The notes beneath the pieces are model-generated. The model was not told the origin of the DNA, ran no database searches, and saw only the letters and a list, made by a program, of their open reading frames with translations. From an uncultured Eubacteriales bacterium (GTDB taxonomy: Bacteria; Bacillota; Clostridia; Peptostreptococcales; Anaerovoracaceae), in contig ONAY01000017.1 of the NCBI GenBank assembly GCA_900315895.1, positions 1 through 32,936 of the forward strand: a stretch of 32,936 nucleotides of DNA, in the 5' to 3' direction. Positions 1 to 32,936 of this stretch are shown one piece after another. Positions within the stretch are counted from its first letter, which is position 1, and each line of letters begins with the position of its first letter. Both the position numbers and the translations under genes were made by a program.

Positions 1-2
1 AA

Positions 3-53
3 TTTTACGAATATATTACTACAGGAGTATATCCTGATCTGATGATTATCTAA
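3..53 (+). CDS. Possible 3' end of an upstream gene (partial)
   Basis: Reading from base 3 gives sixteen codons ending FYEYITTGVYPDLMII and a TAA stop at 51-53. The composition is protein-like and would suit the C-terminus of a small regulator, but the fragment is too short for a family call. Other frames also stop within 55 bases, so this may be chance. Confidence 0.25.
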   Translation, partial: FYEYITTGVYPDLMII

Positions 54-107
54 TCATACAAAATTTTTTCACCGTGTCCTTGACATGGGGAGCACTTTAA
101 GTTTTGG

Positions 108-146
108 CTTACGGCTGGAAATCATTTTTTGGAATCAGGCCGTAAA
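108..146 (+). repeat. Solitary copy of the 39-nt ATTTTTTG palindrome
   Basis: This is a 39-nt imperfect palindrome. The arms TTACGGC (109-115) and GCCGTAA (139-145) flank a loop containing ATTTTTTG, with the six T at 125-130. Total length, T-run position (18-23 of 39) and the GTAAA end match the four tandem copies at 25409-25602, while the arm sequence differs. It lies between the possible upstream gene end and the padR promoter. Confidence 0.6.
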
Positions 147-178
147 CGCCCCTCTATCCCTCACAACACAAAATCCCC

Positions 179-205
179 TTGACAAATATCGATATTCGAT
201 ATAAT
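179..205 (+). promoter_or_regulatory. padR promoter
   Basis: TTGACA (179-184) and TATAAT (200-205) are separated by 15 bases, slightly short for a sigma-A promoter. The -10 overlaps the first operator-like dyad at 186-202, as expected of an autoregulated repressor. Confidence 0.6.
186..202. promoter_or_regulatory. Operator-like dyad 1 (probable PadR site)
   Basis: ATATCGA-TAT-TCGATAT is a perfect dyad with 7-bp arms. It sits within a 23-bp sequence (184-206) repeated exactly at 217-239. It overlaps the -10 element of padR. Binding by PadR is inferred from position and symmetry. Confidence 0.6.
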
Positions 206-218
206 CTTAAGACGAGAA

Positions 219-235
219 ATATCGATATTCGATAT
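219..235. promoter_or_regulatory. Operator-like dyad 2 (probable PadR site)
   Basis: This is an exact second copy of the dyad, 33 bp (about three helical turns) downstream of the first, which puts both on the same DNA face. It also carries a TATAAT (233-238) but has no good -35, so it is more likely an operator than a second promoter. Confidence 0.55.
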
Positions 236-262
236 AATCGTAATTCGCCTAAGGAGAAAGAT

Positions 263-568
263 ATGGCAAGAACTAAGTTTCAGACACTTACAGAGCAAAT
301 GTTTTACATACTGCTGTGCTTCCGTAAGGAGGCCTGCGGCATGGACGTGGCGGACTCCGTGAACGAACTCACCAATGGCAGAGTCAAGATCGGACCGGGC
401 ACGCTGTACAACCTGACCGCTCAGTTTGTGGATGAGGGAATAATAGAAGAGACACGCCGCGAAGGCCGCAGATGCTACTATGTCATCACGGCTGACGGGG
501 AAGATATTTTGCGCCGCGAGTACGACAGGCTGAAGACTCAGATAAATGATTATGAGAAAATGGTTTAG
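263..568 (+). CDS. PadR family transcriptional regulator
   Basis: This is a 101-residue winged-helix repressor of the short PadR class. The sequence shows the PadR core: an N-terminal helix (EQMFYILLCFRKEACGMDVA), the conserved GTLYNLTAQFVDEGII recognition helix region and a wing with RREGRRCYYVITADG, then a C-terminal helix for dimerisation. The start at 263 is chosen for the AAGGAG at 251-256; an in-frame start at 179 would put the promoter and operators inside the gene. Two DUF2812 genes follow at once, a pairing known in Clostridia and Bacilli, where PadR usually represses its own operon. The effector is unknown. The exporter at 2447-4841 on the other strand could be a target, but it has no matching operator that I can see. 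Confidence 0.9.
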   Translation: MARTKFQTLTEQMFYILLCFRKEACGMDVADSVNELTNGRVKIGPGTLYNLTAQFVDEGIIEETRREGRRCYYVITADGEDILRREYDRLKTQINDYEKMV

Positions 569-580
569 GAGATGATAGAT

Positions 581-1438
581 ATGAGAACCAAGATCACACC
601 CTGCCCTACTATGGGGTATGACGCAAAGGGAACTGAGAAGGTGCTCGGCGAAATGTCCAGGAAAGGCTGGATCCTCAAGAAGGCCGGCACGCTGTGGATA
701 TACGAGGAGGCCGAGCCCAAGGAAAGAGCCTTCAGCGTGGTGTTCACCAGACCACAGGAGGGCTGGACAGAGGACGGCGAAAGCGATGAACTGAGAAACA
801 TAGTGGACTATGCCGAAAGCCTTGGATGGCAGAGAATCAGTTCACACAATGACAGGGGTAACAATAACATAAGCATTTTCATGAACGAGGACACTGAGGC
901 CGAGCCGTTAGATACTGACGACAGCGTCCACCTGATGAATACGAAAAGAACCATGGGCAAGAAGATCAGAGGATTTGCGATATACATGATTGTGATCAGT
1001 ATGTCTCCTTTCCTCGGATATTTCAATACTCCTGAATACCCGGGGTTTGAAAAGCCCACGTGGCAGCTCTATATAGGGATCCTTAATATCCTTCTTGGCC
1101 TTACTGTCCTGGCGGGTTATCTGTTATGGCTGAGACGCGCCAAGAAGGCTTTGAGCATGGGCAGAGAAATACCTGATATGCTGAAGTATACAAATCTGCT
1201 GAGATGTTTCACCATATTGGTCCTGGTACTGTGGTTCGCGGTGATCTTGAGCCAAAATGGAGGACCGCTGGCTCTTCTGATTATCCTGATCTTCATCCTG
1301 GGTTTCTGGTTAGCCGGTAAGATCTTGACTGGAATAAACGAATCGGATAGCCAAGGCAAAAAAATCGTTTTGACCTTCGCCGCAGTGATCATTGCAATGG
1401 CGGGATTGTTTATACTATTGTATTTTGTTACACGGTAA
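581..1438 (+). CDS. DUF2812 domain membrane protein (first paralog)
   Basis: The protein has about 285 residues. The N-terminal 110 residues are soluble and match the DUF2812 pattern (GTEKVLGEMSRKGWILKKAG, then FSVVFTRP and a GWQRISSHND-like segment). A membrane part follows with about four to five hydrophobic helices, the last at the C-terminus. DUF2812 proteins regularly follow padR genes and their biochemical function is not known; a sensory or transport-accessory role is speculative. Start choice: AGGAG (567-571), overlapping the padR stop, lies 9 bases before ATG 581, while ATG 572 would have no spacing. The gene is translationally coupled to padR and 26 bases from the next DUF2812 gene, so the three form one operon. 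Confidence 0.8.
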   Translation: MRTKITPCPTMGYDAKGTEKVLGEMSRKGWILKKAGTLWIYEEAEPKERAFSVVFTRPQEGWTEDGESDELRNIVDYAESLGWQRISSHNDRGNNNISIFMNEDTEAEPLDTDDSVHLMNTKRTMGKKIRGFAIYMIVISMSPFLGYFNTPEYPGFEKPTWQLYIGILNILLGLTVLAGYLLWLRRAKKALSMGREIPDMLKYTNLLRCFTILVLVLWFAVILSQNGGPLALLIILIFILGFWLAGKILTGINESDSQGKKIVLTFAAVIIAMAGLFILLYFVTR

Positions 1439-1464
1439 ATCATGATCATGACAAAGGAGACTAA

Positions 1465-2346
1465 ATGAGCATCAAATACAGTTTTAACTATTTCAACCCC
1501 TATGCTTTCAGGGCTCTGGAGCGAAAACTCTTGAGCGAGTCCGAAAAGGGATGGATCGTAGACAAGGTAGGACAGTTTTTTATTAAATACAGGAGCTGTG
1601 AACCAAAGAAGCGCAGCGTGCAGGTGGTCTTTGACCCAGGCGCATCGGAGTACGCACCGGGTGTGACCGCTGAGACTCAGGAGCTCGAGGAATATATTTC
1701 CGCTGCAGGCTGGATGAAGGCCTGCGACTACTTCAAGCAAAAGATCTACTACAATGAGGATCCTGACGCAGTCCCCATAGAGACCGATGACAGGCTGAAG
1801 CTTCAGTCCATAAAGGACTCCATGCGCCCCACAAACCTTTTTGGCTTCGTGGTGATCTTCCTGTTCGCCATCTTCTTTGGTGTGTTCGGTGATGCGGTAG
1901 CCGGCACTTTTTCATCGCCCGGCTACCTGACAATCAAAGCAGGTTTCCTTGCCATGGCTCTCCTGCCCACGTACTTTCTGGTCTCCTATGTCCGCTATGC
2001 CTTGTGGGTACACAACAGCGAGGTCAGTTTAGAGGCAGGCGGAGGTCTCGCCGATGGCAACGGAGCGCTGATCCTGGATTGGATCATAGTAGCAGCCGCT
2101 CTGGTGCTTCTCCTTGTCTTCATCATCGGTTCTGTTCAGGAAACAGGAGACACCGATGAGGGGATGAAGATGGTCATAAATTTCGTTACCTTCTTTTTCA
2201 TCATCTCTATAGGCAGGAATCTGGCCATCTTCCTCAGGGACAAGCTGAGAGGTCAGGGCAAAAAAACCGGCTCCTGGGTGGTCATCCTCTTCATGTTCGT
2301 CATTTTTCTCCTGCTGTTCACATTAAGAGACTTCCTTCTGGGATAA
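1465..2346 (+). CDS. DUF2812 domain membrane protein (second paralog)
   Basis: This 293-residue protein has the same plan as its upstream neighbour: a soluble DUF2812 domain (ALERKLLSESEKGWIVDKVG, VQVVFDPG, AAGWMKACDYFKQKIYYNEDP) followed by four or more membrane helices. The two are diverged paralogs, probably from an old tandem duplication. AAAGGAG lies 5 bases before the ATG. It is the last gene of the padR operon, and a strong hairpin terminator follows 40 bases after the stop. Function unknown. Confidence 0.8.
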   Translation: MSIKYSFNYFNPYAFRALERKLLSESEKGWIVDKVGQFFIKYRSCEPKKRSVQVVFDPGASEYAPGVTAETQELEEYISAAGWMKACDYFKQKIYYNEDPDAVPIETDDRLKLQSIKDSMRPTNLFGFVVIFLFAIFFGVFGDAVAGTFSSPGYLTIKAGFLAMALLPTYFLVSYVRYALWVHNSEVSLEAGGGLADGNGALILDWIIVAAALVLLLVFIIGSVQETGDTDEGMKMVINFVTFFFIISIGRNLAIFLRDKLRGQGKKTGSWVVILFMFVIFLLLFTLRDFLLG

Positions 2347-2385
2347 CGGTTACGGATTCCCGGAGCCTATCCGATGACGCATACC

Positions 2386-2414
2386 AAAAGAGACCCGGCG
2401 GCGGGTCTCTTTTT
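2386..2414. terminator. Bidirectional intrinsic terminator
   Basis: A 12-bp perfect stem (2386-2397 with 2402-2413) and a 4-base loop have T-runs on both strands. It lies between the convergent DUF2812 operon and the ABC permease and can end both transcripts. Confidence 0.9.
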
Positions 2415-2446
2415 GCGATATTTATTCGGCTATATTTCTCCCAGTC

Positions 2447-4042
2447 TCAAGTCCTTATCCTGAAGGTCTCCGGGGCGAACCTATATACCAGGATCATGGA
2501 GACTATGAAGTAGAGCACCGAGAAAGCTATGCAGGCTATGCCGAACCAGAAGGTTGGCAGGTGCACCTGGATACCCATATAGCACACGAGATACGTGACA
2601 CCCATGATCACCTTGTACATGCTGCTCCTGACCTCTGCATCGATGGTATAGGGCTGAAGCAGATAGTAGATAGTCAGGTAGTGTACGGAGAAAAACACGC
2701 TCATCCCCACGACGCTCACGAAGAGTATGCCGTAGTTCAGCGGATTGTCGGTTCCTCCGGACATGAAGAGGATCAGCGCCAGCCCCGCCCCGATTATGAC
2801 AGCCGGCGGCAGGTTGACCTTGATGATCTCCCAAAGCCTTATCCTGAAGAGTTTCAGTATGGCAGCCGGAGTTTTGAAGAATGGGTACGTCAGGAAGCTG
2901 TGATCGCAGTTGATGAAGAGCGCCTCCGTGAAGCCCGTGCCCCTGTTCAGTAGGTACATGACGAACAACATGTATGGAAGCGAAGTCATCAGCATTTCAT
3001 TGACGCCGCCTTTGATCTCCGGGAAGAATGCGAAGGCGATGAGCACCAGAGCTATCACTGCCAGAGCCACTAGGGAGATCCTGTTGGATGCGGTCCAAAG
3101 GATCTTGCGGTGACGGCGGATGAACAGTTCATTCAGATACTCCAGGCCGGACTTTGAGCTGGTGATGGAGGTGTCCGCCGAGATCACCTTGCGGGTGGCC
3201 TGGGTACGCAACCGGTCTGACCCCACTCTGACATTCATGGTCTCCAGCAGTATCTCCCGGTAGATCTCTCTGTAATATCCGAAATTAAGTATTTTCTTTA
3301 AAGAAAGCAGTCCCAGAAGGATCCCTGCCACCATGATCGCCACGCAGACCATCTTTGGAATTATGATCCCCAGCCACAGGAAGCCGTAGGCCAGTCCCAT
3401 CAAAGTCAAAGGTATGAAGACCGACAGCATGCCAATCACTTTGCTGTCTCTACGCTTGCCGTGCTTCTCATAGTACGACAGAGGGAATGTTGCCCCGATC
3501 AGCTTGACCCCTGCCGCAAAAAACGGCATCAGGATCAGTATCCACAGATCAGCCCCCAGCTGCAAGCCCATGAAGATACCGAAGATCATGAAACCTATGA
3601 CGAGCTTGAATATTTTGTACCAGAAGTCCACCAGGGCCACTTCACGGGCGTTCATGTTCATGAGGACCACGCCGTAGTAGTTGTTTCGGCCGGTATCGAA
3701 CATGTAGGGATTGGCGATGGCTCCGGCTATGGTCAATATCACAAATACGAATAGGAAGCCGTCCGCAGGGTCAGGCATCCCCAGGATGCCGTGACTGTTC
3801 TCGCTGATAAGGCCCGCCGGAAGAAATACCATCAGCGCGAAGTAGATCGCCTTGCCGCCCAGGGCGGAGAAGATCTCCACGATGACAGATATCACCGAGG
3901 CAAATATCTTAAGTCCCCTCACCCCGTAAAGCTCGGCAGGAAGCAGTTCCTTCACAAGCGGTATCTGCTTCAGTCCGTAGAGGATGGTATTGACCCTGTA
4001 TGTGTTTTTCATCCCGAAGGATATCTTGAGGGTCTTAAGCAT
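2447..4042 (-). CDS. ABC-2 type exporter permease
   Basis: This 531-residue integral membrane protein has roughly twelve hydrophobic segments in two clusters separated by a charged stretch (about residues 260-310). It fits the large ABC-2 permeases of Firmicutes that pair with one ATPase. The chosen start (MLKTLKISFG, ATG at 4042-4040) has GGAGGAG upstream and overlaps the ATPase gene by 8 bases, so translation is coupled; an earlier in-frame start at 4090 lacks such support. No motif shows the substrate; antimicrobial peptides or lipids are typical for this class but this is inference. It shares the terminator at 2386-2414. Confidence 0.8.
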   Translation of the reverse strand: MLKTLKISFGMKNTYRVNTILYGLKQIPLVKELLPAELYGVRGLKIFASVISVIVEIFSALGGKAIYFALMVFLPAGLISENSHGILGMPDPADGFLFVFVILTIAGAIANPYMFDTGRNNYYGVVLMNMNAREVALVDFWYKIFKLVIGFMIFGIFMGLQLGADLWILILMPFFAAGVKLIGATFPLSYYEKHGKRRDSKVIGMLSVFIPLTLMGLAYGFLWLGIIIPKMVCVAIMVAGILLGLLSLKKILNFGYYREIYREILLETMNVRVGSDRLRTQATRKVISADTSITSSKSGLEYLNELFIRRHRKILWTASNRISLVALAVIALVLIAFAFFPEIKGGVNEMLMTSLPYMLFVMYLLNRGTGFTEALFINCDHSFLTYPFFKTPAAILKLFRIRLWEIIKVNLPPAVIIGAGLALILFMSGGTDNPLNYGILFVSVVGMSVFFSVHYLTIYYLLQPYTIDAEVRSSMYKVIMGVTYLVCYMGIQVHLPTFWFGIACIAFSVLYFIVSMILVYRFAPETFRIRT

Positions 4043-4841
4043 CTGTGCCCTCCTCCGTTTCAGGCTGCTTCCGGGCTCCCGCAGGGACATCTGCCGTACT
4101 GACGTACTCAGCGTTCATGTCGTAGGCCGGCCTGATGTCGGGATCGTCGTCCTTGAGAGCCTGTATTATCTTCTTTCTGAACTCGTCATTGTCCAGGTTG
4201 GCCTTGTCAACGGTCTCCAGGACGCCCCCTGCCAGAAGCACGATCTCATCACAGAGATCCAGCGCCAGATCCAGGATGTGAGTGGAGAAGATGGTGATCC
4301 TGCCGCCCTTGATGCTCTTGAGAAGCTCCTTCATCTCTTCCGCCACCACCACGTCCAGAGAAGTCAGCGGCTCGTCCAGAAGAAGGATGTTGGGCTCGGC
4401 GATTATGTTGATCAGCATCTGCATCTTATTCTTCATTCCATGGGAATAGTCCTTCAGAAGCTTGTCCCTGTCGGTGTAGGCCACCTTCATGTAGTCGAAG
4501 TACTCGTCCTGGGTCTTCATGTCCCCTATCTTGTCCTTGTGGATGTCCATGAAGAACTTAAGGAACTCCCTGCCCGTCAGGAACTCCGGCACCGTAGGTG
4601 TGGACAGCACGTAGCCGATATCCTCAGGTGTAAGTGGCCGTTCGATCCCGTCCACTTCCATGCTGAGCTCGCCGCTGTCCCTTTTGATGTCCCTGTTTAT
4701 ACAGTTGAAAAGCGTGGTCTTGCCTGCGCCGTTTCGGCCAAGCAGGCCGTAGATCTTGCCGCTCTCAAAGGTGAAATCTATGTCCTTCAGGACCAGATCA
4801 TTCTCATAACTTTTGGAGAGATGCTTGATTATAAATTTCAT
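4035..4841 (-). CDS. ABC transporter ATP-binding protein
   Basis: This 268-residue ATPase powers the adjacent permease. Visible motifs: Walker A GRNGAGKTT (residues 35-43), a degenerate signature YSHGMKNKM (132-140) in place of LSGGQ, Walker B ILLLDEP (about 152-158) with D-loop TSLD, and the H-loop histidine in FSTH (188). The degenerate signature is usual in ABC-2 exporter ATPases. The start at 4841 (MKFIIKHLSK) is preferred because GGAG lies 6 bases upstream; the earlier ATG at 4862 has no ribosome binding site. The last about 50 residues are acidic and family-variable. It forms a two-gene operon with the permease. Confidence 0.85.
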   Translation of the reverse strand: MKFIIKHLSKSYENDLVLKDIDFTFESGKIYGLLGRNGAGKTTLFNCINRDIKRDSGELSMEVDGIERPLTPEDIGYVLSTPTVPEFLTGREFLKFFMDIHKDKIGDMKTQDEYFDYMKVAYTDRDKLLKDYSHGMKNKMQMLINIIAEPNILLLDEPLTSLDVVVAEEMKELLKSIKGGRITIFSTHILDLALDLCDEIVLLAGGVLETVDKANLDNDEFRKKIIQALKDDDPDIRPAYDMNAEYVSTADVPAGARKQPETEEGTDA

Positions 4842-4929
4842 TTTTTGCTCCGTGATCGTCATTGATTGAGATGTATGGTAATTGGAGTTCTGAGGGTCGG
4901 GCGCTTCGCCACCCGGAACTCACACCCAT

Positions 4930-4957
4930 ATTCTAACATATCCCCTTGTTAAACAAA
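4930..4957 (-). promoter_or_regulatory. Candidate promoter of the ABC exporter operon
   Basis: On the minus strand TTTGTT (4957-4952) and TAGAAT (4935-4930) are 16 bases apart, about 90 bases before the ATPase start. Both boxes deviate from consensus. Confidence 0.35.
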
Positions 4958-5070
4958 ACAAATATGATAAAGTCATTTTGGGCTTGCAAAAAACCGCAAA
5001 ATACAGTAGTCTGTTGTAGAGGGTAAACCCCAAATTATTTCAAATAATCTAATTAGAAGAGGAAAATAAC

Positions 5071-5484
5071 ATGAAGAAGAAAAGCATTATTTGTCTCGTA
5101 CTGGTTCTCGTTCTTGCATGCATGGCACTGACCGCATGCGGCGGCGGAAGCGGCGAAAAGGCCGATCCCACTCTTGAGAGCTGGATGGCTGAACATCCCG
5201 AAGAGATGGACGAAGTTGAAGTTGAAGAAGGAATGGAAGTCAGCTTCGAGGGAAACAACCTGATCTACAAGTATGACATCTCCACTCTTGACGGAGTTAC
5301 CGAAGAAACAGCCAATTCCGACGTACTCATCGACGCACTCAAGGAAGGACTTGCCAATGAAGAAGAGACCTTCAAGGGCGTAGCATCCGACCTCGAGGAA
5401 GAGACCGGCATCACAGGCATCACCGTCACCGTTATCTACACCTTCGGTGAAACAGTTCTGGTAGAGCAGACATTCACAAACTAA
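5071..5484 (+). CDS. Small secreted lipoprotein, DUF4854-like
   Basis: The protein has 137 residues. It has a lysine-rich start, a hydrophobic segment and the lipobox LTAC followed by GGGSG, so it should be acylated and held on the outer face of the membrane. The mature part is strongly acidic, with a helix-rich middle (ANSDVLIDALKEGLANEEETFKGVASDLEEETG) and a C-terminal strand pair (ITVTVIYTFGETVLVEQTFTN). This pattern resembles the DUF4854 family of small Clostridial lipoproteins, whose function is unknown; the match is from memory of the pattern. GAGGAAAATAAC precedes the ATG. It is monocistronic, ended by the hairpin at 5519-5550. Confidence 0.8.
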   Translation: MKKKSIICLVLVLVLACMALTACGGGSGEKADPTLESWMAEHPEEMDEVEVEEGMEVSFEGNNLIYKYDISTLDGVTEETANSDVLIDALKEGLANEEETFKGVASDLEEETGITGITVTVIYTFGETVLVEQTFTN

Positions 5485-5518
5485 TAGTCCGCTGATAATC
5501 GATTCGATCGAAAAGACA

Positions 5519-5550
5519 GAAGGCACTTCCATTGGAAGTGCCTTCGTTTT
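5519..5550 (+). terminator. Intrinsic terminator of the lipoprotein gene
   Basis: A 12-bp perfect stem (5519-5530 with 5534-5545) with a 3-base loop is followed by GTTTT. Confidence 0.9.
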
Positions 5551-5556
5551 ATCTGC

Positions 5557-5604
5557 GCAAAACATCCCGGCCGAAGAGTTACCCACTCTGCGGCCAGGTT
5601 TTTT
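5557..5604. terminator. Probable terminator of the CWB2 surface protein gene
   Basis: An 11-bp stem with one mismatch (5569-5579 with 5585-5595) is followed on the minus strand by GGGATGTTTTGCGC and on the plus strand by a T6 run (5599-5604). It lies 38 bases after the minus-strand stop. Confidence 0.6.
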
Positions 5605-5632
5605 GTTGGGGTGTTGGCCGGGCCGTCATGTG

Positions 5633-8533
5633 CTACTCGCCGTAGACTACGATCTCAGCGTCCATCTGGCCCATGATAGCTCTGATCTGATCCGCCGGGA
5701 TCAGCGTGGGACCTCCGAAGGTGATGCTTTGGTATGCACCTGCCGCATGAGTCCACTGAGCCGCAGGTCCGTTGGTGGACGACTTGTCCGTAGCGAGAAG
5801 CACCGGCGCTCCTATCTTAGCCGCCACCGCACCGCCGGAAAGTCCGTCGGGGAATGACATGCCGTAGACCAAAACTGCATAGCGGCGGCTTCCCGGGAAG
5901 AACTCTTCTGCCACAAGAAGCGACGTCTCGAAACGGTTTGCTCCGTTGAGACGATATATCCTATCCTCCGGAACAAAGCCCTTAAGCTCGTTTTCGATGT
6001 CTTCGTTTACCGCTCCGGTACCGCCGACGATCCATGCATCGGTAGCCGTAATGTCACGGAGAAAATCTTTCTGTCCTTCGTTCAGAGAATTTCCGACCAG
6101 CAGGATGGGTTTTCCAACAGAGCTTGTGGACAAAGCGTCTGCGAAGCCCATTCCTGAGCATACCAGCAGTTCTTTTGCTACGGTGCTGTCGATGCTGTTG
6201 GCCTCCTTGAGGATCAAAATATTTGTGGCGAATCTATCGCTTCCGCCCAGGCGCTTTACGTCATATCCCGCAGCGTTCAGCTTGCCTTCGAAATCTTCGG
6301 ATATGGCTCCTGTTCCTCCCAGAAGATAGACCTTACCTGCGGCCTCCACATTGCTCTGGATGTAGCCGAACACTTCCTCTTCATATATGGGATGCACCAG
6401 AAGGATGGGAGATTCGGTCACTTTAGCCAGATAGCTTCCCGAGAGAGCGTCTGCGAAGTTTCTTCCGTCTGCTATGATCACAGTGGGAAGCTTGTCGTCA
6501 CCCTTCAGTTCCTTCAGGTAGTTCGCTGCGCTGTAGGCGGTCTCATAGCGGCTGGAGCCGTAGATCCTGAGATGCTTGGAGGGAAGCCCCTCTATCTGTG
6601 CCTCAGGAGCCGCGGGGCTGCCTGGAGCGGTCGTGACTATGCCATCTTCTATGATGCCACCTTCAGGAATGGTTACCTTATATGGTTCATCCACTCCTCT
6701 GCTGGCCCAGATACCGCATTCGTAGCCTTCCGCTGATATGGTTCCTTTTCCATATACCTTCGCATGGGAGCCTATGAGCTTGATCTTGCCACGTGTGTAT
6801 ACTCCATGGGCATTATCTTTGCCCACGCCTGTGGCTCTGACTTCCGAATCTCCTTGAAGGATCAGATCCGGAAACAGAGTAATGCCTTCTGCAAGGGCGC
6901 CCGGAGCTTTACAGTTTGCTATTATTGTGGAATCGGTGACTGTCACCTTGGATCCACCCTGCTCATGGATATTATAGATAGCCTTGTTTCCATAGGCGCC
7001 ATCCGCATTGGACTCTGCGTTGACTGTTACATAGGAATCACGGATGTTCCAGTCGCATGCACTGCTTTGAGTCTCTATTCCGCTTGCACCCTCGTCCTGG
7101 CAGTTTGCAGAAATGGTGAGAGTCGTTCCATTCAGCGCCAGATCCTCATAAATTGATGCTCCGATGGCTCCTTTACCTGTGCATACGGCACTTATCTCCG
7201 CCAAGCTTTCATTTATCTCAGCCGCATACACCTGGATGCCTGACGGATAATTCTGAGCAATAGCCTCTATATCTGCATCCGCCCTGAACATTGTAAGCTT
7301 TTTAGAAGTACTGATCCCGTAAGACGAGTGATATTCTCCTTGTCCTTTAGCACTGATCAGGGTGGTACCTCCCACAATGCTTACGGGACAGGATGTCAAG
7401 ATGCCGTAGGCATCTCCTGCGCTGTCCACCGTGATATCCAGATCTGTTTTCTCGATAGAGATTAACTCATTCTCTGAATATTGACAAAGTATACCTGCCG
7501 ACTGATAGCCACCGCCGGCTTTTACCTTGATGGACCCTCCGGTCACATCCATGTTGACAAGTCTCAGGCCGTATGCAATTCCGCCGCCGCCGGTATTGGA
7601 TGCCGTAATATCCAGAGCCCCATCGGTCATTTTAAAACTGGCTCTTTCACCATAGGATTCTATTCCATAGACCTGCCCTCTATTAGCTGTCACCGTACCG
7701 TTAAGGCTGCCTCCGCTTATAGTTACTGTCTGATAATACATAAGCTCGCCGCCGGTTCCGTTTACGGTCATGTTCACCTTTCCGCCTGTCATGGTGAATG
7801 TGCTTCCGGCATATACATTAGGATGGAAGCCGGTTGCACCGCCGGTAGAATCTGCCTTGGCGACGATCTCTCCTCCTTTAACATCCATGTACTGCGCTTT
7901 GATAGAATAAGCCGAATCCCCCTTAGCAAAAGCGTTGATCGTTCCGCCTTCTACCACGACTCTGCCGCCGTCTGCACCTTCGCAGATCAGACCGTAAGAT
8001 ATGGTGTCCCCGGACTCACCTGATGCCGTCAGCGTGCCGCCGTCCATATAAAATCCGTAGTTAGCAAACAGCCCGGCGTTGACACCCGTATCATTTGTGA
8101 TCTTTGCGATGACGTTTCCTCCATGCTGTGTATAGTGTCCGCTGGCGATACCAAACTTCCAGCCGCCGCTATCTGTCCTGTCCACACAAAGAGTTCCGCC
8201 TTCTACGACAAGGCTTTGAGCCGAGCCCTCCATGTCGATTCCGTTGGTCACGGTCAGTTTTCCTGAGTCAGACCCCTTGATAGTAAGAGTTCCTCCTTGT
8301 TCGGAAGATATTTTATCCACCGTGACATCATCCCCTGCATTAAGAACGATCGTGGTCCCGGCACCCGGTACCCAGTAGTTATGCCCCGCCTCCAAGGTCG
8401 ACGCCTGTACCTCACCTTGGGGTAAGGTGACATCATCTGCGGCATATACCGGTCCGCTCACCGCAGGTACCATGGCCAATACCATGGCCAGCGCCAGAAG
8501 CATTACCGTCAGCCGTTTAGCTATTTTTCTCAT
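5633..8533 (-). CDS. Secreted repeat-rich surface protein with three CWB2 domains
   Basis: The protein has 966 residues from the start MRKIAKRL, chosen for AGGAG 8 bases upstream; the 24-codon extension to 8605 lacks a site and precedes the signal peptide. Layout: signal peptide 1-32 (cleavage near PVYA-ADD); about 600 residues of short glycine-rich units such as VEGGTINAF, MKGG- or MTGGxxx and NGTTLTISAN, the look of a right-handed parallel beta-helix; then three CWB2 repeats at about 650-966, each with a DRFATN- or SRYETA-type start, a FADALSGS-type core and a VYLLGGTGAI-type end. CWB2 modules of Clostridia bind the secondary cell-wall polymer non-covalently, so this is probably an anchored surface protein or adhesin; the ligand of the helix is unknown. 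The same CWB2 set closes the giant protease at 14506-21135. Confidence 0.85.
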   Translation of the reverse strand: MRKIAKRLTVMLLALAMVLAMVPAVSGPVYAADDVTLPQGEVQASTLEAGHNYWVPGAGTTIVLNAGDDVTVDKISSEQGGTLTIKGSDSGKLTVTNGIDMEGSAQSLVVEGGTLCVDRTDSGGWKFGIASGHYTQHGGNVIAKITNDTGVNAGLFANYGFYMDGGTLTASGESGDTISYGLICEGADGGRVVVEGGTINAFAKGDSAYSIKAQYMDVKGGEIVAKADSTGGATGFHPNVYAGSTFTMTGGKVNMTVNGTGGELMYYQTVTISGGSLNGTVTANRGQVYGIESYGERASFKMTDGALDITASNTGGGGIAYGLRLVNMDVTGGSIKVKAGGGYQSAGILCQYSENELISIEKTDLDITVDSAGDAYGILTSCPVSIVGGTTLISAKGQGEYHSSYGISTSKKLTMFRADADIEAIAQNYPSGIQVYAAEINESLAEISAVCTGKGAIGASIYEDLALNGTTLTISANCQDEGASGIETQSSACDWNIRDSYVTVNAESNADGAYGNKAIYNIHEQGGSKVTVTDSTIIANCKAPGALAEGITLFPDLILQGDSEVRATGVGKDNAHGVYTRGKIKLIGSHAKVYGKGTISAEGYECGIWASRGVDEPYKVTIPEGGIIEDGIVTTAPGSPAAPEAQIEGLPSKHLRIYGSSRYETAYSAANYLKELKGDDKLPTVIIADGRNFADALSGSYLAKVTESPILLVHPIYEEEVFGYIQSNVEAAGKVYLLGGTGAISEDFEGKLNAAGYDVKRLGGSDRFATNILILKEANSIDSTVAKELLVCSGMGFADALSTSSVGKPILLVGNSLNEGQKDFLRDITATDAWIVGGTGAVNEDIENELKGFVPEDRIYRLNGANRFETSLLVAEEFFPGSRRYAVLVYGMSFPDGLSGGAVAAKIGAPVLLATDKSSTNGPAAQWTHAAGAYQSITFGGPTLIPADQIRAIMGQMDAEIVVYGE

Positions 8534-8605
8534 GTTTCTGTCTCCTTTCCGGATATCATTTAAAGCTCCTAAAAACCTACGTTTCCAATATTTTCCTATA
8601 CACAT

Positions 8606-8634
8606 ATTTTACACAATAAAGCGTTAAACAGCAA
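8606..8634 (-). promoter_or_regulatory. Promoter of the CWB2 surface protein gene
   Basis: On the minus strand TTGCTG (8634-8629) and TAAAAT (8611-8606) are 17 bases apart, about 70 bases before the start codon. Confidence 0.5.
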
Positions 8635-8741
8635 CGCATTTTGAAGCATTGACCACCCTTTTCCCGCCCTTTGTGCAAAAAATCCCACCCGGGGCGAATT
8701 TTTTGTTTGCCTAAACAGTACTTTTTAGTATTTAATGTAAC

Positions 8742-8771
8742 TGACCCTCCTGCGACCATACGGAAGGGTCA
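8742..8771. other. Hairpin in the 365-bp divergent intergenic region
   Basis: TGACCCT (8742-8748) pairs with AGGGTCA (8765-8771) around a 16-base loop, with two further pairs possible past a bulge. A T-rich stretch follows on the plus strand. It could be a terminator or an operator. The rest of 8534-8898 holds the promoter at 8606-8634 and the palindrome at 8863-8880; I see no gene in it. Confidence 0.4.
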
Positions 8772-8862
8772 TTTTATTTATACACGCGCCTGCGGGACAA
8801 GGCACTGTTGAAATCCCCCGGCTTTTGGGTTATCATCGATGTGTCGGGCGCCCGGGGCGCAG

Positions 8863-8880
8863 ATGTTTTGCGCAAAACAT
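8863..8880. promoter_or_regulatory. 18-bp perfect palindrome upstream of the symporter gene
   Basis: ATGTTTTGCGCAAAACAT is perfectly symmetric and ends 9 bases before the AAGGAG of the GPH symporter gene. The size and position suit a LacI- or GntR-type operator, or an RNA hairpin near the ribosome binding site. A second short palindrome CGGGCGCCCG lies at 8845-8854. Confidence 0.5.
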
Positions 8881-8898
8881 ACAAGAGCAAGGAGCAGG

Positions 8899-10281
8899 AT
8901 GACCAAACTTACTGTCAAAGAAAAACTAGGATACGCTTCCGCCTCGGCGGGAGACGCCATCGCATACACAGCGTCGGGGACTTTCCTGATGTTCTTCCTG
9001 ACCACCGTGGCAAAGATCTCCCCGGAAACGGCAGGCGTGATCACCGCCATAGGGGCAGTGTGGAACGCAGCCATCAATCCCGTGATCGGTCATTACGCCG
9101 ACATGGTAAGGACCCGCTTCGGCAGGCGCAGACCGATGATGACGGTGTTCTCCATCGTTCTGGCGGTGGCATTCTTCCTGCTGTTTACCAATGTCCCCAT
9201 AGGGCCCGGCGTGAAGCCCTTTTACTACGGGCTGATGCTGATGCTCTACTGGACAGGGTACACCGGATTTTTCGTGCCCTATCTGGCTCTGGGGGCGGAC
9301 TATACATCCAACTATGAGGAGCGGACGGTCCTTAGGCTCTACGCATCCTTATTCAACATGGGTGGCTCCATGCTGTCCATGATCCTCCCCACTCTCTTCG
9401 TAAGCTTCCTGGAGGGTCTGGGGCTTGCCACCGACAGGGCCTGGTCCGTGTCCGGCCTGGTGCTGGGTCTGGTGTCCGCAGGATCCATCCTGATCACCGT
9501 CATGGCCTGCGGCCGAAAGGACCCGCCATGCCCGCCAACGGATGAATCCGTGAAGGTCTCCCGTAAGTTCCGGCCCATCAAGATCCTAAAAGAATACGCC
9601 TCCCTTTTCCAGCTGAAGCCCATAAGATATCTGGTGGCTGCATCGGTGCTTTCCCTCATCGGGTATTCCATGCTTTTGGCAGCCATGATGTACTTCTTCA
9701 CCTACGATCTGGGGCTGAGCTCATCGGCGTCCAGCGCGCTTTTGATCTCCAGGGCACTGACAGGAGCTCTATTGATCCCCGTCACCGGAGCCATCTCCCG
9801 CCGAATTGACAAGAAGTGGACTCTGGTCCTGGCCTACGGCCTTGGGGTGTGCGTTCTGGCTATGCTGAGGGTGATCGTTGTATCCGGCGCTGCGGGGGCT
9901 CTCGGGATCGCCGCGTACATTCTCGGGATCGTGCTTCTCACTGCCATCTACTGGCAGCTGATCCCCTCCATGTACTACGATATCTGCGAGTACGATCTCT
10001 GGAAGACCGGGCGCGAAAGACAGGCCACCATCGTATCCCTGCAGGGGCTGGTTGAGGCCGTGGCCGTTGGCCTGGGGTCTCTTATCCTTGGTATCGTGCT
10101 GGGGGCTGCGGGCTTCGACGAGGCGGCAGCTGTTCAGCCTGAGACGGCCATCACCTGGATCAGAAACTGCACCATGGTGATCCCCTCTGTGTTCTATGTG
10201 ATTGCCATGTTCATCCTGGCCAGACATCCCCTGGACCGCAAGGAATACAACAGGATCCTGGAGGACCTGCACAAAAGATAA
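8899..10281 (+). CDS. GPH-family sugar:cation symporter (MelB-like MFS protein)
   Basis: This 460-residue membrane protein has about twelve helices and should couple uptake of a glycoside, pentoside or hexuronide to Na+ or H+. Family marks: the N-terminal KEKLGYASASAGDAIAY, which matches the GYGxGD-type opening, and the helix 2-3 loop NPVIGHYADMVRTRFGRRRP, the MelB-type motif with its Asp and Arg residues. A central cytoplasmic loop (about 225-245) separates the two halves. The start at 8899 (MTKLTVKEKL) follows AAGGAG by only 4 bases; the 20-codon upstream extension has no site and would cover the palindrome at 8863-8880. No glycosidase gene adjoins it, so the substrate cannot be read from context. 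Confidence 0.85.
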   Translation: MTKLTVKEKLGYASASAGDAIAYTASGTFLMFFLTTVAKISPETAGVITAIGAVWNAAINPVIGHYADMVRTRFGRRRPMMTVFSIVLAVAFFLLFTNVPIGPGVKPFYYGLMLMLYWTGYTGFFVPYLALGADYTSNYEERTVLRLYASLFNMGGSMLSMILPTLFVSFLEGLGLATDRAWSVSGLVLGLVSAGSILITVMACGRKDPPCPPTDESVKVSRKFRPIKILKEYASLFQLKPIRYLVAASVLSLIGYSMLLAAMMYFFTYDLGLSSSASSALLISRALTGALLIPVTGAISRRIDKKWTLVLAYGLGVCVLAMLRVIVVSGAAGALGIAAYILGIVLLTAIYWQLIPSMYYDICEYDLWKTGRERQATIVSLQGLVEAVAVGLGSLILGIVLGAAGFDEAAAVQPETAITWIRNCTMVIPSVFYVIAMFILARHPLDRKEYNRILEDLHKR

Positions 10282-10370
10282 AAGCCAGGTCTGATAGTGG
10301 CTATATGTAATTTGATTGATTATGCGTCATGCCGGATCCCGGGTTTCGCCTCCCAGCATGACGCGCGCAT

Positions 10371-10399
10371 AAAAAACCGCCCGGCAGGGCGGTTTTTTT
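10371..10399. terminator. Bidirectional intrinsic terminator
   Basis: A 12-bp perfect stem (10371-10382 with 10387-10398) with a GGCA loop and T-runs on both strands separates the symporter gene from metQ. A second hairpin, GCGTCATGC (10324-10332) with GCATGACGC (10356-10364), lies just before it. Confidence 0.9.
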
Positions 10400-10438
10400 G
10401 CGAGATAAATATTTTGCGCTGATATCTCTATAGGAGAT

Positions 10439-11281
10439 TTAGAATATGGCTACGACTGCTCCGTTGTAGGTATCCAGAATGAACTGCTTAACAGCGTCTG
10501 TCTGGAGAGCAGCTACCAGAGCCTGGATCTTTTCGCTGTTCTCGTCGCCGGATCTGACCGCGATGACGTTGGCGTAGGTCTGAGCTGCGTCACCGGAGGC
10601 ATCCTCAACCGCCAGAGCGTCTGAGATCTTGAGGCCTGCAGCAAGGGCGTAGTTTCCGTTGATGACTGCTACTGTTCCCTGATCGGAGTTGGCCAGCTGA
10701 GCGGGAACTGTGTCTGCCTGAACGGCTGTAACATTGTATCCGCCGTTATCCACGATATCCAGTGTGGTAACGCCTGTAAGAGCGGAAGCGTCTGCAGGAA
10801 GTGTGATCAGACCCTCCTGCTGGAGAAGGAAGAGAGCTCTGGTCTCGTTGGAATCGTCTGCAGGGATGATGATGGTGGCACCATCAGGGATCTCGTCCAC
10901 TGATGCTACTCCGTTTCCGTAAAGTCCGAAGGGTTCATAGTGCACCAGGGCTGCTGACACAAGGTCTGTGCCGTTTGCCTCGTTATAGCTTAAGAGATAA
11001 GGTGTGTGCTGGAAATAGTTTGCGTCCAGTTCTCCGTCAGCCAGTGCCTGGTTGGGGAGCACGTAATCGTCGAATACCTTGACCTGAAGGTCGTAACCCT
11101 CTTCTGCCAGGATGTCCTTTACGTGTTCAAGGATCTCAGCGTGAGGAGTTGAGCTTGCTCCTACAACGATGGGTGTGAGTTCCCCTTCTTCTTGAGGGGC
11201 AGGTTCAGAGCTTCCGCCGCATCCGGCGAAGCATACCAGTGCGATTACCAGTATAAGTGTGAGTAAAAGTGACTTCTTCAT
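10439..11281 (-). CDS. metQ: Methionine ABC transporter substrate-binding lipoprotein
   Basis: This 280-residue lipoprotein binds methionine outside the membrane and delivers it to MetI. The lipobox FAGC puts the acylated Cys at residue 21. The NlpA/MetQ family core is clear: PIVVGASSTPHAEILEHVKDIL, VKVFDDYVLPNQALADGELDANYFQHTPYL, and AVINGNYALAAGL. Length is typical. It is the last gene of metN-metI-metQ, 63 bases after metI; the gap holds a small CAGCC/GGCTG hairpin on the transcript and GGAGG 6 bases before the ATG. Substrates of this family include L- and D-methionine and some dipeptides; the Met-rich leader at 13105-13221 supports methionine here. Confidence 0.93.
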   Translation of the reverse strand: MKKSLLLTLILVIALVCFAGCGGSSEPAPQEEGELTPIVVGASSTPHAEILEHVKDILAEEGYDLQVKVFDDYVLPNQALADGELDANYFQHTPYLLSYNEANGTDLVSAALVHYEPFGLYGNGVASVDEIPDGATIIIPADDSNETRALFLLQQEGLITLPADASALTGVTTLDIVDNGGYNVTAVQADTVPAQLANSDQGTVAVINGNYALAAGLKISDALAVEDASGDAAQTYANVIAVRSGDENSEKIQALVAALQTDAVKQFILDTYNGAVVAIF

Positions 11282-11344
11282 TTTATTCCTCCCAGAATGT
11301 AAGTGTTTTTCAGCCCTTTTAGGCTGTTGATCTACTGTAATTGT

Positions 11345-12022
11345 CTATTCCTGTATTCTTCTGTCGGATACCTTTGATGCGCGGGTGCCGATCTCTTGGA
11401 TGACCTGAACGATTATGACCATGAGGATCACGCATACCCAGATAACGTCGTCTTTTGATCTTTGGTGTCCGTAGGTGATGGCGATCTGTCCCAGGCCCGT
11501 GCCTCCGATGGTGGCTGCCATTGCGGAGTATCCCAGGATGGTCACCATGGCGATTGTGGCACCGTTTAGAAGCGATGGCCTGGCCTCCGGCAGAAGCACC
11601 TTCCAGATGATCTGAAGGGTGTTGGCTCCCATGGCCTGAGCGGCCTCGATAACGCCGCCGTCCACCTCGTTAAGGGAACTTTCAACCATTCGGGCCACAT
11701 AGGGCGCGGCTGCGATGACCAGCATCACTATGACCGCCTTGTTGCCCAGGGCCGTGCCTACTACGAACTTTGCTACGGGAAGCATGGCCACCATCAGAAT
11801 GATGAATGGAATGCTCCTGAAAAAGTTCACCACGAAGCCTACCACACGGTTCAGTACCTTCTTTGGCCTGATCCCCGTATCGGATGTGACCTGGAGCAAA
11901 ACACCCAGTGGCAGACCGAACAGGTAGGCGAAGGCCGATGATATTACCGTCATGTAGATGGTCTCCCAGATCCCCATGAGGATCACGTTGTTGTCCATCA
12001 ATTGTCTAAGCATATCAGACAT
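11345..12022 (-). CDS. metI: Methionine ABC transporter permease
   Basis: This 225-residue permease has five predicted membrane helices. The conserved cytoplasmic EAA loop, EAAQAMGANTLQIIWKVLLP (about residues 128-147), contacts MetN. Length and sequence fit MetI. Its ATG (12022-12020) directly follows the metN TAA without a gap, and AGGAGGTGA lies inside the metN end, so translation is coupled. It works as a homodimer with two MetN and receives methionine from MetQ. Confidence 0.93.
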   Translation of the reverse strand: MSDMLRQLMDNNVILMGIWETIYMTVISSAFAYLFGLPLGVLLQVTSDTGIRPKKVLNRVVGFVVNFFRSIPFIILMVAMLPVAKFVVGTALGNKAVIVMLVIAAAPYVARMVESSLNEVDGGVIEAAQAMGANTLQIIWKVLLPEARPSLLNGATIAMVTILGYSAMAATIGGTGLGQIAITYGHQRSKDDVIWVCVILMVIIVQVIQEIGTRASKVSDRRIQE

Positions 12023-13027
12023 TTATATCACCTCCTCCTTCTCGACCCGCCAGTCTACGGTGCTCTGCTCAAGCCATGCCTTGATCTTGGCGGCCTGCCG
12101 CGGGTCCTTGGGAAGTCCCACTACCATGTGACCGTAGGTCACGTCGCCCACTTCCCTGGTGTCAGCGAATATGATGCTGACCGGCACCTGGCTTTCCAGG
12201 ACCATCCTGGAGATCACGGGCTCTCCCGCCTCCTGACCGTCGAAGATGATCCTTATCTTTTCTCCTCCCAGAGCTTCCAGGGCATCGGTCCTGTCGCTGG
12301 GAAGTATCAGTTCTCTTCCGATGGTTGACTGGGGATTGGTGAACACATCGCTTACCTTTCCCTCTTCTGCAATGTGGCTCTTATCGATTATGGCCACCCT
12401 GTCGCAGATCTGATCTATTACCTTCATCTCGTGGGTGATGACCACTACGGTCACTCCCAGATCTCTGTTTATATCCTTGAGCAGTTCCAGTATGGACCTG
12501 GTCGTGGTGGGGTCCAGCGCGCTGGTGGCCTCATCACAGAGTATGTACTTGGGATCCATGGCCAGAGCTCTGGCGATGGCCACTCTCTGCTTCTGGCCTC
12601 CTGAAAGCTGTGATGGGTAGCTGGTGGACCTTTCCGTAAGTCCCACCCTTGCCAAAAGCTCCTTAGCCCTCTCTCTGGCCTTTGCCTTGGACTTCCCTGC
12701 GATCTCCATGGGGAAGCACACATTGTCCAGAACGTTTCTCTGCTCCAGAAGAGCGAAGTCCTGGAAGATCATGCCTATGCTCTGCCTGAGCTTCAGAAGT
12801 TCCCTTTCGGGAAGCTCCCCGATGGACTTACCGTCTATGATGACCTCACCTGCGGTGGGCCTCTCCAGCAGGTTAATGCACCTTACCAGGGTGCTCTTCC
12901 CCGCTCCCGACAGACCGATGATCCCGAAGATCTCTCCGTCGTTGATGGTGAGGTTTATGTCCTCCAGGGCGGTGATCTCCTTGTCCTTGGTCCTGAATGT
13001 TTTGCTCAAATGTTTTAATTCGATCAT
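12023..13027 (-). CDS. metN: Methionine ABC transporter ATP-binding protein
   Basis: This 334-residue importer ATPase has Walker A GLSGAGKST (38-46), signature LSGGQKQRVAIARAL (141-155), Walker B YILCDEATSALD (161-172) and the H-loop His in VVITHEM (199). The C-terminal 90 residues form the NIL domain, which binds methionine and inhibits transport when the cell pool is high (known for MetN of E. coli). AAGGAG lies 9 bases before the ATG. It is the first gene of metNIQ. The upstream leader contains a Met-rich peptide ORF and a hairpin with a T8 run ending 25 bases before the start codon, so expression is probably decided by attenuation. Confidence 0.95.
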   Translation of the reverse strand: MIELKHLSKTFRTKDKEITALEDINLTINDGEIFGIIGLSGAGKSTLVRCINLLERPTAGEVIIDGKSIGELPERELLKLRQSIGMIFQDFALLEQRNVLDNVCFPMEIAGKSKAKARERAKELLARVGLTERSTSYPSQLSGGQKQRVAIARALAMDPKYILCDEATSALDPTTTRSILELLKDINRDLGVTVVVITHEMKVIDQICDRVAIIDKSHIAEEGKVSDVFTNPQSTIGRELILPSDRTDALEALGGEKIRIIFDGQEAGEPVISRMVLESQVPVSIIFADTREVGDVTYGHMVVGLPKDPRQAAKIKAWLEQSTVDWRVEKEEVI

Positions 13028-13052
13028 CTATCGTATTCTCCTTGGGACCCAG

Positions 13053-13086
13053 AAAAAAAACCGGGGAGCCCGCTTGGCTTCCCGGT
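13053..13086 (-). terminator. Leader terminator (attenuator) of metNIQ
   Basis: On the transcript ACCGGGAAGCC (13086-13076) pairs with GGCTCCCCGGT (13070-13060), with one internal mismatch, and is followed at once by eight T (13060-13053). It lies between the Met-rich leader ORF and metN, so read-through is needed for metNIQ expression. A competing fold is possible: TCCGA (13113-13109) with TCGGA (13090-13086), enclosed by GGCT (13131-13128) with AGCC (13079-13076) and CC (13125-13124) with GG (13083-13082). It would take up the 5' arm of the terminator. The first of these segments covers the last codons of the leader ORF. Confidence 0.8.
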
Positions 13087-13104
13087 CCGATTCTGTCTTA
13101 GATC

Positions 13105-13221
13105 TCAGTCGGATATGAAACGTGGCGAGCCTGACTTCTTTGCAACGACAAACATGCACATGGCGCCCATGCACATCATCATATCCATCATCATAATGTT
13201 TTTGGATGAATAATTCGCCAC
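13105..13221 (-). CDS. Methionine-rich leader peptide of metNIQ
   Basis: This 38-codon ORF has a GTG start (13221-13219) 7 bases after AAAGGAAG (13236-13229) and a TGA at 13107-13105. Residues 10-23 read MMMDMMMCMGAMCM: nine methionines and two cysteines in fourteen codons. Such a run is the mark of ribosome-mediated attenuation: with little Met-tRNA the ribosome should stall there, leave the downstream segments free to form the antiterminator, and let metNIQ be transcribed; with enough Met it reaches the stop, covers TCCGAC-TGA, and the terminator forms. If GTG is not used, ATG at 13194 gives the same Met run. The promoter, RBS, ORF, terminator and transporter order is seen directly; the mechanism is inferred. 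Confidence 0.8.
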   Translation of the reverse strand: MANYSSKNIMMMDMMMCMGAMCMFVVAKKSGSPRFISD

Positions 13222-13251
13222 TTTGCTTCTTCCTTTCTGAAATATAGACTG

Positions 13252-13280
13252 ATTGTATACCAACAAACAAAGAAAGTCAA
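13252..13280 (-). promoter_or_regulatory. Promoter of the metNIQ operon
   Basis: On the minus strand TTGACT (13280-13275) and TACAAT (13257-13252) are exactly 17 bases apart. Transcription would start near 13245, just before the leader ribosome binding site, giving a leader of about 215 bases. I see no S-box (SAM-I) or T-box motif in that leader. Confidence 0.75.
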
Positions 13281-13323
13281 CATTGTTTATTCAAAAAACC
13301 AAAAATATTGATCCCGGACCATC

Positions 13324-13352
13324 TTGCCCATTGTCCGCCTCTTAATTATAAT
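13324..13352 (+). promoter_or_regulatory. Promoter of mazG
   Basis: TTGCCC (13324-13329) and a perfect TATAAT (13347-13352) are 17 bases apart, 29 bases before the mazG start. It is divergent from the metNIQ promoter. Confidence 0.65.
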
Positions 13353-13381
13353 AGTGATATCATTATTAAACAGGAGCAACC

Positions 13382-13831
13382 ATGGAACCCAAGATCAAAA
13401 GCACAGGCAAAACATACATAGAAAAAGACCGCCACGACATAGACGAATTCAGAGAGATCGTCCACATTCTCTGCAACAAGGACGAGGGCTGCCCCTGGGA
13501 CAGTTCCCAGACCATCGAGAGCCTTAAGCCCTGTCTCATCAACGAGACAAACGAGGTCATAGAGGCTATCGATAATGACGATCACGAGAACCTTTGCGAA
13601 GAGCTGGGTGACGTGCTGCTGCAGGTGGTGATCCAGAGCGAGTTCGCCGAAAGATACGGCTGGTTCAACTTCGATGACGTAGTCCAGGGAGTTGCGGACA
13701 AGATGATCCGCCGCCATCCCCACGTGTTCACCGAGGAACAGTTCGACTCTGTGGATGCCATCCGTGAACGCTGGTACGCCATCAAGGCCCGTGAGAAGGA
13801 GCAAAAGAAAAACAGCCGTAAGAACGGCTGA
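13382..13831 (+). CDS. mazG: MazG nucleotide pyrophosphohydrolase (single domain)
   Basis: This 149-residue enzyme of the all-alpha NTP-PPase superfamily should hydrolyse (d)NTPs to the monophosphate and pyrophosphate, cleaning the nucleotide pool or lowering ppGpp-related nucleotides. The MazG hallmark CPWDSSQTIESL is at residues 37-48; the metal-binding acidic residues are E55 and E58 (ETNE) and E74 and D77 (EELGD); ADKMIRRHPHVF follows. E. coli MazG has two such domains in about 260 residues; this is the one-domain form, and residues 1-20 and the basic C-terminus are extra. AGGAG lies 6 bases before the ATG. The last codons also encode the terminator of the convergent lipoprotein gene. Confidence 0.9.
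   Translation: MEPKIKSTGKTYIEKDRHDIDEFREIVHILCNKDEGCPWDSSQTIESLKPCLINETNEVIEAIDNDDHENLCEELGDVLLQVVIQSEFAERYGWFNFDDVVQGVADKMIRRHPHVFTEEQFDSVDAIRERWYAIKAREKEQKKNSRKNG
13801..13830 (-). terminator. Terminator of the 13871-14365 lipoprotein gene, inside the mazG 3' end
   Basis: On the minus strand CAGCCGT-TCTT-ACGGCTG (13830-13813) is followed by TTTTTCTTTTGC. The whole element lies in the last ten codons of mazG and its stop. The plus-strand side has no T-run, so it works only for the minus-strand gene. Confidence 0.75.
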
Positions 13832-13870
13832 TATCCCACGTGTTATCCGGTTGTAAGCTGACGGGCCCTT

Positions 13871-14365
13871 CTACATAACGGGAGCCACTCTGAAACCGCC
13901 TAAAATCGTTTCTGAGCCGTGCGAAGTGCCGATCTGGACACTTATCCCGTATTCTCCCTCAAGAAGCGTACCGTAGATGTTTTTAAGGTCCAGGCTTCCT
14001 TCGTGACTCTCCCCTGCTCCGATCTCCACCAGTTCCGTCACAAGGAATCTGATGCCGTCACCGTTCCACTGGAGAGGCTGCATGTCCACCCAAAGCCCAT
14101 CGATGGTCCTCTTCCTGAGAAGGATGTCGCCGCCCAGGGTGACCGCCTCACCGGTATCATTGACTATGGTGTACATAAGCGACCCGCTTTCCGGGTCGTA
14201 TTTTAATTGCTCAAAATACACAGTCTCAGTCACTTCCGGAGCTTCCCCAGCCGTATCCTCTTCCTCAGGTTCCGGATCAGGCGTCACAGTTTCAGGCCCT
14301 TGACCACAGCCCGCCATAAACAGAAGAACGGCTATAAAAATGATCAGGATAAGACTCTTTTTCAT
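13871..14365 (-). CDS. Secreted lipoprotein with an Ig-like beta domain
   Basis: This 164-residue protein has a signal peptide and lipobox MAGC (Cys at residue 20), a 25-residue acidic and proline-rich linker (PDPEPEEEDTAGEAPEVTE), then about 115 residues with alternating strand pattern: FEQLKYDPESGSLMYTIVNDTGEAVTLG, VTELVEIGAGESHEGSL, LLEGEYGISVQIG. This resembles the small Ig-like lipoproteins of Firmicutes (Big_14-like), which show a similar TI-N-tg-v-tG pattern; the family call is tentative and no enzyme motif is seen. It is monocistronic between mazG and the protease gene. Confidence 0.75.
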   Translation of the reverse strand: MKKSLILIIFIAVLLFMAGCGQGPETVTPDPEPEEEDTAGEAPEVTETVYFEQLKYDPESGSLMYTIVNDTGEAVTLGGDILLRKRTIDGLWVDMQPLQWNGDGIRFLVTELVEIGAGESHEGSLDLKNIYGTLLEGEYGISVQIGTSHGSETILGGFRVAPVM

Positions 14366-14432
14366 GGCACCAGTACCCCCTCTCGATAATAACCTAAACT
14401 TTAGTCGTATGACAAGCGCCTTTCACTCACAT

Positions 14433-14462
14433 AAAACCGCCCACAGCAGAAGCCGCGGGCGG
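14433..14462 (-). terminator. Terminator of the giant subtilase gene
   Basis: An 11-bp stem (14437-14447 with 14452-14462, two G-U pairs on the minus-strand RNA) with a 4-base loop is followed on the minus strand by TTTTATG. It lies 44 bases after the stop. Confidence 0.8.
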
Positions 14463-14505
14463 AAAAGTTACATTGCGGGGATCCTTTGATCCTTGCTATA
14501 TATCT

Positions 14506-17500
14506 TTATTGAACGTAGCCGTAAGAAAACTCGAGATATTCATCGAATACGTCAAGGAAGAAGTCTGTGGTGACAAGACCCTTTCCTCCGAGAGCATAAG
14601 GTGCTCCCCATACTCCGCATTTCTGTATGTACTCCTTGTTGATATCGAGATATGCAGGACCGTAAAGGATCGGTGCATCAAGCATATAAGCCATAAGTCC
14701 TCCGGAGATACAGTCGGGGAAGTTGCTCTGGTAAGCATATACCAGATTAGACGGTCCTTCCGGGAAGAATTTTTCAGCAACAGCAATGGCTGTGGCTGCT
14801 CTGTTGTCTCCTGCTACTCTCTTGACTTCTGCTGCATAAGGCTTCAGTGAGTTGAGGACTGCATCGCTTACAACTGCGGTTCCGCCTACAACGTAGATGT
14901 TCTCGAAGTTCTGTGCTGCGAGGTATGCTTTCTGATCGTCATTGAGTTCCTTACCTACGATCAGGATCGGAAGTCCTGTTGCAGATGAAGTTGCTGCATC
15001 AGGCCAGCTAAGTCCGCTGCAGACCAGAAGATCTGTTCCGGGCTCATCAACCTCTCCAAGGATGGCCAGGTTGGTCTCGAATCTGCCGTCTCCGGCAAGT
15101 CTTGTGACTTCATAGCCCTTAGCCTTGAGGTCAGCCTCGAACTTGGCATCCACTGCTTCGGTTCCGCCGAGGATGAATACTTCAGCGCCTTCCACAGCGT
15201 TAGCTCCGATGTAGTCGATCACAGAATTCTTTACCTTATCCTGCTTGTTGTTGATCAGAAGGATAGGCGCGTTGTTCTGGATGGACAGATAGCTTCCTGT
15301 AAGAGCATCCGGGAAAGCATCACCGGTTGCCACTATGACTGATTCGAACGGCTCATCTCCAAACATTGCCTTGACTTCATCTGCGATCTCCATTGCTGTG
15401 TCATACCTGGTCTGACCGAAGACTCTGTAGGGGAAGGGCTGAGTTTCCGTGGCGCCGCAGTTTTCACAGGTGCGTACGAATTCTTCGTCTTCCTTATTGA
15501 ACTCCCATTCTCCCCAAACGTGAGCGGTGAGATAGGATGTGCTTACCTCTTCAAGGTCAAACTCATCGTTTCTCTCACTTGTAGTTGTTACTACTTCGCT
15601 GGGCTCACAGGAGTGAGCAGCCTGGAATTTCAGGGCAGCTATTGCGTAGGGAATTTCTTTTTTATCTGCGTAGGCGATGGTGATAGTTCCGGTCTCCGGA
15701 TCATTATTGATGGAAGTAAGAACTGTGGGCTTATGTTCGCCCTGATCGTCCTGGATCATCGTTTCAATTTGTCCGATATATGTGAGGAACTCCGGATCGT
15801 ACTTGATGGTAGCGAGTCCATTGGATACAGACACGTCCTCTGTGAGCCACATATGGACTTCACCGTCATCAAATATAGTGGGATTAGTATCAATGGATTC
15901 CGGAAGAGTAACATCGGCAAGCCTGGGTCTATCCTGTGCAGTTACTGCGTTGGTGGATCCATCAGCGTTCTTATCAAGTCCCTTTGCGCGGAATGCATTG
16001 AGTTTTGCCATGTTGGCTTCAAGCTCAGCCGTATTCTGTGAAAGGTCTGCATCGAACTGGGTGCCGTTAGCCGGTGCCGCTCTGAATCCTACGTCGGCCT
16101 TATTGAACAGTCCTGTCACAGGCCATACGTTTTCACCGAAATCACCGATCTCGATGGCGCGCTGGTTCTGCAAGTCTATGTAGTACAGAGTTGAACCGAT
16201 TCCGGACTCAGTGTAGGAGAAGTACAGAGTACTGGTCCTGTCATCATAGAACATGCTCTGTCTCAGCCATCCGGGTTCAATTCCTATGTTGAACAGCGAT
16301 GTGAACTCGAACTGAAGGTCATCATTGCCATCTTCATCCACAGTCCAGACGCCTTTGGCATCCCAAAGCGTTCCCAGCTGGTCCATTACATAGTATTCCG
16401 GTGCATATTCGGAGTCAAATCCCTTAAGGGCTACTGCGCACCAATAGGTCTCGTTAGTTGCGTAATCCGGATGTTCGCCGACAATGAAGGGAAGACCGAC
16501 CTTGCCGGTATACGATGCCAGGTCTGGAATTCCTGCCGGATATTGCGGGTCACTGTTTCCTAATACCAGATAGGGACCATAGACATAAGCCATATCCACT
16601 CCACTTCTTGCAGAGGGATAAGCCATTGCAAGATCCACAAGCGGCCAGTAACCGATTCCATAAGGATCGAGTTCAGGTGTGGTGGTATCGTTATCGATAA
16701 AGTTATAGCTTGAATCCACCTTATAGATGGCAGCATCTCCGGTGCTGTAGTCAAATGTTCCGGAATAGAGCTGAGTGGGTACGCCCACTGCTCCGCTCTC
16801 AAGGCCATAGTATGCTGTTGTGGTCGAGATTCCCTTAAGGTCTCCCATCTTGTTAAAGGCCTTGATCCTGCTGGCGCTGTCGGTGCCCATGCTTATGAAG
16901 GACTCGTTTTCATTTCCTTCAATATTGGAATCCCATGCGATAGCACTGAGTTCACCCTTCACGCTTGTAACTGTTACGTGGCATGTCGAACTGATAGTGG
17001 GATCGGCAACGGATGTAGCAGTGATATCTGCCTGACCTTTTGCTACGGCTGTTATAGTTCCATCTTCTACAGTTGCCACGGAAGCATTGGAAGTTGCCCA
17101 TGTTACAGCAGTGTTTTCAGCTGTGATGGGAAGGAGCTTGGCTTCGATGGTCTCGGAGTTGCCCTTGTACAGATATACTTCATCAGAGCTGAGTACTACT
17201 TCTGCAGGTGCAAGAGGATTATCATAATCAGCTGCGTTGTCATTTACCTTGAGTACCTGAGCAACTTCATTTCCTGCATAGTCGCCTGCGAATACTGCAG
17301 CGTACATCGGGATGTCATCCATGACATTGGAGAGGTCAAGTTCTACCGTTGCGGTTGCTTCTTCGGGAACCTCATATGCATAGAACTCTGATCCATCCAG
17401 TGAAATCACACCTACAAATGCAAGGTGTTCGTTATCAGACACAGGGATGGTGACCTTACCTGTTTCAGCATTAAAGTTGACGGTTCCAAGTTCAGGAGCT

Positions 17501-20500
17501 GTATCGTCTACTACGAAGTCATATCCAACATAAGCGCCTTCGCCCAGAGTTCCCTCTTCGATAAGGCCTGCCAGCTGTTCGTCAGTATCAAGATATCCGT
17601 TCTTGTCAGAGATCATCATGCCGTCAACACCGATTCCCTGATTTGCAGTGTAAAGCATCGCATTGTATTCGGGAATAGAGTAGAAGCCTGCACGGAACAG
17701 ATCGCCTTCAGCAAGACCATAGTCTGCCGGGCTCTTGCCTACTGTGCAGTTTCTCACACCGGTATTCTGCTGAACACCCTGACTATCGGTATATACTCCG
17801 TATACCAGTATGTTCTGGATGGTGGCAGCGATGACGTTATCGATATCGCCTTCCTCATTCAGCTCACTTACTGCGAAACCTGTGGTGGCTGCATTACGGA
17901 GAAGTGTGTAGTAAACTTTCTTGATCTGTGTATCGCTGGTAATAGCGAAACGATCATAGGGGATCTCTTCCTCAGGAACGTAGGGGTTACCCGTGAAGAC
18001 GAACTCTCTGGGACCCTGCTTCATAACGAAGTAGTTGGAGATGTTACCCGTATAGGACGGCCATACGTTCTCCTCACCATAGTGATACACATCCATCTTA
18101 GATGTGTAATCGAACATGGATGAGTCACTCCAGTTTCCATAGAAACCAAGTACCGGGATGGAGTGAGATGTCTCAAGGCTGAGGCCCTCTTCTGTTTCTG
18201 TTACACAGTTTGCATATGTGAATCCTTCGATGTATGCACCGGCAGGATATTCACTTAAGTCTTCATTCAGTGTTACTGTTACGAACACCTGAGCCTTGCC
18301 GTTGGCAGGAACGATGTAGTTTGTAGCCAGATCGCCTGCTTTCCAGCCAAGAAGCAGATGTGCGTCGTATGTGGTAAGCTTGCCGTCTTCGTCCATCTCG
18401 CCTGCAGCCAGGTCAAGAGCGCTACCGTCATTTATGCCAGTCAGATAGTCCAGGATAGCCTGAGCATCCAGCTTATCGGTATCGCCGTCCTTGTCGACGT
18501 CATGCTCATCAAGGCCTGCTACGTCTGCCACCCACTTGTAATCCACTGTGACATTCAGAGGTCTTACAGCGGTATCCAGGAACAGATCATCATATGCAAG
18601 ATTCTGTGTGAAGAAGTCGGAATCAAGTTCGAAAGCTTCATCCTCATCTGTTGTGTTATAGATGGAGAATGCGTAGTTGTATACGCCTTCCTTCTTACCG
18701 TCTTCGCCCAGTTCCACCTTGACTTTGCCGTCTGCGGCTCCTCCGGTGGCAACTGTAAGGAAGGCTTCATCGATCATTACCACGGATGTGGCGTTGATAG
18801 CCTTGGAGATGTCTACCAGACCTGCACCCTGCTGAATAACGGGGAGATAATCTCCATTATTCTTCATCGGTGTAGCTGTTGACATCATCAAGCTCTGAGC
18901 GATAGCTCTCAGATTATATTTGTCTGTAAGCTCGCTATTGAACTCGCCCAGATCATTTTCTTCCAGGTACTGCTTGATAACTCCGGAAAGACCGGCGATA
19001 TGAGGTGCAGCCATGGATGTGCCGCTCATAAGCTCATACTTGTCATGTCCGCCGGTGTTAGCGCCGGAAGATGAAACGGCAGCTCCGTTTACAGAATAGA
19101 TATTTCCTCCTGGAGCAGTAATGTCCGGTTTAAGTACCAGTGATTCGGGAACTCCCCAAGAACTGAAAGATGTGATGGTCGCATCTTCACGTGTGCCGGT
19201 AGCCTCTGCCTTAATAGCCTTAGTTACCGTCATCTTACCGGTATATACAGTGTATGTGTAGGGAACATTCTTTTCTTCACGGGAGATTTCTTCGTCTCCA
19301 TCAAAGTCATAGGTGACCTTTGAGGTGAATTCCTGACTATTTACCGCAGATGCCAGTATGGTCTCCTTGTCTTCACCATTGATGGAAATGTACGGATAGT
19401 TTCCGGTATAACCATCTGTAGACATGCTGATGGAGCCATTGGTGTTATTTACGATAAGGATCGCAGCAGGATTGTAAGGCTTCGGGTTGTTGCCTTTCTC
19501 CACGAAGGATATGGCTCCTCTGTTGACCAGGGTCACCTTTCCGTTGAGAGATAATGCAGCATTCACATCGGCATACTGTTCTGCAAATCCTAAGCTATCA
19601 ATATAGACGAAATCAAATTCCTTTCCGCTTCCGTCTGCGCTGGTGTCAAGGTCTGCCATCTTGGGACCGCTTTCGGTGGTCTCAGTATAGAATACCTTTT
19701 CGCCTCCGAAGACCAGAGGAGCACCTGTTGCGCCAATGTTCTGTGCAGCTGCAACGGATAAGGAATTGATATATGATCCCGGGGATCCTACCGTATTGTA
19801 GATGACACTGTCAGCATACAGCATTCCGTAGGGGCTGTTCTCCATTGCCCAGTCATTGGAGTTTCCGGCAGAGATAGCAGCCACCATATTGGAGTCTACA
19901 AGTGTATTCAGAGCATCCTGATATACGTTGTCATAAGTGAATCCTGCAGATCCGGTACCCAGTGAAAGGTTGACTGCATCGCATTCCATCACCATAGCAT
20001 CTTCGATGGCGTCCATGTAGTCGCCGTCATAAGCGCCGCCGCCCTTTCCGAATACCTTCATGACCAGGATCTGAGCATCCGGTGCCATACCTACGGCATA
20101 GGTTCCGTCAAGAGTATCGACGTATGTATCTCCATCGGGGATGTAGCGGTTTGCAGCTGCGATTCCTGCGACGTGAGAGCCATGCTCGCCCTCTTTGTCA
20201 TGTACGTGGGTAACATCCAGATCCTCATCTACATAGTTGTAGATGTATGGCATCTTGGAATTGAGATAGATGCCGTGTCCGTTGAGCTGATCGGCTACTG
20301 CATCAACGTCTGCTTTATCCATGAGATCCACAGTCTTACCGAACTTCTCTTCGTACTTCGCAATGGCATAATCGAAGGCACCGCTGTCGAAAGACTGGTG
20401 CTCGATGTCAGCGCCGGTATCGATGATTGCTATGCGCTGTCCGGCTCCGGTATAGCCATCAGCCCATGCAGCCTGCGCACCGACCATGTATTCACTGGTC

Positions 20501-21135
20501 ATTGCAGTCTTGGGATCAGCTGTTCCGGGATCGGTCGGGATAGCCTCATAATGATTCTCGCGCTGTACGCCTTCAACGTCCTTGTTGTCAAGGATGGTCA
20601 TTATGTCTCCATAGGTCACTTCTGCGGAAATGACGTTTACAGCAAGAGTGTGGTTTGATTTGACATTGATATCCTTGCCCAATGTCTGGTTGATCTCGCT
20701 CACAACTTTAGCCTGCTGATTCTTCAGAGACTTTCTGTAGTTCTTGGCAGTGAAGCTGTTGATCTTTTCAACAGAATATCTGCTGAGAACCGGGGGTTTG
20801 GATAAAATGATGGCAACACGAACTGTCTCCTTGAGCTGAGCTTCACTCATATTGGCAAGCTCTTCTCTGGTGATGACTCCAGAGATCACAGGCTCAGGTT
20901 CTTCCTGTTCGGCCAGCTCGGCGGCTTCAGCCTCTCCAAGTCTGGGAACCTGAAGGTCGGACAGATCCGGTCCTTCCACCGCGTCACCGTTCTCTTCAAC
21001 GGCGACATCAGCTGCTTCCTCGGAAACAGCTTCGCTGACTTCTTCATCAGCATAAGCATAACCCATCGTTGTGGGCATTATTACCATGCTTATGGCAATG
21101 AGGACGATCAGCAAACGCTTCAAGGTACCTTTCAT
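14506..21135 (-). CDS. Giant cell-wall subtilase (S8 protease) with PA, dockerin-like, Big_2, cohesin-like and CWB2 modules
   Basis: The protein has 2209 residues. Signal peptide 1-30; inhibitor-like propeptide region about 85-200. The S8 catalytic domain has Asp239 (IAIIDTG), His318 (GEHGSHVAG), oxyanion Asn425 (SAGN) and Ser707 (SGTSMAAPH). A PA-type insert lies between Asn and Ser (about 470-610), as in cell-envelope proteases of the C5a-peptidase/lactocepin kind. Then come a Fn3-like region split by a dockerin-like pair of calcium loops (about 876-935: DVDKDGDTDKLDA and EMDEDGKLTTYDA), a Big_2 domain (about 1309-1390), a large region of unclear fold (1391-1740), a cohesin-like domain (about 1755-1840), a CENCGATE knuckle (1889-1896) and three CWB2 repeats (about 1902-2209). 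It should be secreted, held on the wall by CWB2 and digest external proteins. It is monocistronic. Confidence 0.9.
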   Translation of the reverse strand: MKGTLKRLLIVLIAISMVIMPTTMGYAYADEEVSEAVSEEAADVAVEENGDAVEGPDLSDLQVPRLGEAEAAELAEQEEPEPVISGVITREELANMSEAQLKETVRVAIILSKPPVLSRYSVEKINSFTAKNYRKSLKNQQAKVVSEINQTLGKDINVKSNHTLAVNVISAEVTYGDIMTILDNKDVEGVQRENHYEAIPTDPGTADPKTAMTSEYMVGAQAAWADGYTGAGQRIAIIDTGADIEHQSFDSGAFDYAIAKYEEKFGKTVDLMDKADVDAVADQLNGHGIYLNSKMPYIYNYVDEDLDVTHVHDKEGEHGSHVAGIAAANRYIPDGDTYVDTLDGTYAVGMAPDAQILVMKVFGKGGGAYDGDYMDAIEDAMVMECDAVNLSLGTGSAGFTYDNVYQDALNTLVDSNMVAAISAGNSNDWAMENSPYGMLYADSVIYNTVGSPGSYINSLSVAAAQNIGATGAPLVFGGEKVFYTETTESGPKMADLDTSADGSGKEFDFVYIDSLGFAEQYADVNAALSLNGKVTLVNRGAISFVEKGNNPKPYNPAAILIVNNTNGSISMSTDGYTGNYPYISINGEDKETILASAVNSQEFTSKVTYDFDGDEEISREEKNVPYTYTVYTGKMTVTKAIKAEATGTREDATITSFSSWGVPESLVLKPDITAPGGNIYSVNGAAVSSSGANTGGHDKYELMSGTSMAAPHIAGLSGVIKQYLEENDLGEFNSELTDKYNLRAIAQSLMMSTATPMKNNGDYLPVIQQGAGLVDISKAINATSVVMIDEAFLTVATGGAADGKVKVELGEDGKKEGVYNYAFSIYNTTDEDEAFELDSDFFTQNLAYDDLFLDTAVRPLNVTVDYKWVADVAGLDEHDVDKDGDTDKLDAQAILDYLTGINDGSALDLAAGEMDEDGKLTTYDAHLLLGWKAGDLATNYIVPANGKAQVFVTVTLNEDLSEYPAGAYIEGFTYANCVTETEEGLSLETSHSIPVLGFYGNWSDSSMFDYTSKMDVYHYGEENVWPSYTGNISNYFVMKQGPREFVFTGNPYVPEEEIPYDRFAITSDTQIKKVYYTLLRNAATTGFAVSELNEEGDIDNVIAATIQNILVYGVYTDSQGVQQNTGVRNCTVGKSPADYGLAEGDLFRAGFYSIPEYNAMLYTANQGIGVDGMMISDKNGYLDTDEQLAGLIEEGTLGEGAYVGYDFVVDDTAPELGTVNFNAETGKVTIPVSDNEHLAFVGVISLDGSEFYAYEVPEEATATVELDLSNVMDDIPMYAAVFAGDYAGNEVAQVLKVNDNAADYDNPLAPAEVVLSSDEVYLYKGNSETIEAKLLPITAENTAVTWATSNASVATVEDGTITAVAKGQADITATSVADPTISSTCHVTVTSVKGELSAIAWDSNIEGNENESFISMGTDSASRIKAFNKMGDLKGISTTTAYYGLESGAVGVPTQLYSGTFDYSTGDAAIYKVDSSYNFIDNDTTTPELDPYGIGYWPLVDLAMAYPSARSGVDMAYVYGPYLVLGNSDPQYPAGIPDLASYTGKVGLPFIVGEHPDYATNETYWCAVALKGFDSEYAPEYYVMDQLGTLWDAKGVWTVDEDGNDDLQFEFTSLFNIGIEPGWLRQSMFYDDRTSTLYFSYTESGIGSTLYYIDLQNQRAIEIGDFGENVWPVTGLFNKADVGFRAAPANGTQFDADLSQNTAELEANMAKLNAFRAKGLDKNADGSTNAVTAQDRPRLADVTLPESIDTNPTIFDDGEVHMWLTEDVSVSNGLATIKYDPEFLTYIGQIETMIQDDQGEHKPTVLTSINNDPETGTITIAYADKKEIPYAIAALKFQAAHSCEPSEVVTTTSERNDEFDLEEVSTSYLTAHVWGEWEFNKEDEEFVRTCENCGATETQPFPYRVFGQTRYDTAMEIADEVKAMFGDEPFESVIVATGDAFPDALTGSYLSIQNNAPILLINNKQDKVKNSVIDYIGANAVEGAEVFILGGTEAVDAKFEADLKAKGYEVTRLAGDGRFETNLAILGEVDEPGTDLLVCSGLSWPDAATSSATGLPILIVGKELNDDQKAYLAAQNFENIYVVGGTAVVSDAVLNSLKPYAAEVKRVAGDNRAATAIAVAEKFFPEGPSNLVYAYQSNFPDCISGGLMAYMLDAPILYGPAYLDINKEYIQKCGVWGAPYALGGKGLVTTDFFLDVFDEYLEFSYGYVQ

Positions 21136-21212
21136 TCCTCTTTTTCCTTCCTTAATAGATTAGCGATAACGATTGAGCATATGCCAAAAAACGGCATAAA
21201 ATTCCGTCTTTC

Positions 21213-21241
21213 ATTTTAGCACACTAACGTAAAACTGTAAA
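21213..21241 (-). promoter_or_regulatory. Promoter of the giant subtilase gene
   Basis: On the minus strand TTTACA (21241-21236) and TAAAAT (21218-21213) are 17 bases apart. The leader of about 70 bases holds a short hairpin, TATGCC (21180-21185) with GGCATA (21193-21198). Confidence 0.6.
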
Positions 21242-21321
21242 TCTTATACAAGGCGATTTTTATGCACAAAATAAAATCTTTTCACATTCCAAAAATAATG
21301 CTTCCATTTCGAAAAAAGGTG

Positions 21322-21330
21322 TGCTATAAT
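21322..21330 (+). promoter_or_regulatory. Extended -10 promoter of the tRNA genes
   Basis: TGCTATAAT is a perfect extended -10 box lying 12 bases before the first base of tRNA-Pro. The -35 position (TTCCAT, 21302-21307) is poor. Confidence 0.6.
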
Positions 21331-21342
21331 ACCAAAGTGCGT

Positions 21343-21419
21343 CGGGGCGTGGCGCAGTTTGGTAGCGCGCTTGACTGGGGGTCAAGAGGCCGCAAGTTCA
21401 AGTCTTGTCGCTCCGACCA
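21343..21419 (+). tRNA. tRNA-Pro (anticodon GGG)
   Basis: The cloverleaf folds by eye: acceptor CGGGGCG with CGCTCCG (one G-U), D-stem GCGC/GCGC, anticodon stem CTTGA/TCAAG around CTGGGGG with anticodon GGG, T-stem GCAAG/CTTGT with loop TTCAAGT, discriminator A and an encoded CCA. It reads CCC and CCU proline codons. Confidence 0.93.
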
Positions 21420-21479
21420 TTTTTTTATTTATTTTTATATAGTTTTGTGGGTGGACACGCCGCCTCGCAAAACATCCGA

Positions 21480-21555
21480 GGGGCATTAGCTCAGCTGGGA
21501 GAGCGCCAGGTTCGCAATCTGGAGGTCAGGGGTTCGATCCCCCTATGCTCCACCA
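21480..21555 (+). tRNA. tRNA-Ala (anticodon CGC)
   Basis: Acceptor GGGGCAT with ATGCTCC gives the G3-U70 pair that identifies alanine tRNA. D-arm GCTC/GAGC, anticodon stem CCAGG/TCTGG around TTCGCAA with anticodon CGC, T-loop TTCGATC, discriminator A and encoded CCA. It lies 60 bases after tRNA-Pro and is probably co-transcribed with it. Confidence 0.93.
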
Positions 21556-21566
21556 AAATGATAAGT

Positions 21567-21592
21567 ACATCCACTTCTGTGGGTGTTTTTTT
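21567..21592 (+). terminator. Terminator of the tRNA pair
   Basis: ACATCCAC (21567-21574) pairs with GTGGGTGT (21579-21586) with one wobble, running into a T7 stretch, 11 bases after tRNA-Ala. Confidence 0.8.
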
Positions 21593-21630
21593 ATTCTCAG
21601 GATCATACATTAATGGGAATCAAGGCACAC

Positions 21631-21658
21631 AAAAAGCGTCTGCGTTATGGCAGGCGCT
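21631..21658 (-). terminator. Probable terminator of the small ORF at 21689-21847
   Basis: On the minus strand AGCGCCTGC pairs with GCAGACGCT (one mismatch, 6-base loop) and TTTTTGTG follows. It lies 30 bases after the ORF stop. Confidence 0.55.
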
Positions 21659-21688
21659 CACGATTAGATCCTTACACAGTGTCACACG

Positions 21689-21847
21689 CTATATTATCTC
21701 TTCTTCCTCGGCGAACCTCTTCATCAGCTCAGCCAGTTCCTCACTCTTGTAATTGTCATTGTCCTTGTTGAATATTACCTGTCCTGGGGGCATCATCTCC
21801 ATTCCCATGGTCCCGGTGCCAAACATGGACATGTTATCGCAGGACAT
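21689..21847 (-). CDS. Hypothetical small methionine-rich acidic protein
   Basis: The reading frame is bounded by a promoter (21919-21947) and a probable terminator (21631-21658), which suggests a real transcript. The promoter start point near 21912 rules out the first in-frame ATG at 21928. The best start is ATG 21847 (52 residues), 14 bases after AAGGAGG, a long spacing; ATG 21871 is the other choice. The N-terminal half is rich in Met and Gly (MSMFGTGTMGMEMMPPG), the C-terminal half is a charged helix ending KRFAEEEEII. I recognise no family. It may also be an untranslated RNA. Confidence 0.35.
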   Translation of the reverse strand: MSCDNMSMFGTGTMGMEMMPPGQVIFNKDNDNYKSEELAELMKRFAEEEEII

Positions 21848-21918
21848 TTCGTAGCGAGCGACCTCCTTCATCAATACTGCGCATCCCGTGTTTTGCGCCA
21901 CAGGTGATTCCTGCCATA

Positions 21919-21947
21919 AAGATATCATCCGAAGAAAGCTTTGTCAA
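21919..21947 (-). promoter_or_regulatory. Promoter reading left (towards 21689)
   Basis: On the minus strand a perfect TTGACA (21947-21942) and TATCTT (21924-21919) are 17 bases apart. Confidence 0.55.
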
Positions 21948-21984
21948 AGCCTCCTCCCCCTGCGCAAAAAATCCCGCCCGCCTT

Positions 21985-22014
21985 GTGACAAATCTCCCAT
22001 CTGAAGTGTAATAT
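21985..22014 (+). promoter_or_regulatory. Candidate promoter of the ECF sigma factor operon
   Basis: GTGACA (21985-21990) and TAATAT (22009-22014) are 18 bases apart, 28 bases before the start codon. Sigma-A-like; an ECF-type autoregulated promoter cannot be excluded, as GTGACAAAT could serve as an ECF -35. Confidence 0.4.
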
Positions 22015-22042
22015 ATATGAAGTGCATTTCAAAAGGAGCGGC

Positions 22043-22531
22043 ATGAGAGTCTTAGACACTAACATCGAAGGAATCTACATAAAATACAGAGACCGGGTCT
22101 TCGCAGTGGGATTCAACTACTTCAGAAATTCCATGGATGCGGACGACGTGGTCCAGGAGACTTTTCTGAAACTTCTCAGGTCCAATAAGGATTTCGAATC
22201 GGAGGAGCATCTCAGAAACTGGATCATGAAGGTGGCGGTCAACGAGTGCAAGAGGGTCACACTATCCAACTGGTTCAAGCGGAGGGAATCCCTGGAGGAA
22301 TATGCTGACAAGCTGATCTTTGAGGAGGTCGGGGACCGGGATATCTTCGATAAAGTGATGCGACTCCCCAAGAATTACAGACAGGTCACCCACCTTTTTT
22401 ACTACGAGGGATATTCAGTAAAGGAGATCGCCGGGATCCTTGGGATCAGAGAGACCACAGTTACCACCAGGCTCAGCCGCGCCAGAAAGAAACTTAAAGA
22501 CCAACTGAAAGGAGAATGGGAAGATGAATAA
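22043..22531 (+). CDS. ECF-type RNA polymerase sigma factor
   Basis: This 162-residue sigma-70 family protein carries only regions 2 and 4. Region 2: YRDRVFAVGFNYFRNSMDADDVVQETFLKLL, with the core-binding DADDVVQETF motif, then LRNWIMKVAVNECKR. Region 4: LPKNYRQVTHLFYYEGYSVKEIAGILGIRETTVTTRLSRARKKL, with the helix-turn-helix for the -35 box. The start at 22043 follows AAAAGGAG by 4 bases; an in-frame ATG at 22022 precedes that site and is rejected. Its stop overlaps the start of the next gene (ATGAATAA), so the two products are made together, the usual arrangement for an ECF sigma factor and its anti-sigma factor. Confidence 0.9.
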   Translation: MRVLDTNIEGIYIKYRDRVFAVGFNYFRNSMDADDVVQETFLKLLRSNKDFESEEHLRNWIMKVAVNECKRVTLSNWFKRRESLEEYADKLIFEEVGDRDIFDKVMRLPKNYRQVTHLFYYEGYSVKEIAGILGIRETTVTTRLSRARKKLKDQLKGEWEDE

Positions 22532-23024
22532 CAGAGAGAAATATCAGAGAAGCTTCAGTGTTCTCAAGTCGACTCGTACTCCGGAATGGCTTACAAAGGA
22601 GGGATGTACTATGGAAAAAAGATCAGGCAGAGGGTTCAGGATCAGCAGGAGAGTTCTCATACTCTGCATCATGCTTCTCAGCATATTCGCCCTGTCCGGC
22701 ATAACCTACGCTGCCACAGGCTCCACCATCACAGAACACGTAAAGATCTGGATCAACGGAGACCTGGTGGATGAGAAAGAGTTTGAAAGCAATACAGACG
22801 GCTACGAGGTGGAGGCCCCCGCTGCTGAGGTGGACATCACAGGAGAAACGGATGAAAACGGAGAAGCTGAGATAATCCTCGAAGGTGAAGGCTGGAAAAT
22901 GGGTTTTGAGTTCGGAAATCCCGACAGCGGCGATGAAGTTGCCCCCGAAGAAGGGACACCTGAAGAGGAGACCACGGAAGGCTCCCCCACTGACATCGAA
23001 GAATCTACCGGAGACGGCCAATAG
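22524..23024 (+). CDS. Single-pass membrane protein, probable anti-sigma factor
   Basis: This 166-residue protein has a basic cytoplasmic part of about 42 residues, one membrane helix at 43-63 (RVLILCIMLLSIFALSGITYA) and an acidic outer part of about 100 residues with a strand-rich segment (EHVKIWINGDLVDEKEF, GEAEIILEGEGWKMGFEFG) and a disordered Glu/Thr/Pro tail. It overlaps the sigma gene by 8 bases, and topology and context suggest an anti-sigma factor. I see no HXXXCXXC zinc motif; only one Cys (residue 28) lies in the cytoplasmic part. The terminator at 23037-23080 follows. Confidence 0.7.
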   Translation: MNNREKYQRSFSVLKSTRTPEWLTKEGCTMEKRSGRGFRISRRVLILCIMLLSIFALSGITYAATGSTITEHVKIWINGDLVDEKEFESNTDGYEVEAPAAEVDITGETDENGEAEIILEGEGWKMGFEFGNPDSGDEVAPEEGTPEEETTEGSPTDIEESTGDGQ

Positions 23025-23036
23025 AGCAAGATAAAG

Positions 23037-23080
23037 AAGCACCGTAGGTCACTCCAACCGTGACCCTGCGGTGCTTTTTA
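23037..23080. terminator. Terminator between convergent genes
   Basis: AAGCACCG...GGTCAC pairs with GTGACC...CGGTGCTT, a stem of about 14 bp with a small internal loop, followed by T5ATTT on the plus strand and TTCTTTATCTT on the minus strand. Confidence 0.85.
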
Positions 23081-23088
23081 TTTCCTAT

Positions 23089-23553
23089 CTATTCTTCCAG
23101 AAGCTCATCCAGTATGGTCACTGCGTAGGCAGTGATCAGGGCACAGATGCTGTATCGCTCCTCCTTGTATATGAGCTCCCGTTCTTTTGCTACACCGTAG
23201 TTGGCTCTTAATATCTCCTTGCAGTAGAGGCTCCCCACCTTCTCTTTGAATCTGCGGTCGAACTCTTTTTGCTTCTCCTTGAGGACCTTGTAGTTGGGAA
23301 ATTCCTCCAGGTTCCTGTAGCCGAACCTAAGTCCCAGGGCCATGAGAGAGCCGGTGACTGCGCCGCAGCGCTCGCCGTTCTGCATGCCCCAGCCGAAGCC
23401 GGACGCTGCAAGAAGAGCCGTTTCTTCGTCAAAGCCCAGCTTCCTTGCTCCGTGGAGGAAGGTGACCTGAGAGCACATGAGCTCGTTGTCAAAAGCCCGG
23501 TCCACCCGGCGGACCAGTTCGCTGTCCACTTGTTCAAACAGTCTATCGTCCAT
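23089..23553 (-). CDS. C_GCAxxG_C_C family redox-type protein
   Basis: This 154-residue protein has the four-cysteine pattern of the C_GCAxxG_C_C family: Cys27 (ELMCSQV), Cys63 in CGAVTG, Cys111 (LYCKEIL) and Cys137 (YSICALI), plus GFGWGMQNGERCGA before the second Cys. Members are common in anaerobes and thought to be redox proteins or metal binders; no reaction is established. It starts 13 bases after the stop of a STAS-like fragment and probably shares its transcript. The ribosome binding site (GCAGGA) is weak. Confidence 0.85.
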   Translation of the reverse strand: MDDRLFEQVDSELVRRVDRAFDNELMCSQVTFLHGARKLGFDEETALLAASGFGWGMQNGERCGAVTGSLMALGLRFGYRNLEEFPNYKVLKEKQKEFDRRFKEKVGSLYCKEILRANYGVAKERELIYKEERYSICALITAYAVTILDELLEE

Positions 23554-23566
23554 AGGTATCCTGCCC

Positions 23567-23671
23567 CTATTCTATGGTCAGAAAATCACTGAATCCGGTG
23601 ATGTCGAAGACCTCCCTGACCGCCACATTGACGGTGAGTATGTTTTCTTCTAACTTCTTGGTCAGTCTCAT
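23567..23671 (-). pseudogene. Remnant of a STAS-domain (anti-sigma factor antagonist) gene
   Basis: Thirty-four codons from ATG 23671 to TAG 23567 end with VREVFDITGFSDFLTIE, closely like the last helix and strand of STAS anti-anti-sigma proteins (typically about 100 residues ending EVFDMTGF-xx-L-I). The N-terminal two thirds, including the phosphorylatable Ser, is missing, so this is more likely a decayed gene end than a working protein. It overlaps the preceding 37-codon ORF in the ATGA manner. Confidence 0.5.
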
Positions 23672-23781
23672 ATTATTTCCTCAAAACATCTCTGTTCAAA
23701 ATATCTCAGATTACCGAAACCGCCTGCGGAGATCGTGCCGTTGTCTCCCCATCGGAATACTATGCCGCTAATATCGTACAT
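23668..23781 (-). CDS. Short ORF of unknown status upstream of the STAS remnant
   Basis: Thirty-seven codons (MYDISGIVFRWGDNGTIS...EEII) overlap the next ORF by four bases (ATGA). No ribosome binding site is evident. It does not resemble a STAS N-terminus. It could be a fused fragment left by a deletion or a chance ORF. Confidence 0.25.
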   Translation of the reverse strand: MYDISGIVFRWGDNGTISAGGFGNLRYFEQRCFEEII

Positions 23782-23931
23782 ATTATACACTATATTATTA
23801 AACACATGCCAAAAATAAAAAGATTCGTTTGCCACTTACCGATATTTGTTTGCCATGCCCTACATGTTGTAGCCCCTGCCCTTTGAGCCAAAGGATTTTC
23901 CCTATTTTTTGTGTATTTTGCCCTTTACCTG

Positions 23932-23960
23932 TTGTTATTCCCCTAAAGTCCATATATAAT
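23932..23960 (+). promoter_or_regulatory. Promoter of the L,D-transpeptidase gene
   Basis: TTGTTA (23932-23937) and TATAAT (23955-23960) are 17 bases apart, 48 bases before the start codon. The preceding stretch 23782-23931 is A/T-rich with no gene that I can see. Confidence 0.7.
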
Positions 23961-24008
23961 TAACGTAGATAAGAAGGCGTTATGATAGTTTGAAAGGATG
24001 GACCGCCG

Positions 24009-25322
24009 ATGTCCAAATCAGACAAGAGTTCAAAAGGCAGAAAGGCTCGCGCCGATTCCAAGCGTACCGCCAAGCTGCCCATAATCATTTCCATAGTGGT
24101 GGTGCTCTTGGCCGCCTCCGGTTTTGCGTACGCCAACGTGCTCCTCAACGCACCCCACGAGATCATCACCGAGAACGGTGCACTCTACTGCCTGGACGGC
24201 CACGGTGACAAGAAGGTATCCACCTGGATCGATTTCGAGGGCAAGCGTTACTACGCAGGAGAAGACGGCAAGCTGTACACCGACTGCTTAGAGAAGATCG
24301 GAGAGGGCTCCTACTGTTTTGCGGAGGATGGTTCCCTTCTCACAGAAGTATTCAAGTTCCATGATGGCGTCTACAGTTCCAACTCCAGCGGCATGCTCAA
24401 CGAGGTGGAAGGCTGGGAGGACCGTGACGACAAGACATATTACAACTCCGGCTCCGGACTTTTGGTGTCCTCGGCCCTGATGGACCACGAGGGTGACACA
24501 TATTTCCTGGACTCCGAAGGTGTGCTTCAGAAAGACTCCGTTTTCGTATTCAACGAGGGCAAATATTACGCCGATCCCGAGGGCAAGATCCTTAAGGACT
24601 GCATCGTGGAGCACGACGGAAACAGATATTACGCGGGCCCTGACGGATCCTTCGTCAAGAGCGATTTCACTCCCTATCAGGATCACTACCTGTATATAAA
24701 CGATGACAGCACCATAGCCAAAGCTCCCTTTACACTGGAGAACGGCTACACCCTCACTCCGGATCCCATTACAGGAGCCATTTCAGAGAAGGAGTACAAA
24801 ATATCTCAGTCCGAGTACATCTACAACGGAAACGCCACCTACATCAAGGTGGACATCGCTTCCCAGACCATGATATTCGTAAAGGATGGAGAACTTCTCA
24901 TCTCCTCCCCCATCGTATCAGGCAAGTACAACAAATTCGACACACCGAGAGGAACTTATAAGATCCAGTACAAAGCCAGGAACACTCAGCTCAAAGGCGA
25001 GGTCACTCTCAAGAACGAATACGAGGATGTGCCCCTCACCGAGGCTGAAAGGCAGAAGCTCATAGAGGCCAACGGCGGAAGTGAGGAAGGCGTTCCCACC
25101 ACCAAGAAGGTCCAGAAGAAAGAAGAGTGGGACGTAAATGTCAACTACTGGCTCTCCTTCATCGGAGGATCCTACGGATTCCACGATGCAACCTGGAGAT
25201 CCTACTTCGGCGGCTACATCTACACCTATGACGGATCCCACGGCTGCGTGAACCTGCCCCTGTGGGCAGCGGAAAAGCTGTACAACAACGCAGACGACGG
25301 AACCCCGGTATTCATACTATAG
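24009..25322 (+). CDS. L,D-transpeptidase (YkuD) with cell-wall-binding repeats
   Basis: This 437-residue, membrane-anchored wall enzyme should make 3-3 peptidoglycan cross-links or attach proteins to the stem peptide. Basic N-terminus 1-21, membrane anchor about 22-43, then about nine degenerate choline-binding-type repeats of about 20 residues (residues 55-245; e.g. IDFEGKRYYAGEDGKLYTD, VEHDGNRYYAGPDGSFVKS). The YkuD domain fills about 280-437 with YIKVDIASQTMIFVKDG at its start, FDTPRGTYKI, and the active site SHGCVN with catalytic Cys413 and the upstream His in GSYGFHDA. Repeats placed before YkuD are known in Clostridia. Spacing from AAAGGA to ATG is 12 bases, so initiation may be modest. 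It is monocistronic with its own promoter and terminator. Confidence 0.9.
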   Translation: MSKSDKSSKGRKARADSKRTAKLPIIISIVVVLLAASGFAYANVLLNAPHEIITENGALYCLDGHGDKKVSTWIDFEGKRYYAGEDGKLYTDCLEKIGEGSYCFAEDGSLLTEVFKFHDGVYSSNSSGMLNEVEGWEDRDDKTYYNSGSGLLVSSALMDHEGDTYFLDSEGVLQKDSVFVFNEGKYYADPEGKILKDCIVEHDGNRYYAGPDGSFVKSDFTPYQDHYLYINDDSTIAKAPFTLENGYTLTPDPITGAISEKEYKISQSEYIYNGNATYIKVDIASQTMIFVKDGELLISSPIVSGKYNKFDTPRGTYKIQYKARNTQLKGEVTLKNEYEDVPLTEAERQKLIEANGGSEEGVPTTKKVQKKEEWDVNVNYWLSFIGGSYGFHDATWRSYFGGYIYTYDGSHGCVNLPLWAAEKLYNNADDGTPVFIL

Positions 25323-25357
25323 GCCGAGACCTTCTGATATGACAGAATAGACGAAGT

Positions 25358-25382
25358 AAGCCCTCGCGGAGCGAGGGCTTTT
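25358..25382 (+). terminator. Terminator of the L,D-transpeptidase gene
   Basis: A perfect 10-bp stem (25358-25367 with 25371-25380), a 3-base loop and a TTTT run, 35 bases after the stop. Confidence 0.88.
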
Positions 25383-25408
25383 GTTATTCTAGCGGGTCCA
25401 TGTTGGGG

Positions 25409-25602
25409 TTTACTGCTTATTTCCATTTTTTGAAAATAAGCAGTAGGGATTCAGGCGATTTTACTGTTTAAATGATTTTTTTGCAGATAAGCAGTAAACC
25501 CCATCACATTATTTTACTGTCTATATGGATTTTTTGCGGATAGACAGTAAACTTACAATAATCTGTACTGTTTAAATTGATTTTTTGCGTATAAGCAGTA
25601 AA
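25409..25602. repeat. Array of four tandem 39-nt palindromic (hairpin) repeats
   Basis: The copies are at 25409-25447, 25460-25498, 25513-25551 and 25564-25602, each 39 nt, separated by 12, 14 and 12 unrelated bases. All carry A-T6-G (T7 in copy 2) at positions 17-24. Arms: copy 1 TACTGCTTATTT/AAATAAGCAGTA (12 bp); copy 2 TTTACTGTTTA/TAAGCAGTAAA (11 bp, one G-U); copy 3 TTTACTGTCTAT/ATAGACAGTAAA (12 bp); copy 4 TACTGTTTA/TAAGCAGTA (9 bp, one G-U). Between copies 1 and 3 the changes in one arm are matched in the other, so pairing has been kept. The array lies after the transpeptidase terminator; copy 4 overlaps the 3' end of the small minus-strand ORF. A solitary fifth copy is at 108-146. It is not CRISPR-like. 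Confidence 0.85.
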
Positions 25603-25762
25603 AGTGATTTTCATACTGCTCACGACGCTTCCGCCTCGTCGGCGTCCCCTTGTCCAGGGGCAAAAAATAAAAGCACGTGACTAATATGGCAGCGATCAAA
25701 ATAATCGATACCATCATCAGTACCGTGTCTTCTCTATAGCTTGTCTTCGGTCTGTTGTTCAT
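25553..25762 (-). CDS. Hypothetical small single-pass membrane protein
   Basis: The ORF has 69 codons: a polar N-terminus, one clear membrane helix (TVLMMVSIILIAAILVTCFY, about residues 13-32), then a basic segment (TPTRRKRREQ). The last about 17 residues (HFYCLYAKNQFKQYRLL) are encoded by hairpin repeat copy 4, so the original end may have been replaced by the repeat. It starts 21 bases after the stop of the sulfoxide reductase gene and may share its transcript. The ribosome binding site is weak (GAAGG almost touching the ATG). Function unknown. Confidence 0.45.
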   Translation of the reverse strand: MNNRPKTSYREDTVLMMVSIILIAAILVTCFYFLPLDKGTPTRRKRREQYENHFYCLYAKNQFKQYRLL

Positions 25763-25783
25763 GCCTTCGGTGTCTTGCCGGAG

Positions 25784-26242
25784 CTACTCCCACTTAAGAT
25801 TCTCTTCCAGGCAAAGGGCCACCTTCCTGAGACCTGCCTCATCCTCTTCAGTGAAGCGTTGGAACTTCTTGCTGTCTATGTCAAGCACAGCTACCACTTC
25901 CCCATCGTGATGCAGAGGAAGCACGATCTCTGAATTGGTCAAACTGTCGCATGCGATGTGCCCCGGGAACTTGTGGACATCCGGCACTCTCTGCACCATG
26001 TCTCTCTCAACGCAGGTGCCGCAGACGCCCTTGCCTACCTGGATGTGGATGCAGGCCACCTTGCCCTGGAAGGGTCCTAGCACCAGGCCGCCATCTTTCA
26101 TAAAGTAGAATCCCACCCAGTTGATGTCCTCCATGGCTTCCCACATGAGAGCCGCCGCGTTGGACATGAGGGGCACATAGAAGGGCTCCTCCGCTGCAAG
26201 TTCATCCAACTGTTTTTTCAAAAGATCATAATCTGTAACCAT
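25784..26242 (-). CDS. msrC: Free methionine-(R)-sulfoxide reductase (fRMsr, GAF domain)
   Basis: This 152-residue cytosolic enzyme reduces free L-methionine-(R)-sulfoxide to methionine, normally with thioredoxin. It is a single GAF domain with the fRMsr signature: NWVGFY, LGPFQGKVACIHI, GKGVCGTC, VPDVHKFPGHIACDS, SEIVLPL and VLDIDS. The three catalytic or resolving cysteines are Cys64, Cys74 and Cys98; their spacing of 10 and 24 equals that of E. coli Cys84, Cys94 and Cys118. Cys77 is extra. An AGGA site precedes the ATG. Together with metNIQ it points to methionine salvage, though the two loci are 12 kb apart and separately transcribed. Confidence 0.9.
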   Translation of the reverse strand: MVTDYDLLKKQLDELAAEEPFYVPLMSNAAALMWEAMEDINWVGFYFMKDGGLVLGPFQGKVACIHIQVGKGVCGTCVERDMVQRVPDVHKFPGHIACDSLTNSEIVLPLHHDGEVVAVLDIDSKKFQRFTEEDEAGLRKVALCLEENLKWE

Positions 26243-26280
26243 GTCATATTCCTTTCGATGGTTTTTTGTTCCGCACTAAC

Positions 26281-26308
26281 ATAATACTAACAATCCCGTA
26301 AAAATCAA
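26281..26308 (-). promoter_or_regulatory. Promoter of msrC
   Basis: On the minus strand TTGATT (26308-26303) and TATTAT (26286-26281) are 16 bases apart, about 40 bases before the start codon. Confidence 0.5.
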
Positions 26309-26324
26309 GTCCAAATTCTGATTC

Positions 26325-26353
26325 TTGACAATACCGATCCCGAATGGTAGTTT
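26325..26353 (+). promoter_or_regulatory. Candidate promoter of the 26388 membrane protein gene
   Basis: A perfect TTGACA (26325-26330) is followed after 17 bases by TAGTTT (26348-26353), a weak -10. Confidence 0.45.
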
Positions 26354-26387
26354 TTGGCTGTAAGCCATGGGGCAAAGGAGGGTCCAA

Positions 26388-26939
26388 ATGACTGTGACAG
26401 CCATAATTCTTAACATCGTAATAATCGTGCTGGAAGTGGTGGGTGCCACCAGAAGCGAGATGAAGCTCAGCTTAAGGACCTTCGTGTTCTACACCCAGAT
26501 CTCCAATGCGCTGACCTTCATATCATCCATACTGCTTCTGATCTTCGGCAGCCACCCCTGGACCATTCTTCTGCGCTACACCTCCTGCTGCTTCATGCTC
26601 ATGACCTTCGTCATTGTGGTCTTCGTGCTGGTGCCCACCTACGGCGAGGTCAAGCGGCTGCTTTTCTCGGGCACCGGGCTGTACTTCCACCTGCTGTGCC
26701 CCCTGACATCCATCACGACCTACCTGCTGTTCGAAGATCACATAGGCCTCTGGCCCATCCCCACCATCCTCACCTTCATCTACGGCATCACCATGCTGTA
26801 CCTGAACTACGTGGGCAAGGTAGACGGACCCTACCCCTTCTTCAGAGTTCATCAAAAAACAAAAAGAGCCACCATCCTGTGGATGGCAGCCCTTACATGC
26901 CTCATTGCATTTCTTTCATTCATACTGTCGAGAGCCTGA
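26388..26939 (+). CDS. Polytopic membrane protein, possibly Pr6Pr-like
   Basis: The protein has 183 residues from the ATG at 26388, chosen because AAAGGAGGG lies 5 bases upstream and inside the longer frame. It has six hydrophobic helices with short polar loops; a conserved-looking segment FVFYTQISNALTF in helix 2, LRYTSCCFMLMTF in helix 3 and the C-terminal DGPYPFFRVHQKTK loop. The pattern resembles the Pr6Pr/FAR-17a-like membrane proteins of about 200 residues found in Gram-positive bacteria; the function there is unknown and my match is tentative. Monocistronic, convergent with the small gene at 26977-27168. Confidence 0.75.
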   Translation: MTVTAIILNIVIIVLEVVGATRSEMKLSLRTFVFYTQISNALTFISSILLLIFGSHPWTILLRYTSCCFMLMTFVIVVFVLVPTYGEVKRLLFSGTGLYFHLLCPLTSITTYLLFEDHIGLWPIPTILTFIYGITMLYLNYVGKVDGPYPFFRVHQKTKRATILWMAALTCLIAFLSFILSRA

Positions 26940-26955
26940 TGACAGCACATAGCAA

Positions 26956-26974
26956 AAGACCAACCGGGGGTCTT
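26956..26974. terminator. Weak hairpin between convergent genes
   Basis: AAGACC (26956-26961) pairs with GGTCTT (26969-26974), followed by CTTTATTTG on the plus strand. The stem is short. Confidence 0.4.
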
Positions 26975-26976
26975 CT

Positions 26977-27168
26977 TTATTTGCCTTTTTTATCATTGCC
27001 TCTGATGGCTTTGATCAGCGCGTCGAAAGCGTTGGAGTAGGACTTGTCCTGGGCCGCATAGTTGCCGGCTCCACCTGCCTTGGGGTTGACCTCCTTGATC
27101 TTGATGCCGAACTCCCTCTCAGTCTCCTCCTTGAGGACTGCGCTGGTTATGACCTTGTCGTCTTTCAT
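26977..27168 (-). CDS. Hypothetical 63-residue protein
   Basis: The protein begins MKDDKVITSAVLKEETEREFGIKIKEVNP and ends AFDALIKAIRGNDKKGK, with a glycine-rich turn (KAGGAGNYAAQ) between two helical halves. The ATG at 27168 follows a strong GGAGGAGGTG with good spacing; a GTG at 27177 in frame touches that site and is rejected. The strong site and an extended -10 upstream (27195-27203) support a real, well-translated gene. I recognise no family; it has no membrane helix or signal peptide. Confidence 0.65.
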   Translation of the reverse strand: MKDDKVITSAVLKEETEREFGIKIKEVNPKAGGAGNYAAQDKSYSNAFDALIKAIRGNDKKGK

Positions 27169-27194
27169 TAGGTTCACCTCCTCCCCTCGAAATG

Positions 27195-27203
27195 ATTATA
27201 TCA
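27195..27203 (-). promoter_or_regulatory. Extended -10 promoter of the 63-residue protein gene
   Basis: On the minus strand TGATATAAT is a full extended -10 box 27 bases before the start codon; the -35 is poor. Confidence 0.45.
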
Positions 27204-27218
27204 TATATTCATAAATGG

Positions 27219-27227
27219 TGGTATAAT
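27219..27227 (+). promoter_or_regulatory. Extended -10 promoter reading towards the XRE gene
   Basis: TGGTATAAT forms an extended -10, divergent from the one at 27195-27203. The leader to the XRE gene would be about 140 bases and contains the palindrome at 27243-27258. Confidence 0.4.
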
Positions 27228-27242
27228 CAGTTTCGGCACGTG

Positions 27243-27258
27243 TTTTTTGCGCAAAAAA
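27243..27258. other. 16-bp perfect palindrome in the XRE gene leader
   Basis: Six T, GCGC and six A form a perfect palindrome between the candidate promoter and the XRE gene. It may be a protein binding site. It shares the GCGCAAAA half with the palindrome at 8863-8880. Confidence 0.4.
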
Positions 27259-27371
27259 TCTCTTTTGCAACCGGCAGTTGGCAGATTGTAAGCTCTGTTT
27301 GGTGGTACGCAACCGCATAATTCGCTAAACTGAGACCGTAAAAAGAAACACGCACCAACGGAGGTAACGAA

Positions 27372-28373
27372 ATGATCTTAGCAGAAACCATAATTCAGCT
27401 CAGAAAACAGGCGGGCTGGTCACAGGAAGAACTTGCAGATAAATTAGGAGTGAGCCGCCAGGCCATCTCCAAGTGGGAAAGCGCACAGTCGGTGCCCGAC
27501 CTGAACCGCATCCTGGACATGTCCAGACTTTTCGGAGTGAGCACAGATATATTATTGAAGGATGACCTGGGCCCGGACTTCGGTCCCGGGGAAGTACCCA
27601 CGGAGCTTAACGACACCGACGAGCCCCTCAGAAAGGTGAGCCTGTCGGAAGCCAACGATTATATAAGCGTGCGCCTGCCAGCCGCACCGAAGATCGCTCT
27701 GGGAGTCATGCTCTGCATCCTCTCCCCCGTGCTCCTCATAGCACTCTCAAGCCTGCAGGAGCTCGGCAGGATAAGCCTCTCCGAAGGCCAGGCTGCCGGT
27801 ATCGGTGTTCTGATCCTCATGTGTCTGGTGGGAGCGGCCGTTGCCCTCTTCATCATCAACGGAATGAAACTGGGAAGGTTCAGCTACATCCAGGAGGATG
27901 CTCTGGATACCGCTTACGGCGTAAGCGGCCTGGCCAGAGACCGCAAAGAGAACTACCGTGAGCGTCATACCATGATGCTGACAATGGGTATCGTTCTCTG
28001 CGTGCTGTCCTGCGTGCCCATCTTCGTCTCCATGATCGTGGCCACCAGCGATCTTCTCACAGTGCTTTCAGTATGCATACTGCTGATCATGATCGCCATA
28101 GGAGTGTTCATGATCGTCAGCACCTCCATAGTCCAGGACACCTACGACGCCCTGCTGGAGGAAGGCGATTACACCAGGCAAAAGAAGCAGGCTTCCAGAC
28201 ACTACGGCTACATCTACGGCATATACTGGCTGGCAGCCGTGGCCATCTTCCTTCTCATCAGCTTCACCACCGATTCCTGGGACAGAAGCTGGATCGTATG
28301 GCCCATCGCCGGCGTAGGCTGCGGCATCCTGGCAGGGATACTTCAGGGCATCTCCAACAGGCGCAAAAAATAG
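27372..28373 (+). CDS. XRE-type HTH regulator fused to a polytopic membrane domain
   Basis: The protein has 333 residues. Residues 5-60 are a canonical Cro/C1 helix-turn-helix (TIIQLRKQAGWSQEELADKLGVSRQAISKWESAQSVPDLNRILDMSRLFGVSTD), followed by a polar linker (65-105) and about six membrane helices (roughly 108-130, 140-160, 195-217, 222-245, 278-298 and 303-322). Membrane-bound XRE regulators of this plan are common in Clostridia and are thought to sense envelope or small-molecule signals; the signal here is unknown. GGAGGT lies 7 bases before the ATG. It may regulate the small gene divergent from it, but I see no shared operator beyond the palindrome at 27243. Confidence 0.88.
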   Translation: MILAETIIQLRKQAGWSQEELADKLGVSRQAISKWESAQSVPDLNRILDMSRLFGVSTDILLKDDLGPDFGPGEVPTELNDTDEPLRKVSLSEANDYISVRLPAAPKIALGVMLCILSPVLLIALSSLQELGRISLSEGQAAGIGVLILMCLVGAAVALFIINGMKLGRFSYIQEDALDTAYGVSGLARDRKENYRERHTMMLTMGIVLCVLSCVPIFVSMIVATSDLLTVLSVCILLIMIAIGVFMIVSTSIVQDTYDALLEEGDYTRQKKQASRHYGYIYGIYWLAAVAIFLLISFTTDSWDRSWIVWPIAGVGCGILAGILQGISNRRKK

Positions 28374-28393
28374 CACTTGAATCTTTTGCATAA

Positions 28394-28420
28394 AAATACC
28401 CGGGACGATCCCGGGTATTT
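28394..28420. terminator. Bidirectional terminator
   Basis: A 12-bp perfect stem (28394-28405 with 28409-28420) with a 3-base loop; T-runs on both sides serve the XRE gene and the convergent YfcC gene. Confidence 0.88.
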
Positions 28421-28445
28421 CTTTTGGGTTTGGATCAAGCTGCTA

Positions 28446-29963
28446 TTAGCAGACCTGAAGTTCGATGATCAGCATTACAACGCCGAGTACAGCATAGATG
28501 CCGAACAGGGGTCCTACCCACTTCAGATACTTGTCGTAAGTGATGTTTGTCATCTGAAGTACGGGGAGGATGATGTTGGTAGGTGTTACCAGGTTGATCA
28601 GTCCCTGACCATAGAGGTAAGCGGAGATGACCAGTTCTCTCGGAAGTCCTACTGTGTCCGCAAGGGGAGCGATGATAGGAATGGAGAGGATAGCAAGTCC
28701 TGATGTGGAAGCGATGAAGAATCCCAGGATGACGTAGATGATCATAACTGTCACTACGAAGAGGATGGGGTTCATTCCTTCTACCCACTGGGACATGGTG
28801 TACAGCAGTGTGTCGGAGACCTGACCGCTTTCAAGAAGCATGTTCACCGCACGTGCAAGGCCGCAGACCAGAGCTACGCTTACAAGGTCTGAAGCTCCGC
28901 CGATGAATACTTCGCCGATCTTCTTCTCGCCCATGCCGCCGATGAGACCCATGATGATGCCGCTGACCAGGAACAGAACAGCCATCTGCTCGAACCACCA
29001 GTCAAGCTTCACAACGCCGATGACCATGATGACGAATGTCAGGAAGAACAGGCAAAGGATCAGCTTGTCGCGTCCTGTCATCTTCTTCTCATGCTCTTCC
29101 TTGTATCCGAAGTGCTCCTCTGTCCATGCATTGTTCTCATAGTTGATACCAACTCTGGGATCAGCCTTTACCTTCTTGGCATATCTGAAGATGTACCAAA
29201 GGGTAAGGATGACGCCAACGATGAGTCCGATAAGTCTCATAGTGAGACCTTCGCTGAAGTTGATGCCTGCAGCGGAGGAAGCGATTACTACTGAGAAGGG
29301 GTTTACTGTGGAGAACATGCAGCCCAGCGCTGATCCGCACCAGATAGCAGCGACGCCTGTCATTGCATCGTATCCCGTCTTAAGGAAGATGGGGATGAGG
29401 ATCGGGTAGAATGCGATGGTCTCTTCACACATACCGAAGGAGGTTCCGCCAAGAGCGATAAGGAAGCAGACAACTGCGATGATGATCTGCTCTCTGCCCT
29501 TGGAGATCCTGGCCAGCTCTGTGATACCGGCATTGAATACTCCCAGGTAATTGACGATACCCACGGCTCCACCGATCATGAAGATAAAGAATATGATGTC
29601 GATGCAGTCATAGACACCGTAGGGGATGGACATCAGGAAATCACCGAGTCCCTGTCCGTTTTGTTCAAGAGGCACATATGTGCCGGAAACCGCCATGGGT
29701 TTCGAGATGTTGCCACCGGTGAAGTTCTCAAGTTTGGCATTGATGCCAAGCTGGTCAAGAGACTCCTGAGTGGCTTCCATTTCCTCGACTGTTCCATCAG
29801 GTGCAGTGATCACGAACATGTCCGCATCTTCATCGTAGGTGAGCTTTGAATACTCGCCGGCGGGAATCGCGTATGTCAGGATCACAGCAATGATCATGAC
29901 TATGAATAATACCATGTAAGCCGATGGGAATGAAAACTTTTTCTTTCCGTTCTGATTGCTCAT
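28446..29963 (-). CDS. YfcC-family (DcuC-related) membrane carrier
   Basis: This 505-residue secondary carrier has about twelve membrane helices. Family marks: the N-terminal FSFPSAYMVLFIVMI and TYAIPAGEYSKL, the long outer loop (about 40-105), the GGTSFGMCEETIAFYPILIPI re-entrant-type motif near residue 170, and a second FFIASTSGLAILSIPIIAPLAD motif near residue 420. YfcC proteins belong to the ion-transporter clan with DcuC and AbgT; transported solutes (carboxylates, amino acids or peptides) are mostly unproven. GGAGAGAG precedes the ATG. Monocistronic, with a clear promoter and shared terminator. Confidence 0.88.
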   Translation of the reverse strand: MSNQNGKKKFSFPSAYMVLFIVMIIAVILTYAIPAGEYSKLTYDEDADMFVITAPDGTVEEMEATQESLDQLGINAKLENFTGGNISKPMAVSGTYVPLEQNGQGLGDFLMSIPYGVYDCIDIIFFIFMIGGAVGIVNYLGVFNAGITELARISKGREQIIIAVVCFLIALGGTSFGMCEETIAFYPILIPIFLKTGYDAMTGVAAIWCGSALGCMFSTVNPFSVVIASSAAGINFSEGLTMRLIGLIVGVILTLWYIFRYAKKVKADPRVGINYENNAWTEEHFGYKEEHEKKMTGRDKLILCLFFLTFVIMVIGVVKLDWWFEQMAVLFLVSGIIMGLIGGMGEKKIGEVFIGGASDLVSVALVCGLARAVNMLLESGQVSDTLLYTMSQWVEGMNPILFVVTVMIIYVILGFFIASTSGLAILSIPIIAPLADTVGLPRELVISAYLYGQGLINLVTPTNIILPVLQMTNITYDKYLKWVGPLFGIYAVLGVVMLIIELQVC

Positions 29964-30013
29964 TAGAACTCTCTCCTTTCAGAAATTAACGGTCCTTTAA
30001 CGACCGCACTATC

Positions 30014-30041
30014 ATTATATCTTAACAAAAAAACTTTTCAA
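30014..30041 (-). promoter_or_regulatory. Promoter of the YfcC gene
   Basis: On the minus strand TTGAAA (30041-30036) and TATAAT (30019-30014) are 16 bases apart; the short leader has a CGGTC/GACCG hairpin. Confidence 0.7.
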
Positions 30042-30111
30042 GAACAGTTTAATATTTTGTTGAAAGTTCCAATAACTGCCTGTTTTTTTGTTATGCTACC
30101 TACAATAGTGC

Positions 30112-30142
30112 AAAACACCCCCTTTGTGTAAGGGGGTGTTTT
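30112..30142. terminator. Terminator of the VWA surface protein gene
   Basis: A 13-bp perfect stem (30112-30124 with 30130-30142) with a 5-base loop and T4 ends on both strands. Confidence 0.88.
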
Positions 30143-30163
30143 ATATGCTGATGAAATACTGAA

Positions 30164-32257
30164 TTACCTCTTCTTAGTCAGGGCCACGACTCCAACGCCG
30201 GTCACTGCCAGTGCCAGGATCGCGATCCACAGGGCCATATTCATTGTATCTCCTGTCTGAGGCGGAACTACGGGGTCGGGAAGTTTCTCCCACTGAGCGT
30301 AGTACGTCACGTTTCCTGTTACGGTGTCGCTGACCTCAGGCTTCCAGCCAAGGAACTTATAGCCTTCCCTGGTCGGGGTCCCGTTGAATGACGGTGTGGC
30401 GTCTCCCAGGTAATTGTCAGGATATACCTGATCCTGGAAGACAACTTCGTCCTCAACGCCATCGTTGTAGGTAACTGTGTAAAGTTCCACATATGTGACC
30501 ACGGGTATTTCGAATTCGTATTCACCGTCATCACCCTGGCTGGTCTCATACTCCAGAATGGCAGATACGTTGGTATCGTGCTCGCCGTATTCTGCGTCTT
30601 CATCGATTATGAGGGTATATGTGAGGGTAACGGGTCTGGCTACTTCGATGGGTACGTTGATGGTCCAGCGAAAGCTGTTGGTATCCGGCGTGTACTCTAT
30701 GCGGTATGGATAGAGCCCAGTAGCATCGGCCTCTCCGAAATTCCAGGCGTTCTCTCCGTCCTGTGTCGCGCTTATGGACTCTCCGCCAACGGTCATCTTG
30801 AAGGTGTCCGCTCCATCGATCTTAAGTGTGAACTCATCCGGGATGATGTCGGTAACGACACCGCTTGCCACCATGTAGATGATGTCTTCCTTGATGGAGT
30901 TGAAAACGTCATTTACGGCTTCGATGTTGGTGATCTCAGCGCTGTATTCGCTGACATCCGGAGTCTTGATCCAGTCACAGAATGACTTGGCCAGTTCAAG
31001 TCCGGAGCCTCCGCCCCAGCCGGAGTATACGATAGCGGCGGTGTGGTACTTCTCACCCATGTCCGTCCAAAGATGGCCAGTAAGGTAAAGACCCTTCTGC
31101 AGGCTGTCGGGGTGTACCTGATAGAAATCGGGATTAGGCGATTCGAGATCATAGGTATATGTGTCGTCGTCTGATTCAGTAAATTCGTAAGGTGCTGCCT
31201 CCAGCCAGTTCAGTTCAGTCCATTTGATGCCTGTTTCAGTATCATCCTCAGGGATGAACTCATAGTAGCTCTTATGCAGATTGTAGGTGAACTGTGCACC
31301 GTTTGTCACGGGGTGAGTCACCACGCTTCCCTTTGCCGTAGTCCCCTTCTTGTCCGCGTATGCGCAGTAGAAGTCGTACTTGGTATCGGTGCTGCTCAGC
31401 TCCTCGTTGGTGCTGTTGTAAATATCAACATAGTATGGAGAATAGAAGCACTTGGTCATGTCTGACACAGTGACCGTGCTGCCGATACCTGTGGGGGTCG
31501 TGGTGTAGTTATAATAATTGCTGTCCTTGAGCTTGTAGGCGGACTTGGTGTATGATCCGGTGCTCTGACCTACGGCAGGCGTAGTGTAGATCTTGCCGGA
31601 AGCCATATACTGAGTGTAAACCGTCGTAGGCTCATCCTCATCATTGTTCCAGATGTAGGTCTTGCCGTCCATCAAAAGGATGACGAACTTGTTGTCATTC
31701 GGTACTTCCTCGTCAGCTGTGAGCCAGTCGTTGGCCAGGTCCAGACCACCGTGCATGTTGGTTCCTGAGCTTCTGTCCTTAAGTGACTTTTCAGGATAAT
31801 CGATGCCGTCAGTGATGGCCTGAGCCGTCTCTTCCGAGTATTCCACCAGTCCTGCATAGGCTCCATCTGATGCCAGGGAGATCGTGTCGAATACACGTCC
31901 GCGGCACTTCACCACTCCGACCTTGATGACCGCTTCCTTATCGACCACCTCATTAAGAAGCGGAGTCACATAGTCCGAAAAGTCCACATCATTGTTGGTA
32001 GTCGATGTGGAGGAGTCCATTACGAAGACTACATCGTAAACATAATGTCTTTCCGCCGCCGGAAGTGAGAGTGTGACGGAAGTCTCTCGGTGATTCTTGT
32101 CCAGTTCCGTGGGCGCTGCAGTCTTGCTTCCCTCTACCCCATTGGCTCCGCCGTCCGCAGTATCAGCGGATACAGTCATGGAAACCGTGGGAATGAAGCA
32201 AAATACCATCGCCAGGACCATCAGCAAGGCCAAAACCCTTTTGATTCTTGTATTCAT
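30164..32257 (-). CDS. Cell-wall-anchored VWA/InlB-repeat surface protein with a QTGD-type sorting signal
   Basis: The protein has 697 residues from MNTRIKRV (ATG 32257-32255, GAGG 8 bases upstream); a longer start at 32275 would precede the ribosome binding site. Signal peptide 1-31. A VWA domain starts near 73 with the metal site D81-S-S-T-S (YDVVFVMDSSTS), and is interrupted by a Tyr/Thr-rich insert of about 200 residues before its later strands (HTAAIVYSGWGGG). Then come a beta-rich pilin-like part (about 460-600), an InlB/Flg_new repeat (about 600-660: EGYKFLGWKPEV...YYAQWEKL) and the C-terminal VPPQTGDTMN, membrane helix and KKR, a sortase signal of the xPxTG type. Likely an adhesin or pilus-tip protein. 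No sortase is in the window. Confidence 0.85.
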   Translation of the reverse strand: MNTRIKRVLALLMVLAMVFCFIPTVSMTVSADTADGGANGVEGSKTAAPTELDKNHRETSVTLSLPAAERHYVYDVVFVMDSSTSTTNNDVDFSDYVTPLLNEVVDKEAVIKVGVVKCRGRVFDTISLASDGAYAGLVEYSEETAQAITDGIDYPEKSLKDRSSGTNMHGGLDLANDWLTADEEVPNDNKFVILLMDGKTYIWNNDEDEPTTVYTQYMASGKIYTTPAVGQSTGSYTKSAYKLKDSNYYNYTTTPTGIGSTVTVSDMTKCFYSPYYVDIYNSTNEELSSTDTKYDFYCAYADKKGTTAKGSVVTHPVTNGAQFTYNLHKSYYEFIPEDDTETGIKWTELNWLEAAPYEFTESDDDTYTYDLESPNPDFYQVHPDSLQKGLYLTGHLWTDMGEKYHTAAIVYSGWGGGSGLELAKSFCDWIKTPDVSEYSAEITNIEAVNDVFNSIKEDIIYMVASGVVTDIIPDEFTLKIDGADTFKMTVGGESISATQDGENAWNFGEADATGLYPYRIEYTPDTNSFRWTINVPIEVARPVTLTYTLIIDEDAEYGEHDTNVSAILEYETSQGDDGEYEFEIPVVTYVELYTVTYNDGVEDEVVFQDQVYPDNYLGDATPSFNGTPTREGYKFLGWKPEVSDTVTGNVTYYAQWEKLPDPVVPPQTGDTMNMALWIAILALAVTGVGVVALTKKR

Positions 32258-32306
32258 GGCATTTTCCTCTTTCAAAAAATATCATACCATTGTATTTTAT
32301 ATTTAT

Positions 32307-32335
32307 AGTATATGTTCATGTTGCTAAATTTGCAA
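32307..32335 (-). promoter_or_regulatory. Promoter of the VWA surface protein gene
   Basis: On the minus strand TTGCAA (32335-32330) and TATACT (32312-32307) are exactly 17 bases apart, 50 bases before the start codon. Confidence 0.6.
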
Positions 32336-32376
32336 CTAGCTTTTTTGTGCTAATTTACATGTATTTTTTGTAGCGC

Positions 32377-32416
32377 AAAAAATGGATAGCCGCGCGGCCC
32401 TGGCCGCGCGGCTATC
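32377..32416 (-). terminator. Strong terminator of the Cna_B surface protein gene
   Basis: A 15-bp perfect GC-rich stem (32385-32399 with 32402-32416) is followed on the minus strand by CATTTTTTGCGC. It separates the two surface protein genes into two transcripts. Confidence 0.9.
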
Positions 32417-32453
32417 TCTGAGTGTGATGACTTATATCTTAGTTACTGATCTT

Positions 32454-32936
32454 TTATCTTTTCTTGATGAGTCTTCTGACTCCAAGGATTCCCATGGCTG
32501 CAAGTGCCATGATCAGCATTCCGATCCAAAGTCCCAGATTCATCTCATCTCCGGTCTTGATCTTCGGTGTGTGAGTGTTGGTGATCTTGAATCCGTCGAT
32601 CTTGGTGGTGTAGCCCTCAACCTTGACCTCACCTATGGTGTAAACGATCTCTTCTCCGTCCTTCACCTTGGGAAGGTCTGTGAAGGTGAACTTCCAGTTG
32701 CTTGCTGCTGTTACTGTCTGCTCGTCTACCTTCTCACCGTCAGCGTAGAGCTCTACTACGATGCTCTTGGGTCTGATCTTGTCGGCGTCGTTTCCGTCAT
32801 CCCAGATCTTCTCTCCGGAGATCTCTGTGAGCTCAGGAGGATCCTGGACTGTCAGGATTCCTGTCTCCTCATTGTAGTCTGCATCTACATCAGCCTCAAG
32901 CTGGTAGTACCACATCCATGCCTTGCCTCCCGGTGC
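32454..32936 (-). CDS. C-terminal part of a Cna_B-domain, sortase-anchored surface protein (partial)
   Basis: The frame is open to the window edge (codons before the first Met read APGGKAW), so the true start lies outside. The visible about 160 residues hold a Cna_B domain (EISGEKIWDDGNDADKIRPK, SIVVELYADGEKV, WKFTFTDLPK, EEIVYTIGEV, YTTKIDGFKITNTHTP) of the kind that forms Lys-Asn isopeptide bonds and acts as a stalk, then KTGDEMN, a membrane helix and RRLIKKR. The sorting region matches that of the VWA protein (TGD-x-MN-xx-LWI), so both are probably substrates of the same sortase. Confidence 0.85.
   Translation of the reverse strand, partial: APGGKAWMWYYQLEADVDADYNEETGILTVQDPPELTEISGEKIWDDGNDADKIRPKSIVVELYADGEKVDEQTVTAASNWKFTFTDLPKVKDGEEIVYTIGEVKVEGYTTKIDGFKITNTHTPKIKTGDEMNLGLWIGMLIMALAAMGILGVRRLIKKR

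Follow-up and report, generated by a model that had tools for sequence, protein, structure and literature searches.

The metNIQ locus and its leader

The window analysed here is the whole stretch of 32,936 nucleotides of contig ONAY01000017.1 from an uncultured Eubacteriales bacterium of the family Anaerovoracaceae (assembly GCA_900315895.1). Its minus strand carries, in this order, a promoter, a short leader ORF, a terminator hairpin with a T8 tract and the methionine importer genes metN, metI and metQ (Table 1). Leader and promoter lie between metN and a divergent mazG-like gene. The leader ORF translates as MANYSSKNIMMMDMMMCMGAMCMFVVAKKSGSPRFISD, and its nine Met codons match the pathway of the genes that follow, while the terminator, judged by its sequence and hairpin energy, stands between the leader stop codon and the first of these genes. 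Coordinates, Met and Cys counts, promoter, ORF, hairpin with T8 and metN had all been reported to the exact base in a preliminary description of this DNA. That description had also placed correctly the two complementary stretches, TCCGA (13113-13109) and the GGCTnnCC stretch GGCTCGCC (13131-13124), which are both included in what is called segment 2 below.

Table 1 Features of the metNIQ leader and operon in the window
Feature	Position	Strand	Basis or remark
Sigma-70-type promoter TTGACT-17-TACAAT	13252..13280	-	Sequence and consensus scan, 10/12 consensus
-35 box TTGACT	13280-13275	-	Spacer 17 bp
-10 box TACAAT	13257-13252	-	Sequence
Shine-Dalgarno-like AAAGGA of leader ORF	13231..13236	-	Sequence; identical in L009 and L010
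Met/Cys-rich leader ORF, 38 codons	13105..13221	-	GTG start 13221-13219, TGA stop 13107-13105
Sensor codons 10-23 (nine Met, two Cys)	13153..13194	-	Sequence
Segment 1 (protector), GAAGC...GTGGCGA around leader start	13215..13229	-	Predicted from minimum-energy folds
Segment 2, antiterminator 5' side GGCTCGCCACGTTTCATATCCGA	13109..13131	-	Inside last leader codons; duplex test and folding
Segment 3, antiterminator 3' side, TCGGA...GAAGC...GCG	13071..13090	-	Folding
Intrinsic terminator hairpin (segments 3:4)	13059..13087	-	-18.6 kcal/mol
T8 tract of terminator	13053..13060	-	Sequence
metN, ATPase with NIL domain	12023..13027	-	Fitting best NCBIfam model, score below cut-off
metI, permease	11345..12022	-	Above NCBIfam cut-off
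metQ, substrate-binding lipoprotein	10439..11281	-	Best model MetQ/NlpA, below NCBIfam cut-off

The window's terminator hairpin was not listed by a simple consensus terminator scan, probably because a mismatch splits its stem. The same scan did list a 10-bp hairpin within the Met run (13176-13154, minus strand), which is made of the Met and Cys codons themselves; this is possibly a pause hairpin and is not general across genera. Elsewhere, the window encodes a 2209-residue subtilase (Peptidase_S8) with three cell-wall-binding CWB2 stretches (14506-21135), a second CWB2 protein (5633-8605, minus strand) and two tRNA genes recognized by Rfam (21343-21416 and 21480-21552, plus strand).

Conservation of the leader in the Anaerovoracaceae

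Matches to MetN at E <= 1e-85 were obtained in 126 of the 349 family genomes, and 125 family loci were examined, a leader with five Met being admitted as Met-rich only if MCM or MYM was present. Orthologous Met-rich leaders with a terminator-like hairpin, which the preliminary description had led one to look for, were found in 83 of these loci, in 21 genera; the other 42 loci were without such a leader. A strict count was made on the 119 loci with at least 300 nt of upstream sequence with two requirements, a Shine-Dalgarno site and six or more Met within 16 codons. It gave a Met-rich ORF before metN or metQ in 77/119 cases on the forward strand, as against 0/119 on the reverse strand and 0/119 in dinucleotide shuffles. 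The best other residue, Ser, reached 11/119 on the forward and 10/119 on the reverse strand. The leader is not a product of chance.

A search of 345 family genomes for the pattern ATGATGNNNATGTGYATG gave 71 places in 67 of them, and none for the reversed pattern. Of the 83 leaders, 59 hold the forward pattern, the window's own leader not being among them; of four other places that were checked, two are leaders at the end of a stretch and two are not leaders. Where metQ comes before metN, the leader precedes metQ (e.g. L018, L041 and L111). In L097 and L169 (G121:C3:28464 and 28630), two Met-Cys runs stand in tandem before one metN, the second of which may have arisen as a duplicate of the attenuator and since decayed.

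Of the six other genomes of the window's genus, two gave a MetN match at E <= 1e-90, each with the leader in front (L009 and L010). Promoter (TTGACT-17-TATAAT and TTGACA-17-TATAAT, n=2), ORF, stop codon and terminator are all kept in this pair, and the start codon is ATG. Among the three sequences of the genus, the Met run is identical; between the start codon and this run, four codons are changed, each synonymously. Together with its ribosome-binding site, this pattern leads to the prediction that the ORF is translated. The stretch after the Met run varies and includes the sole length change of the trio, L010 being shorter by exactly one codon. Not a single nucleotide differs in the final seven sense codons, where most of segment 2 is located. 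Met run, stop codon, promoter and terminator are thus kept within the genus; covariation of the antiterminator was found in the selected wider set of 13 Clostridia leaders described below.

T-boxes and riboswitches at related loci

In a class-wide search, MetN matches were obtained in 58 genomes outside the family, and a Met-rich leader (threshold five Met) was present in 4 of the 49 loci examined. The earlier view of such a leader as unusual for Clostridia therefore fits its sporadic occurrence in the rest of the class, but not the Anaerovoracaceae, where it is common. T-boxes were found by Rfam before metN in 5 of 40 scanned loci of these other Clostridia. The host genome (87% complete) contains one SAM riboswitch, which precedes metK, and one weaker T-box match elsewhere (E 4e-10). 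SAM and charged tRNA thus appear to be read by separate devices in this organism.

These matches, both in the host and before metN in other Clostridia, invite the explanation that a riboswitch or T-box controls the operon and that the ORF is incidental. However, no Rfam family, T-box and SAM-I included, was matched at the gathering score on the window's leader, and neither was any in the 40 leaderless family loci scanned (all except two incomplete loci). The transcribed leader, measured from the inferred start, is only about 220 nt long and consists mostly of ORF and terminator, and the host's SAM riboswitch belongs to metK. This explanation is disfavoured and has next to no probability in our judgement.

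Methionine alone or methionine and cysteine

Cys occurs inside the Met run in 82 of the 83 family leaders and in 21/21 genera, and TGC is used more often than any other codon between two Mets. The leaders had been selected on Met, except for the MCM/MYM rule applied to those with five Met. As Cys is nearly as constant as the Met run itself, the label "Met-specific" given to the leader earlier may be too narrow, and what is sensed may be methionine and cysteine together. A role of the Cys codons in forming a hairpin within the run was considered and found no support: the folding of the run surpassed codon shuffles at 5% in 6 of 21 genera (one leader each).

The residues between the Mets are non-random, and in genus g43 the sequence MMMEMGMMGMCMC is nearly invariant, as might be expected of a sequence-specific arrest peptide. 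In such a case, the nascent Met/Cys chain itself would respond to a small molecule and halt the ribosome, instead of charged tRNA being counted. Yet the run varies among genera in order, length and spacing, only its richness in Met and Cys being constant, which fits the counting of codons; the near-invariance in g43 can also stem from pairing of the run at the RNA level, as predicted by RNAalifold. An arrest peptide is accordingly rated as quite improbable.

Terminators and predicted mutually exclusive folds

A hairpin of -11 kcal/mol or lower beside a T-rich stretch follows the stop codon in 112 of 114 leaders, a set in which L137 repeats L018; it fails in L084 and L097 and is dubious in L036. 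When every third leader was sampled, the hairpin was present in 36/37 real sequences and in 2/37 with shuffled downstream sequence. On the alignment of group A leaders, the count of terminator pairs was no higher than in shuffles (66.7% vs 66.7%), probably because hairpins of different length misalign by column. The terminator of g43 does covary (85.3% vs 81.7%, 0/500 shuffles).

Folding of the leader RNA was modelled with the ribosome edge assumed at +12 nt from the A-site codon and with the terminator 5' arm and loop as the nascent RNA already out. For a ribosome at the last Met codon, an antiterminator is predicted in each of the three sequences of the window's genus, at -13.7, -15.2 and -20.3 kcal/mol; it consists of a short outer helix around CGC/GCG, followed by GTTTC/GAAGC and TCCG(A)/(T)CGGA. 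Moving the ribosome to the stop codon leaves only -1.4, -2.8 and -3.0 kcal/mol, as compared with about -20 for the completed terminator. Segment 3, which doubles as the terminator 5' arm plus loop, would thus be contested by two partners, and folds that exclude each other, one of them blocked by a ribosome at the stop codon and free upon stalling, are predicted in 3/3 same-genus sequences, as the preliminary description had proposed. The TCCGA/TCGGA pairing drawn there stands and is refined by the CGC/GCG and GTTTC/GAAGC pairs and by a predicted protector helix: without a ribosome, the RNA around the start codon (segment 1) is predicted to pair with the same segment 2, in a register that differs in L009 and L010.

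When the full-length RNA was folded with the ribosome stalled at the last Met codon, the minimum-energy state was not the same throughout: L001 formed the terminator, L010 the antiterminator and L009 a fold that is neither. With the stall at the first Met codon, L009 too had the terminator as its minimum. Since these minima differ, the kinetic order of folding matters here, as it does in classical attenuators.

Pairing between leader tail and terminator was also assessed by a best-duplex test in which no arms were picked and into which 58 of the 114 leaders were put, some of them near-duplicates. Shuffles were beaten at 5% in 24/58 leaders, where about 3 would be expected. By group, the outcome was 11/23, 2/5, 1/3 (own genus), 5/7, 0/3, 4/6 and 1/11, the test failing in groups D (0/3) and F (1/11). 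The own-genus values were 0.055, 0.065 and 0.005, so that two of only three sequences miss the 5% level.

The covariation set comprised 13 of the 23 group A leaders, which were kept because they could be aligned; L225 and L249, which were dropped, pair poorly. The leaders of this group come from Anaerovoracaceae, Oscillospiraceae, Tyzzerella and other Clostridia and, L164 aside, nearly all stand before metQ. In this wider set, the pairing partner of the terminator loop and 5' arm is a run of codons that translates approximately as FSNVLSV. The 13-leader antiterminator has 89.9% of its cells paired vs 83.7% after shuffling (0/500), with two-sided changes in six pairs (2/500 shuffles), and sliding of the arms cuts pairing to 25-70%. 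The main helix taken separately has 99/108 cells paired over 12 distinct arm pairs (0/2000 shuffles) and four two-sided columns, a number reached by 47/2000 shuffles. The arms were picked by eye, which favours the score of paired cells and, less so, that of two-sided changes.

A global energy measure, the pairing of the terminator 5' arm with upstream RNA, was calculated for 108 leaders and amounted to 0.58 with a stalled ribosome, 0.36 with one at the stop codon and 0.51 in shuffles. The stalled value is barely above that of the shuffles, mainly because g43 and its kin have a different geometry. The ORF of g43 is short and, in most of its leaders, the terminator lies about 45-70 nt past the stop codon, a geometry unlike that of a classical attenuator. 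The stretch from stop to terminator is conserved. It includes an element, TAACGA, the complement of which (TCGTTA) is found in the terminator loop. RNAalifold further predicts pairing of AUGGGAA in the Met run with downstream UUCUCAU, and of CATAG with CTATG, which suggests for g43 that an upstream helix is the first target of the ribosome. In several group A leaders, the antiterminator arm is located 23-45 nt before the stop codon, upstream of a ribosome waiting there; a moving ribosome would cover such a far-upstream segment 2, and a waiting one would not.

Leaders beyond the family

The motif MMxMCMC, Cys-biased by design, was sought in 84,980 species genomes; the scan yielded at least 119 stretches and at least 120 places. 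Among the 120 places listed, a MetN, MetI or MetQ match was found within 1.7 kb downstream at 37, vs 3 in the mirrored control, many of the 37 being g43 genomes already in the family set. A MetY match was found at 11 others, vs 0 in the mirrored control, and none of these at 72. The NCBIfam model for O-acetylhomoserine sulfhydrylase was matched above its cut-off in Flavobacterium L181, in L196 (a MAG labelled Anaerolineaceae) and in Oscillospiraceae L219, and was the best model, below its cut-off, in Lachnospiraceae L212; the other seven of the 11 listed MetY places were identified by tblastn alone.

Leaders rich in Met and Cys, with terminators, were observed before genes of this O-acetylhomoserine sulfhydrylase-like type in L181, L185, L195, L213 and L224 (Bacteroidota), L196, L212 and L219. 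Three Flavobacterium records share the leader MK(N/S)NNKMCCMMMMCMCAPP, without a Shine-Dalgarno match, and have CCAAAAG next and then a terminator holding CCCTTTTGG. In some metY-type leaders, the complement that could act as antiterminator is located directly after the stop codon. More short Met/Cys-rich ORFs were seen in L199, L184, L194 and L228. The one in L199 precedes a gene that by eye resembles a solute-binding protein; the Alistipes/Bacteroidales ORFs among them sit at the end of a stretch, with the downstream gene outside view.

Strings of the M-C-M-C type resemble metal-binding motifs. The ORF could on this account encode a small metal- or thiol-binding peptide acting in trans, the hairpin being the ordinary terminator of a small gene. 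Such a peptide would not by itself account for the association with metNIQ or metY relative to the mirrored controls (among the matches listed) or for an antiterminator that is built of the last codons of the ORF and covaries in the wider set. Moreover, the consensus scan showed no promoter-like site on the minus strand between leader and metN. A peptide of this kind is therefore considered very improbable, albeit less so than control by a riboswitch or T-box.

Together, these leaders could form a recurrent class of attenuators that reads the charging of both Met and Cys tRNAs by means of interleaved codons and that works although the start of the leader itself needs methionine. This class would be found before metNIQ or metQ in Clostridia and before metY in Clostridia, Bacteroidota and the MAG labelled Anaerolineaceae. 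We hold the chances for and against such a class to be even.

Proposed mechanism

In our reading of sequence and modelled folds, metNIQ is very probably controlled by a ribosome-mediated transcription attenuator, with mutually exclusive folds predicted for its leader RNA. The parts on which this reading builds, namely leader ORF, Met/Cys run, terminator and importer operon, are there and conserved at the sequence level. The attenuator interpretation first put forward for this locus is supported, and the finding is broader than was then thought.

When methionine, and probably cysteine too, is plentiful, the ribosome would reach the TGA and cover segment 2 (13131-13109), upon which the terminator would form and transcription would end before metN. 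A shortage of charged tRNA(Met) or tRNA(Cys) would stall the ribosome in codons 10-23 and leave segment 2 free to pair with the terminator 5' side and loop, so that RNA polymerase could continue into metNIQ. Should translation of the leader never begin, the start region would pair with segment 2 and termination would be the default. This default matters because methionine is also the initiating amino acid: a complete loss of methionine would shut the switch, which should therefore answer to partial shortage.

Relation to known systems

Textbook attenuators cover a handful of amino acids, classical leader peptides being those of the trp, his, leu, ilv, thr and phe operons, and for methionine genes in Clostridia the usual assignment is to a SAM riboswitch or a T-box. 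The metNIQ leader has in common with the classical systems an ORF rich in codons for the amino acid of the operon, a terminator, an antiterminator, a protector helix and control in cis. It differs from them in the use of Met with interleaved Cys, in preceding a transport operon, in that Met also initiates and in its occurrence in Clostridia. T-boxes read the charging of tRNA and control termination. Those before metN in other Clostridia share operon and place with the leader and are expected to be Met-specific; unlike the leader, a T-box binds tRNA directly without translation, and it belongs to the 5/40 class-level loci and not to the window's leader. SAM-I riboswitches (S-boxes) control methionine-related genes, often via premature termination. 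They differ from the leader in sensing SAM, and the host's own one is that before metK.

A short leader, MSTTSDRTPATEATTTPGARCMCRRMCAF, precedes metNIQ in Streptomyces lividans TK24, where it was named metL and proposed as an attenuator (PMC8079986). As given there, this leader reads CMCRRMC and, like that of the window, contains both Met and Cys; the paper names methionines and threonines, not cysteines (PMC8079986). According to this source, metL differs in its leaderless transcript, its few Met codons, the lack of a typical terminator and its description in one organism (PMC8079986). Another leader with codons for a sulfur amino acid is the uORFC-8-2 motif before cysS in Rhodobacterales, for which ribosome-mediated read-through has been proposed (PMC8632094). 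On the same source, it differs in having two tandem Cys codons, in its alphaproteobacterial hosts and in preceding a tRNA synthetase gene (PMC8632094).

In the open PMC literature, with bioRxiv outside this scope, no paper on Met-codon attenuation in Clostridia or Bacteroidota was recognised, and a metNIQ leader peptide was found described only in the S. lividans report (PMC8079986). Attenuation is a known kind of control, and one earlier prediction of a Met leader exists, that in Streptomyces (PMC8079986).

A leader that counts Met codons is paradoxical because its own translation starts with methionine. The occurrence of such leaders in 21 genera of one family, with Cys woven in almost throughout, opens three questions to direct tests: whether two amino acids are integrated by a single leader, how elongator and initiator tRNA(Met) differ in their charging during starvation, and in what way T-boxes and leader peptides take each other's place as sensors of one and the same operon.
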